Part shown: positions 1 to 38,629 of the stretch, piece after piece
Layout of the letters: each line of letters begins with the position of its first letter
How positions within the stretch are numbered: the first letter of the stretch is position 1
Assembly (NCBI GenBank): GCA_903892175.1
Contig: CAITHK010000230.1
Location: 1-38,629 of the forward strand
DNA from: an uncultured Burkholderiales bacterium
GTDB taxonomy: Bacteria; Pseudomonadota; Gammaproteobacteria; Burkholderiales; Burkholderiaceae_C
Direction: 5' to 3'
Length of the DNA: 38,629 bases
Notes under the pieces: generated by a model
What the model saw: the letters and a program-made list of their open reading frames with translations, nothing else
Told to the model about the DNA's origin: nothing
Database searches by the model: none
Position numbers and translations under genes: made by a program

Positions 1-366
1 ATCTGGGCAGAAAAAAACATGCGCCAAGGTACCGACACCCACGTCGGCCTTCCCTTGTTGACGCTAGAACGCCTGACATTTCGCTTTGTCTCCGGCGGCT
101 TTGCGCTCTTGACAGCCACTTTGGCAGCAGGTTGGTTGTTTGGCGACAGCCTGTATGGTGAGCAAGCCGCTTGGCGCTGGAACCATAAAACAGTGTTCTC
201 TGTGCTTTCTTGGTTGACCTTTGCCGCTTTGCTGATTGGACGCAACCGTTTTGGTTGGCGTGGTCGCACCGCGGTGCGCGTGCTCTACATCGGCTCGGGC
301 TTGCTGTTGCTGGGCTATGCCGGTTCACGCTTTGTCCTTGAAGTGGTGTTGGGCAGGAGCCTATGA
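1..366 (+). CDS. Cytochrome c assembly (CcsA/YpjD-like) membrane protein, C-terminal part
   Basis: The reading frame is open from the first base, so this is the C-terminal end of a gene that begins before the window; the ATG at 19 is probably internal. The visible part (about 121 residues) has three hydrophobic segments (roughly window residues 34-48, 65-83 and 95-112) and a conserved-looking WNHKTVFSVLSW stretch with a His before the second helix, as in the CcsA/HemX/YpjD family of integral membrane proteins. Family members act in cytochrome c biogenesis or are of uncertain role (the YpjD type). Family assignment rests on this C-terminal pattern and on the following PP0621-type small gene, its usual partner in betaproteobacteria. 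It overlaps that gene by 4 bases (ATGA), so the two are probably co-translated. Confidence 0.7.
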   Translation: MWAEKNMRQGTDTHVGLPLLTLERLTFRFVSGGFALLTATLAAGWLFGDSLYGEQAAWRWNHKTVFSVLSWLTFAALLIGRNRFGWRGRTAVRVLYIGSGLLLLGYAGSRFVLEVVLGRSL

Positions 367-581
367 AGTACCTGATCTTGCTGGTGATGGTGTTGGGTGG
401 TATCTGGTGGATTCGCCAACAACGCCCTCAACACAAAATCAACCCAAAAGACAAGCCCGCGGGACCTCAAACCATGGTGACCTGCGCGCACTGTGGTGCC
501 CATCTGCCCAGCAGCGATGCGGTAGCCGGGCAGCAAGCGGTGTATTGCAGCGAGGCGCATCGCTTGCAGAAGGAAGCATGA
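363..581 (+). CDS. Small membrane-anchored zinc-ribbon protein (PP0621 family-like)
   Basis: A 72-residue protein. It has one N-terminal hydrophobic segment (residues 3-16), a basic linker, and a small metal-binding-like module: CAHC at residues 41-44 and C62 followed by H66. This is the layout of the PP0621 family of short uncharacterised proteins. The ATG overlaps the stop of the upstream cytochrome c assembly-type gene in an ATGA, and ampD begins 10 bases downstream, so the three are probably one transcript. Its function is unknown; a membrane-tethered zinc-ribbon is all that can be seen. The short length is normal for the family. Confidence 0.65.
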   Translation: MKYLILLVMVLGGIWWIRQQRPQHKINPKDKPAGPQTMVTCAHCGAHLPSSDAVAGQQAVYCSEAHRLQKEA

Positions 582-591
582 GGGTCAGCGA

Positions 592-1197
592 ATGAGCGAC
601 GTCTCGCTGTGGCGCCAAGGCTGGTTCCAAGACGCGCAACACATTCACTCCCCCAACTTTGGTCCGCGCCCCTTGGGCACCGAGGTGGATTTGGTGGTGA
701 TCCACGCCATCAGCCTCCCTCCAGGCGAGTACGGGGGTCCTCAAGTCGCCGAGCTGTTCACCAACACACTGGATTGGGACGCCCACCCTTACTTTGGACA
801 AATTCGCGGCATGGAGGTGTCCGCACATTTTTTCATTCGACGACACGGTGAGTTGATCCAATTCGTCAGCTGCGATGACCGCGCTTGGCACGCGGGGCGT
901 TCGCACTACCGGGGCAGAGACGATTGCAACAACGACTCGGTTGGGATCGAGCTTGAAGGGCTGGATGGTCAAACTTTTGAACCAGCGCAGTATGAAACGC
1001 TTGGGAAACTCATCCAGGCCATCTCAGAACATTATCCGATTGCCCATATGGCGGGACACGAACATGTGGCGCCCGGACGCAAAGAAGACCCAGGTCCGGG
1101 CTTTGATTGGCGTTTTTTGCAACAGCGTTTGGGATGGTCTGATCGGTGTTTTCCCGAAAATATTTTTCTTTCATCGAACCTCGAAAAAAAATCTTAA
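592..1197 (+). CDS. ampD: 1,6-anhydro-N-acetylmuramyl-L-alanine amidase AmpD
   Basis: A 201-residue cytosolic zinc amidase of the amidase_2 fold. It cleaves the amide bond between 1,6-anhydroMurNAc and the L-Ala of recycled muropeptides, and so feeds peptidoglycan recycling and lowers the inducer of AmpC-type beta-lactamases where AmpR is present. The zinc ligands fit H38 (VVIHAIS), H156 (AGHEHVAPG) and D166 (RKEDPGPGFDW), with E120 in the GIELEG motif, matching H34/H154/D164/E116 of the Citrobacter enzyme. No signal peptide is visible, as expected for cytosolic AmpD. The freed tripeptide is re-ligated by Mpl, also encoded in this window. The start ATG lies 10 bases after the previous stop, with a GAGGGT-like ribosome site. 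Confidence 0.95.
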   Translation: MSDVSLWRQGWFQDAQHIHSPNFGPRPLGTEVDLVVIHAISLPPGEYGGPQVAELFTNTLDWDAHPYFGQIRGMEVSAHFFIRRHGELIQFVSCDDRAWHAGRSHYRGRDDCNNDSVGIELEGLDGQTFEPAQYETLGKLIQAISEHYPIAHMAGHEHVAPGRKEDPGPGFDWRFLQQRLGWSDRCFPENIFLSSNLEKKS

Positions 1198-1414
1198 GCC
1201 CTCTTGCATGCACCCAAGCGGGGCGTCAGTGAATTCATCTTTTTGCATCTCTTGAAAAGACGCGCTTTGGCGCGCCAAACTTGCCCAAAAGCGGCATGGA
1301 TTCTGGGTTTCGTTTCAACAACCGCATGCGCCTTGGGTTTCAATTGCATGTCAAAAAATCTGGCACCCAAGGCTTGGGTTGATAAATGATCCTCCACCGC
1401 ATTTATCCATGAAA
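1198..1414 (+). other. Non-coding gap between ampD and the nrd promoter
   Basis: No credible gene is visible here; the short open frames have no ribosome sites or recognisable products. The region is richer in A and T than its neighbours. It contains a perfect 14-bp palindrome, TTTGGCGCGCCAAA, at 1266-1279, and two partly similar CCTTGGGTT / CCAAGG-type stretches near 1331-1378. No convincing Rho-independent terminator for ampD was found. Confidence 0.5.
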
Positions 1415-1430
1415 ACACTACCCGTAGCGT
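1415..1430 (+). promoter_or_regulatory. Upstream NrdR box (NrdR-box 1)
   Basis: The 16-mer ACACTACCCGTAGCGT has the ACAC...(G)T architecture of the NrdR consensus, with a degenerate centre and one mismatch in the right half. Its start is 32 bp upstream of the start of the second box, three helical turns, which is the usual phasing of paired NrdR boxes. NrdR is an ATP-cone repressor of ribonucleotide reductase genes. Confidence 0.7.
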
Positions 1431-1431
1431 C

Positions 1432-1460
1432 TTGAAGGCCACCCCAACACCAGATATAGT
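1432..1460 (+). promoter_or_regulatory. Sigma-70-like promoter of nrdAB
   Basis: The -35 candidate TTGAAG (1432-1437) and -10 candidate TATAGT (1455-1460) are separated by 17 bp. The -10 lies inside the second NrdR box and the -35 lies between the two boxes, which fits repression by steric block. The predicted start of transcription is near 1467, about 110 nt before the chosen nrdA start codon. Confidence 0.65.
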
Positions 1461-1462
1461 GT
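1447..1462 (+). promoter_or_regulatory. Downstream NrdR box (NrdR-box 2)
   Basis: The 16-mer ACACCAGATATAGTGT closely follows the NrdR-box consensus (ACAC, AT-rich centre, GTGT). It overlaps the -10 hexamer of the nrdA promoter. Together with the box at 1415-1430 it forms the tandem pair that NrdR normally needs. Confidence 0.85.
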
Positions 1463-1576
1463 GCCCTGTTGGTGACGCGATCTGAACACATCACGCACCA
1501 GAGGCCACACGGCAGACCTGCACGAGCCATGCCACGCCCCACACAACGTCAATCAATCACAAGGATGAACCCCGTC

Positions 1577-4495
1577 ATGCAAATCGCTGAAAACGCGCCA
1601 CAGACAGCCAGCACAAGTCCCATGCCAACGCCTCAAGACCGCGTCGCGCCTGACAGCGTTTCCATGCTGGCCCATTACCAAATCATTCGTCGCAATGGTG
1701 CTGTGGTGCCTTTTGAACCCGCCAAAATTGCCGTGGCGATGATGAAAGCATTTTTGGCTGTGCATGGCACCCAAGGCGCGGCATCGGCCAGCGTTCGCGA
1801 AGTGGTGGACGCACTCACCCAAGCTGTGGTGCGTGCGCTGATGCGCTCACGCCCAGGTGGCGGCACCTTCCACATTGAAGACGTACAAGACCAGGTGGAG
1901 TTGGGGTTGATGCGTGGAGGCCACCATGAAATTGCCCGCGCTTACGTGCTGTACCGTGAACGCCGTACACAAGAACGCGCCCACACCAAAGAACAACACA
2001 GCCCAGCTGTGCCTGCGCTTCATGTGATGGAGGGCGGGCAACGAGTCCCCCTGGATCTGAACCACCTCCAAAGTTTGATTCAAGACGCCTGCACGGGCTT
2101 GGGCGCCGATGTCAAGCCCGACCCGATCATGGCTGAAACCATGCGCAACCTGTACGACGGCGTGCCCATGGACGAGGTGTACAAAGCCGCCATCTTGGCC
2201 ACGCGTACCCTGATCGAAAAAGACCCTGACTACACCTATGCCACCGCCCGTTTGCTGATGCACACCATCGTGCGCGAAGTGCTCGGTCAAGAAGTCGCCC
2301 ACTCAGACATGGGCCAACATTACGCAGATTACTTTCCGCAATTCATCCGCAAAGGGGTCGACAACGACTTGCTCGACGAGCGTCTGCTGCAATTTGACTT
2401 GGCACGCTTGGGCCAAGCCCTCAAAGCCGATCGTGATTTGAAATTCGATTACCTGGGCCTGCAAACCCTGTATGACCGTTATTTCCTACACGTGCGCAAA
2501 CAACGCATTGAGTTGCCACAGGCCTTTTTCATGCGCGTGGCCATGGGCTTGTCGTTGGACGAGATTGACCGTGAAGCCCGCGCGATTGAGTTCTACGAAG
2601 TGCTGTCTTCTTTCGACTTCATGTCAAGCACACCGACGCTGTTCAACAGCGGCACCTTGCGCTCGCAACTCTCCAGCTGCTACCTGACCACGGTGCCCGA
2701 CCATTTGGACGGCATTTACGAATCGATCAAAGAAAACGCCCTGCTGTCCAAATTCGCGGGTGGCTTGGGCAACGACTGGACGCGCGTGCGCGCTTTGGGC
2801 AGCCACATCAAAGGCACCAATGGCGAGTCACAAGGCGTGGTGCCGTTCTTGAAAGTGGTCAACGACACCGCTGTGGCTGTGAACCAAGGCGGCAAACGCA
2901 AGGGTGCAGTGTGTACCTATTTGGAAACATGGCACTTGGACATTGAAGAGTTCTTGGAACTGCGCAAGAACACCGGTGACGACCGTCGCCGCACCCACGA
3001 CATGAACACGGCCAACTGGATTCCTGATTTGTTCATGCGTCGCGTGATGGAAAAAGGTGAGTGGACCTTGTTCTCACCATCCGATGTGCCCGACTTGCAT
3101 GACCTGTTCGGATCAGCGTTCGAGAAAGCCTATGTGGCTTATGAAGAAAAAGCTCGCCGCGGCGAAATCAAGCCCAGCAAGACGGTGCAAGCCACCGACA
3201 TGTGGCGCAAGATGCTGTCGATGCTGTTCGAAACCGGCCATCCTTGGATCACTTTCAAAGATGCATGCAACGTGCGCTCGCCCCAGCAGCACGCAGGTGT
3301 GGTGCACTCGTCCAACCTGTGTACCGAGATCACGCTCAACACCAGCGACACCGAAACTGCGGTGTGTAACTTGGGCTCAGTGAACCTCTCGCAGCATTTG
3401 AAAGACGGCCCCAACGGCAAAGAAATCGACCACGACAAACTCAAGCGCACCATCACCGTGGCCATGCGCATGCTCGACAACGTGATCGACATCAACTACT
3501 ACGCAGTCAAAAAAGCGCGTGACTCGAACCTGCGCCACCGCCCTGTCGGCTTGGGTGTGATGTCTTTCCAAGACAGCTTGTACGAGATGCGCATTCCCTA
3601 CGCGTCGCAAGCCGCTGTGGAATTTGCCGACACCTCCATGGAGGCCATTTGCTACTACGCTTACTGGGCATCCACCGAGTTGGCCAAAGAGCGGGGCAAG
3701 TACTCCAGCTACAAAGGTTCGTTGTGGGACCGTGGTCTGTTGCCTTTGGACACTTTGGATATGTTGGCCAAGGAACGCGGCGGCTATGTAGAAGTAGACC
3801 GTTCAGCAACACTGGACTGGGATGCACTGCGCAAGAAAATTGCGCAAGACGGCATGCGCAACTCCAACTGTGTGGCGATTGCCCCCACGGCCACCATCTC
3901 CAACATCATCGGTGTCGACGCGTCGATTGAGCCTTGTTTTGGCAACCTCTCCGTCAAATCCAACTTGTCGGGCGAATTCACGGTGATCAATGGTTATTTG
4001 GTGCGCGACCTGAAGCGCCTGGGCCTGTGGGACGACGTGATGGTGATGGACTTGAAACACTTCGATGGCTCCTTGCGTCCCATCGACCGCGTGCCACAAG
4101 AAATCAAAGCCTTGTATGCCACCGCATTTGAAGTCGAGGCCACCTGGCTGGTAGAAGCGGCGGCTCGTCGCCAAAAGTGGATCGACCAAGCACAGTCTCT
4201 TAACATCTACATGGCGGGTGCCTCGGGCAAGAAGCTGGACGAGACCTACAAACTTGCCTGGCTGCGCGGCTTGAAGACCACGTACTACCTGCGCACATCC
4301 AGTGCACAACAAGTGGAGAAATCCACCGTGCAAGCTGGCTCGCACAATGCGGTGTCATCCAGTGGCGTGAGCAACAGTGGCATGAGCGCACTCGAAGCGG
4401 CTGCCGCTGCGGCACAAGCTCAGATGAATGCGATCCCTGCCACCGACATCAAGTTCTGTGGCGTGGACGATCCCACCTGCGAATCGTGCCAGTGA
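1577..4495 (+). CDS. nrdA: Ribonucleoside-diphosphate reductase class Ia, alpha subunit
   Basis: The large subunit reduces NDPs to dNDPs together with NrdB. From the chosen ATG it is 972 residues. AAGGA at 1561-1565 gives a ribosome site; the in-frame TTG at 1469 sits almost at the predicted transcription start and has none. Two ATP-cone modules are visible: a clear one at about residues 33-126 (YQIIRRNGAVVPFEPAKI) and a second, more diverged one at about 147-238. Active-site residues are C368 (SSCYL) paired with C597 (AVCNLGSVNL), and the radical-site triad N580, C582, E584 (NLCTEI). The tail ends CESCQ, a CxxC pair for re-reduction by thioredoxin or glutaredoxin. nrdB follows after 97 bp. 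Transcription is probably controlled by NrdR, activity by dATP/ATP at the cones. Confidence 0.97.
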   Translation: MQIAENAPQTASTSPMPTPQDRVAPDSVSMLAHYQIIRRNGAVVPFEPAKIAVAMMKAFLAVHGTQGAASASVREVVDALTQAVVRALMRSRPGGGTFHIEDVQDQVELGLMRGGHHEIARAYVLYRERRTQERAHTKEQHSPAVPALHVMEGGQRVPLDLNHLQSLIQDACTGLGADVKPDPIMAETMRNLYDGVPMDEVYKAAILATRTLIEKDPDYTYATARLLMHTIVREVLGQEVAHSDMGQHYADYFPQFIRKGVDNDLLDERLLQFDLARLGQALKADRDLKFDYLGLQTLYDRYFLHVRKQRIELPQAFFMRVAMGLSLDEIDREARAIEFYEVLSSFDFMSSTPTLFNSGTLRSQLSSCYLTTVPDHLDGIYESIKENALLSKFAGGLGNDWTRVRALGSHIKGTNGESQGVVPFLKVVNDTAVAVNQGGKRKGAVCTYLETWHLDIEEFLELRKNTGDDRRRTHDMNTANWIPDLFMRRVMEKGEWTLFSPSDVPDLHDLFGSAFEKAYVAYEEKARRGEIKPSKTVQATDMWRKMLSMLFETGHPWITFKDACNVRSPQQHAGVVHSSNLCTEITLNTSDTETAVCNLGSVNLSQHLKDGPNGKEIDHDKLKRTITVAMRMLDNVIDINYYAVKKARDSNLRHRPVGLGVMSFQDSLYEMRIPYASQAAVEFADTSMEAICYYAYWASTELAKERGKYSSYKGSLWDRGLLPLDTLDMLAKERGGYVEVDRSATLDWDALRKKIAQDGMRNSNCVAIAPTATISNIIGVDASIEPCFGNLSVKSNLSGEFTVINGYLVRDLKRLGLWDDVMVMDLKHFDGSLRPIDRVPQEIKALYATAFEVEATWLVEAAARRQKWIDQAQSLNIYMAGASGKKLDETYKLAWLRGLKTTYYLRTSSAQQVEKSTVQAGSHNAVSSSGVSNSGMSALEAAAAAAQAQMNAIPATDIKFCGVDDPTCESCQ

Positions 4496-4522
4496 TTTTT
4501 TGCAATTGAGCAACACAAATCA

Positions 4523-4562
4523 GCAACGAAGTGAAGGAACGCTTTGCGTTTCTCTTCGTTGC
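4523..4562 (+). other. Intercistronic hairpin between nrdA and nrdB
   Basis: GCAACGAAG (4523-4531) pairs perfectly with CTTCGTTGC (4554-4562). The 22-nt interior can extend the stem imperfectly through GAACG and CGTTTC. There is no T-run after it, so it does not look like an intrinsic terminator. It could protect nrdA mRNA 3' ends or adjust the NrdA:NrdB ratio. Confidence 0.6.
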
Positions 4563-4592
4563 ATTCATAATTAGCGTATTGGAAAATTTTCT

Positions 4593-5789
4593 ATGTTGAC
4601 CTGGGACGAAGAAGTCAAGCCCTCATCGCCATCACCACTAGCAAGCGGCATCACTGCCCGCTCGATGGAACTCCCACCTCTTTCTGCAGCACCTGTCTCT
4701 TCAGTGCGCACCTTGAACGATGGTGCAACAGCGCCAATAGCACCTGCGCCTTCCACGGCAGCCTCCAGCGAACGACGCGTCAATGCAGCTGACAAGCGCA
4801 TCATCAACGGGCAAACCGATGTGAACCAACTGGTTCCCTTCAAGTACAAGTGGGCTTGGGAAAAATACCTCGCCACCTGTGCCAACCATTGGATGCCACA
4901 AGAAGTGAACATGACACGCGACATCGCGTTGTGGAAAGATCCCAATGGCCTGAGCGACGACGAACGCCGTTTGGTCATGCGCAACTTAGGTTTCTTTGTG
5001 ACAGCCGACTCTTTGGCCGCCAACAACATTGTGCTGGGCACTTACCGCCACATCACAGCGCCCGAATGCCGTCAGTTTTTGCTGCGTCAAGCCTTTGAAG
5101 AAGCCATTCATACCCACGCTTACCAATACATCGTGGAGTCTTTGGGTCTGGACGAGTCTGAAATCTTCAATGCGTACCATGAAGTTAAGTCGATCCGGGA
5201 CAAAGACGAATTCCTGATCCCGTTCATCGACGCGATCATGAATCCCAATTTCCACACCGGAACCCCTGAAACCGATCAGACGCTGCTGAAATCTTTGATT
5301 GTTTTTGCCTGCTTGATGGAGGGCTTGTTCTTCTACGTGGGCTTCACACAAATTCTGGCTTTGGGTCGTCAAAACAAAATGACGGGTGCTGCTGAACAAT
5401 ACCAGTACATCTTGCGCGATGAGTCGATGCACTGCAACTTTGGCATTGACCTGATCAACACCATCAAGCTCGAAAACCCACACCTGTGGACCGCAGACTT
5501 CAAAGCAGAAATCAAAGACTTGTTCATGAAAGCTGTAGAGCTTGAATACCGTTATGCCGAAGACACCATGCCTCGCGGCGTGCTGGGTTTGAATGCATCG
5601 ATGTTCAAGGGTTACTTGCGCTACATTGCCAACCGTCGCGCAACGCAGATTGGCTTGGAGCAATTGTTCCCCAATGAAGAGAACCCTTTCCCCTGGATGA
5701 GCGAGATGATCGACCTCAAAAAGGAACGCAATTTCTTTGAAACCCGTGTGATCGAGTACCAATCTGGTGGTGCTCTGTCGTGGGATTGA
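4593..5789 (+). CDS. nrdB: Ribonucleoside-diphosphate reductase class Ia, beta subunit
   Basis: The small subunit, 398 residues, carries the diferric-tyrosyl radical cofactor used by NrdA. The metal ligands fit D139 (TADSLAANN), E170 and H173 ([12 protein letters not shown]), E243 ([10 protein letters not shown]), and E277 and H280 (RDESMH). Y177, four residues after H173, is the radical tyrosine, with the same spacing as D84/E115/H118/Y122/E204/E238/H241 of E. coli. The first 60 or so residues are a Pro/Ser/Ala-rich extension before the conserved core, common in betaproteobacterial NrdB. The C-terminal GGALSWD tail would dock to NrdA. It is co-directional with nrdA across a 97-bp gap containing a hairpin, and probably on the same mRNA. 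Confidence 0.97.
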
Positions 5790-5978
5790 TGCCACACACA
5801 CGATGACAACCCATTTGTCCGCCACACACACAAACACCCAATTCGAGGTGGGGTGTCGGACTCACTGTGTTCATGGGGTTGGACCCGGGTCCAGCGCCAT
5901 GAATCGCTTCGCAGGCATCCAACAGATGCGAAGTGCTTTTCACCCAATGATCTCAACCTGATCTAGGAGAATATAAAA
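5790..5978 (+). other. Intergenic region between nrdB and the H1-like gene
   Basis: No gene is visible. GCCACACACAC occurs twice, at 5791-5801 and 5821-5831, exactly 30 bp apart. A perfect 14-bp palindrome, TGGACCCGGGTCCA, lies at 5880-5893. A hairpin follows at 5907-5933. AGGAG at about 5965-5969 serves the H1-like gene. Confidence 0.5.
5907..5940 (+). terminator. Probable terminator after nrdB
   Basis: CTTCG (5907-5911) pairs with CGAAG (5929-5933), and CATC (5916-5919) with GATG (5925-5928), leaving a CAGG bulge on the 5' side. TGCTTTT follows. The stem is imperfect and the T-run short, so the call is moderate. Confidence 0.4.
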
Positions 5979-6422
5979 ATGGCAACTGCAAAAAAACCGG
6001 CCGCTAAAAAGGCCCCCGCAAAGAAAGCTGTTGTGGCCAAAAAGCCCGCAGCTAAAAAAGTAGCCGCTAAAAAGCCGGCCGCAAAGAAAGTAGCAGCTAA
6101 AAAGCCAGCAGCTAAAAAAGTTGCTGCTAAGAAGCCTGTTGCTAAAAAAGTAGCCGCTAAAAAGCCAGCAGCCAAAAAAGTTGCTGCTAAGAAGCCTGTT
6201 GCTAAAAAAGCAGCCGCTAAAAAGCCAGCCGCTAAAAAAGTTGCTGCTAAAAAAGTAGCGAAAAAAGCTGCTGCTAAAAAACCAGCTGCTAAAAAGCCTG
6301 CTGCCAAGAAAGCTGCCAAAAAACCAGCCGCCAAGAAAGCTGCGAAAGCACCCGCTGCCCCTGCGCAGACGACGCTGAACCCTCAAGCTGCGTGGCCGTT
6401 CCCGACCGCCAGCAAGCCCTGA
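5979..6422 (+). CDS. Histone H1-like nucleoid protein, Lys/Ala/Pro repeats
   Basis: A 147-residue, extremely basic protein composed almost entirely of Ala, Lys, Pro and Val. It consists of tandem AAKK-type tetrads arranged in 10-residue units such as VAAKKPAAKK, with a short non-repetitive tail (TTLNPQAAWPF region). This is the eukaryotic-H1-tail-like family found in Bordetella (BpH1) and other Burkholderiales. These proteins bind DNA non-specifically and influence nucleoid compaction. AGGAG lies 8-9 nt before the ATG and a strong terminator follows, so the gene can be expressed alone. Its position directly after nrdAB is commonly seen in the order. The number of repeats is expected to vary between strains because the DNA itself is repetitive. 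Confidence 0.88.
   Translation: MATAKKPAAKKAPAKKAVVAKKPAAKKVAAKKPAAKKVAAKKPAAKKVAAKKPVAKKVAAKKPAAKKVAAKKPVAKKAAAKKPAAKKVAAKKVAKKAAAKKPAAKKPAAKKAAKKPAAKKAAKAPAAPAQTTLNPQAAWPFPTASKP
6061..6240 (+). repeat. Three 60-bp (six 30-bp) tandem repeats inside the H1-like gene
   Basis: Blocks 6061-6120, 6121-6180 and 6181-6240 align base for base. The second and third differ at only a few positions. Each 60-bp block encodes two 10-residue units. The in-frame periodicity means slippage would change protein length by multiples of 10 residues without a frameshift. Confidence 0.85.
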
Positions 6423-6458
6423 TTTCACGATCAGTGGCGACGGTTCTTCCGTCAGCTC

Positions 6459-6489
6459 AAGCCCGAAGTCGCAAGGCTTCGGGCTTTTT
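6459..6489 (+). terminator. Rho-independent terminator of the H1-like gene
   Basis: AAGCCCGAAG (6459-6468) pairs perfectly with CTTCGGGCTT (6477-6486) across an 8-nt loop. TTT follows directly, making five T in a row. It begins 36 bases after the H1-like stop codon. Confidence 0.9.
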
Positions 6490-6513
6490 CAATGTATGAA
6501 TGGGTGTGATGCC

Positions 6514-6849
6514 ATGACGTTGCCAGCACTGAGCTTTCTGCGCCCACAAAAAGATGGCGCAGTGAGGGTGGATGTGCACGTGATTCCCAATGCATCACGC
6601 ACCCAACCCGATGGTGTGCACGACGGCGCTTTGCGGGTGCGCTTGCATGCCCCGCCGGTAGACGGCAAGGCCAACACAGCCTTGATGGCGTGGCTGGCAG
6701 AAGCACTCAAAATTCCTAAAAACCAAGTGACCTTGGTGCGCGGCCAAACCTCTAAGCGCAAACACTTGCAGGTCAGCGCCAGCGCCGCGGCCCATGCCCA
6801 GTGGGCCGTGTTACAGGATCAAGCGATGGCCAAGGATCCCAGGGTGTAG
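6514..6849 (+). CDS. DUF167 / YggU family protein
   Basis: A 111-residue protein of the DUF167 (YggU) family, recognised by the core VHVIPNASRTQ ... LRVRLHAPPVDGKANTALMAWLA ... VTLVRGQTSKRKHL. These are small alpha/beta proteins of unknown biochemical role. The start at 6514 is preferred over the in-frame ATG at 6496, because 6496 lies only 7 bases after the upstream terminator and lacks a ribosome site, whereas GGTGTGA lies about 8 nt before 6514. Both starts remain possible. The 3' end overlaps the convergent kinase gene by 31 bp. Confidence 0.8.
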   Translation: MTLPALSFLRPQKDGAVRVDVHVIPNASRTQPDGVHDGALRVRLHAPPVDGKANTALMAWLAEALKIPKNQVTLVRGQTSKRKHLQVSASAAAHAQWAVLQDQAMAKDPRV

Positions 6850-7718
6850 TTTTGCGGCCCCCGCTGGGCGATCTTGAGTGCTCCCACCTGATTGCCCAAA
6901 GCGGCACATTTCGCCAGTGACCAGCCTTGCTCCAAACCAAACAACAAAGCGCCGCGCCATGCGTCGCCACAGCCTGTGGGATCGACCACCGCCTGGGGCT
7001 TGACCGGGGGAACCCAGGTTTTTTCGCCGTCAATCCAAACCTCGCAGCCCTCGGCACCCAGCGTGACAACCAAGCCTTGAACGCGGCGGGAAATGTCTGC
7101 ACTGCTCAAGCCCGTTCGGTCGCACAACATCTTGCCCTCGTAGTCATTGACGGTGACCCACGTCGATTGGTCAATGAAGTGCGCCAACTCAGCCCCGTCA
7201 AACATGGGCAGGCCCTGGCCTGGATCGAACACAAAGGGAATGTCGGCTTTCTTGAATTGCTCGGCGTGCTGCAGCATGGCGTCACGACCATCAGGCGAAA
7301 TGATGCCCAACTTGACATCGCTGCGCTTTTCAATCTGCAAGGTGTGCGCCTGCATCATCGCACCGGGGTGAAAGGCCGTGATTTGGTTGTTGTCGCGGTC
7401 CGTCATGATCATGGCTTGGGCGGTGTAGGTGCCTTCAACTTGGCGCACAAACTCGGTCGCGATGCCCAAGTCTTTGAGGCGCTGAAAGTAGTCACTGCCG
7501 TCGCTTCCCAATGTCGCCATAGGCAAAGGCGTTCCGCCCAAAATTTTCAAACTGTAGGCAATGTTGCCTGCACAGCCCCCAAAGTCGCGCCGCAAAGCTG
7601 GCACCAAAAACGACACATTCAAGATGTGCAATTGCTCGGGCAAGATTTGCTCGGCAAAGCGCCCTTCAAAACTCATGATGGTGTCAAACGCAAGCGAGCC
7701 ACAAATCAGCGAAGCCAT
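6819..7718 (-). CDS. PfkB-family carbohydrate/nucleoside kinase (adenosine kinase-like)
   Basis: A 299-residue ribokinase-fold kinase. The N-terminal GSLAFDTIM start, a glycine-rich FGGCAGNIAYSL motif near residues 46-57, and the C-terminal signature DPTGCGDAWRGALL (about 248-261) identify PfkB. D254 within GCGD is the expected catalytic base, and Cys replaces the Ala of the classical GAGD. Burkholderiales relatives are often labelled adenosine kinase, but the substrate cannot be decided from sequence alone. It is the last gene of the accB-accC-prmA-DUF3426 series, starts 16 bp after the DUF3426 stop, and has a GAGAAAG ribosome site. The 3' end overlaps the DUF167 gene head to head. Confidence 0.85.
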   Translation of the reverse strand: MASLICGSLAFDTIMSFEGRFAEQILPEQLHILNVSFLVPALRRDFGGCAGNIAYSLKILGGTPLPMATLGSDGSDYFQRLKDLGIATEFVRQVEGTYTAQAMIMTDRDNNQITAFHPGAMMQAHTLQIEKRSDVKLGIISPDGRDAMLQHAEQFKKADIPFVFDPGQGLPMFDGAELAHFIDQSTWVTVNDYEGKMLCDRTGLSSADISRRVQGLVVTLGAEGCEVWIDGEKTWVPPVKPQAVVDPTGCGDAWRGALLFGLEQGWSLAKCAALGNQVGALKIAQRGPQNYTLGSLAIA

Positions 7719-7734
7719 ATCGATACTTTCTCAA

Positions 7735-8490
7735 TCAGGGGTAAAAAATCAAGGCATGAAAACCAGACACATGCTCACTCACTTGGGCATCTAAATCAAA
7801 ACGCAGCGTGGCACGTGCATCGCGCAAAGCCGCCAGAGATTCAGGAAAGCCCATCTCTCGGACCGAGAACACGCGACGCACCACCACTTGGTCTTGCAAA
7901 TCGATCAAGCTGAGCTCTAGGTAAGGTGTGGCCACCGGATGGTGCTGCGTGTTGCGCAAGCGAATTTGCAAGGCGTATCCACCTTCTGGATCTTCATTGA
8001 AGCTGGTGTTTTCAATTTGAATCGAGTGCGGCTCTTGCGGCCAGGCCACCTCGCAAGCGACAGGCGCACACAACACCTCCAGCCAAGGCTTCAAGCCCGG
8101 CTCTTCAGCCGCCAGCAGGTGTCTTTGCGACACAATGGCTTGCCAGACGAACAACAGCACCAACACGCCACAACCGATCAGCCAGAGGCTTTGAGTGCGT
8201 GCTACTGGGGCGGGCACACTGTGCGCAAAAGCGGCGGCTTGCGCCGCTGGCTTGGACGCCTCCAAGGGCATCACCACGCCATGCGCATGACCCGCTTCAT
8301 CCTGCACAGGTGCAGAATTTGCAAGCGGTGGGGCTGGCGTTGGTTTTGAAGCCATGGGTGGCGAAAAATGCTGCTGGGCCTCAAACACAGCACCACAACG
8401 ACCGCAACGAACCCACCCACTGGCCAAGGACAACTGCTCAGGCGACACCTTGAAAGCAGTGCTGCATTCGGGGCAGTGGGTGATATTCAT
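7735..8490 (-). CDS. DUF3426 zinc-ribbon membrane protein
   Basis: A 251-residue protein with three parts. An N-terminal MJ0042-type zinc ribbon carries two CxxC pairs (CPEC and CGRC, residues 6-27). A Pro/Ala-rich linker follows, then one transmembrane helix around SLWLIGCGVLVLLFVW. The C-terminal part is the periplasmic-side DUF3426 domain, ending with HALIFYP. The ATG at 8490 shares its A with the prmA TGA (TGATG), so it is translationally coupled and preferred over an in-frame ATG 27 bases upstream. It usually follows prmA in beta- and gammaproteobacteria. The role is unknown. Confidence 0.85.
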   Translation of the reverse strand: MNITHCPECSTAFKVSPEQLSLASGWVRCGRCGAVFEAQQHFSPPMASKPTPAPPLANSAPVQDEAGHAHGVVMPLEASKPAAQAAAFAHSVPAPVARTQSLWLIGCGVLVLLFVWQAIVSQRHLLAAEEPGLKPWLEVLCAPVACEVAWPQEPHSIQIENTSFNEDPEGGYALQIRLRNTQHHPVATPYLELSLIDLQDQVVVRRVFSVREMGFPESLAALRDARATLRFDLDAQVSEHVSGFHALIFYP

Positions 8491-9371
8491 CAGCAATGCG
8501 CCGTCATCAAAATCCAACCGTCTTCGCTGTCACTGACTTGTAACGCGCAGTAAGGCGCATAAGCATCGATCAGCTCTTGGGCTTGACGCTCCAAAATCCC
8601 AGCCAACACCAAATGCCCGCCCGCTTGCACATGCTGTCGCAGCAAAGGCGCGAGCACCTTGAGGGGCGTGGCCAAAATATTGGCCAGCACGGTTTGGTAA
8701 AGGCCTGTCGCTTGATCTGCAAAACCGGCATGAAGCTCAACGCGGTTGGCTTGGGCATTGAGCACCGTTGAGGTCACAGCCGCTTCATCGATATCCACGG
8801 CATCGACTTGGGTTGCCCCATGAAGCGCGGCGCCAATGGCCAAAATACCAGAACCACAGCCGTAGTCCAACACGCGCTGCTGCGAGACATCATGGGTTGC
8901 GATCCAGCGCAAACACATGCGCGTGGTCGGGTGCGTGCCGGTACCAAAAGCCAAGCCCGGGTCCAAGCGAATCACATGTGTGGCCTGCGCAGGGGGTTCA
9001 TGCCACGTAGGCACAATCCAAAACTCAGGCGTGATCTCAACCGGTGCGAACTGAGATTGCGTCAAACGAACCCAATCTTGTTCGGCCACATCTTGTATCC
9101 CCAGATGCTGACACCCGACAAAGAAATCTTGTGGGGCCAGCAAACGACTGGCGTCATCGGCAGCTGCACGGTCAGTGAACAAAGCGATGATGCGTGAACG
9201 CTGCCAGCCCTCTTTGGGCGGGGGCATACCGGGCTCTCCAAACAAAGCCTGCTCGGCATCTGTTTGTGCATCAGCGTCTTCGACCGACACACTCAAAGCG
9301 GCCAAGGCATCGAGCGCATCGCACACCGCTTCCACATGCGCCTCAGGGCAAAGCAGTCGCAACTCAACCAT
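8490..9371 (-). CDS. prmA: Ribosomal protein L11 methyltransferase PrmA
   Basis: A 293-residue SAM-dependent methyltransferase that trimethylates L11. The N-terminal substrate-recognition domain (residues 1-100) is followed by a Rossmann methyltransferase with LDPGLAFGTGTHPTT (136-150), the SAM motif VLDYGCGSGILAIGA (167-181) and an acidic VDAVDID strand. The NIL motif at VLANILATPL replaces the more usual NPPY, as is normal in PrmA. The start at 9371 shares a base with the accC stop (TGATG); an upstream in-frame ATG inside accC is less likely. The length matches the family. It lies between accC and DUF3426, its usual context. Confidence 0.95.
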   Translation of the reverse strand: MVELRLLCPEAHVEAVCDALDALAALSVSVEDADAQTDAEQALFGEPGMPPPKEGWQRSRIIALFTDRAAADDASRLLAPQDFFVGCQHLGIQDVAEQDWVRLTQSQFAPVEITPEFWIVPTWHEPPAQATHVIRLDPGLAFGTGTHPTTRMCLRWIATHDVSQQRVLDYGCGSGILAIGAALHGATQVDAVDIDEAAVTSTVLNAQANRVELHAGFADQATGLYQTVLANILATPLKVLAPLLRQHVQAGGHLVLAGILERQAQELIDAYAPYCALQVSDSEDGWILMTAHC

Positions 9372-10720
9372 CAGCGTTTGTGAGCGGCAAGCCACTCCTC
9401 CAAGTAGTGGATGTTGGTGCCACCCGCCATGAACTTGGCATCCACCATCAACTCGCGATGCAATGGCACGTTGGTGCTGATGCCCTCGACCAAGGTTTCA
9501 TCCAAGGCGGTGCGCATGCGTGCCAAGGCTTGTTCACGGGTGTCGCCGTAGACAATGATTTTGCCAATCATCGAGTCGTAGTTGGGCGGTACAAAGTAGT
9601 TGGTGTAGGCGTGCGAATCCACCCGCACACCAGGGCCACCGGGCGCGTGCCACATGGTGATGCGTCCAGGGGACGGGGTGAACTTGAAGGGATCTTCGGC
9701 ATTGATGCGGCATTCAATCGAGTGACCACGGATCACGATGTCACGCTGTGTGAAGGGCAATTTCAAACCCGCAGCCACCATGATTTGCGTCTTGACGATG
9801 TCGATGCCCGTGATGTACTCGGTCACGGGGTGCTCCACCTGAACCCGGGTGTTCATCTCAATGAAATAGAACTCACCGTTTTCGTACAAGAACTCAAAAG
9901 TACCCGCTCCGCGATAACCGATCCTTTTGCAAGCTGCGGCACAACGCTCCCCAACTTTATCAATCAGCTTGCGTGGAATGCCAGGGGCAGGCGCTTCTTC
10001 AATCACCTTTTGATGGCGACGCTGCATGGAGCAATCACGCTCACCCAAGTACACCGCATTTTTGAACTTGTCAGCCAAAATTTGAATTTCGACGTGGCGC
10101 GGGTTTTGGAGAAACTTCTCCATGTAAACAGCCGGATTGCCAAATGCAGCACCCGCTTCAGCCTTGGTCATTTGCACCGCATTGATCAGCGCCGCTTCGG
10201 TGTGCACCACACGCATGCCGCGCCCACCGCCGCCGCCGGCGGCCTTGATGATCACGGGATACCCCACGGTCTTGGCGATGCGACGAATTTGGGCCGGGTC
10301 ATCAGGCAGTTCACCCTCAGAGCCTGGCACACATGGAACTCCGGCTTTGATCATGGCTTGCTTGGCAGAGACCTTGTCACCCATGATGCGGATCGACTCG
10401 GGCGTGGGGCCAATGAATTGAAAACCGCTTTTCTCGACCCGCTCGGCAAAGTCTGCGTTTTCGCTCAAGAAGCCATAGCCTGGGTGAATGGCCTCGGCGT
10501 CTGTGACTTCAGCGGCCGCAATGATGGCCGGCATATTCAGGTAACTCAGGGAAGAGGCTGCCGGGCCAATGCACACGGCTTCGTCGGCCAATTTCACGTA
10601 TTTGGCTTCTCGATCTGCTTCAGAATACACCATCACCGCTTGCACACCCATTTCGCGACAAGCGCGCTGGATGCGCAAGGCGATTTCGCCACGGTTGGCG
10701 ATCAGAATTTTTTTGAACAT
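9371..10720 (-). CDS. accC: Acetyl-CoA carboxylase biotin carboxylase subunit AccC
   Basis: A 449-residue biotin carboxylase. It uses ATP and bicarbonate to carboxylate the biotin on AccB, the first half of the malonyl-CoA-forming reaction of fatty acid synthesis. The N-terminal [15 protein letters not shown] is diagnostic. The ATP-grasp glycine-rich loop is [13 protein letters not shown], the [20 protein letters not shown] motif lies near the middle, and the [14 protein letters not shown] active-site stretch with Glu and Arg is intact. The length is canonical (E. coli 449). It starts 14 bp after accB and ends in a TGATG overlap with prmA, so accB-accC-prmA-DUF3426 read as one operon. Confidence 0.98.
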
Positions 10721-10734
10721 GAAAACTTCGCCCG

Positions 10735-11187
10735 TTACTCGATCACCAACAAAGGTGCGCCATATTCCACAGCCTGCCCGTTTTGAGCCAAGATTTGTGT
10801 GATGGTGCCGGATTTGTCAGCCTCGATCTCGTTCAAAATCTTCATCGCCTCAATGATGCAAATGGTCTCGCCCTCTTTGACTTGGCTGCCAATTTCCACA
10901 AAAGCTTTGGAGCCCGGGCTCGATGAACGGTAGAAAGTTCCCACCATGGGGGACTTGACCGTGTGACCCGCCGGAACAACGGGTTCGGCCACCACGGCCA
11001 CGGGCGCTGCGGTCGCCACAGGGGCAGGCGCCGCGGCCACAGGCGCAGCGACAGAAGCCATCACAGCCACAGGAGTTGGAGCACTCTTGACAATGCGAAC
11101 CTTGCCTTCAGCCTCGGTGATTTCGAGTTCAGAGACATTCGAGTCCGAGACCAAGTCAATCAAGGTCTTGAGTTTTCTCAAATCCAT
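10735..11187 (-). CDS. accB: Biotin carboxyl carrier protein AccB
   Basis: A 150-residue BCCP. The N-terminal helical domain (1-30) is followed by an Ala/Pro/Val-rich linker (about 36-73) and the biotinyl domain, with K116 in EAMKILNEI as the biotin attachment site. It carries carboxybiotin from AccC to the carboxyltransferase AccAD. AGGAT is found about 8 nt before the ATG. The 54 bp upstream, before the tlpA-like gene, are too short to hold aroQ, which precedes accB in many proteobacteria. Confidence 0.97.
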
Positions 11188-11241
11188 AACTACATCCTAT
11201 TTGTTGCGAAAGATCCCTGAATTTACACTAAAAATCGCATT

Positions 11242-11766
11242 TCAGACCCAGCTTTTCAGGTCATCGTCGCTTAATTTACCAACTTTTCGATATTTCAACG
11301 CCCCCAAAGGCGTCAACACCACCGTGAAGGGCAAGCTGCCCTCCACATTCCCCAGCAACTGCCCCAACTCGGTCCCGCCAAAACCGGCCAATCCGATCGG
11401 ATAACTGACCGGGGACTGCCCCAAGAATCGACGCACGGGCGTCGGTTGGTCAATCGCCAAACCTATCACTTGCCAACCTTTGGATGAATTTTGTTGAAAG
11501 AAGCGATCCAATAACGGCATTTCCTCCACACAGGGTGGACACCACGTCGCCCAAAAGTTGATCACCACCGCCCCCCCTTGAAAGCGAGACAACTTCAGCA
11601 ACTCTCCGGAGGGCGTGTCAAACTCGCTGGCCCACAAGCGCTCTAAGACCAAGGGCGAGAGCGCATTCTCGCGCTGGCGCTGCCAAGCCACCCCAGCCCC
11701 CGTCAAAACGGCCGCGGCAGCCACACCGGCATACAAAGCTCGACGGCGCGATGTGTTCATCGTCAT
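11242..11766 (-). CDS. TlpA/ResA-like thioredoxin-fold thiol-disulfide protein
   Basis: A 174-residue protein. A twin-arginine-like or basic N-terminus (TSRRRALYAG) precedes one hydrophobic segment (residues 10-27), giving a membrane anchor or signal peptide, then a thioredoxin domain with WCPPC (C76, C79) in NFWATWCPPCVEEMP and a cis-proline SLPFTVVLT stretch. It probably reduces or exchanges disulfides on the periplasmic side; the partner is unknown. The ATG at 11766 overlaps the upstream stop (ATGA) and has AGGGGA 7 nt before it; a second in-frame ATG at 11760 is possible. It belongs to the upstream small gene's transcript. Confidence 0.88.
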   Translation of the reverse strand: MTMNTSRRRALYAGVAAAAVLTGAGVAWQRQRENALSPLVLERLWASEFDTPSGELLKLSRFQGGAVVINFWATWCPPCVEEMPLLDRFFQQNSSKGWQVIGLAIDQPTPVRRFLGQSPVSYPIGLAGFGGTELGQLLGNVEGSLPFTVVLTPLGALKYRKVGKLSDDDLKSWV

Positions 11767-12353
11767 TCAATTTCCCCTATCAATCTCTTTAATGCGGCCA
11801 AGTCACCTCGGTTGCTACGTCCGTTCGCATCCGGTTTCAACGCGCCACGCAAGTCGTCGTGGTCGTACACCATCAAATGCACACAGGTTCGCTGGTTCAA
11901 TCCTGGGGCTGTAGCCAAAACACTCAGTGCGTCCACCGTTTCACCATGAAAGCCCTGGACGGTGCTGACCTCGTAGCGCACCTGATGGTCGATCAGTCGA
12001 ATTTCTGCTGATTTGGAGTCATCGCAAAACAATTGCAGGTAAATGTCGGACAAAGCGGTGGCCGTACCCCGCCACACGGCGCCGCTGAGATACGGACGAA
12101 ATTCAGCCAATCGCGTCATCCACACCAAGGCGAGTTGCCGCAGGGCCAATAGCTCGCCAGCTTGTGTCTGCGCACAAAACACCTCGATGTAGTCGCGCAC
12201 CTCGTCTTCCACCACATCGTTGCCAGGCAAGGCTGTGCGGGCAGGTAAACCCATTTGCTTGACGGCTCTGCGTTTGGCCACACCGTACTCCAAACCTTCT
12301 TCCACCACCATGCGGGCTGCGGTTGCGGCGATTTCTTGCGACAGACTGTTCAT
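11763..12353 (-). CDS. Conserved protein divergent from mpl, nucleotidyltransferase-like motif
   Basis: A 196-residue soluble protein, not assigned with certainty. The first 50 residues are helical and basic (AKRRAVKQMG). The middle has YLSGAVWRGTATALSDIYLQLF, which resembles the G-S/G ... D-h-D-h motif of MNT-type nucleotidyltransferases, except that the second acidic position is Tyr. The C-terminus is charged (DHDDLRGALK, NRGDLAALKRL). Genes of this kind sit beside mpl in Burkholderiales and are sometimes misannotated as Mur ligases; no ligase motif is present here. The start is placed at ATG 12353; the GTG at 12374 would lie inside the opposite promoter region. The 34 bp to mpl must hold both promoters. 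Confidence 0.6.
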   Translation of the reverse strand: MNSLSQEIAATAARMVVEEGLEYGVAKRRAVKQMGLPARTALPGNDVVEDEVRDYIEVFCAQTQAGELLALRQLALVWMTRLAEFRPYLSGAVWRGTATALSDIYLQLFCDDSKSAEIRLIDHQVRYEVSTVQGFHGETVDALSVLATAPGLNQRTCVHLMVYDHDDLRGALKPDANGRSNRGDLAALKRLIGEIE

Positions 12354-12375
12354 AAGTGGCCCATTGTCCCCCACC

Positions 12376-12381
12376 TAAAAT
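12376..12381 (+). promoter_or_regulatory. -10 element of mpl, apparently leaderless
   Basis: TAAAAT lies 6 nt before the mpl ATG, so transcription should begin at or beside the start codon. No Shine-Dalgarno sequence fits in the six C residues between. A good -35 was not found. Confidence 0.55.
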
Positions 12382-12387
12382 CCCCCC

Positions 12388-13830
12388 ATGCACATACACA
12401 TCTTAGGAATCTGCGGCACCTTCATGGGCGGTCTGGCCGCCCTGGCGCGAGAAGCTGGCCACCAAGTCACGGGCTGCGACGCCGGCGTTTACCCTCCCAT
12501 GAGCGACCAACTGCGCAGCCTGGGCATCGAGCTGATCGAGGGATTTGATGTCGACCAAATGCGTCTCAAGCCCGATGTCTATGTGATCGGCAACGTGGTG
12601 TCTCGGGCACGGCTGGCGGATGGAACGCCGAAATTTCCGCTGATGGAAGCGATCTTGGAGCAGGGTGCGTCCTACACCAGCGGTCCCCAATGGTTGGCAG
12701 AGCAGGTGTTGCACCACCCAGATCAGCCCCGCCATGTGCTGGCCGTGGCTGGCACGCACGGCAAAACCACCACCACCTCGATGCTGGCTTGGATGCTTCA
12801 AGCGGCGGGACTGGAGCCCGGCTTCTTGGTGGGGGGCGTGCCCCTGAACTTTGGCACATCGGCCCGGCTGGGCCGTCTGAGCCCTCCCAAAGATGTTGCA
12901 GCGCAGCGACGCACGCCCTTCGTGATCGAAGCCGACGAGTACGACACAGCCTTCTTTGACAAGCGCAGCAAGTTTGTGCACTACCGGCCGCGCACTGCCA
13001 TTTTGAACAACCTCGAGTTCGACCACGCCGACATCTTTGACAACCTCGCAGCCATCGAGCGCCAGTTCCATCACCTCGTGCGCACGGTCCCACCCAGCGG
13101 CCGAGTGGTGGTCAATGCCGACGAAGAAAGCTTAAGCCGCGTGCTGTCTCAAGGCTGCTGGAGCGAAGTGGCCCAATTTGGCGCGCACGCCAGCCAACTG
13201 GCATCCATGGGGTGGTCGATTCAAGGCGAACCCGACAGTTTTGGGGTACTGCGCCATGGCCAAGAAGTCGCTCGGGTGCAATGGGGCATCAGCGGCGTGC
13301 ACAACCAACTCAACGCCTTGGCGGCAATTGCTGCGGCTGAGCATTTGGGGGTGTCACCTGCGCAAGCCGCTGCCTCGCTCAGCGATTTCCAAAATGTGCG
13401 TCGGCGCATGGAAGTGCGCGGACGCATTGCGCGCGCAGGCGCAGACATCACGGTTTACGACGACTTTGCCCACCACCCCAGCGCCATTCGCACCACCGTC
13501 GATGGCTTGCGCCGCCAAGTCGGGCCCAAGGCGCGCATCTTGGCGGTCTTTGAGCCGCGCAGCAACACCATGAAGCTGGGCACCATGAAGTCCCAACTGC
13601 CTTGGAGCTTGGAAGATGCCAACCTGGCTTTTTGTCACTCCGGGGGCTTGGATTGGGATGCCGCAGCTGCGCTGCAACCTATGGGTGAGCGCGCTCATAT
13701 AGGTGCTAGCGTGGACGAAGTGATCGCCCAGGTGGTCGCCGCTGCCCAGGCTGGCGACCACGTGCTGTGCATGAGCAACGGTGGGTTTGGTGGCATCCAC
13801 GCCAAGCTCTTGGCCGCGTTGACGCAATGA
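12388..13830 (+). CDS. mpl: UDP-N-acetylmuramate:L-alanyl-gamma-D-glutamyl-meso-diaminopimelate ligase Mpl
   Basis: A 480-residue Mur-ligase family enzyme of peptidoglycan recycling. It joins tripeptide released by AmpD and LdcA directly to UDP-MurNAc. The N-terminal Rossmann motif is HILGICGTFMGGLA (4-17), the central ATPase P-loop is [13 protein letters not shown] (about 127-139), and EADEYDTAFFDKRSKF and NLEFDHADIF are typical of Mpl rather than MurC. The C-terminal domain contains YDDFAHHPSAI and FEPRSNTMK. The length is close to the E. coli enzyme. Transcription seems to start at the ATG. The gene ends in a perfect hairpin shared with the convergent DAHP synthase gene. Confidence 0.95.
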   Translation: MHIHILGICGTFMGGLAALAREAGHQVTGCDAGVYPPMSDQLRSLGIELIEGFDVDQMRLKPDVYVIGNVVSRARLADGTPKFPLMEAILEQGASYTSGPQWLAEQVLHHPDQPRHVLAVAGTHGKTTTTSMLAWMLQAAGLEPGFLVGGVPLNFGTSARLGRLSPPKDVAAQRRTPFVIEADEYDTAFFDKRSKFVHYRPRTAILNNLEFDHADIFDNLAAIERQFHHLVRTVPPSGRVVVNADEESLSRVLSQGCWSEVAQFGAHASQLASMGWSIQGEPDSFGVLRHGQEVARVQWGISGVHNQLNALAAIAAAEHLGVSPAQAAASLSDFQNVRRRMEVRGRIARAGADITVYDDFAHHPSAIRTTVDGLRRQVGPKARILAVFEPRSNTMKLGTMKSQLPWSLEDANLAFCHSGGLDWDAAAALQPMGERAHIGASVDEVIAQVVAAAQAGDHVLCMSNGGFGGIHAKLLAALTQ

Positions 13831-13831
13831 C

Positions 13832-13850
13832 GGGCCACACGATGTGGCCC
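13832..13850. terminator. Hairpin between convergent mpl and DAHP synthase genes
   Basis: GGGCCACA (13832-13839) pairs perfectly with TGTGGCCC (13843-13850) over a CGA loop, in the 28-bp gap between two convergent stop codons. No long T-run exists on either strand, so it may act as a weak bidirectional terminator or 3'-end stabiliser. Confidence 0.55.
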
Positions 13851-13858
13851 TGTGTTGC

Positions 13859-14965
13859 TCAACGCTTGCGACGCGCAGCCACAGCGTGCGACAACACGTC
13901 CAAAGACGCCACCGAGTCATTCCAATCGAGACACGCATCGGTGATGCTCTTGCCGTATTCCAGTTGAGACACATCGTCCTTGCCGGGCGTGAATTTTTGT
14001 GCCCCCCCCAGAATATGACTCTCAATCATCACCCCAAACACCTGGTGTGAACCGCCACTGATTTGCTCTGCAATGTCGCGCGCCACCACCAGCTGACGCT
14101 CGTGTTGCTTGCTGCTGTTGGCGTGGCTGCAATCGATCATCAAACTGGCAGGCAACTTGGCCTTGACCAACTCTTCGCAGGCCGCGGTCACACTGGCCGC
14201 ATCGTAGTTAGGCGCTTTGCCACCGCGCAAAATCACATGGCAATCTTTGTTGCCCTTGGTTTGCACAATCGCCACTTGGCCATTTTTATGGACCGACAAA
14301 AAGTGGTGCGCGCCAGCGGCTGCTTGAATCGCATCGGTCGCGATTTTGATGTTGCCGTCCGTGCCGTTCTTGAAACCGATCGGGGCAGAAATGCCAGACG
14401 CCAATTCGCGATGCACTTGGCTCTCGGTCGTGCGCGCACCAATCGCGCCCCACGAAATCAGGTCGCCGATGTATTGCGGACTGATGGCATCCAAAAACTC
14501 GCTGCCAGCAGGCAAGCCCAGACGGTTGATTTCAATCAAGAGTTGCCGTGCAATGCGCAAGCCCTCGTCGATGCGGTAGCTCTCGTCCAAGTACGGGTCA
14601 TTGATCAAGCCCTTCCAACCCACCGTGGTGCGTGGTTTTTCAAAGTAAACACGCATCACCAGCTCAAGCGTGTCGGCATACTTTTCACGCAAAGGTTGCA
14701 AGCGACGTGCGTAGTCAATCGCCGCCGCAGGGTCGTGAATGGAACACGGCCCAATCACCACCAGGAGCCGGTCATCGCGGCCGTGCATGATGTTGTGAAT
14801 GGTCTTGCGGGTGTGGGTGATCAGCTTCTCCACAGGGGTTCCCTGAATCGGGAAGAAGCGAATCAAATGTTCGGGCGGAGGCAGCACGGTGATGTCCTTG
14901 ATACGTTGATCGTCGGTTTGACTGGTGTTTTCAACGTGGCTTGGATAAGCGGTGTGGGGTTTCAT
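13859..14965 (-). CDS. aroG: 3-deoxy-7-phosphoheptulonate (DAHP) synthase, class I AroF/G/H type
   Basis: A 368-residue enzyme condensing PEP and erythrose 4-phosphate, the first step of the shikimate pathway. GPCSIHD (72-78, metal-binding Cys C74), KPRTTVGWKG (110-119), GSEFLDAISPQYIGDLISWGAIGART and DCSHANSSK are all intact. The class I proteobacterial fold with its N-terminal extension indicates a feedback-regulated isoenzyme. Which amino acid inhibits the protein cannot be read with confidence, so aroG is used in a family sense. Expression is probably set by the attenuator at 15003-15135, which senses Phe and Tyr charging. The ribosome site AGGA lies about 8 nt before the ATG. It is convergent with mpl. 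Confidence 0.93.
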   Translation of the reverse strand: MKPHTAYPSHVENTSQTDDQRIKDITVLPPPEHLIRFFPIQGTPVEKLITHTRKTIHNIMHGRDDRLLVVIGPCSIHDPAAAIDYARRLQPLREKYADTLELVMRVYFEKPRTTVGWKGLINDPYLDESYRIDEGLRIARQLLIEINRLGLPAGSEFLDAISPQYIGDLISWGAIGARTTESQVHRELASGISAPIGFKNGTDGNIKIATDAIQAAAGAHHFLSVHKNGQVAIVQTKGNKDCHVILRGGKAPNYDAASVTAACEELVKAKLPASLMIDCSHANSSKQHERQLVVARDIAEQISGGSHQVFGVMIESHILGGAQKFTPGKDDVSQLEYGKSITDACLDWNDSVASLDVLSHAVAARRKR

Positions 14966-15002
14966 GGTCTCGTCCTGAAGTTTGAAAGCAAAAAAATTAG
15001 GC

Positions 15003-15031
15003 CAAAAAAAACCGCCGGGGTTGCGGCGGTT
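15003..15031 (-). terminator. Attenuator terminator upstream of the DAHP synthase gene
   Basis: Read on the minus strand, AACCGCCG pairs with CGGCGGTT over a 6-nt loop and runs straight into eight T residues. It ends 38 nt before the DAHP synthase ATG, so it would stop transcription before the gene. Its 5' arm (minus strand ACCGCCG, 15024-15030) is perfectly complementary to CGGCGGT inside the leader peptide gene (15079-15085). Confidence 0.92.
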
Positions 15032-15066
15032 GGTTGGGGAGTTCAGAGCGTTTGTTTCAAGTACGT

Positions 15067-15135
15067 TCAGATCTCTCGACCGCCGTTGGGGCGTGAGATA
15101 AAAAAGTAAGCAAAATAAAAACGTGTAGAACCCAT
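15067..15135 (-). CDS. Leader peptide of the DAHP synthase attenuator, Phe/Tyr-rich
   Basis: A 22-codon reading frame, ATG to TGA. It begins MGSTR, runs through FYFAYFF (residues 6-12), continues ISRPNGG (13-19) and ends REI. Six of seven consecutive codons are Phe or Tyr, as in the pheA and pheST leader peptides of enterobacteria. The last third of the coding sequence contains the antiterminator arm CGGCGGT. An extended -10 lies 7 nt before the ATG, so the peptide would be translated from a leaderless or nearly leaderless mRNA. The product has no expected function beyond sensing aminoacyl-tRNA supply. It is too short for normal gene calling. Confidence 0.9.
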   Translation of the reverse strand: MGSTRFYFAYFFISRPNGGREI

Positions 15136-15142
15136 GGCTTGA

Positions 15143-15151
15143 AATATAGCA
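15143..15151 (-). promoter_or_regulatory. Extended -10 promoter of the attenuator transcript
   Basis: On the minus strand TGCTATATT fits the extended -10 pattern TGnTATAAT with one mismatch. It lies between the tldD stop and the leader ATG, 7 nt before that ATG. No clear -35 was found, which extended -10 promoters can tolerate. Confidence 0.6.
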
Positions 15152-15157
15152 CAGGGT

Positions 15158-16618
15158 TTAGGCTGTCCCGCCCACCGTCAAGCCATCGATGCGCAAGGTA
15201 GGTTGACCCACCCCCACTGGCACGCTTTGCCCCTCTTTGCCGCAGGTGCCCACGCCGCTGTCGAGCGCCATGTCGTTGCCGATCAAGCTCACACGGGTCA
15301 AGGCATCGGGGCCATTGCCCACCAAGGTGGCGCCTTTGACCGGGTATTGGATTTTGCCGTTCTCCACCCAATACGCTTGCGAGGTGGAAAACACAAACTT
15401 GCCCGACGTGATGTCGACTTGGCCACCACCAAAGTTCACCGCGTACAAACCCTTTTTCAGACTGGCCACAATTTCTTGGGGGTCTTTGTCGCCGCCCAGC
15501 ATGTAGGTGTTGGTCATGCGCGGCATGGGCACATGGGCATAGCTCTCGCGACGGCCGTTGCCCGTGGGCTTCACACCCATCAAGCGCGCATTCATGCTGT
15601 CTTGGATGTAGCCCTTCAAAATGCCGTCTTCAATCAACACATTGCGTTGGCTGGCGTGTCCTTCGTCGTCCACATTCAGCGATCCGCGACGGTCGGGCAA
15701 GGTGCCGTCGTCCAACACCGTCACCCCTTTGGCGGCCACCCGTTGGCCGATGCGGCCGCTGAAAGCGCTCGAGCCCTTGCGGTTGAAGTCACCTTCCAGG
15801 CCGTGTCCAATCGCCTCGTGCAACAAAATGCCTGGCCATCCAGAACCCAGCACCACACTCATCTCCCCGGCAGGGGCAGGCCGCGCTTCCAAGTTCACCA
15901 AGGCAGCTTTGACGGCTTCGTCCACATAGCTCTGAGCCAACGCATCGTCAAAATGGTCCAAACCAAAACGACCTCCACCGCCGCCAGAGCCCATTTCACG
16001 GCGGCCGTTTTGTTCCGCAATCACCGTCACACTCAGCCGCACCAAGGGGCGCACATCGGCGGCCAAAGTGCCGTCAGCGCGCACCACCATCACCACGTCG
16101 TACTCGCTGGCCAAACCGGCCATCACTTGTGACACACGCGGGTCTTTGGCGCGTGCCATCTTTTCCACCCGTCCCAACAGCGCCACCTTTTGGGTGCTGT
16201 CGAGTGAGGCAATCGGGTCGAGGTCGCGGTAGAGCGAACGGCTGGAGGCCACGCGCCGTGAAGGCACTTTGACCCGCCCGCCCTTGGATGCCGCCGCAAT
16301 GGTGCGCACCGTGCGGGCAGCATCCAACAACGACGCTTCAGAAATGTCATCGGAATAAGCAAATGCTGTTTTTTCACCGCTCACCGCGCGAACGCCCACG
16401 CCCTGGTCAATGCTGAAAGAGCCGGTTTTGACAATGCCTTCTTCCAAACTCCAGCCTTCTGAGCGGGTGTACTGAAAATACAAATCGGCGTCATCGACTT
16501 TGTGAGCCCGAATCTCGGCCAAGGTGCGGGTGAGGTGAGACTCGTCCAAACCAAAGGGCTCAAGCAACAAGCTTTGGGCAATGGCCAAACGTTCAAGGGT
16601 GGGTTCGCGTGAAATCAT
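15158..16618 (-). CDS. tldD: Metalloprotease TldD
   Basis: A 486-residue TldD. With its partner TldE/PmbA (not in the window) it forms a zinc protease that degrades unfolded peptides and, in other species, matures microcins and aids CcdA antitoxin turnover. The HExxxH motif is HEAIGHGLEGD (H267, E268, H272), followed by the typical FNRKGSSAFSGRIGQRVA. The C-terminal SGKFVFSTSQAYWVENGKI and DSGVGTCGKEGQSVPVGVGQP motifs are intact, including the Cys. The ATG at 16618 was preferred to the upstream in-frame candidate at 16645 because a TACAAT -10 lies 6 nt before it. It lies downstream of rodA, same strand, but appears to have its own promoter. Confidence 0.95.
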   Translation of the reverse strand: MISREPTLERLAIAQSLLLEPFGLDESHLTRTLAEIRAHKVDDADLYFQYTRSEGWSLEEGIVKTGSFSIDQGVGVRAVSGEKTAFAYSDDISEASLLDAARTVRTIAAASKGGRVKVPSRRVASSRSLYRDLDPIASLDSTQKVALLGRVEKMARAKDPRVSQVMAGLASEYDVVMVVRADGTLAADVRPLVRLSVTVIAEQNGRREMGSGGGGGRFGLDHFDDALAQSYVDEAVKAALVNLEARPAPAGEMSVVLGSGWPGILLHEAIGHGLEGDFNRKGSSAFSGRIGQRVAAKGVTVLDDGTLPDRRGSLNVDDEGHASQRNVLIEDGILKGYIQDSMNARLMGVKPTGNGRRESYAHVPMPRMTNTYMLGGDKDPQEIVASLKKGLYAVNFGGGQVDITSGKFVFSTSQAYWVENGKIQYPVKGATLVGNGPDALTRVSLIGNDMALDSGVGTCGKEGQSVPVGVGQPTLRIDGLTVGGTA

Positions 16619-16624
16619 GGCGCG

Positions 16625-16630
16625 ATTGTA
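16625..16630 (-). promoter_or_regulatory. -10 element of tldD, apparently leaderless
   Basis: TACAAT on the minus strand is followed by CGCGCC and the ATG. A six-base gap puts the transcription start at the start codon. No ribosome site fits. Confidence 0.5.
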
Positions 16631-16678
16631 GGAGTCACCCAACAACCCCTGGCTCCAAAGGTTGTGGCGCCGCCAAGC

Positions 16679-17833
16679 TCAGGACTGCACCAACTGTTTG
16701 GCCTTGGCCACCGACATCAAAATGCCCAGCCCCAGCCCTAAGGTCACCATGGCTGTGCCGCCATAGCTGATGAACGGCAAAGGCACGCCCACCACCGGCA
16801 AGATGCCGCTCACCATGCCCATGTTGACAAAGGCATAGACAAAAAAGCTCAGGGTGATGCTGCCTGCCAACAAACGGGCAAACAAAGTGGGGCCCTCGAC
16901 CGCAATGGCCAAACCCCGCAAGATCAAAAAGACAAAGCTGCCAATCAGCAGCAAATTGCCCACCAAGCCGAACTCTTCGCCAAAAGCGGCAAACACAAAG
17001 TCGGTGGTGCGCTCAGGAATAAAGTCCAAATGGGTTTGGGTGCCCTGCATGAAACCCTTGCCCCAAAACCCACCAGAGCCAATGGCAATCATGCCTTGGA
17101 TGATGTGAAAGCCTTTGCCCAAAGGGTCGCGGGTTGGGTCCAGCAAGGTGCAAATGCGTTGCTGTTGGTAGTCGTGCAGCAGTGGCCAGCGGAAACCATC
17201 GGCGCACAAAGTAGGTTCAAACACCACAATCAGCACCACCCCCACCAAGCCGAGCAAGATGGGCGGAACAATCAAGTACCAGCTCAAGCCGGCAAAGAAA
17301 ATCACCGCCAAGCCCGCCGACAGTACCAAAATGGCCGTGCCCAAATCGGGCTGCTTGACGATCAACGCCAAGGGCACGATCAACAACAGACTCGCCACGA
17401 AGAAGTCCAGCGGACGCAACTGACCTTCGCGCTTTTGGAACCACCAAGCCAGCATCAAGGGCATGGCGATCTTCATGATCTCGCTGGGCTGAATGATCAC
17501 CCCCACATTCAACCAACGCCGTGCCCCCTTCTTGGTCAAGCCAAACAGCGCCACGGCCACCAGCAAAGCCACACCGATGGTGTAGAGCGGCACAGCCAAA
17601 GCCATCAAGCGCTGGGGCGGCACCTGCGCCACCATGAACATGATGAAACCGGCCAACAACATGTTGCGGCCATGATCCACAAACCGCGCACCGTTGGCAA
17701 AGCCCGACGAATACATGATCAACAGGCCTGCGCATGCCAACAAGAAAACACCAAACGCCAACGGACCGTCAAAGCCCTTGAGCAGGGGCGTCAGGCGTTG
17801 TCGCAGGCTGGGGTTTTGGAGGGTGTTGGACAT
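16679..17833 (-). CDS. rodA: Peptidoglycan glycosyltransferase RodA
   Basis: A 384-residue SEDS-family polytopic membrane protein that polymerises lipid II for sidewall elongation with PBP2. About ten hydrophobic helices are visible. Conserved SEDS motifs are KKGARRWLNVG (101-111), QPSE (115-118), KQPDLGTA (160-167), and PERTTDFVFAAFGEEFG (273-289) with D278 at the catalytic aspartate position, plus the C-terminal GVPLPFISYGGTA. It is RodA rather than FtsW because FtsW is separately encoded in the dcw cluster here and this protein lacks FtsW's long N-terminal extension. No mreBCD or mrdA genes are adjacent in the window. GATAAT lies 8 nt before the ATG. Confidence 0.93.
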   Translation of the reverse strand: MSNTLQNPSLRQRLTPLLKGFDGPLAFGVFLLACAGLLIMYSSGFANGARFVDHGRNMLLAGFIMFMVAQVPPQRLMALAVPLYTIGVALLVAVALFGLTKKGARRWLNVGVIIQPSEIMKIAMPLMLAWWFQKREGQLRPLDFFVASLLLIVPLALIVKQPDLGTAILVLSAGLAVIFFAGLSWYLIVPPILLGLVGVVLIVVFEPTLCADGFRWPLLHDYQQQRICTLLDPTRDPLGKGFHIIQGMIAIGSGGFWGKGFMQGTQTHLDFIPERTTDFVFAAFGEEFGLVGNLLLIGSFVFLILRGLAIAVEGPTLFARLLAGSITLSFFVYAFVNMGMVSGILPVVGVPLPFISYGGTAMVTLGLGLGILMSVAKAKQLVQS

Positions 17834-17841
17834 CTCCCGCG

Positions 17842-17847
17842 ATTATC
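17842..17847 (-). promoter_or_regulatory. -10 element of rodA
   Basis: GATAAT on the minus strand lies 8 nt before the rodA ATG. The intervening CGCGGGAG could also hold a GGGAG ribosome site if initiation occurs further upstream. It faces the divergent -10 at 17866-17871. Confidence 0.45.
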
Positions 17848-17862
17848 CCTCGAGCCGTCCAC

Positions 17863-17871
17863 TGCTAGCAT
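17863..17871 (+). promoter_or_regulatory. Extended -10 promoter of the YqiA-like gene, apparently leaderless
   Basis: TGCTAGCAT fits TGnTATAAT with two mismatches in the hexamer and lies 6 nt before the ATG at 17878. There is no room for a ribosome site. Confidence 0.5.
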
Positions 17872-17877
17872 GAGCGC

Positions 17878-18462
17878 ATGGTCACCACCCACTTGCTCTA
17901 CCTGCACGGTTTCCGCTCGTCGCCCCAATCCACCAAAGCCCGCCAAATGGCGACGTTGATGGCCGAGCGTTTTGCGCAGGTGCAGTGGTGGTGTCCGCAG
18001 TTGCCGCCCTCGCCACAAGCGGCTGGCGCATTGATTGCGCAGGGCACCGCCCACTGGCCCGCAGACACCTCGGGCGTGATTGGTTCTTCGCTGGGCGGGT
18101 TTTACGCCACCTGGATCGCCGTCCAGCGCGGCTGGCGTGCGGTCTTGCTCAACCCCGCGGTGGACCCGGCGCGCGACTTGAGCCGCTACATCGGCGAGCA
18201 AAGCAGCTGGCACGACCCCCAAGAGCTTTTTTTCTTCGCCCCCGAATTTGTGGACGAACTGCGTGCCTTGGCCGTCGGCCCCCTTGCACAACCCGAACGC
18301 TTCATGACGCTGATTGCCAAGGGTGATGAGGTGCTCGATTGGCGCGAAATGACCGCCCGCTATACAGGCGCACAGCAAACCGTGCTCGAAGGCGGTGACC
18401 ACGCCTTGAGCGACTTTGAGCAACACATCCCCACGGTATTGGCCTTTCTCGGCCTGTCTTAA
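17878..18462 (+). CDS. YqiA/YcfP-family alpha/beta-hydrolase (esterase)
   Basis: A 194-residue alpha/beta-hydrolase of the UPF0227 (YqiA/YcfP) type. LLYLHGFRSSPQSTKA (6-21) forms the oxyanion-side motif typical of the family. GSSLGG gives the nucleophile elbow with S71. D150 or D154 (AKGDEVLDW) and H175 (GGDHALSDF) complete a likely triad. E. coli YqiA has esterase activity on short acyl esters; the physiological substrate is unknown. It is cytosolic, with no signal peptide. It is divergent from rodA with 44 bp between the start codons, and precedes the RNB nuclease gene, which has its own -10. Confidence 0.88.
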   Translation: MVTTHLLYLHGFRSSPQSTKARQMATLMAERFAQVQWWCPQLPPSPQAAGALIAQGTAHWPADTSGVIGSSLGGFYATWIAVQRGWRAVLLNPAVDPARDLSRYIGEQSSWHDPQELFFFAPEFVDELRALAVGPLAQPERFMTLIAKGDEVLDWREMTARYTGAQQTVLEGGDHALSDFEQHIPTVLAFLGLS

Positions 18463-18511
18463 TTCAACGCCACGTTGAGCCGCGGCAGCGGGCAGCGGTG
18501 CAAGGCAGGCA

Positions 18512-18520
18512 TGGGACAAT
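18512..18520 (+). promoter_or_regulatory. Extended -10 promoter of the RNB nuclease gene, apparently leaderless
   Basis: TGGGACAAT, TGn plus GACAAT, ends 7 nt before the ATG at 18528. The gap CGCACCC has no ribosome site. Confidence 0.5.
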
Positions 18521-18527
18521 CGCACCC

Positions 18528-20621
18528 ATGTACGCATTGTTTGAAGAAGCTGGCAAATTCCAGACCGGTCGGGTGCTGTCCGAAGCAGAGAGCTCGGCCC
18601 AAATTGAGCTGGAATCCGGCAAACGGGTGAAGGTCAAGGCAGCTCAGCTGCTGCTCAAGTTCGACAAGCCCTCGCCCGCTGAGCTGATGCGCGAGGCACA
18701 GGCCTTGAGCGCCACCATCGAGCTGGACTTGGCCTGGGAGTTCGCCCCCGAAGACGAATTTGGCTTTGCCGATTTGGCGCGCGAATATTTCAGCGCCCAA
18801 GCCACGCTGACCGAACAAACCGCTGCCCTGCTGCGTCTGTTTGAAGCGCCCCATTACTTTCGTCGCGCAGGCAAAGGCCGCTTCAAAAAGGCCTCGGCCG
18901 AAGTGATCCAGCAAGCCCTGGCTGCGATCGAGAAGAAAAAACAAATCCAAGAGCAAATCAACAGCTGGGCCCAAGCCTTGGCGCAAGGGCAGTGCCCAGA
19001 GCCCATTCAAGCCCAGCTCTACAAGATTTTGTTCAAGCCCGACAAAAACGCGCCCGAATACAAAGCCGTGGTCGACGCCGCACGCGCCACCCAGACCGCG
19101 CCGCTGGCCCTGCTGCAACAAGCCGGTGCCATCACATCGGCCTACCAGTTCCACTGGCAGCGCTTCTTGTTCGACAACTTTCCCAAAGGCACGGGCTTCG
19201 CCCCCCTGCAAGCCCCTGCGATTGCCGACGAACTGCCCTTGGCCCAGGTGCAGGCCTATTCGATCGACGACTCCCAAACCACCGAGATCGACGACGCCTT
19301 GTCGGTGCAGGGCTTGGGCACGGGGCAAGTCACACTGGGCGTTCACATCGCGGCACCCGGCTTGGCATTGAAGCCGGGCGACGCCATCGACCAATTGGGT
19401 CGCCAGCGCTTGTCCACGGTGTACATGCCGGGCTACAAAGTCACCATGCTGCCCGATGCGGTGGTGCAAACCTACACCCTGCAAGAGGGGCGCGACTGCC
19501 CGGCGGTGTCGCTGTACGTCACCTTTGACGAAAGCACTTTGGGTATTGAACACACCGAAACACGCTTGGAGCGCGTGCCGATTGCGGCCAACTTGCGTCA
19601 CGACCAGCTGGACGCCATCGTCACCGAAGCCTGGCTCAACGACGCCAGCTTCCAGCACGCCACTGGCACACCAGAACCCGCCATGCCGCGCGCGCAACTG
19701 GCGTTTTTGTTCCGCTTGGCCCAACACCTCAAAGCCCAGCGCGAGGTGGTGCGCGGCAAGCCCGAAAACTTCAACCGGCCCGACTACAACTTCCGACTCG
19801 TGGCCAGTGCGGACGCAGAGCAAGACCCTAAAAGTGGACTCGCACCCACGGGCCATGAACAGGTGCAAATCAGCGTGCGCCAGCGCGGCGCGCCACTCGA
19901 CCTGATGGTGGCCGAAGCCATGATTCTGGCCAACAGCACCTGGGGCAACTGGATGAACGAGTTGGGCGTGCCCGGCATCTACCGCAGCCAAGCCAGCCTG
20001 TTGCCCGGCGTCAAAGTGCGCATGGGCACCAAAGCCCTGCCCCACGCCGGCATTGGCGTGCCCAGCTATGCCTGGAGCACCTCGCCCCTGCGCCGCTACA
20101 CCGACTTGGTCAACCAATGGCAAATCATTGCTTGCGCCAAACATGGCAACACCGCAGCCTTGGCTGCACCGTTCAAGCCCAAAGATGCCGAGTTGTTCTC
20201 CATCATCTCGGCCTTTGACGGCGCCTACAGCGCCTACAACGGCTACCAAGCCGGCATGGAACGCTTTTGGACGCTGCAGTTCCTCAAGCAACACCACATC
20301 ACCGAGCTCACCGCCACGGTGTTCAAAACCTTCCCGGGCCAGCCGCCCATGGCGCGCGCCGACACCCTGCCACTGGTCTTGCCGGTCCTGGGCAACAGTG
20401 AGCTGCAGCGGGGTGCGCGCGTGCAGTTGCGCTTGAGTGCGATCGACGACATCACCCTGGACATCAGCGGCCAGTTCATGGCCTTACTGGACGCGGACCA
20501 GCCCCAAGGCACCGACAGCACCGAGCCCGCTGAAGAAGAAGACGACAGCGCAAGCGCCGGACCCATCGCCATCGCGGTAGACATGGACGATGCACCGGCT
20601 GCGGAGGTCAACCCAGCGTGA
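18528..20621 (+). CDS. RNB-domain exoribonuclease (RNase II/R type)
   Basis: A 697-residue 3'-5' exoribonuclease. A non-canonical N-terminal part with a small beta-rich FQTGRVLSEAESSAQIELESG region and helical stretches precedes the RNB catalytic domain, which starts near residue 243 at YSIDDSQTTEIDDALS. Aligned to E. coli RNase II, D201, D209 and D210 are kept and D207 is Glu (E253). YMPGYKVTMLPDAVVQTYTL and WSTSPLRRYTDLVNQW (with the RYTD motif) confirm RNB. An S1-like C-terminal segment ends in an acidic Glu/Asp tail. The chosen ATG follows an extended -10 by 7 nt; an in-frame upstream candidate at 18498 would precede the promoter. The stop overlaps the TonB-like gene (GTGA). Confidence 0.88.
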   Translation: MYALFEEAGKFQTGRVLSEAESSAQIELESGKRVKVKAAQLLLKFDKPSPAELMREAQALSATIELDLAWEFAPEDEFGFADLAREYFSAQATLTEQTAALLRLFEAPHYFRRAGKGRFKKASAEVIQQALAAIEKKKQIQEQINSWAQALAQGQCPEPIQAQLYKILFKPDKNAPEYKAVVDAARATQTAPLALLQQAGAITSAYQFHWQRFLFDNFPKGTGFAPLQAPAIADELPLAQVQAYSIDDSQTTEIDDALSVQGLGTGQVTLGVHIAAPGLALKPGDAIDQLGRQRLSTVYMPGYKVTMLPDAVVQTYTLQEGRDCPAVSLYVTFDESTLGIEHTETRLERVPIAANLRHDQLDAIVTEAWLNDASFQHATGTPEPAMPRAQLAFLFRLAQHLKAQREVVRGKPENFNRPDYNFRLVASADAEQDPKSGLAPTGHEQVQISVRQRGAPLDLMVAEAMILANSTWGNWMNELGVPGIYRSQASLLPGVKVRMGTKALPHAGIGVPSYAWSTSPLRRYTDLVNQWQIIACAKHGNTAALAAPFKPKDAELFSIISAFDGAYSAYNGYQAGMERFWTLQFLKQHHITELTATVFKTFPGQPPMARADTLPLVLPVLGNSELQRGARVQLRLSAIDDITLDISGQFMALLDADQPQGTDSTEPAEEEDDSASAGPIAIAVDMDDAPAAEVNPA

Positions 20622-21478
20622 GCGTGTTGCAGCGCGTCACCCGTTTGCAATGGGCCTTGGCCATTTCATTGGGCGTGCACGCGGCTGTGCTGAGCTTGCG
20701 CATTGCGGCGCCTGCGCAGTTTGATCGCTTGTTCAAAGACACCCCACTCGACGTGATCTTGGTCAACACGCGGCTGGTGTCTGTGGCGCCCGACAAGGCC
20801 CAAGCTTTGGCCCAAACTCAGTTGGCGGGCGGTGGCGAACAACGCAGCGGACGTGCAGCGTCGCCCCTGCCTTCGGCCGCCACCACCACCGCAGGCGACA
20901 GTGCAGACGCCATGCAAAAGCAAATGGCCTCGCTGCAAAAACAACAGGCCTTGCTGTTGGCACAGGTGAAAGACTTGTTGGCCCAACTGCCCCCACCGCA
21001 ACCCAAAAAAGCCGACCCCGCCCAAGAGGTGCTGGAAGAAAAACGCCGGCAACTGCTCAAGCTGTTGGCCGAGATTGAGCAACGCATCGACCAAGACAAC
21101 GCGCGCCCGCGCAAGCACTACATCAGCCCCGCCACACGGGAAGTGGCTTATGCCCAGTACTACGATGCCCTGCGGCGCAAGATTGAAGAGCGCGGCACCC
21201 TGTACTTCCCCGAGCGCGGCGGGCAAAAACTCTACGGTGAACTCACCATGGTCATCACCGTCAACACCGACGGACGTGTGCTGAGCACCGAAGTGGTCCA
21301 AGGCTCTGGCCAGGCGGACTTGGACCGTCGCGCCCAAGCCATTGCCACCAGCGCCGGGCCTTTTGGCAACTTCACCACGGCCATGCGCAAACAAGCCGAT
21401 CAACTGGCCGTTGTCTCACGCTTCATTTTCAGCCGCGACAACACCTTGCAAACACGCGGTGGGGACGGCGCACCGTGA
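20618..21478 (+). CDS. TonB C-terminal-domain protein (energy-transducer-like)
   Basis: A 286-residue protein with a GTG start in a GTGA overlap with the RNB nuclease gene. It has one N-terminal membrane anchor (about residues 12-28), an Ala/Gln-rich periplasmic segment with a coiled-coil-like stretch (MQKQMASLQKQQALLLAQVKD region) and EKRRQLLKLLAEIEQRI. A C-terminal TonB-fold domain begins near YAQYYDALRRKIEERG, with LYGELTMVITVNTDGRVLSTEVVQGSG. No exbB or exbD is nearby, so a true TonB role in outer-membrane transport is uncertain. Its position between the RNB nuclease and mtgA is as in related species, apart from the missing aroE. Confidence 0.8.
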   Translation: MSVLQRVTRLQWALAISLGVHAAVLSLRIAAPAQFDRLFKDTPLDVILVNTRLVSVAPDKAQALAQTQLAGGGEQRSGRAASPLPSAATTTAGDSADAMQKQMASLQKQQALLLAQVKDLLAQLPPPQPKKADPAQEVLEEKRRQLLKLLAEIEQRIDQDNARPRKHYISPATREVAYAQYYDALRRKIEERGTLYFPERGGQKLYGELTMVITVNTDGRVLSTEVVQGSGQADLDRRAQAIATSAGPFGNFTTAMRKQADQLAVVSRFIFSRDNTLQTRGGDGAP

Positions 21479-22215
21479 TCAAGCTCTCTCGCACCTCCCC
21501 CTTGTGGCGCTGGCTGTTGCTGGTGCTCGTGGCGTGGCTGGGCTTGCAAGTTTTTTTCTTGGCGCGCATTGCGCTGATGGCGCGCTTGGCACCCGAATCC
21601 ACAGCCTTTGAGCGCTCCGAAACCTGGCGCATCGTGACCGCCCAAGGGCATTTGCCTTGGCGTCAAGACTGGGTGCCCTACACCAACATCTCTAACCACC
21701 TCAAGCGCGCGGTGATCGTGTCAGAAGACGACATCTTTGCCCAACACGACGGCGTGCAGTGGGACGCGATTGAAAAAGCCTGGGCCAAAAATGCCAAAGC
21801 ACAGCTGCAAGCCAGTCGCGCCGCCGCCCCCACCTCACGCCCGCCCAAAGTGGTGGGCGGCTCCACCATCACCCAACAGCTGGCCAAAAATTTGTTTCTC
21901 TCTGGCGAGCGCACCTTGCTGCGCAAGGGCCAAGAATTTGTGCTGACCTTGATGCTCGAAGCCGTGCTCGACAAACGGCGCATCCTGGAGATCTACCTCA
22001 ACCATGTGGAATGGGGCGAAGGCATCTTCGGTGCCGAAGCCGCTGCGCAGCATTACTTTCGCAAGCCAGCCGCGCAACTGTCCCCGTGGGAAGCCGCCCG
22101 CTTGGCCGTCATGCTGCCACGCCCCAAGTACTACCAAAAATTCCCGCAGTCCGAGTACCTTGCAGGCCGCACCGCCATCATCGTGGCCCGCATGGGCGGC
22201 GCACAACTGCCTTGA
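21475..22215 (+). CDS. mtgA: Monofunctional biosynthetic peptidoglycan transglycosylase MtgA
   Basis: A 246-residue GT51 enzyme that polymerises lipid II without a transpeptidase domain. One N-terminal membrane helix (about 11-36) precedes the catalytic domain. The catalytic Glu is E84 in the SEDDIFAQHDG motif. GGSTITQQLAKNLFLSGERT, KGQEFVLTLMLEAVLDKRRILEIYLNHVEWGEGIFGAEAA and the AARLAVMLP region are all present. An Ala/Ser/Pro-rich insert (about 110-122) separates the first two motifs. The GTG start overlaps the TonB-like stop (GTGA) and ruvC starts 6 bp after the stop, so it is part of a continuous operon. Relatives usually have aroE immediately upstream; here it is absent. Confidence 0.93.
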   Translation: MIKLSRTSPLWRWLLLVLVAWLGLQVFFLARIALMARLAPESTAFERSETWRIVTAQGHLPWRQDWVPYTNISNHLKRAVIVSEDDIFAQHDGVQWDAIEKAWAKNAKAQLQASRAAAPTSRPPKVVGGSTITQQLAKNLFLSGERTLLRKGQEFVLTLMLEAVLDKRRILEIYLNHVEWGEGIFGAEAAAQHYFRKPAAQLSPWEAARLAVMLPRPKYYQKFPQSEYLAGRTAIIVARMGGAQLP

Positions 22216-22221
22216 ACGAGC

Positions 22222-22770
22222 ATGCGCATCCTTGGCATTGACCCCGGCTTACGCACCACAGGTTTTGGGGTGGTGGAAAAAGACGGCCAGCAACTGCATT
22301 ACATCGCCAGCGGCACCATCCGCACCGACAAGCAAGTGCAAGGCAACTTGCCTGAGCGCCTCAAGGTGTTGTTCGATGGCATCCACGAAGTGGTGGCGCG
22401 CTACCAACCCGAGTCTTCGGCGGTTGAAATCGTCTTCGTCAACGTCAACCCGCAAGCCACCTTGCTGCTGGGCCAGGCACGTGGTGCATGCGTCACGGCT
22501 TTGGTGACCTGCAACCTGCCGGTGGCCGAATACACCGCCTTGCAGATGAAACAAGCTGTGGCCGGTCACGGCCTGGCCAAGAAGGCACAGGTGCAAGAGA
22601 TGGTCAAACGGTTGTTGAATCTGCCCGGCTTGCCCGGCCCCGATGCTGCCGATGCCCTAGGGCTGGCCATCACCCACGCCCATGCAGGGCACTCAATGGC
22701 ACGCTTGGCAGCCGCCACAGGTTTGGCGCGCACCACCTCGGGCATGTACAAAGCTGGACGCAGTCGCTGA
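22222..22770 (+). CDS. ruvC: Holliday junction resolvase RuvC
   Basis: A 182-residue endonuclease that resolves four-way junctions in recombination repair with RuvAB. The catalytic acids fit D7 (ILGIDPGL), E69 (AVEIVF), D141 and D144 ([12 protein letters not shown]), matching D7/E66/D138/D141 of E. coli. The length is normal. ruvA and ruvB do not follow; the next sequence is a decayed toxin-antitoxin pair on the opposite strand. The start lies 6 bp after mtgA, with only a weak GAACGAG-type ribosome site. Confidence 0.95.
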
Positions 22771-22798
22771 GCGGTCTGCGATTGCTAGCACTTCGCCA

Positions 22799-22817
22799 AG
22801 CGCTGTGTCACAGCGCT
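22799..22817. terminator. Inverted repeat between ruvC and the brnA remnant
   Basis: AGCGCTGTG and CACAGCGCT flank a single T, a near-perfect 19-bp inverted repeat 29 bases after the ruvC stop and touching the convergent antitoxin remnant's stop. Neither strand shows a T-run. It could serve as a bidirectional transcript end. Confidence 0.5.
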
Positions 22818-23077
22818 CAAGCCACATCGTTTTCTAGTAACAAGCGCACATAACGCGTGTAAGGCATACCTTGCGCTTGCGCTTTGAGCTTGAGTGCATC
22901 CAATCATTTCTGAGGCAATCGCATGTTCAGCGCCGCCGCCTTGGGCTCAAATTCGAACCGCGTGGCATTGAAGCCCGACAGATCGTATTGCGACACATCG
23001 GCCTTCGCCACAAACTGCTCGGCTTGCGCGTCGGTTTTGAGCGATGGCATGGGTTGGGTCTTAGCTTTGGTTTTCAT
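22817..23077 (-). pseudogene. BrnA/CopG-type antitoxin remnant with an in-frame stop
   Basis: Read from the ATG at 23077 (AAGGAG 9 nt before it), the frame encodes 57 residues up to NMRLPQK and then meets TGA at 22904-22906. The same frame continues for 28 codons, LDALKLKAQAQGMPYTRYVR and onward, to a normal TGA at 22817-22819. The joined 86-codon protein has the end of a CopG-type antitoxin (PF12441-like): FEPKAAALNMRLPQK-x-LDALKLKA...GMPYTRYVRLLL. A Leu is expected at the stop position, so one change of TTA to TGA would explain it. The truncated product would lose most of the ribbon-helix-helix DNA-binding fold. Its toxin partner is also damaged. Stop read-through cannot be excluded. Confidence 0.8.
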
Positions 23078-23167
23078 AATGAGCGATCTCCTTGGCGTGC
23101 ATGTAACGGGCGCTGATACACACGTGGGCCAGTTGCCATCGTCCCAGTCAAAACTTGACACTTTCAT
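23061..23167 (-). pseudogene. BrnT-type toxin remnant, internally deleted
   Basis: The ATG at 23167 begins MKVSSFDWDDGNWP, a typical N-terminus of one BrnT subgroup. A BrnT-like C-terminus, ISARYMHAKEIAHYENQS, is present in another frame and ends at TAA 23061-23063, overlapping the antitoxin start by 17 bp as in intact brnTA operons. Only about 34 codons of an expected 90 or so remain and the two parts are out of frame, so the middle of the gene has been deleted near position 23120. The N-terminal piece now reads on into the antitoxin frame. No functional RNase toxin can be made. The intact arrangement would have been toxin first, antitoxin second. Confidence 0.75.
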
Positions 23168-23177
23168 GCACAGTTCA

Positions 23178-23197
23178 TACACATTTTTTACACATTT
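23178..23197 (-). promoter_or_regulatory. Direct repeat upstream of the brnT remnant, possible old operator
   Basis: TACACATTT occurs twice on the plus strand, at 23178-23186 and 23189-23197, 11 bp apart, one helical turn. It lies directly upstream of the toxin remnant's start. It may be a relic of the autoregulatory site used by the BrnA-type repressor. Confidence 0.35.
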
Positions 23198-23264
23198 GCA
23201 TGCGTAAATTTTAGGCGAGCCGCCTCAGGTGATGTGACTTTGAGACCGCCCCAGCGGGGAATAT

Positions 23265-24188
23265 TCACCAAGCAGGCGCCAACTGAGCCAAACCCGGCGG
23301 CGCTTTGCGCGCGTCTTCAAACGTCACCACCTCGTAGGCGTCGGGGCGGCTCAAGAGTTCACGCAGCAGCTTGTTGTTCATGGCGTGGCCTGAACGAAAC
23401 GCCGAATAAGCGGCCAACAAGGGCTTGCCAATCAAATACAAGTCGCCCATCGCGTCCAAGATTTTGTGTTTCACAAACTCGTCGTCGTAGCGCAGCCCGT
23501 CGCTGTTCAAGACCTTGTAGTCGTCCATCACGATGGCGTTGTCCAAACCACCCCCTAAGGCCAGGCCATTGGCACGCATCATCTCCACATCGCGTGTGAA
23601 GCCAAAGGTGCGGGCGCGCGCAATGTCGCGCACATAGCTACCAGTGTCCATGTCAAACACCACCCGTTGACCGGTGGAGTCCACCGCCGGGTGGTGAAAG
23701 TCAATCTCAAAGCTCAGCTTGTAACCATGGTGTGGGTCTAAGCGGGCCCACTTCACGTTGGCGCCCTCGCCCTCACGCACTTCCACCGGCTGGGTAACAC
23801 GGATGAACCGCTTGGGAGCGTTTTGCTCCACGATGCCCGCGCTTTGCAACAAAAACACAAACGACGAGGCCGAGCCATCCAAGATGGGCACCTCTTCGGC
23901 CGTGATGTCGATGTACAGGTTATCCAACCCCAAGCCTGCACACGCCGACATCAAGTGCTCCACCGTGAACACTTTGGCCCCCGCATTGGAGATGGTGGAC
24001 GCCAGACGCGTGTCCGTCACCGCCACAGCGCTGATGGGAATGTCCACCGGCAAGGGCAAATCGACACGACGAAACACAATGCCCGTCTCAGGTTGCGCCG
24101 GGCGCAGGGTCAGCTCCACACGCTGACCGCTGTGCAGGCCGACACCCACCGCTTTGGTGAGAGATTGAAGGGTTCGTTGTTTCAGCAC
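23265..24188 (-). CDS. lpxC: UDP-3-O-acyl-N-acetylglucosamine deacetylase LpxC
   Basis: A 307-residue zinc deacetylase for the committed step of lipid A synthesis. The zinc ligands are H78 (VEHLMSA), H241 and D245 ([10 protein letters not shown]); H268 in FRSGHAMNN matches the catalytic His265 of E. coli. [10 protein letters not shown] and the ARARTFGF motif are intact. The start codon is GTG at 24188 (an adjacent CTG is possible), with TAAAAT 7 nt before it, suggesting a leaderless mRNA. It ends the dcw cluster, its normal place after ftsZ. In E. coli the protein level is set by FtsH proteolysis of the C-terminus; the tail here ([10 protein letters not shown]) is different. Confidence 0.97.
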
Positions 24189-24195
24189 GGGAACA

Positions 24196-24201
24196 ATTTT
24201 A
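24196..24201 (-). promoter_or_regulatory. -10 element of lpxC, apparently leaderless
   Basis: TAAAAT on the minus strand lies 7 nt before the lpxC GTG. No ribosome site fits into TGTTCCC. Confidence 0.5.
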
Positions 24202-24205
24202 CCGA

Positions 24206-24223
24206 GCCCCCTGTGCAGGGGGC
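24206..24223 (-). terminator. Palindromic hairpin between ftsZ and lpxC
   Basis: On the plus strand GCCCCCTG and CAGGGGGC flank TG, forming a strong GC stem 41 bases after the ftsZ stop. Downstream on the minus strand the T content is weak, so it may be a partial terminator or a 3' stabiliser for the ftsZ message. It sits immediately upstream of the lpxC -10. Confidence 0.5.
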
Positions 24224-24263
24224 GGGGTTTGTTTCAATGGCCTTGATAGAAACTTTGAAACGC

Positions 24264-25529
24264 TCAGTCCGCTTGCTTGCGCAAGAAGGCTGGAATTTCG
24301 TAGTCGTCCATGCCTCCCGACGACAGCGCGTCCACCTTGGCTGCAGCCTGGGTGCGGTTGGTGCGCCACACGCTGGGCACGGCCATGTTGGCGTAGTCGT
24401 GTTGCGTGGCCGCAGGTGCTGCCCCCACACCCAAACCAGCGGCCAGACCCGACAGCCCCGCACTGGCGGCCGCCAACACGCCAGCAGGCGAGGCGTTGTT
24501 GGCATGCATGGGCAAGCCCACGCCGTCGGTGCCTGTGCGCAACACTTGCAAGCGAGGGGCCGCACTACGGCCACCGGCCAAGCCCGTGGCCACCACGGTG
24601 ACGCGAATCTGGTCGCCCAGGTTCTCGTCGTAGGCCGTGCCGTAAATCACGTGCGCTTCGGGCGAGGCGAACTTGCGAATGGTGTTCATGGCTTCGCGCG
24701 ACTCCGACAACTTCAAGGCACCTTTGGCTGCGGTGATCAGCACCAACACGCCCTTGGCACCCGACATGTCCACGCCTTCGAGCAGCGGGCAAGCCACGGC
24801 TTGTTCGGCGGCGATGCGCGCGCGGTCTGGGCCGTTGGCCACGGCCGTGCCCATCATGGCTTTGCCGGTTTCGCTCATCACGGTGCGCACGTCTTCAAAG
24901 TCGACGTTCACCAGCGCTTCCACGTTGATGATTTCTGCAATGCCACCGACCGAGTTTTTCAACACATCGTTGGCAAACGCAAAGGCTTCGTCTTGGCTGG
25001 CGTCGTCGCCCAGCACATCCATCAGCTTTTCGTTGAGCACCACAATCAGTGAGTCCACGTTGGCTTCGAGTTCTGCCAAACCCGTTTCAGCATTGGCCAT
25101 GCGACGGCTGCCTTCAAAATCGAACGGCTTGGTCACCACGCCCACGGTCAAGATGCCCATCTCACGCGCCACCCGCGCCACCACGGGGGCTGCACCCGTG
25201 CCCGTGCCGCCGCCCATGCCAGCTGTCACGAACAACATGTTGGTGCCTTCCAGCGCCATGCGGATGTCGTCAATCGCCGCCTCAGCCGCTTCACGGCCGC
25301 GCTCTGGCTTGCTGCCAGCGCCCAAGCCCGTGGAGCCGAGCTGAATCACGCGGTGCGCATTGCTCACGCGCAAGGCCTGTGCATCGGTGTTGGCCGACAC
25401 GAACTCTACGCCTTGCACGCCCGAGCTGATCATGTGTTCGACCGCGTTGCCGCCGCCACCGCCCACGCCAATGACCTTGATTTGGGTGCCTGAGTTGAAT
25501 GCTTCAACTTCGATCATTTCGATGCTCAT
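24264..25529 (-). CDS. ftsZ: Cell division protein FtsZ
   Basis: A 421-residue tubulin-like GTPase that forms the Z ring. IKVIGVGGGGGNAV opens the nucleotide-binding fold. The tubulin signature GGGTGTGAAPV is intact, as is the T7-loop area NVDFEDVRTVM with its catalytic acidic residues. A variable, Ala-rich linker follows the GTPase core, and the conserved C-terminal peptide DYEIPAFLRKQAD is the docking site for FtsA and ZipA. AGGAGA lies about 6 nt before the ATG. The 182-bp gap from ftsA probably contains extra ftsZ promoters, as in many bacteria. Confidence 0.98.
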   Translation of the reverse strand: MSIEMIEVEAFNSGTQIKVIGVGGGGGNAVEHMISSGVQGVEFVSANTDAQALRVSNAHRVIQLGSTGLGAGSKPERGREAAEAAIDDIRMALEGTNMLFVTAGMGGGTGTGAAPVVARVAREMGILTVGVVTKPFDFEGSRRMANAETGLAELEANVDSLIVVLNEKLMDVLGDDASQDEAFAFANDVLKNSVGGIAEIINVEALVNVDFEDVRTVMSETGKAMMGTAVANGPDRARIAAEQAVACPLLEGVDMSGAKGVLVLITAAKGALKLSESREAMNTIRKFASPEAHVIYGTAYDENLGDQIRVTVVATGLAGGRSAAPRLQVLRTGTDGVGLPMHANNASPAGVLAAASAGLSGLAAGLGVGAAPAATQHDYANMAVPSVWRTNRTQAAAKVDALSSGGMDDYEIPAFLRKQAD

Positions 25530-25711
25530 GTTGTTTCTCCTGTCGATCTAAAAATTTGCAGTTGCCTTGAATTCGTTTTTTGCTTGTTGTGGTGCATCTC
25601 GCCCCTTTCAAGTGGGCGGTGCGTGCGCAGCACCAGGTCGCCAGCGTCGACCACGGTGCCCAGGCGGCGGACTGCCGCGGGCCAGATAAAGCAATGAGAT
25701 AGGGATCATGG
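25530..25711 (-). other. Intergenic region between ftsA and ftsZ
   Basis: No assigned gene. A GC-rich block at about 25610-25690, set in AT-rich flanks, reads on both strands with codon-like GC3 bias but without a start codon and ribosome site. The flank near 25540-25600 contains A- and T-runs. No -35/-10 pair stands out. Confidence 0.4.
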
Positions 25712-26941
25712 TTAAAAGTTCCCCACGAACCAGTCTTTGATGCGGTCCATGGCCGATTTGACCGAACCACTCTTTTGCGACACCTTGACACCGCGCATGC
25801 GGTCGATGCCCGCTTCTTCGAGCAAACCCATCACCGTGGCGGCGCGGGGCTGCGAGACCATGTCGGCCAAGGCGCTGCTGTACTGCGGAATGCCGCGACG
25901 CACAGGCTTCAAGAAAATGTCTTCGCCCAACTCCACCATGCCCGGCATGACCGCGCTGCCCCCGGTCAACACAATGCCCGATGACAACACCTCCTCGTAG
26001 CCCGACTCACGGATGACTTGTTGCACCAGCGAGAAAATTTCTTCCACCCGTGGCTCGATCACACCTGCCAAGGCTTGCCGACTCAACATGCGCGGCGCAC
26101 GGTCACCCAAGCCTGGCACTTCAACCTGCACATCGGGATCGGCCAACAACTGCTTGGCAAAGCCGGACTCGACCTTGATGTCTTCGGCATCTTTGGTGGG
26201 CGTGCGCAAGGCCATGGCAATGTCACTGGTGATCAAGTCACCGGCGATGGGGATGACTGCGGTGTGGCGGATGGCACCGTTGGTGAAGATGGCCACATCG
26301 GTGGTGCCCGCGCCAATGTCCACCAAGGCCACGCCCAATTCGCGTTCGTCATCGGTCAACACCGACAGGCTGGAGGCCAAGGGGTTCAACATCAAACGGT
26401 CCACATCCAAGCCACAGCGACGCACGCACTTGATGATGTTTTCTGCCGCGCTTTGCGCGCCCGTCACGATGTGCACCTTGGCTTCCAGGCGGATGCCGCT
26501 CATGCCAATCGGTTCACGCACATCTTGGTTGTCGATCACAAACTCTTGCGGTTGCACCAGCAACAAGCGCTGGTCGGTCGAGATGTTGATGGCCTTGGCA
26601 GTTTCCACCACACGCGCCACGTCAGCAGCGGTGACTTCTTTGTCTTTGACAGCCACCATGCCCGTGGAGTTGATGCCACGGATGTGGCTGCCCGTGATGC
26701 CGGTGTAGACCCGCGTGATCTTGCAGTCGGCCATCAGCTCGGCCTCTTTCAAGGCCTGCTGAATGCTTTGCACCGTGGCGTCGATGTTCACCACCACGCC
26801 GCGTTTGAGGCCGTTGCTCGGCGCCACGCCCAGGCCTGCGAGTTTGAGCTCACCGCCAGGCATGACTTCGGCCACGACCACCATGACCTTGGCTGTGCCA
26901 ATGTCTAAGCCGACCACCAAATCTTTGTAATCTCTTGCCAT
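25712..26941 (-). CDS. ftsA: Cell division protein FtsA
   Basis: A 409-residue actin-like ATPase that tethers FtsZ to the membrane. The phosphate-1 motif is VVGLDIGTAKVMVVV (9-23), phosphate-2 is LVDIGAGTTDVAIF, and the adenosine motif is IVLTGGSAVMPGM. The C-terminal amphipathic helix is SAMDRIKDWFVGNF, typical of FtsA membrane targeting. It starts 36 bp after ftsQ and probably shares the upstream transcript. The length and motifs are standard. Confidence 0.98.
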   Translation of the reverse strand: MARDYKDLVVGLDIGTAKVMVVVAEVMPGGELKLAGLGVAPSNGLKRGVVVNIDATVQSIQQALKEAELMADCKITRVYTGITGSHIRGINSTGMVAVKDKEVTAADVARVVETAKAINISTDQRLLLVQPQEFVIDNQDVREPIGMSGIRLEAKVHIVTGAQSAAENIIKCVRRCGLDVDRLMLNPLASSLSVLTDDERELGVALVDIGAGTTDVAIFTNGAIRHTAVIPIAGDLITSDIAMALRTPTKDAEDIKVESGFAKQLLADPDVQVEVPGLGDRAPRMLSRQALAGVIEPRVEEIFSLVQQVIRESGYEEVLSSGIVLTGGSAVMPGMVELGEDIFLKPVRRGIPQYSSALADMVSQPRAATVMGLLEEAGIDRMRGVKVSQKSGSVKSAMDRIKDWFVGNF

Positions 26942-26977
26942 AACTGCCTCGTTCTTTCTCTACTCTTGCGCCATCCG

Positions 26978-27802
26978 TCAGCGCACAGCGGGCACGTCTG
27001 TCGTGCTCACCCCGCGCAGCCGCAGCGCATAACCGTTGTCGTAACGCAGATCGGCCGACTCAATGGCCGTCACCTTGCGTCCTAACTTTTGGGTGGCCTG
27101 CACCAGGGTTTGTGCCAAACGCTGCATGCGCACCATCACCTCGGCCGTGTTGCCACGGCCCAACTCAATCACGGCGCCATGCGCCACCCGGGCGCGCCAA
27201 CTGCCACGACCCGTCAACTCCAAACTCTCCAGCGCCAAGCTCAGCTGCGAAAACACGGGGGCCAAACTGCGGTACATCGCCAACACCTGCTTGGACTGGC
27301 TGTCGGGCCCGCTCAGGCGAGGCATCTTGTCGTCGTCCAGCTCGCCCACATTGGCCTCGAAGACCTCGCCAAAACTGTTGACCATGCGCGAGTCGCCGTC
27401 GTCCCCCCAATACGCCACGGGGTTGTGCTCTTGCAGCGTCACGCGCAAGCGGTTGGGGAACTCACGCGCCACACTGGCACTGCGCACCCAAGGCACGGCC
27501 TCAAACGAAGCACGCACGCGGGCCAAATCGGCGGTGAAAAAATTCCCCGTCAAACGTGCCGCCACATTGGCACGCAAGGTCACAGCGTTGTTGTGTGCCA
27601 CATCGCCCAACACGGTGATGCCCGTCAGCGCAAACGCTGGCAAACGCACCAAGGCCCACACCCCTGCCGCCAAAGCAGCCACCACCACAGCGATCAGCAT
27701 GAGCGACGACGCCACATGCATCAAACGCACATCCAACGGCACCACCACCGAGGTGTCTACCGCGGGGCGTGGGCGCATGTGGGTGGTGTAGCGGGTGCTC
27801 AT
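26978..27802 (-). CDS. ftsQ: Cell division protein FtsQ
   Basis: A 274-residue bitopic divisome protein. A short cytoplasmic N-terminus, one transmembrane helix around residues 31-52 ([20 protein letters not shown]), a POTRA domain ([13 protein letters not shown]...[19 protein letters not shown]) and a beta domain follow in the usual order. FtsQ bridges early division proteins and the FtsWI synthase through FtsB and FtsL. The start ATG at 27802 overlaps the ddl stop (ATGA); the longer open frame to 28006 runs inside ddl and is rejected. Confidence 0.95.
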
Positions 27803-28785
27803 GGGTGCAACACGCCTCCCGGATGGTCCAGCGTGGCGCTGGCCAGCAAGCGCAAACACAGGTCTTCGTAACTGATGCCAGCCGCCCGAGCCGACATCGG
27901 CACCAATGAGTGGCTGGTCATGCCGGGCGAGGTGTTCATCTCCAGCAAAAAGGGCTTGCGGTCGCTGGCACGCAGCATGATGTCGGCGCGGCCCCAGCCA
28001 CGGCAACCCAAAGCACGGTAGGCCGCCACCACCAAGCGTTGTACCGCCAGTTCTTCTTCAGCGGGCAAGCCGCTGGGGCAGTGGTACTTGACGTCATCGG
28101 TGAAGTACTTGTGGTTGTAGTCGTAGGCGCCATCGGGCGCGGCGATGCGCACCACCGGCAAGGCATGGGCGCTTGCACCGCTGCCCAGCACCGGGCAAGT
28201 CAACTCTTCCCCGGTGATGAATTCTTCGCACAACAAATCGGGGTCGTAGCGCGTGGCCAACGCCACAGCATCCTCCATCTGGGGAGCATCGGTCACGCGG
28301 GTCATGCCAATCGAAGAACCCTCGCGCGGTGGCTTGACGATCAGCGGCAAGCCCAGTTGCGCAGGAATGGCGGCCACTTTGTCCGCGGTTTGTTCATCGG
28401 CATCCAGCCACACATAGCCGGGGGTCGACAAACCAACAGCCGTCCACACGCGCTTGGTCATCACCTTGTCCATGGCCATGGCCGACGCCATCACGCCCGA
28501 GCCGGTGTAGGGAATGCCCAGCAGCTCCAGCGCACCTTGCACCGACCCGTCTTCGCCATAGCGGCCATGCAATGCAATGAAACAATGGGTGAAGCCTTCG
28601 CGCTTCAAATCATCCAAGCTGCGCTGGGCCGGATCAAACCCCACGGCGTGCACTCCCTTGGATTGCAAGGCTTTGAGCACGCCACTGCCCGACATCAGCG
28701 AGACCTCGCGTTCTGCCGAGTGGCCGCCCATCAACACCGCCACCTTGGCAGTGTGAAGTTCAAACGTGGAGATGGCGCTGTTCAT
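27799..28785 (-). CDS. ddl: D-alanine--D-alanine ligase
   Basis: A 328-residue ATP-grasp enzyme making D-Ala-D-Ala for Mur[20 protein letters not shown] (15-33) carries the catalytic Glu (E25 of AERE). [15 protein letters not shown] is the ATP-binding loop, [10 protein letters not shown] and [25 protein letters not shown] hold the magnesium and substrate residues. The DdlB type is inferred from its position between murC and ftsQ. The ATG at 28785 overlaps the murC stop and the TGA overlaps ftsQ, so it is tightly coupled on both sides. Confidence 0.96.
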
Positions 28786-30194
28786 GCGTTGACTGAGGTT
28801 GGGGCCAAGGCCAGCACTTGGGCGGGCACTTGACCGATGGAGCCAGCACCCATGCACATCACCACATCACCGTCTTGGGCGTTGTCGGCAATGACTTGGG
28901 CCATTTTTTGAATGTCATCCACAAAGACCAGGGCTTCATGGCCGGCCACACGCATGGCACGCGACAAAGCGCGGCCGTCGGCGGCTGGAATAGGCGTTTC
29001 GCCAGCGGCATAAATTTCAGACAGCCACAGCACGTCGGCCCGGGCCATGACTTGCACAAAGTCTTCAAAGCAGTCGCGGGTGCGGGTGTAGCGGTGCGGC
29101 TGAAACGCCAACACCAAGCGTCGACCTGGGAAAGCACCACGCGCTGCCGCCAAGGTGGCCGCCAATTCGACCGGGTGGTGACCGTAGTCTTCGATCAAGG
29201 TGAAGTGGCCGCCGTGTTTGGCCGCCACCTCGCCGTGGCGCTGGAAGCGCCGGCCCACACCCTTGAATTCGGCCAAGGCTTTGACCAGGGCCGCATCGGG
29301 CACGTTCAACTCCACCGCCACCGCGATGGCCGCCAACGCGTTGAGCACGTTGTGCTCGCCCGCGAGGTTGAGGGTGATGTCCAGATCGGGCAAGGTCACG
29401 CCGTTGCGCCGCTGCACGGTGAAGCGCATGCGCCCGTTATCGGCCTGCACGTTCACCGCGCGCACCTGGGCTTGTTCGTTGAAGCCGTAGCTGGTGATGG
29501 GGCGCGACACCTCGGGCAAGATGCTGCGCACGGCCGCGTCGTCGGTGCACAAAATCGCCGCGCCGTAAAACGGCATGCGGTGCAAAAACTCGATGAACGC
29601 ACCTTTGAGTCGGTTGAAGTCATGGCCATAGGTGTCCATGTGGTCGGCGTCGATGTTGGTCACCACCGCCATCACTGGCAACAGGTTCAAGAACGACGCG
29701 TCTGACTCGTCGGCCTCGACCACGATGTGGTCACCCGACCCCAACTTGGCGTTGGCCCCGGCGCTGTTGAGACGCCCGCCAATCACAAAGGTCGGGTCCA
29801 TGCCCGCTTGGGCCAACACGCTGGCCACCAAGCTGGTGGTGGTGGTTTTGCCATGGGTGCCTGCAATGGCCACGCCTTGCTTCAAACGCATCAACTCGGC
29901 CAGCATCACGGCACGCGGCACCACCGGAATGAGCTTGGCATGTGCCGCCACCACTTCGGGGTTGTCGGCGTGCACGGCGGTGGATGTGACCACCGCGTCG
30001 GCGCCTGCGATGTGCGTGGCCGCGTGGCCGACATGGGTTTGGATGCCCAAGGCATGCAGGCGCTTGAGCGCCGCACTGTCGGACAAGTCAGAGCCCGACA
30101 CCACATAGCCCAGGTTGAGCAACACCTCGGCAATACCACTCATGCCGGCACCCCCGATGCCCACGAAATGGATGTGACGAATGGCGTGTTTCAT
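28782..30194 (-). CDS. murC: UDP-N-acetylmuramate--L-alanine ligase MurC
   Basis: A 470-residue Mur ligase adding the first residue, L-Ala, to UDP-MurNAc. [17 protein letters not shown] (9-25) is the UDP-sugar Rossmann motif, [12 protein letters not shown] (111-122) the P-loop, and [12 protein letters not shown] and [11 protein letters not shown] are typical of Mur[10 protein letters not shown] and FQPHRYTRT identify the C-terminal domain. The length is near E. coli MurC (491). The start overlaps the murG stop (ATGA) and the stop overlaps ddl. Confidence 0.97.
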
Positions 30195-31276
30195 CGCGCA
30201 CTCCTCTCGCCTGCCAAAGCCTGACAGGCCGCCACCACGGTGTGGGCGGCATCTACTTTTCTCATGGCATACGCCTTTTCTGCGCAGGCTTGGAGCGTGC
30301 GACGGGTCAAAAATTGCAAACGGTTGGCCAAGTCTTGTGGCTCCAGTTGTGCTTGCGCGATCAACCAGCCCCCGCCCGCATCGACCAAGAAGCGGGCGTT
30401 GCTGGTTTGGTGGTCGTCCACCGCATGGGGGAAAGGCACATAGATCGCGGCCACACCCACCGCCGCCAATTCGGTCACGGTGCTCGCGCCTGCGCGGGCG
30501 ATCACCACGTCGGCGTCGGCAAAGGCTTGGGCGGTGTCGTCGATGAACGGCGTGAGTTCGGCTTGTACGCCGGCCTCGGCATAGGCCTCGCGCAGGGCGT
30601 CAATTTGTTTGGCCCCGCTTTGGTGCACCACGTGGGGGCGTTGGTTCACCGGGATCAAGGCCAGCGCTTGTGGCACCACGGTGTTGAGTGCTTGTGCGCC
30701 CAAGCTGCCGCCCACCACCAGCAGGCGCAAGGGGCCCGTGCGATGGGCAAATCGCTCTGCGGGGGCAGCTTGTGTGACAAAGCCTTCGCGCAGCGGGTTG
30801 CCCACCCATTGCGCCTTGGGCATCACACCCGGGAAGGCGGTGAACACCCGTTTGGCCACAGTGGCCAATACCTTGTTGGCCATGCCAGCGACCGAGTTTT
30901 GCTCGTGCAGCACCAGGGGCTTGCCGCACAAAGCGGCCATCAACCCAGCGGGGAAGGTGATATACCCCCCCAGGCCCAGCACCACGTCGGGCTGCACCCG
31001 GCGCATCACGCGCAGGCTTTGCCAGAAGGCACGCAGCAACTTGAAGGGCAGCCAAGCCAGCGTGGCCAAGCCCTTGCCGCGCACACCCGAGAACTGCACC
31101 GTCTCGTAGGCCAAACCGCGCGGGGGCACCAACTGGCTTTCCATGCTCGGAGCAGGCGCGCCCAACCAATGCACCTGCCAGCCTTGGCTGCGCAGCAACT
31201 CCGCCACGGCCAAGCCTGGGAAGATGTGGCCGCCGGTGCCACCGGCCATGACCAAGGCTGTACGAGGCGCGTTCAT
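30191..31276 (-). CDS. murG: UDP-GlcNAc:lipid I GlcNAc transferase MurG
   Basis: A 361-residue GT28 enzyme forming lipid II at the inner face of the membrane. [19 protein letters not shown] (10-28) and [11 protein letters not shown] are the N-domain glycine-rich loops. [10 protein letters not shown] and [35 protein letters not shown] carry the donor-binding motifs. GGAGG lies about 6 nt before the ATG, which overlaps the ftsW stop (ATGA). The length is standard. Confidence 0.97.
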
Positions 31277-32580
31277 AGACGTCCTCCATGCATCAAGACC
31301 CGGTTCTCAAAGTCCACCCGCAGCACCACGGCGATGGCGATGAGGTTGAGCAAGATGGCCGAGCCACCGTAGCTCATGAGCGGCAAGGTCAGGCCCTTGG
31401 TGGGCAGCGCACCCAAGTTCACGCCAATGTTGATGAAGGACTGAAAGCCCATCCAAATGCCTACCCCTTGCGCCACCAGACCGGCAAACACGCGGTCCAT
31501 GGCAATGGCTTGGCGACCGATGTACATGATGCGGCGCGTCAACCACATGAACATGCCAATGATGGCCACCACACCCACAAACCCAAACTCCTCGCCAATC
31601 ACGGCCAGCAAGAAGTCGGTGTGGGCTTCGGGCAACCAGTGCAGTTTTTCCACACTGCCACCCAAACCCACGCCAAAAATCTCACCCCGGCCAATCGCGA
31701 TCAGTGAGTGCGACAACTGGTAGCCCTTGCCCAGCGCATGCGCCATGCTCCACGGGTCGAGGTAGGCAAAGATGCGCTCGCGCCGCCACTCGGACGATGC
31801 AATGATCAACGCGAACACGCCGATCAGGGCCGCGGCGATCAAAAAGAACATGCGGGCGTTGACGCCGCCTAAGAACAAGATGCCCATGGCGATGACAGCG
31901 ATCACCAAGAACGCGCCCATGTCGGGTTCAGCCAGCAACAGCAAACCCACGATGAACACCGCCGCGCCCATGGGAGTGACAGCTTTGAAAAACTTCTCTT
32001 TCACATCCATCTTGCGCACCATGTAGTTGGCCGCATACAGCAACACGCCAAACTTGGCCAATTCAGACGGCTGAAAGTTCATGAAGCCCAAACCGATCCA
32101 GCGCCGCGCACCATTGACGGCTTTGCCAATGAACGGCAGCAGCACCACCATCAGCAGCACGATGGAGACGATGAACACCCACGGTGCCACCCGCTCCCAG
32201 GTGTTGAGCGGCACCTGAAACGCCAACAACGCGGCCACAAAGGCCACGCACAGCGACAGGGTGTGGCGCATCAAGAAATGGGTTTGGGTGTAGTACGCGC
32301 CCGTGCGGGGGTTGTCGGGCATGGCGATGGATGCCGAATAGACCATCACCAAGCCCACCATCAGCAAGGCAAAGGTGACCCAGACCAAGGGCTGGTCAAA
32401 GCCTTTGACATCCACGGGTGCGGCCCCGGTGCGCGTGAACTCGGTGCCATGCACGCGAACCGGCAAGGCGTCTAAGCCCGCATCGGGTTCTGCGCCCATC
32501 CATCGGGCCAAGCGGGCGTTGATGCGCTGCATGAGCCGCGCGACCAGGCCTGGCTGATGGCTCAAGGTCGCCGCGGTCAC
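31273..32580 (-). CDS. ftsW: Septal peptidoglycan polymerase FtsW
   Basis: A 435-residue SEDS protein that polymerises septal glycan with FtsI. An extended N-terminal cytoplasmic segment of about 65 residues, longer than in RodA, precedes ten or so membrane helices. [49 protein letters not shown] (catalytic Asp in HTDF) and [12 protein letters not shown] are intact. It starts with GTG in a GTGA overlap with the murD stop and ends in ATGA with murG. The presence of both FtsW and RodA in this window separates the septal and elongation enzymes clearly. Confidence 0.95.
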
Positions 32581-34451
32581 AGGGCGCCTCCGTGCTCAAT
32601 CGCCAGGGCCTGCACCGCGTCGACAAACACCTCAGCGCGGTGGGCGTAATGGCGGAACATGTCCAGGCTGGCACACGCCGGGGACAGCAATACCGCGTCG
32701 CCCGATTGCGCGAGTTGGTGGCACAAGGCGACGGCGTCGGGCACTGACGCGGCGTCGTGCAAGGGCACACCACTGTCTTGCAAGGCCTGGCGCAACAAAG
32801 GTGCGTCGCGACCGATCAACACCACGGCACGCGCATGGTGGCTGACCGGGTTGAACAAGGGCGCAAAGTCTTGGCCCTTGCCGTCGCCACCCAATATCAC
32901 CACCAAGCGGCGCTCAGCGCCCAAACCTTGGATGGCCGCCACCGTGGCGCCCACGTTGGTGCCTTTGCTGTCGTCAAAGTATTCCACGCCTTGCAAGACG
33001 GTGACGGGCTCCACGCGGTGCGGTTCGCCGCTGTATTCCCGCAAGCCGTACAGCATGGGCGCCAGGCTCGCCCCGGTGCTGCTGGCCAAAGCCAAAGCCG
33101 CCAAGGCATTCAAGGCGTTGTGGCGACCCCGAATGCGCAAGGCATCGGCGGGCATCAAACGCTGGATGTGAATTTCTTCTTCGTCCTCAGGGCTGCTGAC
33201 GCGTTTTTTGCGACGCGTCTCATCGGCCTCTAGGGCACGCACCAACCAGGTCATGCCATTCATGTTTTCGATGCCGTAGTCACCCGGGCGTTGCGGCATA
33301 TCTCCACCGAAAGTGACATGGGCACGCACCTGCGGGCGTTGCAACTTGACCCTTATAGGTTCCGGCAACATGGCCATCACCACCGGGTCTTCGCGGTTGA
33401 GCACCATCCACCCTTGGGCACCGAAGATGCGGGCTTTGGCGGCGCCATAGGCCTGCATATCGCCGTGCCAGTCCAGGTGGTCTTGGCTCAGGTTGAGCAC
33501 GGTGGCAGCGGTGGGTTGGAAGTTGTCCACGCCATCGAGTTGAAAGCTCGACAACTCCAGCACCCACACCTGCGGCAGATGTGGGTGGTCTGCGGGCGGT
33601 GGGGGGGGCGGCACCAGAGGTGGCAAGTCGACCTCGTAGGGCTGCTCGTCTGGGCTGGCGGCAGCTTGCAAAGCCGTTGGCGCATCGGCTTGAGCCTGCG
33701 CATCGGGCAGCAGCTCACCCTGTGTTTCCAAGGCAGGCGCTGTGTGCTGTGCACCCTCGTCGGTCAGCGCGGCGTGTGCGGCGCGGTGTTCGGCCTGTTG
33801 TTGTGCGGCAAGCTCAGCCGCCTGCTGCGCGGCGTGTTGATCTGCTGCGTGCTGTGCGGCTTGCTGGACATCCAACTCAGCTTGCACTTTGGCAGCTTGT
33901 TCTTGTTCGGCTTGCTGAGCCACGGCCTGATCGGCCGCCGCTTGGTCCAGGGCCTGCGCCAAGGTGTCGAGCAAGGTGGGGCCAATGTTGCCGGCCACGG
34001 CCACGCGCAGTCCTGCGCGCTCCAACAGTTGTCCGGTGAGCGAGGTGACCGTGGTTTTGCCGTTGGTGCCGGTGATGCCCAACACCTTGGGGTGGTAGGC
34101 CTGGGTGCTTTGCAAGTCGTGCAGGGCTTGGGCAAACAAGGTCAGCTCGGTGCCCACCCACAAGCCAGCGGCTTGCGCTGCTTGCCACACCGGGGCCACC
34201 GTTTGTGGCGACAGGCCGGGGCTTTTGAACACTGCACGCACGTCTTGAGCGTCGACCAAGCTGGTCGCGAACGCGCTGTGAATGAAGCGGACCTGCGGCA
34301 ACTCGGCGCGCAACACGCCCAGCTGAGGCGGTGCCTCACGGGTGTCGACCACCTGCACCTGTGCGCCGCAGCGCACGCACCAACGCGCCATCGCCAGGCC
34401 GGAGTCACCCAAGCCCAGAATCAGCACCGATTGGTTGTGGAGTTGCAGCAT
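32577..34451 (-). CDS. murD: UDP-N-acetylmuramoylalanine--D-glutamate ligase MurD with a large internal insertion
   Basis: A 624-residue Mur ligase adding D-Glu; E. coli MurD has 438. All catalytic motifs are present: [13 protein letters not shown] (10-22), the P-loop [14 protein letters not shown] (125-138), AGNIGP (153-158), ELSSFQLD (299-306), [11 protein letters not shown] (320-330), [13 protein letters not shown] (441-453), [10 protein letters not shown] (493-502) and [10 protein letters not shown] (590-599). Between [11 protein letters not shown] and [10 protein letters not shown] lie about 125 extra residues (166-291). They comprise an Ala/Gln-rich helical part, an acidic Ala/Gln part and a run of six prolines. 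A second insert (about 408-433) contains RRKKR and EDEEE. The frame is intact throughout, so the gene looks functional. It ends in GTGA with ftsW. Confidence 0.93.
33579..33956 (-). other. Low-complexity insertion within murD
   Basis: This segment encodes MurD residues 166-291. The first 60 residues are rich in AA, QQ, QA and AE combinations with a heptad-like look, likely a long helix or coiled coil. The last third is acidic, then proline-rich with six consecutive Pro. The DNA is biased to CTG/GCC-type triplets and is a candidate for slippage-driven growth. Its length of about 126 codons preserves the frame. Confidence 0.85.
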
Positions 34452-34458
34452 CGTCTTC

Positions 34459-35637
34459 TTACCTCAGCTTCAAGGTCGACAAACCCACCAGGCACAGCAG
34501 CATGGTGATGATCCAAAAACGCACCACGACCTGGGTTTCTTTCCAACCGGTCTTTTCAAAGTGGTGGTGCAGCGGCGCCATTTTCAAAATGCGTCGCCCT
34601 TGGCCATGTTTTTTCTTGGTGTATTTGAAGTAGCTCACTTGCAGCATGACCGACAAGGCCTCCACCACAAAGATGCCCCCCATGATGGCCAGCACAATTT
34701 CTTGCCGCACGATGACGGCGATGGTGCCCAGGGCGCCGCCCAAAGCGAGTGCCCCCACATCGCCCATGAAGACCTGTGCGGGGTGGGTGTTGAACCACAA
34801 AAAGGCCAAGCCTGCGCCGGCCATGGCCGCGCAGAAAATCATCAGCTCGCCGGAGCCTGGGATGTAGGGAAACAGCAGGTACTTCGAATACACAGAGCTG
34901 CCGGTCACATAGGCAAACACACCCAAGGCCGACCCCACCATCACCACCGGCATGATGGCCAAGCCGTCCAGGCCATCGGTCAAATTCACGGCATTGCTCG
35001 AACCCACAATGACCAAGTAGGTCATGATGACAAAGCCAAACACACCCAGCGGATAGCTCACCTCTTTGATGAAGGGCAGCAGCAAACCGGCTTTGGGCGG
35101 CAAGCTCACATCAAAGCCCGACTTGACCCAGGTGTAGAAGAGCTCCAACACGCGCAGGTTGCTGCTTTCGGAAATGCTGAACACCAAATAGAGCGCCGCC
35201 AGCAAGCCAATCAAGGACTGCCACAGGTATTTTTCGCGTGACGGCATGCCCTCGGGGTCTTTTCGGACCACCTTGCGCCAGTCGTCGGCCCAGCCAATGG
35301 CGCCAAAGCCAAAGGTGACGATCATGACGATCCACACAAAGCGGTTGCTCAAGTCGGCCCACAACAAGGTGGACACGGCAATGCCGATCAAGATCAACAC
35401 ACCGCCCATGGTGGGTGTGCCACTTTTGACCAAGTGACTTTGCATGGCGTATTCGCGGATCGGTTGCCCAATTTTCAATGCGGTCAAACGCCGGATCACG
35501 GCAGGACCCGCGATCAAACCAATCATCAACGCGGTCACTGCTGCCATCACGGCACGGAAGGTGAGGTACTGAAACACCCTGAAAAAACCGAACTCTGGCG
35601 AGAGGGTTTGCAGCCATTGGGCCAGCGTCAGCAGCAT
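34459..35637 (-). CDS. mraY: Phospho-N-acetylmuramoyl-pentapeptide transferase MraY
   Basis: A 392-residue polytopic membrane enzyme that transfers phospho-MurNAc-pentapeptide to undecaprenyl phosphate, forming lipid [14 protein letters not shown], the DD motif in [21 protein letters not shown] with its catalytic Asp, and [19 protein letters not shown] are all intact. About ten membrane helices are visible. The length is slightly above the 360 of E. coli, owing to a loop around the [18 protein letters not shown] region. Its start overlaps the 3' end of murF by 10 bp; murD follows after 7 bp. Confidence 0.97.
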
Positions 35638-37058
35638 GGGGCGGTCTCCTGGTTGTTCTTGTTGTCGTGGCAGGCCTGAATGGCGTCGACCACATGTTCC
35701 ATCTTCATGAAGCGCGAGCCCTTGACCAGCACGCTGCTCACCTGGGGCAAGACCTGCAACACCTGCGCGGTCAACGCCTCCGATGTGGCAAAGTGCTGCG
35801 CAGTGGGGCCATAGGCCTGTGCGGTCGAGGCGGCCAACTCACCCAAACACAGCACGTGTTCGATGCCTGAGTCGCGCGCATAACGGCCTACTTCTTGGTG
35901 AAATTCGGGGCCTTGCGCGCCCACCTCGCCCATGTCACCCAAGACCAGCAGGTGCGGGCCGGGCAACTCGGCCAACACGTCGATGGCAGCGCGCACCGAG
36001 TCTGGGTTGGCGTTGTAGGTGTCGTCCACCCCAGTGATGGCTTGGCCTTGGCACACCACACCGAATGCACGCGAGCGGCCTTTGACGGGCTCAAAGGCCG
36101 ACAAGCCTTGGGCAATCACCGACAGGGGCACACCCGCAGCCAGGGCACAGGCCGTCGCGGCCAAGGCATTGCCCACGTTGTGCCGCCCCGCGATGTGCAG
36201 CTGGGTGTCCATCAGGCCGGCGGGGGTGTGCACCTGGACGGCCCAGTGGTCGTTGGCCCACACCGCTTCATGCAACACCACCTCGGCGGCGGCTTCACCC
36301 GCGTGCGAGTCGCGCATGGCAAAGCGCATGCAAGTGCGAGCGCCAGCCAAGCTTTGCCACAAGGGCGTGTAACGGTCGTGCGCCGGAAAAACAGCCACAC
36401 CGTTGGCGGGCAATGCACTGAGGACGGCGCCGTTTTCTTGCGCCACCGCATCAACGGTAGTCATGAATTCTTGGTGCTCGCGCTGGGCGTTGTTGACCAA
36501 GGCCACGCTGGCTTGCGCCATCGCAGCCAAGCCGGCAATTTCGCCGGGGTGGTTCATGCCAAGCTCCACCACCGCGCAGCGGTGGTGGGCGCGCAAACGC
36601 AACAAGGTTTGCGGCACACCGATGTCGTTGTTCAAATTGCCCAAGGTTGCCAAGGCGTTGTCACCCCAGCCTGCACGCAAGATGCTGGCGATCATTTGGG
36701 TGACGGTGGTTTTGCCGTTGCTACCGGTCACAGCAATCAGGGGCAAGGCAAACTGGGCCCGCCAAGCTTGGGCCAGCTGACCCAGTGCACGGCGGCTGTC
36801 TGGCACCTCCACCCCGGGTAGTTGTGCCGCATCCAAACCGTGTTGCGCCAGCGCGGCCACGGCGCCGCTGGCCGCGGCTTGGGGCAAAAAGTCATGTGCA
36901 TCGAAACGCTCGCCCTGCAATGCCACAAACAAATCACCCGCTTGCAAGCTGCGGCTGTCGGTGTGCACGCGTTGCACAAGCAGGGCGGCATCGCCACACA
37001 CACGGGCGCCGGGCAGCCAGCGGCCAATGTGTTGCAAGCTGAGGTTCATGTCAGACAT
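35628..37058 (-). CDS. murF: UDP-MurNAc-tripeptide--D-alanyl-D-alanine ligase MurF
   Basis: A 476-residue Mur ligase adding D-Ala-D-Ala. [18 protein letters not shown] (32-49) is the N-domain typical of MurE and Mur[15 protein letters not shown] (109-122) the P-loop, and [10 protein letters not shown] and [11 protein letters not shown] are MurF signatures. [14 protein letters not shown] and VLGDMGEVG lie in the C-terminal domain. GGAGG is 4 nt before the ATG at 37058, which overlaps the murE stop; a second ATG at 37049 is an alternative. The longer frame upstream belongs to murE sequence and is rejected. Confidence 0.96.
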
Positions 37059-38629
37059 GCGCCCTCCAACGCTGCAAGGCCGCTTGGGCATGGGCCACGT
37101 CGCTGAATGGCAATTTGACGCCTTGCACGTCTTGGTAGTCTTCGTGGCCTTTGCCGGCCACCAAGACCACATCGCGGGCGTTCGCATCGCGCACAGCACA
37201 AGCAATGGCTTGGGCACGGTCGGGCATCTGTAGCACCACCTCAGGGCGCGTCACACCGGCCAACATATGCGCCAAGATGGTTTGAGGATCTTCGCTGCGG
37301 GGGTTGTCACTGGTCAACACCACCCGGTCGGCATATCTTTCGGCTGCAGCGGCCATCAGGGGGCGTTTGGCGCTGTCGCGGTCACCCGCGCATCCGAGCA
37401 CGCACACCAAGGCGCCACCGCGTGTGCTGGCCAGCGGGCGCAGGGCTTTGAGCGCTTGCTCCACCGCATCCGGCGTGTGGGCATAGTCCACCACCACCAA
37501 CGGTTGCCCCATCTGACCCTCGGCTTGCATGCGCCCTGGCACTGCGGGCAAATCGGCACAGGCTTGCACCGCTTGGGCCAGGCTGTGGCCCAAGGCACGC
37601 AGACAAGCGATCACGCCCAACACATTGCTCACGTTGTAGTGGCCCACCAAGCTGGTGTGCAAGGTGTGACGGTGCCCGCCTTCAAGCACGTCAAAACTCA
37701 GCCCTCGCGCGCCATGGCGCACCTGTGTGGCTTGCAGATGATGCACACGGCTTGCTGGCTCAGAACTCAGGTGTGTGGCAGGCGGGTGCTGTGCGGTGAT
37801 GGACGCGTTGGGCTGGGGCGCGTCGGGCTGAGGCACATCGGCCGCGATGCCCACGGTCCACAGCACCAGATCTTGGCGGCGGCTGAGTTGCTGGGCCAGT
37901 TGCGCACCGTGTGCGCCGTCGGTGTTGACCACGGCGGCTTGCAGACCCGGCCAGTCGAACAAGGCCGTTTTGGCCTGCCAGTAATCGGCCATGCTGCCGT
38001 GGTAATCGAGGTGGTCTTGCGTGAAATTAGTGAACAGGGCCACGCGCACCTGGGTGCCATCCAAGCGATGTTCAGCCAAGCCAATGGAGGAGGCCTCAAT
38101 GGCGCAGGCCTGCACGCCCTGCGTGACCATGTCGCGCAAGCGGGCTTGCAACAAGACCGGGTCTGGGGTGGTCATGCCGGTGGCTTCGAGTTGGCCGACT
38201 TCGCCCACACCCAAGGTTCCCACCACCGCACAGCGTTGGCCGACACGGCCCAAAGCGTGGGCCAGCCACCAAGCGGTGGACGTTTTGCCGTTGGTGCCAG
38301 TGATGGCCAAGACGTCCAAAGCGCGGCTGGGTTGTTCGTAATAAGCCGCAGCGATGGGGCCGCTGGCAGCTTTCAAATCTGAGTAGCTGGCCAGCGCGTG
38401 GGTCGCAGCCATGTCGTCAGACACGCCCTGCGTGTTTGCGTCTTGGAAGGCATCTTGGAAGGCATTTTGGAAGTCGTGTTGGAAGGCGTCCACACCTTGG
38501 TGTTCGACCAAGCATGCGCCAGCACCTTGACGCAAAGCCGCAGGCACATGGCGGCGACCATCGCTGGCAGCACCGGGCCAGGCGATGAAACCGTCGCCCG
38601 GGGTGACGCGGCGGCTGTCTGTGTGCAAC
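37051..38629 (-). CDS. murE: UDP-MurNAc-L-alanyl-D-glutamate--meso-diaminopimelate ligase MurE, N-terminus outside the window
   Basis: The gene's start lies beyond the window; 525 or so residues are visible, already more than full-length E. coli MurE (495). TDSRRVTPGDGFIAWPG opens the visible part, [14 protein letters not shown] is the P-loop, and EASSIGLAEHRLDG and TNFTQDHLDYHG are typical. DYAHTPDAVEQAL and SDNPRSEDP, the DNPR motif that recognises meso-diaminopimelate, show the substrate type. Two expansions are visible: a Phe-Gln-rich tandem repeat in the N-domain, and a Pro/Gln/His-rich stretch after the VGIAADVPQPDAPQPN region. The stop overlaps the murF start. Confidence 0.96.
   Translation of the reverse strand, partial: LHTDSRRVTPGDGFIAWPGAASDGRRHVPAALRQGAGACLVEHQGVDAFQHDFQNAFQDAFQDANTQGVSDDMAATHALASYSDLKAASGPIAAAYYEQPSRALDVLAITGTNGKTSTAWWLAHALGRVGQRCAVVGTLGVGEVGQLEATGMTTPDPVLLQARLRDMVTQGVQACAIEASSIGLAEHRLDGTQVRVALFTNFTQDHLDYHGSMADYWQAKTALFDWPGLQAAVVNTDGAHGAQLAQQLSRRQDLVLWTVGIAADVPQPDAPQPNASITAQHPPATHLSSEPASRVHHLQATQVRHGARGLSFDVLEGGHRHTLHTSLVGHYNVSNVLGVIACLRALGHSLAQAVQACADLPAVPGRMQAEGQMGQPLVVVDYAHTPDAVEQALKALRPLASTRGGALVCVLGCAGDRDSAKRPLMAAAAERYADRVVLTSDNPRSEDPQTILAHMLAGVTRPEVVLQMPDRAQAIACAVRDANARDVVLVAGKGHEDYQDVQGVKLPFSDVAHAQAALQRWRAHV
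38437..38484 (-). repeat. Four-unit 12-bp tandem repeat inside murE
   Basis: On the plus strand TTGGAA recurs at 38443, 38455, 38467 and 38479, exactly every 12 bp. Read as murE the units encode FQHD, FQNA, FQDA and FQDA. Because 12 is a multiple of 3, copy-number changes keep the frame. Confidence 0.85.

Follow-up and report, generated by a model that had tools for sequence, protein, structure and literature searches.

A putative ribosome-mediated attenuator with aromatic control codons upstream of the DAHP synthase gene aroG in Burkholderiales

Attenuation of a DAHP synthase gene has been reported for the aroR-aroF system of Corynebacterium glutamicum, which responds to Phe and not to Tyr (according to the accessible text of PMC11802643 and PMC4046766). 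Attenuation of Escherichia coli aroF was once hypothesised (work cited in the available part of PMC8632094), and predicted RNA motifs located before aroH and aroF of Shewanella have been linked to earlier proposals for E. coli (PMC2659441, in the portion accessible). Here we describe a putative attenuator that precedes the DAHP synthase gene aroG of an uncultured Burkholderiales bacterium, found on a 38,629-nucleotide stretch of DNA (contig CAITHK010000230.1) that was analysed as a whole and is referred to as the window. To our knowledge, no control of the first shikimate step has been described in Burkholderiales. We say so because a Trp repressor scoring over cut-off was absent from 98 of 100 genomes of the order, that of the window included (two genomes had a match and two more a weak one), and because the accessible text of PMC5343134 describes TyrR and TrpR as missing from bacteria other than gammaproteobacteria. 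The genome of the window also had no TyrR-type HTH protein over cut-off; a single weak match fell short of it. A conserved attenuator would fill this gap in the control of the first step. No description of a Burkholderiales aroG attenuator was found in the open literature, including the available parts of PMC2965389 and PMC4603805; an earlier prediction in subscription papers or supplements is possible.

On the minus strand of the window, tldD (frame end at 15158) is followed by a 192-nt gap that holds the candidate attenuator and then by aroG. The aroG product matched Pfam DAHP_synth_1 (E 3.7e-94) and TIGR00034 (E 7.5e-161), and was the only match to this class-I protein in its own genome (E 0.001; genome 96.6% complete). 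A Mur ligase family protein, which we take to be Mpl-like, is encoded at 12388-13830 of the window on the plus strand, convergent with aroG. The coordinates that the original prediction had given for the -10 element, leader ORF, antiterminator arm and terminator proved correct when the minus strand was read again. The features are as follows.

TGn 15151-15149 and hexamer 15148-15143, minus strand: extended -10, TGC-TATATT, read from the sequence
At or adjoining 15135, minus strand: predicted transcription start, placed from the position of the -10
15135-15067, minus strand: leader peptide ORF of 22 codons, MGSTRFYFAYFFISRPNGGREI and a stop codon, predicted to be leaderless (sequence, and an aromatic-rich ORF in relatives)
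15120-15100, minus strand: control codons F-Y-F-A-Y-F-F, with F or Y at six of seven codons
15090..15098, minus strand: segment 1 (possible), TCTC at 15098-15095 and CGCC at 15093-15090, pairs with segment 2
15074..15085, minus strand: segment 2, antiterminator arm CGGCGGT at 15085-15079 and GAGA at 15077-15074, identified by complementarity
15031-15024, minus strand: segment 3, the terminator 5' arm AACCGCCG, which is also the partner of segment 2
15023-15018, minus strand: terminator loop CAACCC
15017-15010, minus strand: segment 4, the terminator 3' arm CGGCGGTT, identified from the hairpin
15011-15004, minus strand: T-run of the intrinsic terminator, eight T
14965-13859, minus strand: aroG, class-I DAHP synthase and presumed regulated gene (Pfam and TIGRFAM matches)

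Three hallmarks of an attenuator were found together in the window: a leader ORF rich in codons for pathway end products, an intrinsic terminator between this ORF and the structural gene, and an arm within the ORF that is complementary to the terminator 5' arm. The complementarity had been claimed to be perfect, and ACCGCCG of the terminator 5' arm is indeed the exact complement of CGGCGGT in segment 2. The predicted energies were -14.3 kcal/mol for the 2:3 duplex and -12.7 kcal/mol for the terminator hairpin. In the mechanism that we infer, which spans leaderless initiation, the stalling response, premature termination, amino acid specificity and a role for segment 1, transcription would start at or adjoining the leader ATG and a ribosome would load on the leaderless 5' end. 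When Phe-tRNA or Tyr-tRNA is short, the ribosome would stall in FYFAYFF and leave segment 2 free; segment 2 would pair with segment 3 before segment 4 is made, no terminator would form and aroG would be transcribed. When charging is good, the ribosome would reach the stop codon and cover segment 2, and the 3:4 hairpin would form and stop transcription after about 130 nt. If the leader were not translated, the RNA of the window is predicted to fold in a way that leaves segment 3 free for segment 4. In most relatives outside the genus of the window, the leader might sense all three end products of the pathway, because it also carries Trp.

Conservation of the leader ORF and alternative arms in relatives was the refutation test of the original prediction that could be run, and its outcome was favourable. 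Of the 80 named loci most similar in AroG, taken from a longer list of matches, 67 had a leader ORF and terminator ahead of aroG by scripted detection. Among the 13 loci without detection, L020 had too little upstream sequence and L047 had a leader with an interrupted T-run; no leader was found before aroG in L029, L031, L033 and L068 (the first three titled Polynucleobacter), and no leader with terminator was seen in L039 and L042 (Cupriavidus) or in L049, L050, L054, L056 and L062. The detection rule, at least four F, Y or W within nine residues plus a terminator, picked up 4 of the 123 sequences when these were reverse-complemented and 1 of 615 shuffled stretches; when tightened to at least five aromatic residues, it fired on none of either set compared to 116 of the 123 forward sequences. 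Within the genus of the window, aroG was present in 17 of 19 genomes (own included) and the leader in all 16 loci with readable upstream sequence. A second aroG copy in one of the genomes examined (G017), 53% identical, had no leader upstream. The distance from leader ATG to terminator was 114-139 nt in 68 loci. The working set used below comprised 123 leaders, found among 151 loci that had an AroG match. Fractions computed from it carry a bias, because 13 loci were chosen by a match to the covariance model described below and near relatives were kept (117 distinct peptides).

Seven loci that lack the attenuator (L029, L031, L033, L068 and L120-L122, three of them titled Polynucleobacter) have a TTAAAAT-like -10 a few nucleotides before the aroG ATG, and because of this position aroG itself may sit on a leaderless mRNA in these loci. 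Two further loci depart from the common layout. At L063:1814-1960 (titled Candidatus Burkholderia humilis), the leader is off the usual frame after FYFYF and reads through the terminator, such that the sensor looks decayed. At L157, a terminator with the same arms is kept before aroG and no aromatic-rich ORF was found ahead of it.

A covariance model built on Comamonadaceae-type sequences and used with strict filters matched 85 of 300 genomes of the order (88 matches, a few weak ones false), and an AroG match at E 1e-60 was found in 230 of the same 300. The true number of attenuator-bearing genomes is probably higher than 85, because of the Comamonadaceae basis of the model and the strictness of the filters. 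All 66 matches at E 1e-5 or better were at aroG loci, 55 as judged by coordinates (same strand, upstream of aroG) and 11 by fetched DNA that carried aroG and a leader, and they covered 14 of 51 family codes. When all 88 matches were considered, 76 were at aroG loci: 62 by coordinates and 14 of 20 fetched stretches (L138-L150 and L157), for which the model match and the leader were not aligned base by base. The other six fetched stretches (L151-L156) had a model match without aroG, and six of the 88 matches, with E 0.0024-0.0088, lay outside the aroG-locus check. A second weak match in the genome of the window (G000:C215, E 0.004) was rejected; it has no adjoining aroG and resembles an ordinary terminator region. 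When 184 genomes of the class were searched, three matches were found outside the order (L161, L162 and L163). L161 and L162, from a family of another order, have the same layout before aroG and leaders with F, Y and W. L163 was set aside, as it precedes an acetolactate synthase gene and not aroG.

The amino acids encoded by the leaders were compared upstream of the GGCGG core of segment 2, where Phe was found in 68 of 68 leaders, Tyr in 66 and Trp in 50, in varying order. All three aromatic residues occurred somewhere in the peptide in 76 of the 123 leaders. The leader of the window has Phe and Tyr and no Trp; in its genus, any Trp was found in only 3 of 16 leaders, and one of these three (L093) has it on the downstream side of the aromatic run. 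Outside this genus, most relatives have Trp within the run. Along the AroG tree, Trp switches between present and absent at least 20 times, gains and losses being counted together. Thus, Phe and Tyr as originally proposed control amino acids fit the window and 13 of the 16 leaders of the genus, but this pair is too narrow for the wider family because Trp codons are usually present too. We infer that the family is best read as a putative sensor of up to three end products, of which the window would be a Phe/Tyr variant. Attenuation could also be real with a single amino acid, Phe, being of importance in vivo and the Tyr and Trp codons mere passengers. The Phe codons common to all 68 loci fit this alternative, as does the lack of effect of Tyr availability on the C. 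glutamicum aroF operon (in the accessible text of PMC11802643); set against it, Tyr has been kept in nearly all of these loci and Trp in most, and we consider a response to Phe alone unlikely.

The codons themselves were skewed. Phe was encoded by TTT 195 times and by TTC 99 times in the leaders, compared to 77 and 359 times in the aroG genes of the same loci, and the TTT fraction was higher in the leader than in aroG in 65 of 67 loci. A shift to TAT against TAC relative to aroG, weaker than the TTT shift, was also seen in the leaders of the 67 named loci. The TTT skew might favour slow decoding or keep the RNA free of structure.

The antiterminator arm was examined by the position and reading frame of its GGCGG core. 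The core was found within the leader ORF in 113 of 123 loci compared to 28 of 123 equally long upstream control stretches. It occupied the three reading frames of the ORF in 35, 31 and 2 of 68 loci (51, 57 and 3 of 111 in the larger set), and a rapidly built maximum-likelihood phylogeny of 121 AroG proteins required at least 14 changes of its frame. Because the core persists through these changes of frame, the arm is, as judged from the sequences, conserved as RNA, and the C-terminal part of the peptide is not what is kept. Support for the 2:3 stem rests mainly on this behaviour of the core.

Base changes in the stems were tallied at the position next to the core. In segments 2:3:4 this base was C:G:C in 35, T:A:T in 15, A:T:A in 2 and G:C:G in 1 of the 68 loci; of the remainder, five had a G-U pair in 2:3, eight were mismatched in 2:3, and two kept 2:3 and lost 3:4. 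In the larger set, it paired in 2:3 in 89 and in 3:4 in 105 of 111 loci. On the AroG tree it changed at least 29 times in segment 2, 8 times in segment 3 and 9 times in segment 4, and segments 3 and 4 changed together. An independent-pairs analysis of the 2:3 coupling found just 4 pairs on starred branches, which is too few. Among Comamonadaceae-type loci the stems hardly varied, no significant covariation was detected and RNAalifold gave only the terminator. The compensatory changes anticipated in both stems were found in part: all four Watson-Crick types occur at one position of segments 2, 3 and 4, but the near-invariance of the core leaves little room for change, and none is significant within Comamonadaceae. 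A possible 1:2 stem, absent from the original prediction, would pair 15098-15090 with 15084-15074 (TCTC/GAGA and CGCC/GGCG), with a predicted -9.4 kcal/mol in the window (z -1.8 against shuffles). In 53 of 68 loci, three or more of the five core bases can pair with upstream sequence, with a median z for 1:2 of only -0.76. These calculations lend weak support to segment 1 and the 1:2 stem as part of the switch.

Folding was modelled on RNA truncated ahead of segment 4, in which the footprint of the ribosome was masked, and E. coli trpL was included as a control. By this truncated-fold approach, a ribosome placed on the aromatic codons of the window gave an antiterminator probability of 0.86, compared to 0.00 for a ribosome at the stop codon and 0.03 for RNA free of ribosomes; the corresponding values for trpL were 0.62 (Trp codons), 0.07 (stop codon) and 0.29 (no ribosome). 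The model of the window is flat, as a ribosome anywhere on codons 2-14 gives 0.86, and it therefore shows the effect of ribosome position, not the choice of codons. In L082, the nearest relative, the final three aromatic codons gave lower probabilities of 0.51, 0.24 and 0.15. The medians over 123 loci were 0.70 for Phe, 0.69 for Tyr, 0.70 for Trp, 0.53 for the stop codon and 0.45 for no ribosome, and the best aromatic stall exceeded the stop codon by more than 0.2 in only 59 of the 123. When segment 4 was present, the terminator was favoured at equilibrium at nearly every ribosome position; thus, antitermination would have to be kinetic. Kinetic switching is usual for attenuators. With no ribosome, a 1:2-like stem formed inside a larger stem in the window and L082 and left segment 3 free, and 2:3 formed instead in L001. 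The larger stem joins the leader 5' end to the stretch just before the terminator (15133-15120 with about 15048-15034, minus strand, in the window); L082 has a longer version and L001 has no such stem. It is possibly a further element of the switch. Overall, the folding models are only partly supportive of regulation.

Since the folding model alone does not single out the aromatic codons, an alternative to the sensing of tRNA charging has to be weighed, in which the nascent peptide arrests its ribosome in response to a free amino acid or some other signal. TnaC is an arrest leader of this kind that senses Trp. In Comamonadaceae-type loci the FYFxYF(W)F run is well conserved at the peptide level, which would fit arrest. 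An arrest peptide should nevertheless keep fixed residues, and the aromatic residues differ among loci in both sequence and count (FHFAYF in the genus; FFFGYF, FYAFFWF and SYFFAYF in relatives), as does the presence of Trp with its repeated changes on the tree; we judge arrest to be quite improbable compared to sensing of tRNA charging by a translating ribosome.

The spacing of the promoter was likewise compared among relatives. In the window, the hexamer of the extended -10 ends 7 nt before the leader ATG. In 75 of the 123 loci, a TGnTANNNT sequence had its end 6-9 nt upstream of the leader ATG (exactly 7 nt in 43); elsewhere within 70 nt of this ATG it was found only 7 times. A Shine-Dalgarno-like 4-mer preceded 2 of 123 leader ATGs compared to 66 of 123 candidate aroG starts, by a generous count. 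This fixed spacing and the scarcity of Shine-Dalgarno motifs support the leaderless mRNA that had been proposed for the leader, and the leader start of the window is probably leaderless. The leaderless form is not universal, because in most Burkholderia-type and Oxalobacteraceae loci the place of the extended -10 is taken by TATAAA or TATAGT at about 25-39 nt upstream.

The likelihood that the elements arose by chance was estimated by shuffling the 192-nt gap 20,000 times with its dinucleotide composition preserved, and with the antiterminator arm, promoter spacing and conservation not scored. An ORF with six of seven F/Y codons was found in 65 shuffles, a perfect 7-bp hairpin with T6 in 36, and both together in 1. 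As the tldD frame ends on this strand 126 nt ahead of the hairpin, one could suppose that the hairpin merely terminates the tldD transcript at its 3' end and that the F/Y-rich ORF simply reflects a T-rich sequence context. This is very improbable given the single joint hit, the single shuffled stretch on which the detection rule fired, the recurrence across families of the aromatic ORF, its in-ORF complementary arm and the -10 spacing, and the differing 50-nt upstream flanks of the loci. Taken together, the anatomy, conservation, RNA-level constraint on the arm and promoter spacing uphold the reading of the locus as ribosome-mediated attenuation, and we consider it highly likely that a transcription attenuator of this type controls aroG. 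The putative attenuator is a directly testable control element that very probably turns aroG on only at Phe/Tyr shortage. The family would offer a multi-amino-acid sensor of tRNA charging with natural variants (with or without Trp, leaderless or not), and it helps to annotate a class of short ORFs that are easily overlooked.

Among described systems, E. coli pheL-pheA (RF01859, NCBIfam NF038149) shares a Phe-rich leader of weak similarity but controls pheA and not a DAHP synthase gene. The leader of the window scored 16.4 bits against NCBIfam PheL, below the cut-off of 24, and those of three relatives had no match. No Rfam family reached its gathering score in the window; in an Rfam E-value search of 11 of the 80 named loci, the best match was of L065 to Phe_leader RF01859 (39.9 bits, gathering 55), with weak matches elsewhere in L009 and L023. 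The C. glutamicum aroR system shares with the window a leader with Phe and Tyr codons and ribosome-mediated attenuation of a DAHP synthase gene; it differs in belonging to an Actinobacterium and in its Phe-Tyr-Phe run, with no Trp mentioned in the accessible text, and is likened here by description and not by sequence (PMC11802643, PMC4046766). Acholeplasma uORFC-13-1 shares a predicted uORF with Phe codon(s) and a terminator before the DAHP synthase gene aroF, but its 24 representatives come solely from Acholeplasma and environmental sequences, and it is described as having a ribosome binding site and one or more Phe residues (PMC8632094, as far as its available text goes). The Shewanella motifs before aroH and aroF are also predicted cis-regulatory RNAs of proteobacterial DAHP synthase genes; they precede other paralogues in another order, no leader peptide is mentioned in the available part of the source, and the likeness is by description only (PMC2659441). 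The leaderless start has a known counterpart in trpL-trpE(G) of Sinorhizobium meliloti, an attenuator whose RNA begins at the ATG of the leader ORF; it differs by sensing Trp only, by residing in an alphaproteobacterium and by controlling trpE(G), and its RNA and peptide are reported to have functions in trans (in the portion of PMC7298713 accessible). We tentatively put forward, as a joint reading that is plausible and somewhat short of probable, that in much of Burkholderiales one leader, often leaderless, monitors the charging of the three aromatic tRNAs and provides the chief transcriptional control over shikimate entry in place of TyrR and TrpR, and that its RNA of about 130 nt and hydrophobic peptide may act in trans, as is reported for rnTrpL and peTrpL of S. 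meliloti. Compared to these systems, the mechanism is classical, and what appears to be new is the element in this order, its putative reading of up to three amino acids and its probable leaderless design.
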